DNA from: Mycoplasmataceae bacterium
GTDB lineage: Bacteria > Bacillota_I > Bacilli_A > Mycoplasmatales > Mycoplasmoidaceae
Direction of reading: 5' to 3'
Length of the DNA stretch: 37,715 nt
Assembly (NCBI GenBank): GCA_031281465.1
Contig: JAITFH010000004.1
Location: 1 to 37,715 of the forward strand
A program made the translations under genes and the position numbers. The notes beneath the pieces were generated by a model, which was not told the origin of the DNA, made no database searches, and saw only the letters and a list, made by a program, of their open reading frames with translations. Shown here piece after piece: positions 1-37,715 of this stretch (position 1 is the first letter of the stretch; every line of letters begins with the position of its first letter).

Positions 1-379
1 TCCAGTTAATTCTGGTTAAGTTCAATGCAATTTCTTCACCATCAAAGTTCAGAACTTCAATATGAACTAAGTTACCCTAATAACTAACTAAAAAATTCCT
101 AACGATACAGGGTAAAATAACTTTTCGATAAATGGATATCTAACTACTAAAAAAGAAAAAAATAACCAATGATAAAGAAAAATAAAAGAAAGAAACCAAA
201 TTTTAAAAAAGAAAAGTCAAAAATCCTTAAAAATATTTTTGTATCATAGGAATTTTTATTTTAAATCAATATTTGCTTTCTACTTCGTTATTTAGTCTTA
301 CCTTACCGAATACTCATCTTTTTTGTTTTTACAGCTTCTAGGGGTATTTCTCGAGCTAATAGAGCATTGTAAGCTAGAT
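1..379. other. Left edge: possible truncated reading frame and AT-rich non-coding DNA
   Basis: No complete gene is visible here. On the minus strand, bases 1 to about 83 are open (after a TAG near 82-84) and read as a plausible protein segment containing HIEVLNFDGEEIALN that runs off the window. No ATG precedes it. It could be the 5' part of a neighbouring or interrupted host gene, or chance. Bases 85-300 are A/T-rich with poly-A and poly-T tracts and no frame I would call. Because the recombinase gene lies just inside, this is a likely place for an attachment site if the element is integrated, but no att core can be identified from one end alone. Confidence 0.3.
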
Positions 380-443
380 TTACTTTTTTACTTTTAAAAA
401 TCCACTGTTGAAATGCATATTCTGAAATTTCACTATATTTCCA
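303..443 (-). other. Open alternate frame overlapping the 3' end of the integrase gene
   Basis: A 47-codon frame without an early ATG overlaps the end of the recombinase gene in another frame and continues about 75 nt past its stop. It encodes a helix-like, charged segment containing AYNALLAREIPLEAVKTKK. Its composition looks more protein-like than the last residues of the annotated recombinase. It may be the original C-terminal tail separated by a frameshift near 443-460, a ribosomal-frameshift extension, or coincidence. No homopolymer slip site stands out. Confidence 0.3.
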
Positions 444-1306
444 TTATGGTACCCGTTAACCAATTCAAACGTATCGTAATTTCTAAGTGAAGATAAGATA
501 TAGTGCTCGCAACAAACTTTATGGGTATTACCAAGACACATACAGATTGAATCAATATCAACTCCTAAACTATAAGCACTCGTTGCAAACGTTCTCCGTA
601 ATGAATGAGCAGTAAATCTAAATTCAATCTTAGCTCATTCCTTAAAAACCCTAAAAGCATCTTGAATACCGCCTGGAGTAAGTTTTATTTTGTTGCTTGT
701 AAAAAAATCATAATCTTCCTTAGGAAAATAAATTTCTCTTTTTCGATGTGTTTTTTCAGTAGTAATAACAATTTCAGCTATTTCGCCATCTGTATATTGA
801 TTTTTTAGAAATCTAGCTTGACAGTCTTTTGTAAAATTTATTGAGCATAGTTCGCCTATTCTCATTCCAGAATTTACCAAAGCATTGAACACGTGGTATA
901 TTTTCTCTCTTGATTTTCTTAAATTTTCTCGGTTGTTGGGAATAACATTTTCAACATTATTTATCCATTCTTTAAATTTCTTGTGAAGAGAATCAATTTC
1001 TGCACAAGTCAATCTAGTAATATTTTTAGAAAACTCTTTGGGTGGCAGGTTTATCAATTTGTGATTATGTCGAATCCCATAGAATAAATCATAAGCTCAA
1101 TTAAAACCACAACCGATTTTAATTCCGGTATTTGCACACGTAGCATTTTTGATTAGTTCATTAACATTGCTTATGTTAGTTTTGTAGTTTTTTCCAAAAC
1201 AGTTTTTGACATTGTTTTTTATCAAGTAGTAATAAAAACTATATTTTTTCTCTAAGCATTTTTTAAGAATTTCTTTTACGCTTAATGTTATTGTTTTCTT
1301 CTCCAT
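380..1306 (-). CDS. Tyrosine recombinase (integrase)
   Basis: A 308-residue site-specific recombinase, the usual length for phage/ICE integrases, with one internal TGA read as Trp (codon 70). The catalytic domain shows the first arginine in GMRIGEL (Arg149), a likely beta-turn lysine in KTHRKREIYF, the HxxR box in HSLRRTFATS (His234, Arg237) and a nucleophile tyrosine in CEHYILS (Tyr269). The box between them reads LGNTH, so the usual second histidine of the LGH motif is Asn260. The N-terminal third resembles a SAM-like arm/core-binding domain. The enzyme should integrate, excise or resolve the element. I chose ATG 1306 because a TATACT box lies 9 nt upstream; a TTG at 1339 is the alternative. 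The C-terminus may be altered by a frameshift (see 303-443). It stands alone, downstream of parA on the same strand. Confidence 0.9.
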
Positions 1307-1315
1307 AATGTATGT

Positions 1316-1321
1316 AGTATA
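1316..1321 (-). promoter_or_regulatory. -10 box of the integrase gene
   Basis: TATACT on the minus strand, 9 nt before the integrase ATG. No Shine-Dalgarno fits in the short leader, as at several other genes in this window. Confidence 0.45.
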
Positions 1322-1418
1322 TAGGGGTATTTTAAGCAAATTTAACCTTTAGTTTATCATGAAATGATTTAAATTTCTGTAATTTCCTATGTGCGTATAG
1401 AATTCCGAAGCAAATATA

Positions 1419-1441
1419 GCAACCTGTTTTTCTAGGTTGTT
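1419..1441. repeat. GCAACCT/AGGTTGT palindromic element at the parA stop codon
   Basis: GCAACCT, an 8-nt T-rich spacer, then AGGTTGT, followed by TATTTT. On the minus strand the element overlaps the TAA stop of parA, so its first bases contribute to that stop. The same element occurs near 5223, 9364, 11734 and 22574. It could fold as a hairpin after parA, but there is no T-run after the stem in the minus-strand transcript, so it is a poor intrinsic terminator. Confidence 0.7.
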
Positions 1442-2255
1442 ATTTTTTATTTACTAATAATTTTACTATATTTTTTAAAAGTTCCTCTTGTTCAGAAATT
1501 GGTTTTAACATGCTTTTTGTTTGTTTTTTAACCAATACTAATGGTAATTGTTCGTATACTTCGGCAATGTTGTACTGGTCACTAAGACTAATAAAATTAC
1601 CAATGATAATATTTTTGTTATTTCTAACATTCTCTTTTTGCGCATCTAAACTTTGTTTATACATTGAGTTTTTGCTTTCAACACCATTCCTTGCTAAAAG
1701 TTTATATTTGTTAGGTACGATTAGTAATTGAACTTTGTTATTAACTTCCGTAAGTACAGGAAGTGCTTTGACTATATCGTTCAAAGCTTCTTCTGCATGG
1801 TTGCTACAAGTAAAAGGAATTAGTACTAAATCGCTTCTATCGTAAATTTCGTAAGTAATATTGTTGAATGCAGGAGCAGTATCAATAACAATATATTTGT
1901 ATTTTCCTGATTCAGCTATTTTTGTTATTAAATTTCCAACTCTCTTGCTTCCACCGGGTTCTGCAATAAAATAATCAAGTTCATTATTAGAAGGTAGAAT
2001 ATCTAAATTTGGAACAATATTTTCAATAACCACATCTTTTAAATCAGTATTTCCTTTTAACACTGTATAAATTGTATGTTGTAATTTTTTAGGGTCTTGT
2101 CCAAATACATGAATAACATGTCCTTGAGGGTCTAAATCGATTAAAAGTGTTTTCGCACCAGATTTAGCTAACAACGCAGATTGATTGGTTGATAACGTTG
2201 TTTTTCCCTCACCACCTTTTTTAACACTTACAGCAATTATTTTGGTTTTACTCAT
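1440..2255 (-). CDS. parA: ParA/Soj-family partition ATPase
   Basis: A 271-residue protein of the ParA/MinD ATPase family. It has the deviant Walker A KKGGEGKTT with signature Lys13 and catalytic-loop Lys18, then LLIDLDPQGHV (Walker A') and YIVIDTAPAF (Walker B). ParA proteins bind DNA non-specifically in the ATP form and move plasmid or ICE copies bound to a centromere-binding partner. The gene overlaps the upstream RHH gene by one base (TAATG), which suggests coupled translation and a two-gene partition operon. A palindromic repeat spans its stop codon. It encodes no internal TGA Trp codon. ParA is common on mollicute plasmids and fits either a plasmid or an ICE that replicates transiently. 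Confidence 0.93.
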   Translation of the reverse strand: MSKTKIIAVSVKKGGEGKTTLSTNQSALLAKSGAKTLLIDLDPQGHVIHVFGQDPKKLQHTIYTVLKGNTDLKDVVIENIVPNLDILPSNNELDYFIAEPGGSKRVGNLITKIAESGKYKYIVIDTAPAFNNITYEIYDRSDLVLIPFTCSNHAEEALNDIVKALPVLTEVNNKVQLLIVPNKYKLLARNGVESKNSMYKQSLDAQKENVRNNKNIIIGNFISLSDQYNIAEVYEQLPLVLVKKQTKSMLKPISEQEELLKNIVKLLVNKK

Positions 2256-2563
2256 TATTTTTCTCCTAGTATTTTAGTAGCTTTAATCATTAATTCAATA
2301 ACTTCATTTTCATTTCTACCAGTTGTTTTAGCTATTCTTTTTACTTTATTAATACTTTCTTCGGTTAAATAGTAAATTTTTTGTTTTTTTCTTGTGCCTT
2401 TATTATCTTTAACAGATATTACTAAGTTATTATTAGATAATTGTTCTTGGACTTGTTCTTGAGCTACACGGGTTTCTTTTATTGTGTCCGTTCAGAGCAA
2501 AGCTGAATCGTTTTTGTTTTTCTTTTCTATTTGGACTTCTTGTGGTCTAGTTCTTTCTGCCAT
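2255..2563 (-). CDS. Ribbon-helix-helix DNA-binding protein, probable ParB-like partition partner
   Basis: A 102-residue protein with one TGA Trp codon. The N-terminal half is polar, Gln/Glu-rich and probably disordered. The C-terminal half fits a ribbon-helix-helix fold: a strand around KIYYLTEESINK, then helices through RIAKTTGRNENEVIELMIKA. Small proteins of this layout directly before parA usually bind the centromere, repress the operon and stimulate ParA. The -10 box TATAAT ends 6 nt before the ATG, so the mRNA is probably leaderless. The upstream 250 bp contains repeated AT-rich motifs suited to be its binding sites. The role is inferred from fold and position. Confidence 0.75.
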
Positions 2564-2569
2564 ATCTAA

Positions 2570-2575
2570 ATTATA
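2570..2575 (-). promoter_or_regulatory. -10 box of the partition operon
   Basis: TATAAT on the minus strand, 6 nt before the ATG of the RHH gene. The spacing implies that transcription starts at or next to the start codon. Confidence 0.6.
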
Positions 2576-2639
2576 TAACAATTTCGCTATAGGATTGTAT
2601 TTTAATTTAATTATATATTTGACTATATAAATAGTTATA

Positions 2640-2820
2640 GACTTCTATACATTGCTCGTTATTATAATGGTTATTAAATTAACTATATATTTAATTATTA
2701 CCATTAATAGTGGTTAAATTATATAAATGGTTATTGCCATTGTTATCAATTAAGTTATAAAGTTGATTATTGTTTTCGTTATAATTATTGATATACAACT
2801 ATATAGTTTACTTTATTTAT
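2640..2820. other. AT-rich repeat region upstream of the partition operon (candidate centromere or origin)
   Basis: This gene-free stretch contains an imperfect 42-bp palindrome at 2665-2706 (TAATGG at one end, CCATTA at the other) and repeated TGGTTA units at about 2668, 2711 and 2728 with ATATA-type spacers. Several ACTATATA/TTATATAA motifs flank them. Repeats of this kind beside a parA-RHH pair often form the centromere bound by the RHH protein. An origin of replication is also possible. No replication initiator gene was recognised in the window. Confidence 0.5.
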
Positions 2821-2861
2821 AAAGTCAAAGAGTAATTTTGATATGGGTTTTGTCTAGGTTA

Positions 2862-3109
2862 TTATTTTCTGTGTTTATTTTCAAATTCTTCTTCAAAGTT
2901 ATCATTATCAAGCAATTTCTCTTTTTCGTTTTCTTCTGATAACGTTTTGTTTTGATATCTTAAAATTTGGTTTTCACGTTCCAGGAATTTATTTTCTTCT
3001 AGTAGTTCTTTTTCTCGTTCTGTAGCGGTTTGAGCTATTTAATTTTCCATTTCTTGGTTTTTCTCAGCTGATTCAGCTAATTGTTTTTGTAGGTTGTAAT
3101 TTTGTTCTT
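2862..3109 (-). pseudogene. Remnant coiled-coil tail of the MazF-like gene
   Basis: This segment encodes a Gln/Glu/Lys-rich coiled coil closely similar to the tail of the intact paralog at 8049-8693 (shared stretches such as LQKQLAESAE, TEREKELLEEN and LRYQNK). It is out of frame with the upstream MazF-like domain because of a frameshift near 3110-3125 in an A-rich run, and it contains an in-frame TAA near 3040. Both lesions point to decay of the tail, leaving the 130-residue domain at 3110-3502 as the likely product. Confidence 0.65.
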
Positions 3110-3502
3110 TTAAATTTTGGTTTTTTGTTCGAGTTCTAGCACTTTGTCCAAAAGTAAACCATTATATATAGTATCAAATGCTTTAGTTATTTCGAGTTTA
3201 TATTTGTTTTGAATAGTTCCTGACTGATCGAGATTTAAAACATCGTCTTTCTTCAACATCCCAATCCTATTAACCAAAACTCAACTTCTTTCCCCTACTT
3301 TAACAGAAGTTTCAGGATGGCCAACTTCTGCGTGGCTAGACATTTCGAGATATAAAACTTTTCCTGACAATTTTTTATTAGCAGAATAAATCATTATTTT
3401 TCTTTTTCCTTTCGATTCTATTCCAGGAAAATTCTTGCCAAGTTCACTATCGTGTACTCAAAATGTGCATCACTTATAGTTATTTCAATCAGTATATTGC
3501 AT
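3110..3502 (-). CDS. MazF/PemK-like protein, tail-truncated copy
   Basis: A 130-residue protein with several TGA Trp codons. It carries a domain shared with the genes at 8049-8693 and 36997-37623. Key conserved pieces are a Trp-rich start (NNYKWCTFWV), KRKIMIYSANKKLSG, VLYLEMSSHAEVG and SWVLVNRIGMLKKDDVL. The order strand, (RP)-I-hydrophobic-S, T/SSH, then S-W-V-L-N-R-I resembles MazF/PemK endoribonucleases (RPVVVVSN...TS...S.VL..QI), but this is pattern-based and the catalytic residues are not certain. The protein ends just after the domain because the coiled-coil tail is frameshifted. ATG 3502 is preceded by a structured GC-rich leader and its own TATAAT box. A toxin-like RNase or a regulatory protein are the main options. 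Confidence 0.55.
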
Positions 3503-3567
3503 TTAGTGTTGGGATTGGGACCTGCGCCCCTGAATATAACCTTGTTGTTATACTCATTACTATTATA
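3503..3567 (-). promoter_or_regulatory. Promoter and structured leader of the tail-truncated MazF-like gene
   Basis: A TATAAT box at 3562-3567 is followed by an inverted repeat (GTATAAC at 3547-3553, GTTATAT at 3534-3540) and then a GC-rich GGGGC...GGTCCC segment at about 3517-3530. The same order of box, hairpin and GC-rich segment precedes the paralog at 36997, with clear sequence similarity. GC-rich DNA is rare in this window, so the leader is probably under selection as RNA. Confidence 0.6.
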
Positions 3568-3602
3568 TAAAAAATATCAGAAAAACGGGTTTTGGTTAAA
3601 AT

Positions 3603-5078
3603 TTACAAATTTTTATTTTTTAGTTTCTGCCGAACCTCAGCAACACTTATCCCTAAATCGTTTGCAATTTGTTCTAACTTTTCTTTATTTTTTTCATCAC
3701 GAATTTGCTTATCCAGGTATTTTTCATCTAATGGTTTGAGTACATTTATATCAACTGTATTATTTTTAACATCGTGGTTATATTTTTGAAACGACTCATG
3801 GATTTGTTTTTGAATATTCCCATTACAAGCACATCTTGACAATTTTGTTTTCGTAGGAGAAGCTTTGTTTTTTCCTTTATTTGCAACATTACAAGCAGCA
3901 ACGCATCTGATTACTTCGTTTCCAACGTTTTTATTCAAGTCGTTAAATATCTTAGTTTCCACTTTTTTATCTATCAGCTCTTTCATTCCACCTTCTACGG
4001 TTTTCTCATTTCCTGCTAATTTATCTATTCTATCTTTTTTGTATTCTTCACAGAATTTGTTAAATTCTCTAGATTGTTTATTTAAAGCTTGATCGTACTC
4101 TACGATTGCTTTTGCATAATTATCGAGCATCGTTTTATAGGTAATTTGTTCTGGCTGAAGTTTTTTGTTAGATTCATCTATGTTGTTTTCTTTTAAATCC
4201 TTTAAAGAATAACAAGGAACTGATAGATTGTCATAAAATAAAGCTAAACCTTTTTGTTTTGCATTGGTGTGTTTATTGTTGTCGAAGTAACTATATTCTA
4301 CAGGTTGAGCTTTAAAAAGTTTAAATACTGCGGCTTGTTGTTTTTTTAATCCGTTAAATAATTTAGATAGTTCTTCTGTAGCGTGACTTCGAATCTGTTT
4401 TTCGTCAAGACTTTTCAAAAAAGAACGATTAATATCTTTGATATCGTTTTCTAGGTTGCTTTTTTTAACATAGATTTCTTTATTTTCTTCTAAACCTTTT
4501 ATGATGTTTGCAATATTAAATTTAGCTTCGCTAAATCCTCTATTTACCAATTTCATTCTGTTTACCATTTTTGTATCTGGAGTGTACTTTGGCTGATACA
4601 TTCTCATATGAATATGATATTTGCCTGTATTTTTATGCAAGACAGCATCATAGTTTAAAAATTTTTCATCAAATCCATATTTTTTATTCGCGTTAACAAT
4701 ATTCCTAAAAGCAATTCTAGCTATTTCTTTTGCTTTGCTGATATCCATATCCTCATTTAATTTGCTAATTTTTTTATCAAACGAAATTACCAAACTTCAT
4801 ATCAAAGAGTTTTCTGCAGTAGCACCCGTTACTTGACTAGAATCGTATTCTCACCCTAACTTATTAAATAAAGGAATTTTGGAATCTCCACCTTTTCCAC
4901 TAAATTTGTTTTCCCTAGCTTGATATTGGGCGAATGTTTCTTTTTCTACATTGTCTTTCTCTAGGCGATGTTTATTTTTATCTTCTAGATATTCCGCGTA
5001 GCCATTACCGGCGTAAAATTCATATTTTTCGTCGCCTGGTTTATATGTGTGATTATTTATTATTATTCCTACACTCAT
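3603..5078 (-). CDS. HUH relaxase (MobP-type mobilisation protein)
   Basis: A 491-residue protein, read through TGA Trp codons. The N-terminal 170 residues look like a MobP-type relaxase: tyrosines around YEFYAGNGYAEYLED that may include the nicking residue, a SLVISFDKK strand, and a three-histidine metal site in LHKNTGKYHIH (His148, His155, His157). The remainder is Lys-rich and helical, with a Cys-containing region (RCVAACNVANKGKNK) and a short C-terminal helix. The enzyme should nick oriT and stay attached to the transferred strand. It is the last gene of an operon with two zinc-peptidase-like genes; its ATG overlaps the preceding stop as TAATG. The fold is well supported; the exact subfamily is not. 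Confidence 0.82.
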
Positions 5079-6064
5079 TAAATTTCGTTGCTAATTTTTA
5101 TTTTTGGTTTTTCTTCTTGATGTTCTGCGTTGCGATTTTTATCTTCTTGTTGTTTTTTTCATTTTAAATATCTACGATAAGTTTCCTCTTCACTAACATT
5201 GTTAAAGTTATTGTTGTTTTCAGCAACCTGTTTTTCTAGGTTGTTATTTTTGATAATATATCTTTTAGACCTTTCAAATTTTATCAAGTAAACTCCTTCA
5301 ACTTTTTCTTTTCATTCTGTTCCACAGGAATTAAGTATTGTTTTATTTGTTTGGTTTTGGTATTGTTTATAGCTTTCTTCGTTTACTGTTCCATCCGGGT
5401 TCAAATAACCGTTTTTAATTCCAGCAAGTTTTGTTTGTTCTTTTAAGTATTCCAAATCTTCATTAGATATTGTTTTTGGATTTTTTAATTCTAGTAAAAA
5501 TATTTTTTTATCCTCCTGTTTCAATATGTTGCTGCAGTAGTTTTTTACTCCTAAAATGTCATAATCAATCTCATCTTTGCTATTAATTCCTATTCTTTTT
5601 GCAAATTTCATTATTTTTTCTTCTCCAGCATCTTTTAACGGTCCGGTATATCTAGCAAGATTGTAGTAACTTATTTTGCTTGCTTTTTCTTTACCGAACG
5701 CAATTCCGTTAAAAATATGTTGTCAATAGAACCAGGTTCTGCAGTGAGAATTTGGAACCAAACTAACTTTATGAGTAAAATAATGTGCTAATTCATGTAA
5801 CAAAACCATTTTTGTATAATTACTTCCTCAGTTAACTGATTTTTTACTATTTCATAAAATTGTATTTCCAGTAGTCATTCCATCGGCATTATTCAATTCT
5901 ATTCCTTGCCATTTCAATTCTTTTAAAGCTTTGATTGCACGAGAATTAGCTTCCTTGTCGCATTTAAGTTCTCATTCTTTATCATTTTTAATAGCTATTT
6001 CAACAGCTTGTAATCCAATTCCTGTTACTTGAGTAATTATTTTTTTGATATCTTGTTCTTTCAT
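5078..6064 (-). CDS. HELAH zinc-metallopeptidase-like protein B
   Basis: A 328-residue protein with several TGA Trp codons. The centre has the zincin motif VLLHELAHYF (His90, Glu91, His94) followed by a possible third ligand at His107 (NSHCRTW). It has no signal peptide and no membrane segment, so it is probably cytosolic. The C-terminal third is Lys/Glu-rich and contains NNLEKQVAEN, encoded by the dispersed palindrome at 5223-5245. It begins by TAATG overlap with the first zincin gene and ends the same way at the relaxase gene. A good AGGAGG lies upstream. SprT-like and ArdC-like zincins are known on conjugative elements, where ArdC counters restriction; that role here is an inference. Confidence 0.65.
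5223..5245. repeat. GCAACCT/AGGTTGT palindromic element inside zincin gene B
   Basis: Same sequence and orientation as the copies at 1419 and 22574. On the minus strand it is read in frame as NNLEKQVA within the C-terminal part of the zincin protein, so it behaves as an in-frame coding insertion. Confidence 0.75.
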
Positions 6065-7191
6065 TAGTTCATCCTCCTAGCTCTTGTATTTTCAAAAGTT
6101 TCGTCAACATCGGGGTTTTGAGTTATCTTTTTCCATGTTTTTAAACAAAGTTCGTAAGTACTTTTGTCGTAATCTTCCACTTCTCTTCTTCCTTCAAATT
6201 TTTCGAATAACTCAAATAATTCAGGTTTTTCTTCTAATAAATCTTCAGGTTTTCCAGAAAGATTAGGATTTTTACGATTAAATTCTTTGATTAAGAAATT
6301 GTTATTATTATCTATTTTTCAACCATATTGTTTTGCTGTTTCGCACAAACTGGCTTGATTTTTGATTTCTTGAAAATCGTCATAGTCAAGAATATTTTCG
6401 TTTTTGTGTTTAATTTCTTTAAATCCATATTTAACCAAATCTTTTGCTAAAATATATTTTGCTCTTTCTTCGCCGAAAACTTCTTTATTAAATTTGAATT
6501 CAGTTTCTATTCACTTTTTGCCATGCCCATTTTCATCAGCATACAAATGAGCTAGTTCGTGAGTGTAGATTGATTTAAATAATAGTCCATACTTTTGTTG
6601 AGCGAGAATGCTACAGTGACTTTGATTAAATAATACCGTTTTTGTTGTAAAACATGCTGTTGCCCAAGTCCTACTTCCAAAACTTTGATTTCAATCATTC
6701 AGTGCTTTAGCTACTTTGATTTCTTTATTTGTAATTTTTAGAATCGCATCTACTTCTGTTAAATACTTTACTTCAAGTGCGGTAAAATCTATCCATTTTG
6801 CTTTGTTATCAAAAAAAGATTTTTGTGCATCAGCATCAAATTTAAGAATATTTTTATCATAAAGTTTATATCTTTCAATCAGTTCTGTTGGCGAAATTTC
6901 TAGGGTCTCTTTTTTATAAATTGGCAATTGCTTTCCAGTTTTTTGACTTTTATATCATCCTTCAATATTGCCCTCACCTAAAAAATCACACTGTATTTTC
7001 TCGTTGTCTATTACCGTTCCATCCATTATTTTTAAAGGTAAAACAATTTTGTAATATTCAGGTAAATTTTTTGTCTGTTCCATAAAACTACACTTAATTT
7101 CTTTTGCTTTGTTGCTAATAAAAAGTCTGGTATTAACACTTTCTCCATTATCAAGAACTATATTTCGAAGATAATTAATCTCGCGCTTCAT
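6064..7191 (-). CDS. SprT-like HELAH zinc-metallopeptidase protein A
   Basis: A 375-residue protein, continuous only with TGA as Trp. The motif IYTHELAHLYADENGHGKKW (His211, Glu212, His215, His223) matches SprT/WSS1-type zincins, where HExxH is followed by HG and an aromatic residue. The N-terminal 160 residues are unassigned; the C-terminus is acidic and ends in RARRMN. No membrane segment is visible. It is the first gene of the zincin-zincin-relaxase operon. A TATAAT box lies 6 nt before the ATG (leaderless), behind a GCAACC/GGTTGC palindrome. Possible roles are an ArdC-like antirestriction protein or processing of protein-DNA adducts such as the relaxase. Function is inferred; the motif is clear. 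Confidence 0.65.
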
Positions 7192-7197
7192 ATTCTT

Positions 7198-7243
7198 ATT
7201 ATATAAAAATAAATTTTAGCAACCTATATAAATTGGTTGCTAA
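7198..7243 (-). promoter_or_regulatory. Promoter and palindrome between divergent genes
   Basis: The minus-strand TATAAT at 7198-7203 is 6 nt before the ATG of zincin gene A. Immediately upstream is a perfect 9-bp inverted repeat (TTAGCAACC at 7216-7224, GGTTGCTAA at 7235-7243). The same arrangement, with one mismatch, stands before the amidoligase gene at 24958-25006. It fits an operator shared by these promoters, or a terminator against opposing transcription. Confidence 0.6.
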
Positions 7244-7262
7244 ATAACATTAGGAACTGTTT

Positions 7263-7268
7263 TATAAT
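7263..7268 (+). promoter_or_regulatory. -10 box of the GIY-YIG operon
   Basis: TATAAT 8 nt before the ATG at 7277, again implying a leaderless or near-leaderless mRNA. Confidence 0.55.
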
Positions 7269-7276
7269 TAGTGTAA

Positions 7277-7552
7277 ATGTCTAATATAACCGCTTTGTTT
7301 AATAAAGATAATCGAGAAAATATTTCAGAACGCGAAATAACAGGCAATGATGTTTTTAAGTATTTTTATTTTGATAACACTACGTATTTCAAATTTGTAA
7401 TAGCTACAAATTTAATTGAAGTTGGGTGTTTTAACGCAGATTTAGGATACAATTTAGCTAAAATAACCAAAAAAGCGACAACAGAAGTTTTTACTTCATA
7501 CAAGGATGCTGAAGCAAAATTTGAAATGTTTTTGGAAAAAACTAAAAAATAA
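7277..7552 (+). CDS. Small hypothetical protein before the GIY-YIG nuclease
   Basis: A 91-residue protein of unknown function, one of very few plus-strand genes in the left 30 kb. It is mixed in charge, without a membrane segment or TGA codon; the C-terminus is Lys/Glu-rich and probably helical. It is separated from the divergent zincin operon by a palindrome and overlaps the nuclease gene by one base (TAATG), so the two are probably made together. It could be a partner or inhibitor of the nuclease. Confidence 0.65.
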   Translation: MSNITALFNKDNRENISEREITGNDVFKYFYFDNTTYFKFVIATNLIEVGCFNADLGYNLAKITKKATTEVFTSYKDAEAKFEMFLEKTKK

Positions 7553-8043
7553 TGTCTCTTTTAATTTGAATAATAATTATTATTTGCGGATTGATATTAC
7601 TAAGTAGTATCTTTGTTGGTTTTTTTAAAACAAGAAAATTGTTTAAAACAATCGGCGGTTCTTGAAAAAATTTGGAAAATAATTCTTGACACGGTTCGAA
7701 GTCAGAATTTTTAAGATATTATCAGAACAGCAAATTTAAACGTTCTGGAGTGTATATTCATAAAAATTTGACTAATGGAAAGAATTATGTTGGACAATCT
7801 AAAGATATTTTTACTCGAGTTTATCGAGAAATAAGCGGACAAGCAGATAATACAGGTTGTAGATTACTTTATGAAGATTACGAAAAAGGTGACGCATTCC
7901 AAATAATTTTAATTTTTTCAAAAAAAGGTTTTCCTTCTCTTGATAAAATGGAAAGAGCTTTTATTAACTTACACAATTCCAGGATAAAAGGTTACAATCG
8001 CACTTATGGTAACGACGAATACGGCTCCACAATATACAAGTAA
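7552..8043 (+). CDS. Membrane-anchored GIY-YIG nuclease
   Basis: A 163-residue protein with TGA Trp codons. An N-terminal hydrophobic segment (about residues 3-24, rich in Ile/Leu) is followed by a short linker and a GIY-YIG domain: GVY at 66-68, YVG at 79-81, Arg89, Glu134 in KMERAF, and Asn149 in GYNRTYG. These are the expected catalytic positions of the family, which cuts DNA with one active site. The membrane anchor is unusual. It could act on incoming or outgoing DNA at the membrane, as a competitor nuclease or in nucleotide scavenging. It is translated with the upstream 91-residue protein. Confidence 0.8.
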
Positions 8044-8048
8044 AAATT

Positions 8049-8693
8049 TTACTTCTCATGCTTGTTGTCTAATTGTTTTTCTAAATCATCATCCAGCAAT
8101 TTTTCTTTTTCTAATAAGGATTTGTTTTGATATCTTAAATTTTTGTTTTCTTGTTCTAGGAATTGGTTTTGCTCTTTTAAGTTTTTGTTTTCTTCTAGCA
8201 ATTCTTTTTCTCGTTCTGTGGTAGATTGTTTATTGCCTTCAGTGTTTTCTACTTCTTGTTTGTTTTCAGATGATTCAGCTAATTGTTTTTGTAGCCTAAT
8301 ATTTTCTTCTTTTAATGTTTCGTTTCCTTCCACCAATTCATTACAATGTAATTCATTAAATTTAGACTGAATCGCATTTCTTAATTCGATTTTAACATTT
8401 CCAAAAAAATGTTTTTCAGTACACCAAAAAGGAAAAATAATTTGGCTTCTATTTGGCAAAGCTCAATTTTCCTTTTCTTTTCCTTTTTTGTCAATATATT
8501 TTTTTAGGAATATTGAATTGTCATCCATTTTATGACTCGAACATTCTATAGCAAGTCATCGATTGGATAATTTGGATGATGACGAGATAATAATAAGGGG
8601 GCGATATTTTGAATCGCTAATGTTGGGATAAGTTTTAATTAAATTTTCTTTTACTCAATAAATTTCTCATTTATGAGATTTATGACTTGGCAT
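8049..8693 (-). CDS. MazF/PemK-like protein with coiled-coil tail (intact middle copy)
   Basis: A 214-residue protein with TGA Trp codons. Residues 1 to about 105 hold the shared domain: WEIYWVKENL, YRPLIISSSSKLSN, LAIECSSHK and NWALPNRSQIIF. The pattern resembles MazF/PemK endoribonucleases (RP-hydrophobic-S, then TS/SSH, then S-V-L-x-x-I), though this copy is the most divergent of the three. Residues 120-214 form a Glu/Gln/Lys coiled coil that could mediate oligomerisation or partner binding. The tail is nearly identical in parts to the decayed tail at 2862-3109. ATG 8693 was chosen because it restores the whole domain and follows a structured leader. It is convergent with the GIY-YIG gene, with 5 nt between stops. 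Confidence 0.6.
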
Positions 8694-8765
8694 TTATATT
8701 AGTATGAAACGGGCGTCGCCACCCACTCTAAATCTATAAATAGACTTAGCTATACTTTTATTATA
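8694..8765 (-). promoter_or_regulatory. Promoter and structured leader of the middle MazF-like gene
   Basis: TATAAT at 8760-8765 is followed by a hairpin (TCTAT/ATAGA at 8733-8744) and a GC-rich segment at 8711-8724 (GGGTGGCGACGCCC in RNA sense) that can fold on itself. The order matches the leaders at 3503-3567 and 36928-36996, although the hairpin sequence differs. Confidence 0.5.
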
Positions 8766-8795
8766 TAAATTTTTTTGAAAAATTGGGCTTTAATT

Positions 8796-11609
8796 TTATT
8801 CCGCTAATTTATATATCAATTCTTCTTGTCATTCTTTTAATGATTCGACAGTTTTTTTCATTTCTTCTGCGGAAGCAAATTTTCAATACTTATTTAAACA
8901 CTCTCAACATTCTTTATCAGCATCACTCGACTTAATTGCTGCTTCAGTATTTTGGAAAGCAAAAACCATTAAATCTACCAACTTTATAATAAAAGGAATA
9001 TTTTCAGGAGTTTGTTCTCAGCTATAAACTTCTTTAAATTGATTATCTAACTTTTCAAGAGTACAATCGTCAAATGTAGGTGTAAAATCATACAATTCGT
9101 AATAAGTTTTGTATTTTCCTTTTAAAACATATTGTATCAAATTTTCTATATTAGTTTCGGTTTTTAAGATTTCTTCAATTTTAAACATTCCATAACTTCC
9201 CAGTAAAATGATAAATTTTTTAGGGACAAAATTTGGAATTTTAGACACATCACTGAAATCTTGATTTTTCAAATATTTTTCAGCTTCATCTATTATTTCT
9301 ATATACTTTGAAATTTCTGAAGTAGGTTGCTCGGGGATTGTGTTTTCGGTTAAATCGTTTTTTGCAACCTGATTTTCTAGGTTGCTATTATTATCTGATT
9401 CTTTAGAAGCATTAATATTTTTAACTATTCCTAAAGCTAAACAAGGAAGTCCACCGTTAATTTTTCTAAAGTCACTAAGTTTTTTCGCTTCTCTACTTGA
9501 AAAAATTTCACTATACTCTCCTTCAAAAGTCAATTTGTGAGCCAAATTACCCCTATAAGATACTTTTTCCTCTCCAGAATGCGGGATGTTTTGAAAAATC
9601 CAATATTTTACTATATCCGGATTTAGAATATCTTTAAAGTAGTCTATCTCATAATTGCTTTTTTCTCCGTATTTCATATCCTCACTATCACCAAATTTAT
9701 CAAGAATTTCGTTAACTCAAGGAACATTTAAACTAAAAGTTATCGCAACTTTACAAGGCTTCATTCCATTAGGCATAATAATCAACTCTTTGCCGCTTTG
9801 AAGATTTGCAAATTCTCCGGCAGTTATTTCTTCCATATTTACCATACTTTCACTATGCGATACTTTTCCATCATCGTTAATCGACTTAGAAGTTGTAGCT
9901 CTGAAATTTCTACCACTCTTTTTACTTAATCACTCAGCGAATTCAGGATTTACTCCAGAACAAAGAACAAAACATTGACAAGAATCAAATAATTCTTCTT
10001 TTCCATCTTTTCCATAAACTTTATTAATTTGTGAAATTGATTGGAAAGTTAGTAATCCCATTATGTTTTTACCTCTATCTAGCGAAAACATTTTTTGTAA
10101 AAAATCTATTTTAGGCAAATTTCCAAATTCATCAATGATAAACAATATTGCTTTTTCGAATGCAATAAGATTGTTTTTGAATAAATACTTATTTAAATGG
10201 TTGTAAAGTAGTTCCATAAATAATACAGCAAGTTTATTACTAGCTCCTTCTTTTTCACTTGGGTCATAGGAAATATAAATTACTGTTGGTTCTGTAATAA
10301 ATTTGTCAAAATCTATTTCAGCATTATTTGATGATGTTAAATTTTTAATTTCCTGATTGGTAAACATTTCTAATTTACTAAAAGCAATACTTTGGATAGA
10401 ACGGATGTCGTTTCTTTCTGAACCTCCCTTAAATTCGCTTACATAATGCTTAGACAATGCTCACTCTGGAAGCAAATCTTGAAGAATTATCATTCTGTCT
10501 TGAAATAAATTGACATTACTAGACACATTGAATAACGTGTAATCTTTTTTTTCAATACCATAATCTAGTATTAATAAAAAATATAACTTGATGAGTTTTT
10601 GTGCCATTTCATTTCAAAATACATCTTTTCCACTATTTTCAACTGGACAAATCGTAGTTGCAATTTGTTCTAACTTTTTCTGAATTTTACTTTTTGCATC
10701 CATTCATTTTTCGGAAAATGGATTTTCTCGACTCATTTCGCCAGGTTGCGATTTTTGCTGCTGCATTTTTAGCTTGTGTCATTCTGTCCAGTTTTTTAAG
10801 TAGTCGTTGTAATATATCTCTCAAATTTCACTTAAAGGATTTCAACTGTTGCTGAATTCTGGTTTATTTGTGTTGAAACGGTAAATGTTGTAACCATTTG
10901 CTTCGGCAATCTTTGCAGTTTTTTTGTAAATATCGCCTTTTAGGTCAGTAACTACCATACTGGATTTAGAATTCGAATTCAACAAATGTAAAATTGTTGG
11001 AATTATTACTTGCCAACTTTTACCGCTTCCAGCTCCTCCATAAACAATCGTTGATCCCGCAACTAAACTTTTGACAAGTTTTCCATTATTTATTCTTTCG
11101 TCTTTCCCTTCTTTTTTTAGTTTGTCTGATAAAACTTTTTTATCGCAAGCTAAAATATTGTAAGTAATCCCAGTAACTTTTTTCCCTTTAGAATCTTTAA
11201 CATCGTTAATTCCTTCTATGGTTCAAAGTGGATAAGAAGGTTTGGTTTCATCTTTGATAATCACCATCTTTTCTTCTAATTCATCTTGTTTTAGTCATTT
11301 CGCAGAATAATCGGTTTTGGAAATTTGTTTGTCTTTGTCAATAAATCTTCCGCCAAATTTCTTGTGATAGCGCAAAAAACAAAACAATGTAATCCCAAAA
11401 GAAACTCCTAAACCGATAAGTAAATTTCTTCAGCCCTCAAGTTTTCCTACTCATTCAGTTACGAAAGTTTCGAACGTGTGGGTTATTTTAAAATTAAATA
11501 ATCAGAAAAGAAGCGAAATCCCAATTCAAATCAACACTGCACAAACGATGTTAATCCCTAACACCATCATTACTTTTATTTTTTTAGGTTGTTCAGAGAA
11601 TGGTCTCAT
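8796..11609 (-). CDS. VirD4/TraG-type coupling ATPase
   Basis: A 937-residue type IV coupling protein, continuous with TGA as Trp. Two membrane segments lie near the N-terminus (about residues 14-35 and 58-75). The ATPase domain has Walker A YGGAGSGKSW (Lys197) and Walker B LFIIDEFGNLP (Asp493, Glu494). The C-terminal 250 residues are variable and contain NLENQVA, encoded by the palindrome at 9364. It should link the relaxosome to the transfer channel. I prefer ATG 11609 over 11615, because TATAAT on the minus strand then sits 7 nt upstream, the spacing seen at other genes here. The GC-rich hairpin at 11625-11700 lies just upstream. It is separated from the relaxase operon by the GIY-YIG and MazF-like genes. 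Confidence 0.92.
9364..9386. repeat. GCAACCT/AGGTTGC palindromic element inside the coupling-protein gene
   Basis: Read on the minus strand as SNLENQVA in the variable C-terminal region of the coupling protein. It has the same reading phase as the copies in the zincin B and amidotransferase genes. Confidence 0.7.
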
Positions 11610-11616
11610 TGTCATT

Positions 11617-11622
11617 ATTATA
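11617..11622 (-). promoter_or_regulatory. -10 box of the coupling-protein gene
   Basis: TATAAT on the minus strand, 7 nt before ATG 11609. The sequence is nearly palindromic, so TATAAT also reads on the plus strand at 11619-11624 and could drive the GC-rich segment to its right. Confidence 0.45.
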
Positions 11623-11624
11623 AT

Positions 11625-11700
11625 ATTGGGGCTATGCCCCAAACCCCAAACCCATCAACTTTAAAAGAGATGGGTTCGCCGTCTGCGGAAATTTTGTAGC
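11625..11700. promoter_or_regulatory. GC-rich hairpin region upstream of the coupling-protein gene
   Basis: The segment contains a perfect GGGGC-TAT-GCCCC hairpin, then CCCC/CCC runs and a second stem between AACCCATC and GATGGGTT. In plus-strand sense, GGGGCTATGCCCC resembles the GGGGCTACGGTCCC of the leader at 36970. No gene follows on the plus strand, so it may be a small RNA, an attenuator read on the minus strand, or a relic of a fourth MazF-like locus. Confidence 0.45.
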
Positions 11701-11733
11701 TCATTTTAATTTTAAAATTCGCTTACATTTTTT

Positions 11734-11756
11734 GCAACCTATTTTTTTAGGTTGCT
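11734..11756. repeat. GCAACCT/AGGTTGC palindromic element at a stop codon
   Basis: The element overlaps the TAG stop of the gene at 11755-12012, just as the copy at 1419 overlaps the parA stop. The spacer is all A/T. It is followed by TATTTT in the plus direction. Confidence 0.7.
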
Positions 11757-12012
11757 ATTTTCCAGACTTTTTATAGTATTGCAGGGAAGACTTTAGAGTT
11801 TTATTTTGCCGAGTTAGCTGAGCTATTTTTTCGAAGCTTTTTTTTACTTGATTTTGTAGACTTAAAATCATTAGTAAATCGCTTTTTGTGTGAAGTTTAT
11901 CTCTCGAACTAATTCTTTCAACTTCAACTACCTTGCCATCTTTTATTTCTCAGCGTTTTCGTGTCACGAAAACATTATAGAAAATTTTTCCCACTTTTAG
12001 GGGGTTTGTCAT
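11755..12012 (-). CDS. Small basic protein with coiled-coil C-terminus, next to the candidate oriT
   Basis: An 85-residue basic protein with one TGA Trp codon. It has an N-terminal strand-rich part (VGKIFYNVFVTRKRWEI), then DGKVVEVERI, then a helical Lys/Gln-rich tail. The ten-residue DGKVVEVERI is also present at the end of the divergent RHH gene at 12186, encoded by a 31-bp perfect inverted repeat. Its place, divergent from an RHH gene and beside strong inverted repeats, suggests a relaxosome accessory or regulator, but no known family is recognised. The palindromic element supplies part of its stop. Confidence 0.6.
11910..11940 (-). repeat. Left arm of a 31-bp perfect inverted repeat
   Basis: The reverse complement matches 12345-12375 exactly over 31 bases. 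In both genes it encodes the same peptide (DGKVVEVERI), so it is a duplicated coding segment placed in inverted orientation. Confidence 0.9.
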
Positions 12013-12059
12013 ATCAACTCACAGAAATCCTGGAAAAATTTTTAAATAGCAGGATAAGG

Positions 12060-12142
12060 AAAAGCACACCCACTTTTATTTTCCGGCTATCCTAAAATAG
12101 GATATATACCTCCAATAAATATAATATCCTGGGTGTGTTTTG
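12060..12142. other. Inverted repeats between divergent genes (candidate oriT or operator)
   Basis: An outer imperfect inverted repeat (AAAAGCACACCCA at 12060-12072, TGGGTGTGTTTTG at 12130-12142, 11 of 13 matching) encloses a perfect 7-bp hairpin (TATCCTA at 12088-12094, TAGGATA at 12098-12104). A plus-strand TATAAT at 12120-12125 lies inside. A non-coding region with nested inverted repeats, close to the coupling protein and flanked by small DNA-binding proteins, is what an oriT looks like. It could equally be an operator for the two divergent genes. No nic site can be assigned. Confidence 0.4.
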
Positions 12143-12185
12143 CGACTATTCCATAGTCTCAAAAGTGCAAACCTTCGGTTCTGAA

Positions 12186-12383
12186 ATGGGAAGATTAAAT
12201 AAAGAAAAAAGACAACGAGTTGAAGTGTACAAAAGCGATGTAGAAAATTTAAAAATTTTACAGTCCAAACTTGGTTTGAAATCAATGAACGCTACTGCTA
12301 GTTATTGCATCAGTTTTTGTTTGGAAAAGAACGAAGATTATAGTGATGGCAAGGTAGTTGAAGTTGAAAGAATTAAAACTTAA
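12186..12383 (+). CDS. Small ribbon-helix-helix protein, possible relaxosome accessory
   Basis: A 65-residue protein from ATG 12186; a GTG at 12135 could extend it by 17 residues. It has a basic start (GRLNKEKRQRVEVY) that looks like the DNA-contacting strand, followed by two helices (SDVENLKILQSKLG and NATASYCISFCLEK), typical of RHH proteins. The tail DGKVVEVERIKT is shared with the divergent gene at 11755-12012. The candidate oriT/operator lies just upstream. It may bind those repeats as an autoregulator or help the relaxase. Confidence 0.6.
   Translation: MGRLNKEKRQRVEVYKSDVENLKILQSKLGLKSMNATASYCISFCLEKNEDYSDGKVVEVERIKT
12345..12375 (+). repeat. Right arm of the 31-bp perfect inverted repeat
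   Basis: Exact inverted copy of 11910-11940, located at the 3' end of the RHH gene. Confidence 0.9.
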
Positions 12384-12418
12384 ATTAGGCTAATGGTTGC
12401 ATATTAGAATTATCTAAA

Positions 12419-12586
12419 CTATACATTTTTGATAAATTTTAATAAAGCATTTTTTGTAGGGATATATCATTCAGGAACAGAATTCGTTTTTAATTGATGT
12501 GAATTGTTATACAAAAATAATCGATATTTTTGAAATTCTGTATCTGTTCATTTTTCCACGATTTCTACAGTAAGTTGATTTTTCAT
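12419..12586 (-). CDS. Small hypothetical protein
   Basis: A 55-residue protein that needs two TGA Trp codons. It resembles other short Trp-containing proteins in this region only in size and composition (EIVEKWTDTEFQKY). It is the last gene of the minus-strand small-membrane-protein operon, 20 nt after the two-helix membrane protein. Short length and lack of a clear ribosome-binding site keep confidence low. Confidence 0.45.
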
Positions 12587-12606
12587 TTTGAAAATGCTAT
12601 ACTTTT

Positions 12607-12951
12607 TTAATTAGCACTACTAGCTCAGCTTCAGATAGGAGGTAATATTCACATTCAAAATATTTCTATAAACAATAACCCCAAAAAGATATATCCTGTC
12701 ATGTGAAAAAATTTACTTCTAGCCATCTTTAACTGTTTTTTAGCATCTTCATTATCACTACCTCACAACCTGATTGAATAACCTAATGTGACAATTGCAC
12801 CCATCAAAACGGCACAAATAATTAATCCTATTTCAATATACTGGAAATAGCTATAAACTAAATCTGCTTGAGTTTGCCCTATTAAATTCGCAATTTCTTG
12901 TCAGAAACCTGGTAAAGCAAAAGAACTTACTGCTAAATTTGCATCGAGCAT
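12607..12951 (-). CDS. Two-helix membrane protein, possible VirB2-like subunit
   Basis: A 114-residue protein rich in TGA Trp codons with two hydrophobic segments (about residues 38-60 and 86-108) joined by a short charged loop (WGSDNEDAKKQLKMARSK). Two-helix proteins of this size in transfer regions are often VirB2/TrbC-type pilin or channel subunits; this is a guess from topology. A strong AGGAGG Shine-Dalgarno lies 10-15 nt upstream of ATG 12951. It directly follows another two-helix protein gene. Confidence 0.6.
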
Positions 12952-13281
12952 CTAATTTTCTCCTCCTTTATAAACGGCAATCCTGGCATCTATGTTTTTA
13001 AGTATCAATACTAAAACACCTCCAACTATGCTCAAAATCAATCCAAACACAATCAAAAGAATAGATGTAGTCTTTTCTACATCGAATGCTGCTATACAAA
13101 AAATTCCACCCACCAGCATCATTATTCCAGATACAAGTGAAAGTAACATTAGAAATTTAACCAAATACTGAGTATTTCTGATATTTTTTAAATCGTCTTC
13201 ATTTTTAACTTCTTTTTTAATGTTAAAGAAACTAAACATTTCTTTTATCCATTTGAATTTTGATTCTGTTTTATTTCTCAT
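12952..13281 (-). CDS. Small membrane protein with two helices
   Basis: A 109-residue protein. A basic, soluble N-terminal 40 residues precede two hydrophobic segments (about 42-66 and 73-95) and a short polar end. No family is recognised. The minus-strand TATAAT at 13299-13304 could start transcription of this gene and the next one. Its stop abuts the ATG of the downstream two-helix gene, so both are probably made together as transfer-apparatus or envelope proteins. Confidence 0.65.
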   Translation of the reverse strand: MRNKTESKFKWIKEMFSFFNIKKEVKNEDDLKNIRNTQYLVKFLMLLSLVSGIMMLVGGIFCIAAFDVEKTTSILLIVFGLILSIVGGVLVLILKNIDARIAVYKGGEN

Positions 13282-13298
13282 CTGGTATCGTTATGTTA

Positions 13299-13304
13299 AT
13301 TATA
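13299..13304 (-). promoter_or_regulatory. -10 box of the small membrane-protein pair
   Basis: TATAAT on the minus strand, 17 nt before ATG 13281, in the short gap after the gene at 13326-13616. Confidence 0.4.
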
Positions 13305-13325
13305 TTTCTCCATATAAATATAATG

Positions 13326-13616
13326 TTATTCTTTTTTTTGTCTTTCAAGGAAACAAATATAAGCGTCCTCAAACTCATATTCGCCGCCAAATCTTTCTCT
13401 GCCTTCTTTTTCAGCGAAACATACAACTATTTGTTTTATAAAAGCGCTAAATGACTTAATATTTTTAGCATATTCTTGTTCAAATATATCTTTTAAGACT
13501 CACAAGTACTTTTTACTAAGTTTTAGTGACACTAATTCTTCGTAAAGCTTTTCTTTGGGAATTTTGGTTTTTTCTACTTTTCTTAATAAATCCTGGTTTA
13601 TTTTGGTGTTATTCAT
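13326..13616 (-). CDS. Small helical hypothetical protein
   Basis: A 96-residue charged, helical protein with one TGA Trp codon (SKKYLWVLKDIFEQ). No membrane segment or known motif is visible. Its ATG overlaps the stop of the upstream 53-residue gene as TAATG, showing translational coupling within the minus-strand operon starting at 14727. Confidence 0.65.
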
Positions 13617-13777
13617 TAAAATTCTTTGCCTCCTCTGCCGTGTTCAAAATCATCATCGTGTTGTCTTTCTTTAAGTATTCTTTCACCGTTTTCTCTTACA
13701 TAATTAGTTAAGTCTTTTATTTCTTCTGTAAGCGGATTTTTTCACACTATTTCTACTCAACTTGTTGTTTTTACCAT
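13616..13777 (-). CDS. 53-residue protein sharing its C-terminus with the VapD-like protein
   Basis: A 53-residue protein that needs two TGA Trp codons. The N-terminus reads TTSWVEIVWKNPLTEE and resembles the start of the gene at 19323-19604 (NNWLELEWNEPLTDKE). The C-terminal 20 residues (ERILKERQHDDDFEHGRGG...) are almost identical to the end of the VapD-like protein at 18953, and the DNA is near-identical over about 60 bp. It thus looks like a head from one family joined to a tail from another, by recombination within the element. Confidence 0.6.
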
Positions 13778-13779
13778 AA

Positions 13780-14133
13780 TTATTCGTCATCCCTTCCAAA
13801 ATGGTAATGAGTTCTTGTTTCTCGTTGTAATTTTTTAAATTCTTTATATTCGGTTGGTTCTGTAATGTTATTATTTTTGCAATATTCTTGAAACTCTCTA
13901 TAAAAACCGCCAAATTCAAAAGATCTATAATCGCCTTTTTTTCACTTTTCTCATCTAACAGCGGCTCTAACATCATCTGTACAAACTCATATGAAATAGA
14001 TAAAAGCTATTACGGTTGCAATTGATGGAATTCAAACCAATAGTGGAAGTCCTTCTCCAATAGGAGTAACACCAAATAGAATAGCTACTCCCATACAAAT
14101 TAAAAACGTTAAAAGTGCTCCTAATATTCTCAT
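13780..14133 (-). CDS. Two-helix membrane protein with charged cytoplasmic tail
   Basis: A 117-residue protein with four TGA Trp codons. Two membrane helices (about residues 3-22 and 28-52) are followed by a charged tail with FEFGGFYREFQEYC and a His/Asp-rich end (THYHFGRDDE). No family is recognised. It lies between a 194-residue soluble protein and the 53-residue gene in one operon, so it may be part of the mating-pair or envelope machinery. Confidence 0.65.
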
Positions 14134-14142
14134 CTTTTTCTC

Positions 14143-14727
14143 CTATTCGTTGTCATTTTGATTTTCGTCACATTCTTCAAAATCTTTTTTAACAACATCC
14201 TGAGGAGTAAGTCCTTGTTTTTTTAATTCATCCAATCATTGAAGTGATTTTTTATAAGTTTCTTCTTCGCTAGTGCTAAATTCTTTTTCTCAATCATGAT
14301 AGTAATCACTTCGACTTTGACTCATGTGAAACTCAATAAATTTTTCAACAACATAATCTCAAGTAACTTCAATAGCAGCTGAATGGTTACCGATTAATTT
14401 AAGTTTGTTGTTTATAAAGGTTAACTTTTCTAAAAGTCCCATCCAAAGCAAATTTCAACTTGCTCTCTTATGGTAGCTTAAATACAACTCCATTAAAACA
14501 CTTAGTCCATAAGTTTTGCACATGCCATTATGGTTTAGTAAAGTTACTGCTTGGTATTCTTCACCATTTTTTTCATCATATACAGTTTGTAATGGTTCGT
14601 CCATTAAATATCACAAGTAGTCGTGATATTCTTTATCAACATCGTAAAAGTTTCTTAGTTTATCGTTCATTTCAGAAACTTTGTCGTATATTTTTTGTTT
14701 GTTTAATTCGTGTTTAGTTCTTATCAT
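14143..14727 (-). CDS. Hypothetical soluble protein, first gene of a minus-strand operon
   Basis: A 194-residue protein with several TGA Trp codons, rich in aromatic and acidic residues, without membrane segments. The C-terminal part has SEEETYKKSLQWLDE, similar to SEEETYRRYLKWKK in the zincin B tail, then an acidic end. A TATAAT box 9 nt before the ATG and a perfect 9-bp inverted repeat upstream mark it as the start of an operon. Function unknown. Confidence 0.7.
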
Positions 14728-14736
14728 AACATTTTT

Positions 14737-14771
14737 ATTATATCAAAAGTTTTAAATTAAACAAACTTTTG
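14737..14771 (-). promoter_or_regulatory. Promoter with perfect inverted repeat
   Basis: TATAAT at 14737-14742 (minus). Directly upstream is CAAAAGTTT (14744-14752) and AAACTTTTG (14763-14771), a perfect 9-bp inverted repeat with a 10-nt spacer. Its position just behind the -10 box fits an operator. It also follows the stop of the surface-protein gene and may double as a terminator. Confidence 0.5.
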
Positions 14772-14787
14772 AAATTAATTTTTAAAT

Positions 14788-17394
14788 TTAGACTTCACCA
14801 TCTTCGAATTTATCTGAAATTCCAGTTTTTGGTTGCTTTTTGCTGACTTTATTTTTTATTAGGGATATTTTTCTGTTTTTTCGTTTATGAGCTACAAAAA
14901 CGATTGTTCCTCCAGTAGCTACTATTCCTAAACCAAGTCCGCTTAATCCAAAAATTAAACCTCACTGTGGATGTTCAACCGGATTAACTACATCGAAATC
15001 TATCGGAGGTGCAGGAGGTGGAGGCGGAACTGGTAAGAAAGAATTTATTGTAAATGTGTCTGTAACAATATCACCATACCCTTTACCATTAACAAAGAAC
15101 TCATGATGCGAAACTTTGACATTTAAAACTCCTTCGGTATTATTTGGAATAAGTTCGATTGGATTATGCAAACTATTGAAATCGGTTTCTAATTCAGTTT
15201 GTGTATAATTCGTCTTATACAATACTGGAGCTTCAGTTTCTTGTCCGACATAGAGTGTATATGCGTTAAAAAATATTCACGGGTCATTATTTACTTGTTC
15301 CAATTCCTGATTAACTGTTTTCCCGGTAAAAACAGGAAAAGTTCCTGGAGTAGTATTTTCATAAATCTGTCCTTTTAAACTTCATCAATTAGAATTATCA
15401 AACACAACTGAATCCTCTTCGTTTGTAGTGATGGTTATATTGATATGTGTTAAATCTGTCTCTATTTCATCGAATTCAATACTTTTAACTAATATATCGG
15501 GATCGGTTCCATAAAGTTCTTGTCACTCTTCTTTAACACCACAAAACATCGATATATCAATATTAGATACTGTATAGTGATAAAGTGGGCTTTCTTCTAC
15601 ACTTTCTCCATCAATGTATATCGAGCCTTCTGTTAAATATTCACACAATGTTTTTGTTGAGATAAATTTTAAACTGTTGAGAAATTCATTTCAAGTTTCA
15701 TCGGTTCATTCAACTGTTTCATCTTTGTCGTCAGTTAAAATGCTTTTGCCTTTGTTGAGTATTTTTCCATTTAAACTTAGAGCATCAATTTCTTTAAAGT
15801 GCTGAATTTGTGTTCCTGCGTCGGAAGGATTGGAAATAGTTAAACTATTGTCATTTTCTCATCTGAGTTCAGTTAATTTAATACCATAATATTTCATTAC
15901 CCCATCGTTGCCTGTGTCATAACTATCCAGTTGTTTTCCATTTATCAAATCTGTTCAATTAGAAATAATAAATTTGTTCAATACTACAGGGACAGCTTGT
16001 TCCGCACTTTCTCCTTCGTAAATATCGTATTTTAATGTAAAGTTGCTATTCTGCAATGTTTTTGACAGTCTTTCTTTTAAATCGTATTCAGGATTAGATA
16101 ACTCAAAAGTTCAATTATTTTCGTTCTGATAATGCTTTCATGACAACAAACTAGGTATTGAAGCGATATATTGTGTCAAATTTTGCCCGCTAGGATTTTT
16201 GGCAAACGAAATACAGTTTAGTAAACTATTTTTGTTTTTCTCATCTGTTTCGTTTTGATAACATTCTTTATCAAAAAGAAAAACATCACTTTGTGGGATT
16301 TTTCAAACATTTCCGTATGTTCCTATTTTCTTCCCTCATAATTTTCCATCAAGCACAGCATCCTTAATTAAATTTTTATCATTTTCAGACAAAGAATTGA
16401 AGTCGCTGTAACCCGAGCTTAATTTGTTAGCCATATGGTTGGCACTTCAAAAACCTAATACACTTTCTCAATACTTTTCGTTAACTTTAACTCTTGCAGC
16501 TATTTTTTGTTTACCTCCGTTTTTTATATCAGCATAAACTCTGCTTTTTTCAGTATCTATACAAATAAAGTTACTAAAATCAAACTGTTCTTTTATTGAA
16601 TAAATTTGTCAATTCTTATTACATTTATATGTGGATTTTCAGTACGATGTAGAAATATTGGTTAAATCACTTGTCTTATCACCATGTTCGCCGCTTGCTG
16701 GTCCTAATCCACCATATTCATGGCCTCGTTGTTGAATTTTTAAATACGGAAGATTTCCAAATTTTAGTTCGTTATTAGTTCAATCATAATTTACTGTTAT
16801 ATTTTCTAAATTAGGCATTTTTAGTAATGGGTGTTGATGGGTATAATTGTATTCTTTCGCTCCTTGGTCAACTACTAAATTTTGACCATGTGTGCCATCG
16901 TTGTTATTGACATCGTTGACATTTCCAATCTCGTACGATGTTAACTTATTACTAGTCTCTGTTCACCATCCTTGATCATCTCTACTGTTTCCTTGGTCAT
17001 CATTTGTGGAATGAACACCTATTTTACTGCTAACGGTTATTATTCCAGCATCTTTTAATTGTTTAAGTGTAAGTGTTCCTTCCCCATTTACTAGCGATTC
17101 GATTAAGTTGCTAATTTTTCCACTAGTTATCGTGATGCTTACTTCCGCTCCTCACTTGGTGTGTTGTTGATTTCAGAAATCTTCGGTTCATGGTGAAAAA
17201 GTATTGGCAGTTTCATCAGTATATCCACCAGTTTTCATTAGTACTATATTTGAATCCGTAGGAATTGGTATGTTGTTAATTATTTTTTTAAAATTTTTCT
17301 TATCGTGAGTATTGTTTAAATTTGTCAAAAATGGTAACAAAAACCAAAATCCTGTAACTATTAAACTTGATAATACGATTTTTTTATTTTTCAT
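14788..17394 (-). CDS. Large membrane-anchored surface protein 1
   Basis: An 868-residue protein with many TGA Trp codons. An N-terminal hydrophobic segment after MKNKK (about residues 6-24) looks like a signal anchor. The body is a long extracellular Trp/Asn/Asp-rich region. Near the C-terminus come a segment with ELIPNNTEGVLNV, resembling the repeated domain of mycoplasma surface lipoproteins, a proline linker (PVPPPPPAPP), a membrane helix (about 812-835) and a short basic tail. No lipobox cysteine is seen. It shares layout with surface protein 2 at 19614-22520. Such proteins on mollicute conjugative elements are thought to act in cell contact. Its start overlaps the end of the 387-residue gene. 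Confidence 0.8.
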
Positions 17395-18547
17395 TATTTT
17401 TTAACTCCTCAGATTCTCTTTTTTTAAAACTGTCTTCTCTCATATTACTAAAGTCATCAAGGAATACCAAACCTTTTTTTGTCTCTCTAAATTTGTCTGT
17501 AGTTAGATTCCATTTATCGTTATAAAAATATTCCATGTATCCATCTAACGTAATACGATATTTATTATATAAATAGTTAAATATCCCTATGCCATTAATA
17601 TTCTTTTTATCGATACGACTAACAAATTGAATTAAGTAATCACTGCTGGCAAAAACATTGAGGTAAATATTCTTATGTTTAACTGCGTTTTTAATATTTT
17701 CTTTGTTTTTTAGTAAACGAATGTCGATTATTGATAAATTTTTTAATTTTGGATTCTTTTTTAAAATTTCAGTTCCTAGAACGAGCAGTGTATTAATTTT
17801 ATTCTCTGTAATGTATTTTTCCATGAAGTTTTCTTTTTGAAATTGTGGATTTCTTGGATTTCACAAATGCAATGTGGTTTCTTTTTGGTTTCTTACCATT
17901 CCTATTAATACCATAAGTTGCATTGGAACATCGTATGTCCCATAAAGAATGTTAGCATATTTTTTATTAAATTTAGTTAGCGTTAAACAATAATATATAT
18001 CTGCTTCCGTCCATATTTGTTTGTCTGAATGGAAAGTTCAATGAGGAATGTGATTATGGCTGCCAGACGAGCTACAACCATGTTCAGTTTTGATATTATC
18101 ATATTTTTTAAGGTGTTCTAAAATTTTTTCTACATTCTCATTTTCGTTTAATTCTAGGTTTTTGTAAAAATCAGTTTTTAAAATTTTAGACTTGTTGTTG
18201 TTAATTTCGATGCTCATATTATTAGGTACAATGATATATTCAAATTCAGAAAAAGGTTCGAGTACATCATCTCAAGTTCTGTATGGTTGAACATAATATG
18301 AATAATATTTTTGAAATAAAATGCTACAAGTAAGCAAGCATACAATTTCATCATAACTAGCAGCAGAACCACAAGTTGCTATTACTTCAAATGTTTTAAC
18401 ATTTTCTTCGAAAAATTTTACAGCTTTATAAATATCTAAAATTAATTTTTTTGGCATAATTCTTTCTCCTGTTTCTAAAACAAAAATAGGATTCTTCTGG
18501 TTTTTTATTTTTTGTAACCATTTTAAAATTTCTTTTTCAAACAACAT
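17384..18547 (-). CDS. Hypothetical protein (387 residues)
   Basis: A soluble-looking 387-residue protein, continuous with TGA as Trp. I do not recognise its family. It has an N-terminal helical part, a Gly/Ser/Cys segment (EVIATCGSAASYDEIVC), a central His/Trp cluster (GSHNHIPHWTFHS) and a basic C-terminal domain with alternating strands (NTLLVLGTEIL, LSIIDIRLL, IYLNVFASSDYL). It is encoded between a two-helix membrane protein and surface protein 1 and overlaps the latter by 11 nt. ATG 18547 is preferred; a TTG at 18556 has better spacing to AAGGAG. Confidence 0.65.
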
Positions 18548-18548
18548 A

Positions 18549-18953
18549 CTACTCAAATTTCTCCTTTTTAGTGCTGTTTTGTTTATCTATCGGAGTATAC
18601 TTTTTATCTATCATTTTACCAGCAAAACTGTCTCGTAAAACCGAATTACTTATCGAACTTTTATTATTGTATTTTGTTCTGTTTCTTCTCAACAATAGTT
18701 TTTGCATAGCAAATATTACTTCTAAAATAACAAGAACCGAAAACGTAATTCCAGCCCACATTGGACATCACATAAAAGGTGAGTAAGTTCCGTTGAATAT
18801 ACCAATCAAAAATTCTCATCGTATCACTATTAACGGTATTTCTATCGAAAAAATGATGATTGGTATTGAAATAATCATCCAATTACACACAAGCTCTCGT
18901 TTGTTGTACTTGTGAGTTCCTAAAAATCAAGTAGACATTTTAAATTCAGACAT
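18549..18953 (-). CDS. Two-helix membrane protein
   Basis: A 134-residue protein with several TGA Trp codons. It has a polar start, a hydrophobic helix (about residues 25-45), a short external loop rich in aromatic residues and a second helix (about 66-86), then a basic polar tail. No family is recognised. Its ATG overlaps the stop of the VapD-like gene (TAATG). It may anchor or export a neighbouring product. Confidence 0.65.
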
Positions 18954-19318
18954 TAAAAATCTTTACCTCCTCTGCCGTGTTCAAAATCATTGTCGTGTTG
19001 TCTTTCTCTAAGTATTCTTTTCCCAGCATCAACAACATACTGAGATAGGTGATTAATTTTTTTTGGGTTAAAAGTTGCTCAATCAAATTTAGTACATTCG
19101 GAAGCAATTTGTGGGAATTTGGCAATAAATTCATTGGTTAATGAAATTATGTCTTCAGTGAACATTTTTTCTTTTGTTAAATAATTACTGTCTTTCATTC
19201 AATTAAAACCGTGAGATATCATAAATTTTTTTATTTGCACATAGTGGTATGTATTGAATTTTTTATTCTTTGTGTCTAAATCAAATAATAAATACCAGTA
19301 TTCTTTTTTTTCTTTCAT
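18953..19318 (-). CDS. VapD-like protein with extra C-terminal tail
   Basis: A 121-residue protein. The first 85 residues fit the VapD family, a ferredoxin-fold relative of Cas2 with RNase activity in some members: YLLFDLDT at 9-16, a helix ending HGFNW, DSNYLTKE, then an SLTNEFIAKFP helix. The family's C-terminal strand is weak. Residues 88-121 form an added tail (VVDAGKRILRERQHDNDFEHGRGG...) also present in the 53-residue protein at 13616. It is coupled to its neighbours in the surface-protein operon. It could be a toxin-like RNase, with the 93-residue protein upstream as a possible antitoxin; this is inference. Confidence 0.6.
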
Positions 19319-19322
19319 TGTT

Positions 19323-19604
19323 TTACAGAATCCCTTTTTCTTTTCAATATTCTATTATTTCCTCTGGTTCGTTATCGATGTACATTTCTATGTGTTTGAC
19401 CTTTTTTACTAATTCGGGTTTATCTTGTATTCTTACAACAATATTCATTAAGTATGCTCAAATTGGATCATTGCTGTCGACGAAATATTTACCGTCGATT
19501 TTTACTATTTTTCCAAATTCTATTCAACTTTGGAATCATTCGTTTTCTTTATCAGTTAATGGTTCATTTCATTCTAGTTCTAATCAGTTATTTTTATTTA
19601 ACAT
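19323..19604 (-). CDS. Small Trp-rich hypothetical protein upstream of the VapD-like gene
   Basis: A 93-residue acidic protein with six TGA Trp codons. It begins NNWLELEWNEPLTDKENEW, similar to the start of the 53-residue protein at 13616. No family is recognised. It lies 9 nt after surface protein 2 and just before the VapD-like gene, and might serve as a partner for either. Confidence 0.6.
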
Positions 19605-19613
19605 AGTTTATTA

Positions 19614-22520
19614 TTAATCTTCAAACTCTCCCAATTTTTTTAATTTTTTAGCATCAGGATTCATTCCTCTTGTTGATTTTCTTTTATTAACTATTCATAA
19701 ACCAACAACTCCACCAACTATTACAGCACCCACACAAGAACCTATGATTATCCAGACAGTATTAGGTTTTACATCATTATCTACAATTGGTACAATTGGA
19801 TCAGTAGTAGTTTCAAAATTTTTTTCTATATCACTAAAAATTAATGAGTTTGTACTCGCATTTAGTACGTTGATTTTTAAAATTCCATTAGCATCATCGG
19901 GAATCATTTGTAAAATAACATTTGTCGGAGCATAGTCGATATCAGATTTATCATAAACATTGACTTCAGCGATTGGTATAGCTGCACAATTGTTTTTGTA
20001 ATCTCAATAAATTTTTTTTAAAATTGCATAGTCATTGTCCAGTGTAGGATTATCTCTCTTTACATTTTTAATAATTTGTCCTATTGGCAAAAGTTGGTAT
20101 GGTTGATTATCTGGATTATTAATATCTTGTAAATAAGTTGCGTCATTTAAATTAACTGTTTGCTTTTCAGAATCATAACCGCTAAATTTAACATTTGGAG
20201 TGTCTGTGTCATAAAAGCTGCTTTTGTCATGAAAACTTAGAACACTAGTTTTTTGCAAATCTTTAATCGCCGCATCATGAATTGTGTAAAGCATTTTTGC
20301 AGTTTTTGGAAACGAGAAACCTGGGGTTTTTCTTTCTCCACCAGTGCTAATTATGTAAGTTTGTTCTTTTTCTTTAATAGCGCCCATGCTCCTGGCATTT
20401 AAATCTCCAATATTACTGCTTCCTTGATTGTATTTATCGGTTGTTGACGTGCCAACATAATTCGCGTTTGGATTTTGTGTATTTAAGCTTTCCACGCCAT
20501 TTAATTCGTTCGGATCATCTGAACTTCACGGATTTTTATCACTATCAACCGTTCACCCTGCAGTCATATTGATGTCATCATCGTTTGTGGGTAAATTGAA
20601 TAAATAATGTTTGTTAATAAAGTTTTTATCAGAATTACTCATATCAACATCTTTCATTAGATTTGAGAAAGCGATAACATTAGCTTCACTATTATTTTCT
20701 TGTCCTTCTAAAATCTGTTGTTTATCATTATCTCACGTATCTGAATTTTGATTGCTATCTCATTCGCTTAGATTTAAAGCAGGGATAGAAAGTGCTAAAT
20801 TATTCAAACTACTAGAAGTTAAATTATATTTAGTAGCATTATGGATTCAAGTATTGCCACATGCCTCACCTTTGCTTGAAATTGCTGCTCTTGCTGCTAA
20901 TATATCCGCTCCTGTAGGAGTGAATTTTGGAACTCTTTTGTTATTGTGAGCAAAATTTCGTACTCAATCCCTGAACTGGAAATAATTTTCTCAACTAATT
21001 AAGCTATCGTTATTATTATCTGAATCTCATCGTGCAGTATCACTTCAGTTTTTTAAAAAAGCAACCAAACCTATTCCGTTTTCCGGATTAAAGAAATCTT
21101 GGTAAGCTTCTGAAGTTCTTCCTCCTTGTATGTCCATTTCATCGATTCAATATTTTTGTCCACCTTGTTGATCTTGTTTTCCTGTAGCTTTTCCATAATT
21201 TGTTCCACCTAGGTATATATCACATGTATGATCATCTTTTGTTTCGTTTTCATATGCAGCAATATCGTTCGTTCACAAAGGGGCACTTCCAGAATAATTA
21301 CCTTGAGCATCTTTTGCAGTAGGAGCATTTAAAAAACCACCGGGAGCACTATTGTAATAATAGCCTAAAGCTCCTTCTAATAAGTCTTTGTTGATATTGG
21401 ATTTTGTTCAGAATTTTCCCGCATTTGCTCCAGCTTCATCTTTGCCTATGTCTGTAATTTGGAATAAATCTAAAGGATTAACTGTTAAGAAATAATCAAA
21501 TGGAATATCTTCGTCTGTATAAAGAGTTGAGGTTCAGTTGGTTCCAAAATAATAGGTTGCTGCTGTTTGAGCTTCAGTGTACAAGTCATAATATTGCGGA
21601 AGAAAATTCCCAGCAAATGTAACTTTTTTTATTGCAGGTGAAATTGCCGTGTCTTCTGTTTTTTCGATTTGCCCATGGAAAGTTGCGTGCCCACTGTTCA
21701 TATGTCCTAATTCATTTCCTATATGAGTAAATCCTGATTCAACTAAAACTTCGTGATTAATCGGTGAGTTTGGTAGTTCGATGGAAAAGCCTTCTAGATA
21801 ATTTCCTATAATTTTCTTCTTATCATAATTGATTTGAAAAATCGTTGGATCTTTGCCACTTTTTAAAGAATTTTTTATTGGTGAAAGCCAATCATAAGTT
21901 GCTTTTTTTTCTTCTAAAAAATAACTTTTCAAGGCGTCTTCCCAAGGTATTATTGGAACAATATCGTCGTACTGATTTTTATAACCAGAAGGACTAGCAC
22001 CAAGATTGAAGTCACGTAGGAAAGCACCTCTTCTTACAGGAATTGTCACTTCGTTTACATCTGGTTTCTGCTTTAAAGAATTTTTATAATAATCAGTAAT
22101 TCCTACAGTATCTGGATTGTTTCATGTCTGCTCAAAATTCAGTAAATTTCTAACATCTTGGCTAATTTTAACATCATTGATTTCGGTTGTTATATCTATT
22201 TTTTTGTCACTATAACCATCTCATTCTGGATTTCCTCCTATTAATTTGTTGCCACTCATATGTTGCTTTAATAAATTTGAATTAACAATCTTTTTCCGGT
22301 TTTTATAGTCTTTTAATAAATTGCTTCTGTTTTCTTTTACATATTCTTGAAACTGTGTTACAAAATCTCGTTCATTTACTTCAGGAACATTTGTTGAGTC
22401 TTCTGAAAAGTTTTTAGTAATAATTCTATTTGTGTAAACATCAAAAAAAGGATATGTTAAAAAATATCCAAAAGTAAGTATTCCTAAAGATGTAATTCCT
22501 AATTTAAAATTTTTGCCCAT
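19614..22520 (-). CDS. Large membrane-anchored surface protein 2
   Basis: A 968-residue protein with TGA Trp codons. The N-terminus has a signal-anchor segment after MGKNFK (about residues 7-24). A long extracellular body rich in Asn, Asp, Trp and Tyr follows, including an HIGNELGHMNSGHATFHGQ stretch. Near the C-terminus, LQMIPDDANGILKINV resembles the matching region of surface protein 1; a membrane helix (about 921-944) and a basic tail end the protein. It heads the operon down to 14788, with TATAAT 8 nt before the ATG. The likely role is contact with the recipient or host surface, judged from layout only. Confidence 0.8.
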
Positions 22521-22528
22521 TTAATTTA

Positions 22529-22534
22529 ATTATA
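22529..22534 (-). promoter_or_regulatory. -10 box of surface protein 2 operon
   Basis: TATAAT on the minus strand, 8 nt before ATG 22520, in an A/T palindromic context; consistent with a leaderless mRNA. Confidence 0.5.
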
Positions 22535-22545
22535 CAATTAAATCA

Positions 22546-23223
22546 CTAAAACTTGCGATTTTTGCCGATATTCGCAACCTGTTTTTCTAGGTTGTTATTT
22601 TCTGTTTTTTCTGGTTTAAAAAAATCAAAAATAGACTCATCTTCTTTAGAATAATTATTGTCTCATCCATACAAACTTCCTTTCTTTCAACTTTTCCAGA
22701 TTCCGTTATCCCACGTTCCTAAATCGTCGTTAATAAAGTTAAATTTGTCTTTTTCTAAAACTAGTATTTTGTTACTATGAAAAATTTCCTCGTATTTCTT
22801 TTTTGTGGCTTCGTTGTCCAAGTCCGAGATTCTGAAATTATTTTCACGAAAATATTGAGCAATTCATTGAGTATCGCTCATTCCATTACCCATATCAAAT
22901 TCTCTGCAAATTCCATTATGCATTATTCACATATCTTCTTTTACCGATATTGGATGAATTTGTTCAAGACTTTTTCCACCACTTGTTCCTATTCTAAAAT
23001 GAATGCCGAAATTGCTAATATTTTTCAAGTTTTCTATTTCTTCGATTTTTTTATATATTTCAGTAAAAGGTGTGCCTTTTAAAAATTTATGCACAAGAAG
23101 TTTTTGACTTTCTATATCGTAATAGATTAAGCCAGTTCCATCAGGGTTTGTCATTAAACTCACTTCCAGTTCTTTTTCATCAAACTTCACACTATTATTC
23201 TTTTTAAATAAAATTCTGCACAT
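22546..23223 (-). CDS. Class II glutamine amidotransferase-like Ntn hydrolase
   Basis: A 225-residue protein. It starts Met-Cys-Arg-Ile-Leu, so removal of Met would expose Cys2 as the N-terminal nucleophile of class II glutamine amidotransferases. Other family landmarks follow in order: NPDGTGLIYY (27-35), HFRIGTSGG (75-83), HPI (90-92) and MHNG (101-104). The last 120 residues are specific and end with NNNLEKQVA, encoded by the palindrome at 22574. The enzyme would split glutamine or a gamma-glutamyl compound. Its ATG directly follows the stop of the amidoligase gene, so the two form one operon. Such pairing is known in comparative genomics of amidoligases and suggests a joint modification pathway. 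Confidence 0.75.
22574..22596. repeat. GCAACCT/AGGTTGT palindromic element inside the amidotransferase gene
   Basis: Read in frame on the minus strand as NNLEKQVA, 17 codons before the stop of the amidotransferase gene. It matches the copies at 1419 and 5223 almost base for base. Confidence 0.75.
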
Positions 23224-24951
23224 TTATATTCCGTGTTCCTCTTCGTTTTGGTGTTCTAATTCTTGCGGTTCTTCGAAAGTTTCGTTTTCTCGAGCTTTGG
23301 TAATTGTTTTTACTGCTGTTAAAATTCAAGCATTAAGATTTTCCGCTTTTTCGAAATTCGCACTTAATCCGAGTTTGATATCTTCATCATCATATCCCAA
23401 TGACTTTAGGGAGTTATTTAATTCTTTTCTAAAATCGATAACTTCGACATATTCAGGAACATCTTCTTTGCCGTACACAACTTCTTTTCCTAGAACTTTG
23501 CTTAATTCTTGTGCTAAAACTTCAAGATTTCGTTCAGGATTTGGAATAGAATTAAAGCCTCTGAATTCAATAGTTTTGGCGTTTTGATAATTTAAAATTC
23601 CTCTTCCTTCTGCATTGATTTCAAAATTAGCCGTAGCAAGAACTTTTCCTTCTGGAAAATTAATTGGTTGGTTATCATCCATAATTAAAGTTTGTTTTCA
23701 TCTAATTACATTTTCGATTATTTTAATATCACCACCTAAGTCATTAATTTTTAGTCCCATCTTGTTACCGTAGGTATCTTTGAATTTTTTTGTTTGGAAA
23801 TCATTAATTATTTGTCCTCTACCAAAAAATTTAGACAAATCTTTGACATTTTTTATAAAATGTTTCGCTATTTGAACCTGTTTGATTGTATCTTTTGGTT
23901 TGTCGACATGGATATGTCCGCCCGCTCCAGCTTCAGCACCGAAAACAGAATCTACTTCCGCTAAACATTTACCAAGCTTAGCTCATACTTCTTTAGCTTC
24001 ATCATAAGTCAATGGTTGAACATTAATTTCAGCATTAACATATTCTTTCCCATTAATGTTAGTTTTGACAGTAACATCGTAAGAAGGATATATCAGATTT
24101 TTTTCGCAAAGTCCAGATTCTTCACATTTTTTCAAAAATTCAGCAACTCGATTTTTTGGAATTGACACTTCTTGTTCTAAACCAAATAAGTATTTGCCAG
24201 GATTTTTTTGAAGTCAATACTTGTTGTACTCATCTAAAATTTTTCGAGAATTTTCAGGAAAACATTCGGATTTTTCGTGAGGGTTGTTTGTAGGACTATT
24301 TCCTCCTCCGCAACGAGCAGAATGTGAAGGATATACGTAATTAGGGTTTTTAACTTTAGTATAAACACCTCATTCATTAAATCTTCAGTATTCTTGTCTA
24401 ATTGGTAGTTCCTTCTTTTTGTTTTCGATAATTAAATCTACTTTGTTAACTAATTCTTTAACCGTATTTTTTCCTTCTTCGTTAGATAAAAATTCATCCG
24501 GATTAAGCACTAATTTTTGAATTTTTATCAAATTCATTAATAAACTGCCGCTTTCTGGTATTCATTTTCAGTCATCATTTTTAACATAAATTGATTGTAA
24601 TTGATTTACAAATTTTCCAGGATTTGGATATTTTAAATTCGAAGAATTTACAACGTTCGACGAACTTCATTCGTTAGAATCAAAAACATAAGACTGTTTG
24701 TTTTCTTCGTACAAATCTATTACATCGTATCAAAATTGTTCTGTTTTACTTATCGTAGTAAACTCTGTAAAATTTTGGTTGCAGTAGTTGATTATCGATT
24801 CTACTATTTCAACATTACTAATTCTCAGGTCATTTAAAACCTCATACAACGGTTTGGTTTGAAGGACTCTTTCTTGTGGAAAATCTGCAAAAAAACCTTT
24901 TATTTGTTTTAAAAGATAGTTGTAATTACTAATTTTTTTACTACTTGGCAT
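23224..24951 (-). CDS. Glutamine-synthetase-fold amidoligase
   Basis: A 575-residue protein with TGA Trp codons. Residues 250-520 match the amidoligase fold related to glutamine synthetase/GCS2: YLFGLEQEV (Glu259, Glu261), VNAEINVQPLTYDEA, GAGGHIHVD (His346, His348), FFGRG (Arg378) and KTIEFRGFNS (Glu462, Arg464). Enzymes of this group join a carboxylate to an amine with ATP, often on peptides or proteins. The N-terminal 250 residues are unassigned and include ARCGGGNSP. The gene is leaderless (TATAAT 6 nt before ATG) with a GCAAC/GGTTGC palindrome upstream, and is followed directly by a class II amidotransferase-like gene. No substrate can be deduced; element or surface proteins are candidates. 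Confidence 0.72.
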
Positions 24952-24957
24952 AATATT

Positions 24958-25006
24958 ATTATAAAGAAAAAATAAATTTTAGCAACACATTTATATTGGT
25001 TGCTAA
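24958..25006 (-). promoter_or_regulatory. Promoter and palindrome of the amidoligase operon
   Basis: TATAAT at 24958-24963 is 6 nt before the ATG. Upstream is TTAGCAAC (24979-24986) with GGTTGCTAA (24998-25006). The block from the palindrome through AAATTTATTTTT to the -10 box is nearly the same as that before zincin gene A at 7198-7243, so the two operons may share control. Confidence 0.6.
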
Positions 25007-25009
25007 TTC

Positions 25010-27565
25010 TTATTCTATCTCATCTTTAGTTTCTTTTTGTCAAAGTTGGATAGGTTCTGCAATGTTTTCGTATTTAACTCTTACCAAATAATCTGGAATA
25101 TTATTTGTGGATGCAGAATAAATTCTACCACTAATTCTTTCTTTTTCTCCCAAAATAATTACAAATTTACCACCATCCATATTTGAACTAGTTGCTAGGT
25201 ACATCCTTTCTCCATCTGTCAACTGGCCAGTATCATACAAAATTATGTTATTCAAATCTTCTAACTGTCTTTCACCCATTCCCAAAATTACTTTGTAATA
25301 AGAGTTATCTAAAATTTGCGTTAAGTATCTTTTAACATCTTCGTTTTGAGCTTTTGTAAAAGTTGAAATACTTTGAGTGGTAACAACGATTTGACAATAG
25401 TATTTTCGTAATTGTGCATACATAGAACTTAATAATTCTAACCCTTGTGGGAATTTGTTATTTACTAATTTGTGAAACTCATCGATAATAAATGTAATAT
25501 ATTTAGCTTTTGGGTCTTTTTCGTTTGGAAATCTTTTTCTTTGTCCTAACATCACATTGTTTCAGTAACGCATTACACTCATTAACATTGCTGTTTTAAT
25601 CTCGTCTGGAGTATCTTGATCCAGCAACCCATGTAAATTAAACACAACAAGTTGGTTTTTGTCTTCTACGTTAATGTTTGTATATTTGTTAAACACCCCG
25701 TCATAAACTCCATATTTAGTAAACGGTTTGATTAAACGTATCATTCTTTTATAATCTTCCAGTTCGTTATAGGTATCTTTTTTTTCCAATTTTTGACTTT
25801 CTTTAACCAAATTATCAAATAAATCATCTAGTGTTGGTCATTCATTATTTTTAACAATATTAAAATTCGAAGTGTTTTTAATATTAAATTTAGAGTAAGT
25901 ATCTTCTATTTCTCGCGAAAGTACATTGATTTCGTTTATCGAAAGTTTTTCGTTTTCTTTTGATAAAACTATTCTTAAAATACTTTCTATATACGAAACT
26001 TGACTAACATAAGCATTTCGTTTAGTAGAATCAGTTGCTTCTGTTAAATAAGATTGAGAATTATCGTCTCATAAGTCTAATTGAGGAATTTGAAAAATAT
26101 TAATGCTCGGACTTTCCTTGCTAGCATTTCTAGTAAATTCAATTATTTGCTGTTGGAAATTTCTCGCTAAATCGGTATATTCATTTTCAAAATCAATAAC
26201 TAATGTTTGTTGGTTTTTTGGATTTAATAAATTTCCTAGTATCATTATTCTATTCAAAGTAGATTTACGAGAACCAGAAGTTCCTCATACACACATATTA
26301 CCGTTGATAGCTTTTGTTCTGTCGCACAAATTAAAAACCAAAGGACTACCACTTTGGCTGATTCCAATCAGTGTTCCTTCTTTTTGAAATAAAGAAGTTT
26401 GTATGAAAGGGTAGGCATTAGCTATTGCATCGCTTGGAAAACACATTTCTAAATCTTTTTGGTATGTTACCATTAATTTTCTTCTTCCACATCTGAATGG
26501 TTGTAAAAATTCCAGAGCTTCTTTTTGTCTGAATGATACATTTCCATAAATCATTCCCATTCTTTTTAAAGCATTGTTTACTTCGATAAATTTAGCTTTC
26601 ATTTTTGCTTTAGTTTTCGCAGTAATTTTAATTAAACATGTTACCAATTTGACATCTTGTTCACCTGAAGCTACTTGATAAATAAAATCTTCGATTAGCT
26701 GCCTAGTTATAGCAATTCTTTCATTACGAATTTGACTTTTGTATTGTTTAACTGCGACAAAATCAGTTTTTAAACTTCCTAAAAAAGCATCTCTTTTATT
26801 TTCTTCCAGTGTATCAACATCGAAAGAAACGAAAATGTCGTTTATTTCAAATAAGTTTGCTAGTCAAAATGGTTCCAAAGGAATAAAAGTGTCAGCAGTT
26901 TGACGAATATTAATTATTTTTGTTCAAGTGTCAGATTTTACTTTTCCATTGTCATCATAGTGTAAATCATGCATTTTATTCACTTTGATTTCTAGCTCAT
27001 GGTTTTTTATTACGAACCCTTTAAATTCTTTAGGAAGTGTAAAAATTTGATTAAACACACCTTGTATAACTTCATTATCAGCATCAATTAAATTTAGTCC
27101 AGCACGGAATAATCGAAGTTTTATATTTTCAACAAAGTTTTTGATTTTTTGAATTCCACTCGCACTAGAAACAGCAAAAACATAAGTTTTCTTACGCATA
27201 TCATTCTGGATGCTACTAATATCTTTGTAAGCATTTTGGTAAACTTCGGCTGTTTTTTTGATATATCTTTCGGTACTTTCCTCTTTAATTTTTTCTAATC
27301 GTTCTTCTTCGCTACTGAAGTCAAACAAACTTTGTAAACAATATAGACGAAGACTGAATTCGTTGTTAAATTCTTTAACCACACTTCCGAATTGATTCAT
27401 TCTGAATACTTGCATGTTATCACTTGCACTTTCAATGTTTTCGGCTTGAATAACAAAAAAACCTGTGTTAATGTTATTAAAACCTTCCACAAAATTATGA
27501 TTAGTGACGGAAATTTGTTTTCAGTAATTTAATTGATAATTTAAAGCTTTTTTAAATCTTGCCAT
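25010..27565 (-). CDS. VirB4/TraE-type ATPase A, with altered P-loop
   Basis: An 851-residue type IV secretion ATPase with TGA Trp codons. The N-terminal 420 residues match the VirB4 N-domain style. The P-loop reads GTSGSRKST (428-436): Arg433 replaces the glycine before Lys434 (CGT instead of a Gly codon). Walker B is intact (YITFIIDEFHKL, Asp695, Glu696), and TTQSIS follows as expected. A GGAGG lies upstream of ATG 27565. It is the last gene of module A after VirB6- and VirB3-like genes. The substitution may weaken nucleotide binding, so the protein may depend on ATPase B (33388-36165). A sequencing error is the alternative. Confidence 0.88.
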
Positions 27566-27617
27566 ATTTATTTTTGTTTACCTCCGGTTTTAAATTTATT
27601 TTCATATCTAATCATAA

Positions 27618-28079
27618 CTATTCTTTAAATTCCTCCTTTTTGGGTTTTTCTTTATTAAACACTCTTGACAAAATATCTTTTGGTTTTTGTTTACTTTCGT
27701 CAAATTTTGGCTTGTCGTATTCTTTTTTAGGTTGTGGTTCTTCTGGCTTGTTTTCGATAACATTTTCTTCAGTAACTAAATTTTTGTCCGTCATAAAAAC
27801 GAATTTTAACATTTTAAATGTTGTAACTCAAATTTTTTCTTTCCCTAAAAATCCCATTGGTCATACTAGAAAAGCTCCAAAACCCAACAATACAATTAAA
27901 ATTAATATTGCTGCTCAAGTAGGCAAAGTGGTAGTAAACATAATCACCAAACCTGCAAGTAAAAATAATACGATAATCAACATATCTCAAATAGTAAAGT
28001 TTTTATAAATTTTAAATTTGTTTTTTCTTGGTGTTGGAACCGGTGGAACAACTACGGTTGGGTTATTGTTTTCTAGCAT
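27618..28079 (-). CDS. VirB3/PrgI-like membrane protein
   Basis: A 153-residue protein with TGA Trp codons. It has a Pro-rich start (VVVPPVPTPRK), two close membrane helices (about residues 34-52 and 56-78), and a charged Lys/Glu/Pro-rich tail. Position between VirB6 and VirB4, and the two-helix layout, match VirB3/PrgI-type inner-membrane subunits. In module B the equivalent region is fused to VirB4. Its ATG overlaps the VirB6 stop (TAATG). Confidence 0.68.
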
Positions 28080-30052
28080 TATTTTTTATCTCCTTTGGGA
28101 CCTTTTCATTCGGCAATAGCTTTACCGCCAGTTTTTCGCCAATTTCCGAAATCTTTTGAAAGCAATCCATCTTTTCCATTGGCAGCTCTATAAAGTGAAT
28201 AATCGCTAATTCCTTTTCTTGCATTCGTTCCTAAACGTCCTACTTGCTGACTTCCTTGATTTGCAACAGATTTTGTTCCATGTCCATACTGTTGTCTACC
28301 AGTTCCACTTACATTTGCGTACTGGTCACCAAAACTTCTCAATTGTCCAGCTTCTCCTAAAATCATTGTACACAATGTATTTCCCATGTAATAACTTCCT
28401 ACAAACAACAACACAGTAGCAAATATTACTGCCGAATTACTAACATTGAACCATTTTGTTTGTTTAACAGCTGCATTGTCCATTAATGCTTGCATAAAGC
28501 CTATATTGATTAAAGTATTAGTTAATGTGAATACCAATTCGATAAATAAAATGGACAAGGTTTTAATTGCTACAGCTCTCATTATTATTTTAAATTGCGT
28601 TCCTTCACCGTCATCCTTAAAACCAACAATAATACTTCCTAATCATAATATTATTAATTCTAATATTCTACCTACCATATATCAAGCATATGCCATCATT
28701 CCTGCCATCATCATGTTTGCTACCATCATTCCTACCACAACTCTTTCCATATGCCCTGTAAAAAAACTATCATATGCTGAAAAATATAAATTTCATACTG
28801 AAAAATTGGAGTTAACTCCGCTTCCGCCGAGTACTCACGAATTAATCATTCCAGCTAATGTAAATGTAGGATTTGGGTTGGCTCGTTGATAGTAGCTGTC
28901 GATACCTATTCATTGGGAATTGTATGGTAATCCACTCGTTGTAGATACTGTTCAGTATCCTGAAGCTATCGGTTTGCCGCTTTCTGAACAGCCTTCAAAA
29001 ACTTGAGAGATGGCAGAAATATAAATTTGAGTTTTACCTGTTTGAGTAATATTTTGATCAACAAAAACGTTGTATGGAGTAAATTCATAATTGCTAAGTA
29101 TTCCAGGGTTTTCTCCTCCAAAAGTGATTGCTCCTAACCATCCATGGTTATAATTGCCATCACCAAAAATATAGACAAAAGCTGATTGAGCATCTGCGGT
29201 AGTAATTATGTCTTTATATCCTTCTATCGAATTTAAATCCGTGATTAAAGAACCGAAATTATTCTGTGCATCATAAAATGCATCATAAACTTCTTGTAAT
29301 GGTTGTAAATCGCTTAGTCTTTGTCCTATTGGTAAAGTCCTACTAATTTCAACTAAATGATTGAATTGATTTAAAAACCATTCATCGTTTTGTTGTTGCA
29401 GTGTAGCTAGTTCTTGTAAAATTTTAGAAATTTTTGTTTGCACATCAGCATAGCCATTAGCTTGAGCATTTAAAGTATTTAGTTGTTCTGTTAAATCTAT
29501 AAGTGATTGTCCTCAAGCAACAGCTTCACCATTGATTTTCCAAGAACTTCCGAGAATGTCGTGTATTTTGCCGCCATAAGCTTGCATTATTGTTGCAAAT
29601 GTTGAATTTTCGGAAGCACTAATCATAGAAGCACTAGAATTTCCGGACATGATATTGAACAATAAAGCAGTAATAGTTGTACTAAACATAAATACGATAG
29701 GTACTAATACTATTGATGCCATTCCATAGCTTATTCTTGCTAACGAAGTAGCTTGCTTAATTCCTTTATTTGTCCAATTCGCCACTGCACGGCACAAAAT
29801 ACATACAACAAAACTTATAGCGCCAATGATTAAAGCTCATAGCAAAAATTGGCTAAAACCATTATTTCAATTGACTCCAACACCGTTTGTGCTTCCGAAT
29901 AATTCTCTAGCGAAGTTACTCATTCCTAAAGTTGAGTAAACTTGGAAGCCAACATTAGTGATTATTAATGGCACATAGACTCCGATAGCAAATCCTAACG
30001 GAATCAAAAGGAAACTTCCAACCATTTGAAACAATGCAAATATAGCACCCAT
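28079..30052 (-). CDS. VirB6/TrbL-like polytopic membrane protein A
   Basis: A 657-residue protein with TGA Trp codons. Three hydrophobic segments in the first 150 residues (about 5-35, 66-90, 105-140) are followed by a large external domain with helical, Gln-rich parts and an aromatic region, then a second cluster of at least three helices (about 400-560). The Gly/Gln-rich C-terminal tail is cytoplasmic. This split arrangement is seen in VirB6-like channel proteins. The gene order VirB6-VirB3-VirB4 supports the call. The partner copy is at 31163-33388. The region before ATG 30052 has TATATA-type sequence on the minus strand, so transcription diverges from module B. Confidence 0.78.
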
Positions 30053-30164
30053 ACTTATATATAGTAAATATTACTTACCAAATTATAAACTTATAATTCT
30101 AAAATATTGGATTTTCCATTGGTTGTTGATATAATAAAATTAATAATTTTTAAATTTCTGCTAA
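30053..30164. promoter_or_regulatory. Divergent promoter region between transfer modules A and B
   Basis: On the plus strand TATAAT at 30130-30135 precedes ATG 30165 by 29 nt. On the minus strand a TATATA sequence abuts ATG 30052. The 112-bp gap is AT-rich with TTATAA palindromic elements near 30083-30096. Both transfer modules probably start here. Confidence 0.5.
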
Positions 30165-30374
30165 ATGCAGGAAAACAGAATCATTCTTAATCTTTGTTGA
30201 AATGGGTCAGAAGATGGAAACCAAAATGGAAGCAACGGAAATACTTTTTCTGCTCCGTCGATTACAGAAACTTTAGTAACGATAGGAATTTCAATAATAT
30301 TGCTTGCAGTATTTATTGCTGGTGTTATTATTGTTCATAAAAAGAGAAATGCGAAAGTGGGGCTGAGAAAGTAA
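30165..30374 (+). CDS. Small single-helix membrane protein
   Basis: A 69-residue protein with one TGA Trp codon. A polar Asn/Gly-rich N-terminus is followed by a membrane helix (about residues 36-57) and a basic tail (HKKRNAKVGLRK), as in the C-terminal ends of the two surface proteins. It may be an exposed small envelope protein or a remnant of a surface protein. It is the first gene of module B and overlaps the next gene by one base (TAATG). Confidence 0.6.
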
Positions 30375-30781
30375 TGGAAAGAGATACAATGTGAATTTCT
30401 GATAATACACCACCTAGTGTTAAATTTCTTGAAACATTTATTAGTAATACTGTTTCGTCATTAGCGAAGTATGGAAAAATTAAACGATACTATATGGCTT
30501 ATGGTTTTGTAAATAAAATCTCAGCAGAAGAAGAGATAACAATTGTATCTATAGAGTGTACGGATAAAATTAACAGGGTACTTAATAATCTTACTAGAAT
30601 AAAAAAATATTTCCGATTAAATTTCATCGGTAAGTTGGAAATATTTTTAAAGAATGTTAAATTTGATAGCCAACTTGCAGATTTACAAGTTAATCAGTTA
30701 GTAGGATTTCACGGTTGAATTTATAAAAACAAAATGGAATGCGAAGAAATGGAAATTTTTGAAGAAAAGGGGGAAAAATAG
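30374..30781 (+). CDS. Hypothetical protein in transfer module B
   Basis: A 135-residue soluble protein with two TGA Trp codons and a mix of strands and helices; it ends with an acidic/Lys segment (ECEEMEIFEEKGEK region). No family is recognised. It is coupled to the small membrane protein upstream, and the RHH gene starts 1 nt after its stop. Confidence 0.6.
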
Positions 30782-30782
30782 G

Positions 30783-31163
30783 ATGAGTAAAGATGTAATT
30801 GATAAATTTGCAACAATTAAAATTCGTAATAAGCTTTTAAGTATTATTGAAGAAAAATGCCAAAAAAATAATATTGGATATTCGGATTTTTTAAATAATG
30901 CAGTTGGCTTTTACTGCCAGCATAAACTCTATGAAGAATTTGCGAAGTCTCCAGCAAATGAATTACTTAGCCAATTTTTTAGACTAAATGGAGAATTATT
31001 TGAACAATTAAAATTACAAGTGGAAAAAACAGAAAAAACCAACAATGCTAAATTTAATAGTATGGAAGAAATTGTTGGGAAGTTAATCCACGAAGTTCAA
31101 ATTTTACGAGATTATATCCAGGATATCAATAAATTTTTGATTGAAATTTTAGGGGGGAAATAA
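30783..31163 (+). CDS. Ribbon-helix-helix-like protein with helical tail
   Basis: A 126-residue protein. The first 50 residues (KFATIKIRNKLLSIIEEKC, then NIGYSDFLNNAVGFYC) fit an RHH/CopG-type DNA-binding fold, and the rest is a long helical region probably used for oligomerisation. ATG 30783 is used because GGGGGAAAAATAGG upstream serves as ribosome-binding site and start-coupling signal. The position at the head of module B suggests a regulator or relaxosome accessory. Its stop overlaps the VirB6 start (TAATG). Confidence 0.6.
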   Translation: MSKDVIDKFATIKIRNKLLSIIEEKCQKNNIGYSDFLNNAVGFYCQHKLYEEFAKSPANELLSQFFRLNGELFEQLKLQVEKTEKTNNAKFNSMEEIVGKLIHEVQILRDYIQDINKFLIEILGGK

Positions 31164-33388
31164 TGGATTGACTAATAGCACCAATTCTTGCTTTGTTAAA
31201 CGGAGTATTTGCTCCATTATTGTATATGCTTTTAATAAATGCACCACTTTGACTTTTAAATATTATTTATACAGGATTTAATTGGTTGGTTGGAGCGAAT
31301 TTAGGAGAAATGTTTTTTGGAGTAAATGCTGGTCAGATGACAGTTAATCCTAAAAGCGAGATTTTTGTTTGAATGGTGAGAGTAATAATTGTTGCAGTTG
31401 CCGGATGTGCGATATTTTTTATGTTTTTAGTAGGAGTGTCAGTAGCTAAAAAAGAACAGATTAATTGGATAGGAAAATTAAAATGGCCTTTGCTAACTTT
31501 TACAAGCATCATTATTTTCCCTATTGGTTTTATTTTACTCAATACAATGAGTAAAGTTTTGTTTGATTTACTAAATGGCGGAACGGATGAGTGAGTTTTA
31601 ATGAGAGCACAAGTAGATAACTTTATCTCTGACTCAAATAAAGGAATTGATCAGTTAGCTCATTTAACTGGATTGGATGATATTGGACTTGTTGATATTA
31701 ACAATACATTACACGATAATTTGACTTTCAAAGACATATTCAATTTAATGAATCAAAGCTTAGCAGAAATTAGTGCAGCAGCACAAGAGAAAGGTTTGAC
31801 AAATATTCAAAACGAAGCTCAAACTTTAATGGAAACAATTAGCAAATTACAAAATTATTTTTCAGCAGGAGAAAACTCTGTTTTTAACCAAGATTTGATA
31901 AGTTTACAAAGTGTTCTTGAAAGTATTGGCAATAATTATGTAAACGATCAACTTCAATCGAATATGGAAATTTACAATCAATTAAATCCAATTATCGAAA
32001 AAATAGAAGGAATGAAAACCAACTGAATTACAGTTTTAGATGGATTTGGAAAAATCGAGAATGATATTAAATATATCCCTGCTTTTGCTGATTTAGGAAA
32101 TGCTGTTTTAAATTTAGGTGCTCAAGATTATTATTTTGACATAAAACGAGAATTGCTTCCGGCATTTTCAAGTTCGAATGTCAATACAATGTGTCTTAAA
32201 TCCCTAAATGCTTATTTATTAGGTATCGATTTAAAAGATGATGCAGGAGCTAAAATGATGAGTTTATGAGATTATTTAAATGTTCCAAAAAATGGACAAG
32301 GATGAGAATACAATGGAGCAGAATTTCAATACAATCCTGCAATCAGTCGGGATGGAGAATTTCCTTTAGTAGGAATTAGTGGAATGAATATTTATAACAA
32401 TACCGATATTAAAAATAGTTTCCAACTAGTGGTGGAAATCTATCGGTTGGTTACTAATCACACAGATAGTGATTGAACAAAAAACTATGGATGAGAAGTA
32501 GGAATAGAAAAAATAGGAATTGGTTTTTGTTTGGTAGCAATGTCTATTTATGTAATGGCACTTTATGTTCTTTTTAGCATCAAAAGGATATTTGAAATCT
32601 TATTCCTTTTAGTTTGATTAATTATTGGAACAATGAAAGGAATTGTCGACGACGGTAAGCTTTACCTTACTTCACAAAGAATATTAATTGCTAAAATGTT
32701 TACAGCAGCGGTAATTTTCTTCGCATTCCAACTTTCAATTTCCATAAGTGGAATAATAACTAATGCCGTACCTATGACAGATTTAACTGGTGGAGTACTT
32801 AAAGCTTTAGTAATGATTGTTTCAATGATGGCAGGATATCAAATGGCAAATTGAGTAGCAACACAGTTTGGTGATAAAAGTGGTTTAGCGGAAACTGCTC
32901 AAGATATAGGAATGATTAAAACTGGAATTGGTGCTGGAAAGATGGCATTAGGAGCGGCAGCGGCTGCCGGATTAGGAGCGGCAAAATCTGGTGGAAGTGG
33001 TTTAAATAAATTATCTGGTGGTAAGTTGGCAGCTGGAATCGATAAAGCACAAAATGCAACTGGAAATGTTTTTAGAAGTAAAACTTGAAAAGCTAATGCA
33101 AATTTGGCAACTGTACAAAATGCAGCAGCGGAAGCGGGAATTGGAAGCTTCGCTAACACTATTGACAAAAACGGTAAAGCTACAAGAAGTTTTCAGCTTG
33201 ATCCCGAATTGGCTGGAGCAGCCGATATTTATAACTCAATGAAAGGCAATCGTGCTTTTACCTACCGAGCTCAACAAAAACTTGATAAAGCAGAAAAGCT
33301 AAGTCAAAAGCCAAATGTTAAATCAAGTAAATTGGAGAAGGTTCAAAAACAAGCTACGAAAATCCAAAACAGAAGGGAGAAAAAATAA
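31163..33388 (+). CDS. VirB6/TrbL-like polytopic membrane protein B
   Basis: A 741-residue protein with many TGA Trp codons. Three N-terminal membrane segments (about 5-35, 65-92, 105-130) are followed by a roughly 300-residue helical external domain, a second helix cluster (about 450-570) and an Ala/Gly-rich then Lys-rich cytoplasmic tail. The layout matches protein A at 28079-30052, so the two look like paralogous channel proteins. It sits directly before the VirB3-VirB4 fusion, with TAATG overlap. Confidence 0.78.
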
Positions 33389-36165
33389 TGCAAAGAGAAA
33401 CATTAGTTCCAAATTCAAATGCTGGACGACAAAGTGCGAGAACTATTTGAAGTTGAATAACCCCTTTAGACTTATTAGTGGCACTAATATTCGATATTGT
33501 TCCCGGAGTGGCATTGGTAATGTTTGCTGTTCACGGATGAGTAATGATTTTTGTATTCTTAGGAATGATTGCTTGATTTGTTGTTTTAACAGTTCCTAAA
33601 TTTGGAGAAACAAAACTTTACTTCTTATTGTGAGATATATTTTTATGAATTGCAACGAATAAAAAGTATTCTGGAGATAGTAAAGCTAAATTTAATACAC
33701 AGGTAACTTTTAATAATGTTTTTGAGAAATACGAAGAAGGAGAACAAGAAAATCTTCGATGAGCAACAATTATTAGTGGAAAAAATGCTAAGAAAAAAGT
33801 TCCTTATTTATTTTATGAAATAATTGCCGAAGACATTGGGTTAATGTCAGAGAGTGAAATTGATATGATTATGGATAAGTATCGTTCATTGTTTTCTTTG
33901 ACAAGTGAAATTTCATTCAGTCAAGTTAAAGTTGATTGAAATTACAATTTTAATTCAAATGCTAAATTTCTCGAAAACAATATTCGTGAATGATTAGAAA
34001 AAGGAAAGAAGGATACTGATATGTTGATTCAATGTGGATTGGAAAAACTAGAAGAACTTAATATGTTAGAATCTGGAACAGTAGTGTTTCAAAAAAGATA
34101 TTTTTTAATTATTAGTGCTGATAATTTAGAAAAGGCAAATAGAGGATTTGGAAACATTAGAAATGAATTGCTAAGTGCGGGACTAAATTTAAAAGAATGT
34201 GATTTTAAAGGAGTGGAAATTTGTTTAACTAAACTAATTCCTACTTATGGAAATAAGAATAATATTGTATTTGGTAGTAAAGGATATGAAGTAATAAATC
34301 CAGAAACTAAAGAGAAAAAGTTTTATAGAACGGTGTTAGTTACTAAGTTGCCAAATGCGATTGGTACATTCTGAAATCAAGAAATTTTCAATTTAAGTAA
34401 TGTAACAATAAATTTGCAATGTGTAAACGTTAATGATAAAATGACAAGAAGATTTGCTGATAAATTAAAAGAGTTGTCAGATATTCAAAAAGCAAAAACT
34501 TTAACAGATAGATCAGCGAAGATGGCAGAACTAGAAGCTATTCAACAATTAGCAGATGATATTGGTGCAGGTGGAGCGGTAATTAAAAAGATTAAATATT
34601 TCATTACTTATAGTGCCGATTCCAAAGTTGAATTAAATAAAATGGAAAGACTGGTAAAAAACATTATTAGTAAAAACAAAATGAGAATAAACTATTGTTT
34701 AATGAAACAGTGAGATGCTTATATGGCAAATATTCCTTTATTCAATTCTTGAATGGAAAAAGAAGGCAATATGTGCTTAACCGATGTAGCCTTAACTTTA
34801 GGTTATCCTTACTTATATTCAGATTACATTGATGCGAAAGGAGACTATTATGGTTGAATGTCAAATTCAGGAAACCCAATAATGATTGATTTTACTAAAG
34901 TTAATCACGAAGTAAATTCTTGAAGTACATTGGTAATAGGAAAAACTGGAAGTGGCAAATCTACTTGTACAAAATTATTGGGAACAAACTTTATTTTAAA
35001 CCCAAGATATCGTAAAATCTTTTTCATTGATCCGGAAAATGAATATACAAAGATGGTTAAAAACTATGATGGAGATGTGATTGATTGTTCTGGCCAGGTA
35101 AATTCTGGAAGAATTAATCCTTTCCATATCTATATGGCAGGAGATGAAGAAGGCAATGCTACTAATGATAGATATATGGCTTGACAACAACATTTTTATT
35201 TCCTAACTGATTTTTTTACAAACTTATTTAATAAAGAATTAGATCAGGAAGAAATTTCAAAGCTATGTAATATCATTACTAAAATTTACAAGGAGAGAAA
35301 AATATCTAGTAATTCTGATTTTCAAAATTTAAAACCAGAAGACTTTCCAACTTTCACAGATGTAGCTATTTATCTGGATAAAATGATTAGTGGAAAAATT
35401 GACGATCCACTAAATAGAAATAAAGTTTTGCTTGAAAAGCTATTTGCTCCAATCAGTATGTATGCCAAAGAAAGTGAAATTTGTCCAGGTAACTTCGCCA
35501 ATCTTTGAGATGGGCCAAGTAATATTAAGGTAGAAAATCGAATAATTAGCTTTAATTTACAAAAGCTTCTTTCAAGTTCTGTCCCTAGTAATATCAAATC
35601 AGCACAGATGCAGCTGTTATTAAGGTTTGTAGAAGATTTGTGTATCGCAAATAAGAAGTTCAATGAAAATTTAGGAATTTACAACGATGATGATAAATGT
35701 CTCCATACTGTGGTGTTCTGTGATGAGTTCCACTTATTAGCGGATAAAAACTTTACTAAACCTATTCAATGGTTCTACCATTTTATAAAACGAATTAGGA
35801 AATATAAAGGAAAACTTATTCCGATTACTCAGAATATTAAAGATTTAACTTCCAGTCCAGATATCATTCAATATACATCTGGAATTGTTAACTCTTGTCA
35901 GTTTATGTTTACATTCCATTTGAATGCAATGGATATCGATGATCTGAATAAACTATTTGTAGCAATTGGTGGGTTAAGAGAAGAAGAAAAGAATTTCCTA
36001 AAAGGAAAAGCACAAGGAGAATGTATTTTTGGAATCGGAAACGAAACAAGGATAATGATGAAATTTGACTATCACGATGGGTTAGCAAAAGATTTAATCG
36101 AAAAAGATATGACAGAATTTAAAAAAGAATTAGCAACAAAAGAACAGAAGGGAGAAAACGAATAA
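33388..36165 (+). CDS. VirB3-VirB4 fusion ATPase B
   Basis: A 925-residue protein with many TGA Trp codons. Residues about 25-68 hold two membrane helices of VirB3/PrgI type; the rest is a VirB4/TraE ATPase with canonical Walker A VIGKTGSGKST (Lys524) and Walker B TVVFCDEFHLLAD (Asp779, Glu780), plus IPITQNIKDL after it. It should energise assembly or transfer at the membrane. The fusion and the intact P-loop contrast with ATPase A (25010-27565), where the VirB3-like gene is separate and the P-loop glycine is changed. It is coupled to VirB6 B upstream and a small gene downstream, both by TAATG. Confidence 0.92.
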
Positions 36166-36446
36166 TGGCTGAATTAGTATTTGAAAAAGTTAAAAAGATT
36201 AAAAAAGGAGAAAAAGTTTTTCGTTCTGAACGAGTTAAAAACAAAAAGGATTTCTCTGTCGATAAAGACGGCAAACCATCATTTAGTAACAGGTTAGAAA
36301 CTTGTTTAGGATGAACCGAAGGACTAAAAGGACGAGAATTAAATGACACATCTTGTGCAATTGGTACTTTATTTGTTTACCTTTTTATGTGATTTATAAA
36401 AGAAATAAAAGAAGAAATAGAAAAACTGGAAGGAGAAAGTAAATAA
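36165..36446 (+). CDS. Small paralogous protein 1 after VirB4
   Basis: A 93-residue Lys/Glu-rich protein with two TGA Trp codons. It shares KKDFSVDKDGKPSFSNRLETC with the next gene (KKDFSVDKDGNPSFSSRLENC). A short hydrophobic stretch (SCAIGTLFVYLFMWF) may touch the membrane. Unknown family. The gene is bounded by TAATG overlaps on both sides. Confidence 0.62.
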
Positions 36447-36724
36447 TGAAAAATAATAAAAAACAAAACAACTCAATGTACGGGAAAGAGATATTCTTAA
36501 ATGCAGAAAGAATGAAAAAAGATTTCTCTGTTGATAAAGACGGCAACCCTTCTTTTAGCTCTAGATTGGAAAATTGTATCAATTGTGCTAGTTGTCTATT
36601 TCAAGCGGACTTAAATAATTCTACAGATGCATTGTCTTTTTTATTTCGGCAAAGCTTTGAGCTAATCGGAGAATTAAAAGAAGATATAGAAAAATTTAAA
36701 AAACAAAAAGGAGAAAATAAATAA
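36446..36724 (+). CDS. Small paralogous protein 2 after VirB4
   Basis: A 92-residue protein sharing the FSVDKDG-PSFS-RLE-C motif of its neighbour, with extra Cys residues (NCINCASC) and a helical Lys-rich end. The pair arose by tandem duplication. No family is recognised. A Zn-binding role for the cysteines is possible but unproved. Confidence 0.65.
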   Translation: MKNNKKQNNSMYGKEIFLNAERMKKDFSVDKDGNPSFSSRLENCINCASCLFQADLNNSTDALSFLFRQSFELIGELKEDIEKFKKQKGENK

Positions 36725-36903
36725 TGAAAAAAGAAGAAATAAAAAAATTAGTTAGACAGCCCAGAATGGCAAAGACTCAGGTGTTCTGTATAAGGATTGG
36801 TGCTAAATATGGTAAGCAAGTGGTTAAATTAGCTAAAGAAAACAATCTAACTGCTGGGATGATTTTAAGAAGAATAATAGAAGAAAAGTTAAAGGAAAAG
36901 TAA
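36724..36903 (+). CDS. Small ribbon-helix-helix-like protein
   Basis: A 59-residue basic protein. A strand (TQVFCIRIGAK) and two helices (YGKQVVKLAKENN and AGMILRRIIEEKL) fit an RHH/Arc-type DNA-binding fold. It is the last gene of the plus-strand transfer operon and lies just before the promoter of the third MazF-like gene, so it may regulate that gene or the operon. Too short for certainty. Confidence 0.55.
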   Translation: MKKEEIKKLVRQPRMAKTQVFCIRIGAKYGKQVVKLAKENNLTAGMILRRIIEEKLKEK

Positions 36904-36927
36904 AAACCCCAGAAGTTCTAAATTTTA

Positions 36928-36996
36928 TATAATAAAGGTACGGGTATAACACAAGCGTTATACTTTAATGGGGCTACGGTCCCGCCCAAAACAAAA
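36928..36996 (+). promoter_or_regulatory. Promoter and structured leader of the right-end MazF-like gene
   Basis: TATAAT at 36928-36933 is followed by a perfect 7-bp inverted repeat (GTATAAC 36944-36950, GTTATAC 36957-36963) and a GC-rich segment at 36970-36987 (GGGGCTACGGTCCCGCCC) that can pair with itself and with CGGG at 36941-36944. Order and sequence match the leader at 3503-3567. The roughly 55-nt leader could be a regulatory RNA element. Confidence 0.6.
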
Positions 36997-37623
36997 ATGG
37001 ATACTGACTGAAGAAAATATAAGTGACAGACTTTTTTAGTAAGTGATGAACAACTAGGAAAAAAATACAAAGGAGTAAAGAAGAAAGGACTTCGTCCAAT
37101 TTTAATTTATTCGCTAAGTATGAAACTTTCAGACAGAGTATTGTATTTAGAAATGTCTACTCATCCAGAAATTGGTAACCCCGATACTTCTGTTAAAGTA
37201 GCTGAATGAATTAGTAAAAAAACAAACACAAAAGAAGAGAGTTGGGTTCTAGTCAATAGGATTGGTTTATTCAATAAAGGCGAACTTTTAAATTCGCCAA
37301 GAGGACGAGAAATAAAAAAGGAATATAGAAAAGAAATAAAAGAAAAATTTTCATCTTTATATGACAACGAAATAGTAAAACAATTAATTAAACAACAATC
37401 GGTAAATAAAACTATAGAAGAACAAAAACGAATCCTGGCTAAAAAAGTGGTAGAGGAAAGCAGAACAAAAGAAAAAATGATTAAAGATTTTTGTAATATT
37501 AAAAATCTAGATGAATTAGTTAAGTTACAAGAAAAACTAAAAAATGAATTAGCAGAAAAGAAACAGGAAGAAAAAAAGAAAGATAATGAAGAAGAACAAG
37601 AAAATGAGTTTAATTTAAAATAA
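36997..37623 (+). CDS. MazF/PemK-like protein with coiled-coil tail (right copy)
   Basis: A 208-residue protein with TGA Trp codons. The N-terminal 110 residues contain KYKWQTFLVSDEQLGKKY, KKGLRPILIYSLSMKLSD, VLYLEMSTHPEIGNPDTS and ESWVLVNRIGLFNKGELL, the clearest match of the three copies to the MazF/PemK pattern (RPIL-S, STH, SWVL..RI). The rest is a highly charged Lys/Glu coiled coil unlike the tail of the 8049 copy in sequence. Possible roles are an RNase toxin with RNA or protein control, or a DNA/RNA-binding regulator. It is the last gene in the window. Confidence 0.6.
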
Positions 37624-37715
37624 CTTATTTACGGTTGTAATTCAATACAAAGTTATATACACTTTTAAATAAGCAATTATATAAAGTGTTGTTTAAAGTA
37701 TTAAATAATATATTG
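37624..37715. other. Right edge, AT-rich non-coding
   Basis: No gene is seen. An inverted repeat (ACACTTT 37669-37675, AAAGTGT 37683-37689) could be a weak terminator after the MazF-like gene or part of an element end. No direct repeat of the left edge was noticed. Confidence 0.35.

Follow-up and report, generated by a model that had tools for sequence, protein, structure and literature searches.

Two touching genes on a conjugative element of a mollicute (a Mycoplasmataceae bacterium) are best read, with a probability of about 0.6, as encoding one glutamine- and ATP-dependent amide-forming enzyme, a divergent relative of a two-gene phage cassette that is carried as cargo of the element and acts on a substrate other than peptidoglycan. 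The window (the whole stretch of 37,715 nucleotides that was analysed) makes up all of contig G000:C49 in a draft genome of 1.25 Mb, and the coordinates of its relevant features are given in Table 1.

Both open reading frames need genetic code 4 (TGA = Trp), with ten internal TGA codons in the amidoligase gene and four in the amidotransferase gene, and at their junction (ATA TAA ATG TGC) zero bases lie between the genes. The adjacency and the motifs reported in the first-pass annotation were recovered: the amidoligase carries GLEQE at residue 257, GGHIH at 344 and TIEFR at 460, and the amidotransferase carries MC, HFRIGT, HP, HNG and SDT. Neither motif set occurs in any other ORF of the window or in any of 100,000 shuffles of either protein; both sets exceed chance. 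Among 31 amidoligases the invariant positions are GxExE (257-261), D292, ExxxxP (308-313), GxHxH (344-348) and ExR (462-464), and among 26 amidotransferases they are C2, R77, T80, G82, H90, P91, H102-N103-G104 and S116-D117-T118. The Cys directly after Met1, together with the invariant Arg, HNG and Asp residues, is as expected of a class II amidotransferase. That both genes are real, with the biochemistry assigned to them, is well supported.

Table 1. Features of the gene pair and of its surroundings (window coordinates)
Feature	Position	Strand	Basis or remark
Amidoligase gene, 575 aa, GS-like catalytic domain and N-terminal helical region	23224..24951	-	code 4
Class II (N-terminal Cys, Ntn) glutamine amidotransferase gene, 225 aa	22546..23223	-	code 4
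Predicted GS-fold region of the amidoligase, residues 252-490	23482..24198	-	alignment of 31 sequences and structural match
C-terminal tail of the amidoligase, residues about 506-558, possibly related to RuvA domain III	23278..23436	-	RuvA profile E 1.2e-5
22-bp imperfect palindrome that precedes the amidoligase gene and shares bases with the first hexamer of the promoter-like site	24982..25003	.	
Promoter-like site TTGCTA-16-TATAAT	24958..24985	-	consensus match only
Second palindrome copy, in the 3'-terminal part of the amidotransferase coding sequence, where it encodes NNLEKQVA	22574..22595	.	
VirB4-like conjugation ATPase, next gene upstream of the pair	25010..27565	-	NF045975 298.9 bits, under cut-off 590
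Mbov_0396-like ICE transmembrane protein (context)	28079..30052	-	33.4 bits, cut-off 70
Type IV coupling protein (context)	8796..11642	-	PF02534 149.9 bits
MobL relaxase (context)	3603..5078	-	PF18555 45 bits, cut-off 28.5
Tyrosine integrase (context)	380..1339	-	PF00589 42.1 bits

The structure model of the amidotransferase, computed from the 26-sequence alignment (pLDDT 84, pTM 0.79), is predicted to adopt the Ntn-hydrolase fold, with matches to EgtC (Z 14.8), to the glutaminase domain of GlmS (Z 13.6) and also to PurF. The likeness to EgtC and GlmS extends to the catalytic residues, whereas the window protein is short and stands alone, shares only 12-17% identity with these domains and has another partner. 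The model of the amidoligase, computed from the 31-sequence alignment, is weak overall (mean pLDDT 54.9, pTM 0.42), only the core and the tail being confident. Its top 50 PDB matches listed were all glutamine synthetases or close GS-family enzymes, and the best of them was a glutamine synthetase (Z 12.5, rmsd 2.9, 154 residues, spanning residues 252-490); the Foldseek match to GS-family enzymes had an E value of 6e-6, and the best matches among viral proteins were mostly named amidoligases. Low-confidence models can mislead, but this agreement is independent of the motif reading, and the protein is predicted to have a GS-like catalytic fold. Both folds named at first pass are supported by the models, and the refuting loss of fold was not seen; that the motif residues meet in one active site is presumed from the GS-fold alignment of residues 252-490 and from the invariance of the residues.

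The Pfam families Amidoligase_2 and GATase_6, to which the first-pass annotation had pointed, were not reached: neither window protein matches Amidoligase_2 (PF12224) or the GATase_4/GATase_6 families. Relatives of the amidoligase scored 16.7 and 19.5 bits against the Amidoligase_2 gathering cut-off of 22, and the nearest mollicute relative of the amidotransferase scored 19.6 bits against a cut-off of 23. A profile built from mollicute amidoligases only recovers six Bacilli members of Amidoligase_2 (E values from 8e-8 to 1.3e-3, the best shuffle giving 0.052). The amidoligase is a divergent relative working like Amidoligase_2 and no member by Pfam's rule; it is filed in this way because the window sequence gives no Pfam match and its relatives score below the cut-off. 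Single-sequence searches of NCBIfam and PHROGs with the window proteins gave no lead to families, and nothing was found by tblastn of the window amidoligase in plasmids and phages, by tblastn of the amidoligase from genome G005, by scanning viral sequences with either the amidoligase or the alignments from mollicutes, or by a PDB sequence search. With PADLOC, neither protein of the pair matched a defence family; one weak match, to LmuB, fell on the coiled tail of the amidotransferase of genome G001.

Regarding known relatives, a phage two-gene cassette (MEP401 gp05-gp06, MEP402 gp06-gp07, MW202733 and IMG/VR contigs) shares with the window pair the enzyme types, their order, touching or overlapping genes and similar lengths. 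The best phage match of the window amidotransferase was MEP401 gp06 (tblastn E 4e-7), and the gene just upstream of the amidotransferase gene encodes an amidoligase in MEP401, MEP402 and MW202733, and likewise in an Acinetobacter phage. A search seeded with phage amidotransferases yielded 80 viral loci. Of these, 64 had enough upstream sequence, and in all 64 the next ORF upstream carries the amidoligase motifs, mostly with an overlap of a few bases; the count comes from one seeded search with many close kin and does not stand for 64 independent cases. Alignment of mollicute-only with phage profiles by hhalign gave 96.2% (E 2.7e-9) and 99.6% (E 1.2e-23). The window pair differs from the cassette in its conjugative element, its code 4, its RuvA-like tail and its amidoligase sequence (14-19% identity). 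The window amidotransferase falls in a separate clade (support 98/88) in a tree that is unrooted, has very long branches and gives no direction of transfer of the pair.

Amidoligase and amidotransferase genes also occur together in LUZ24-like and OM43 phages, for which wall modification has been proposed (PMC3890496, PMC10580990). The LUZ24-like and phiEco32-like clusters resemble the window in this combination but add ATP-grasp and GGCT/UPF0131 genes, to which UFV-P2 adds a second COOH-NH2 ligase gene; the window ORFs scanned include none of these three. Tn6164 of Clostridioides difficile, with Amidoligase_2 and GGCT (AIG2), is a further case of an amidoligase on mobile DNA, here of Gram-positive relatives, but the Bacilli Amidoligase_2 loci differ in the partner, with a GGCT-like neighbour in 7 of 27 and an amidotransferase neighbour in 0 of 27. 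The type of pair is therefore already known as a phage gene pair, and its setting in a mollicute element appears to be new as far as could be found. The first-pass annotation knew of no such pair in a mollicute element; a literature search indeed found no paper on an amidoligase in such an element, but the pair recurs in another element within the genus, and as a phage pair the type is established.

The window contig itself is a conjugative element: read with code 4, it encodes a tyrosine integrase, ParA, a MobL relaxase, a type IV coupling protein, ICE-type membrane proteins and two ATPases of the VirB4 kind. With a relaxase, a coupling protein, VirB4 and an integrase present, the conjugative setting proposed earlier is confirmed and the setting is not that of a phage genome. 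The two markers of the Mbov_0396/0397 type of mollicute ICE, VirB4 and the transmembrane protein, score below the NCBIfam cut-offs (Table 1), and the element is related to, but divergent from, that type. The contig ends show no mutual overlap and no clear chromosomal gene; a sister element in genome G001 abuts chromosome-type genes. By eye only, the G001 and G020:C2 elements seem to stop at one and the same chromosomal place (L009 11465-12901 and L147 5998-7386), and a DisA/CdaA-like gene adjoins this shared-looking end.

Among further observations on the element, three related proteins (WxxYxWxTFxV...) are scattered over it at 3110-3502, 8049-8693 and 36997-37623; their genes include similar DNA stretches of 75-77% identity, and the proteins match no Pfam family, chance-level matches aside. 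A direct repeat of 70 bp (93% identical) was seen at 18951-19020 and 13614-13683.

Of 36 genomes in the genus, profile searches detected the amidoligase core in three (the window genome, G001 and G005); nowhere else among 320 genomes of the order was it found. In all three the two genes are separated by 0-1 base or overlap by 1 base, and two of the three pairs directly follow the virB4 gene of a conjugative element. In G001, which answers the search for the pair in other mollicute ICEs, the pair is part of a second element, with VirB4, a small membrane protein and a transmembrane protein next to it; identity to the window is 37% for the amidoligase, 53% for the amidotransferase and 58% for the VirB4. 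The pair of G005 is on a 5-kb contig of undefined type. A related amidotransferase without an adjacent amidoligase was found in G028, and another, split into two ORFs, in G008 (L012 14816-15402). The G028 contig carries ORFs that resemble Cas1, Cas2 and Csn2, by eye only (L013 17841-19697), and the broken gene of G008 has a dCMP-deaminase-like gene on one side and two unidentified genes on the other.

At four loci of the genus with a VirB4 gene (G018, G006, G033 and G020:C6) the pair is absent, which rules it out as core T4SS machinery. Behind the closest VirB4 (G020:C2, 65% identical), the slot holds other sequence and no pair, though the contig stops at this point. As related elements do without it, the pair is accessory cargo.

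According to the preferred reading, the amidotransferase would split glutamine and supply ammonia, with Cys2 acting as the nucleophile once Met1 is removed, Arg77 and Asp117 binding glutamine, and Asn103 and Gly104 forming the oxyanion hole; the amidoligase would use its GS-type Glu and His residues to bind metal and ATP, activate a carboxylate with ATP and join the nitrogen to it. These residue roles are presumed from established knowledge of GlmS and glutamine synthetase. We infer each of catalysis, complex formation and ammonia transfer, a complex of the two proteins being suggested by the tight coupling of their genes.

Mollicutes have no cell wall, so that in place of peptidoglycan a carboxylate on a protein, or else a small metabolite, is the most probable substrate. 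The transpeptidase family was not found in the window genome, a control finding it in 10 of 14 named genomes, so that the earlier dismissal of wall-related roles stands. A surface protein, also suggested earlier as the target, is not supported so far: the neighbouring 968-aa membrane-anchored protein was dropped as a candidate substrate, since it has no counterpart beside the pair in G001.

The best-surviving alternative, unlikely though credible, has the amidoligase form a gamma-glutamyl or isopeptide bond between a carboxylate and an amine or amino acid, with the Ntn enzyme hydrolysing such a bond instead of supplying ammonia, in the manner of EgtC in ergothioneine synthesis. The gamma-glutamyl hydrolase EgtC gives the best Ntn match, about 1 Z from the GlmS glutaminase domain, but a fold match cannot separate a glutaminase from a trimming activity. 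Gamma-glutamyl cyclotransferase and ATP-grasp genes occur in the larger phage clusters but are absent among the window ORFs scanned. It is very unlikely that the pair tailors a small peptide or metabolite that the element itself produces, a kind of pathway for which GS-like amidoligases have been predicted (PMC10580990, citing Iyer et al. 2009), as the scan of window ORFs brought up no further gene for biosynthesis. Modification of peptidoglycan or envelope that blocks superinfection, put forward for phiEco32-type and related phages (PMC10580990, PMC11318856, both with reference to Iyer et al. 2009), is scarcely credible in a wall-less host whose genome yielded no transpeptidase, although exclusion that acts on surface proteins is conceivable. 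Decaying passenger genes without function, to which the broken amidotransferase of G008 would point, are just as improbable, with both ORFs intact and all catalytic columns kept at the identities to G001 given above.

The genome-wide profile search with the amidoligase kept returning proteins of about 200 amino acids that aligned to its C-terminal tail, and these are RuvA. A profile of 12 mollicute RuvA proteins taken from these matches hits the tail of the G001 amidoligase at an E value of 1.7e-10 and the window tail as listed in Table 1, the best of 2000 shuffles giving 0.39; the matches fall at RuvA positions 114-198 and 145-197, and the tail is modelled as three helices (pLDDT 81-93). Pfam RuvA_C matches neither tail, while it does match a RuvA protein of a mollicute. 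The tail is limited to the two amidoligases of conjugative elements; the G005 and phage proteins end before it or lack it. It is possibly homologous to RuvA domain III; three-helix domains recur, so the likeness may also be convergent. In RuvA, domain III tethers the complex to the RuvB motor (PMC9477746), and by analogy the tail may dock the amidoligase to RuvB or another AAA+ protein. That the element took up a phage-type enzyme and a RuvA-like tail that leads it to the host RuvB or AAA+ motor, where it would amidate or tag a recombination or replication protein and so favour transfer, integration or maintenance, is a distinctly unlikely scenario as a whole.

The palindrome upstream of the amidoligase gene belongs to a family, GCAACC-N10-GGTTGC with at most one mismatch, that occurs seven times in the window (at 1419, 5223, 7219, 9364, 11734, 22574 and 24982) against about 0.2 copies expected, and seven of the eight copies in the genome are on this contig. 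Some copies are intergenic and three lie inside genes, where they encode (N)NLEKQVA or NLENQVA; the exact motif is absent from the sister element of G001. The family is possibly an operator, partition or recombination site. At 1440-2581, ParA precedes a small protein whose C-terminus is ribbon-helix-helix-like and which is a candidate binder of the 22-bp palindromes. Over 54 bases, the stretch upstream of the amidoligase gene (24953-25006) is 83% identical to that upstream of the gene at 6064-7191 (7190-7243), which suggests that the two genes may be under shared regulation.

Amidoligase-amidotransferase pairs are common in phages, and the published guess for them is wall modification, with no tested substrate reported in the literature found. 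A copy in a wall-less host removes the wall as a candidate in this lineage and narrows the hunt for the target to a small proteome, and the RuvA-like tail, if real, would provide a concrete candidate binding partner.
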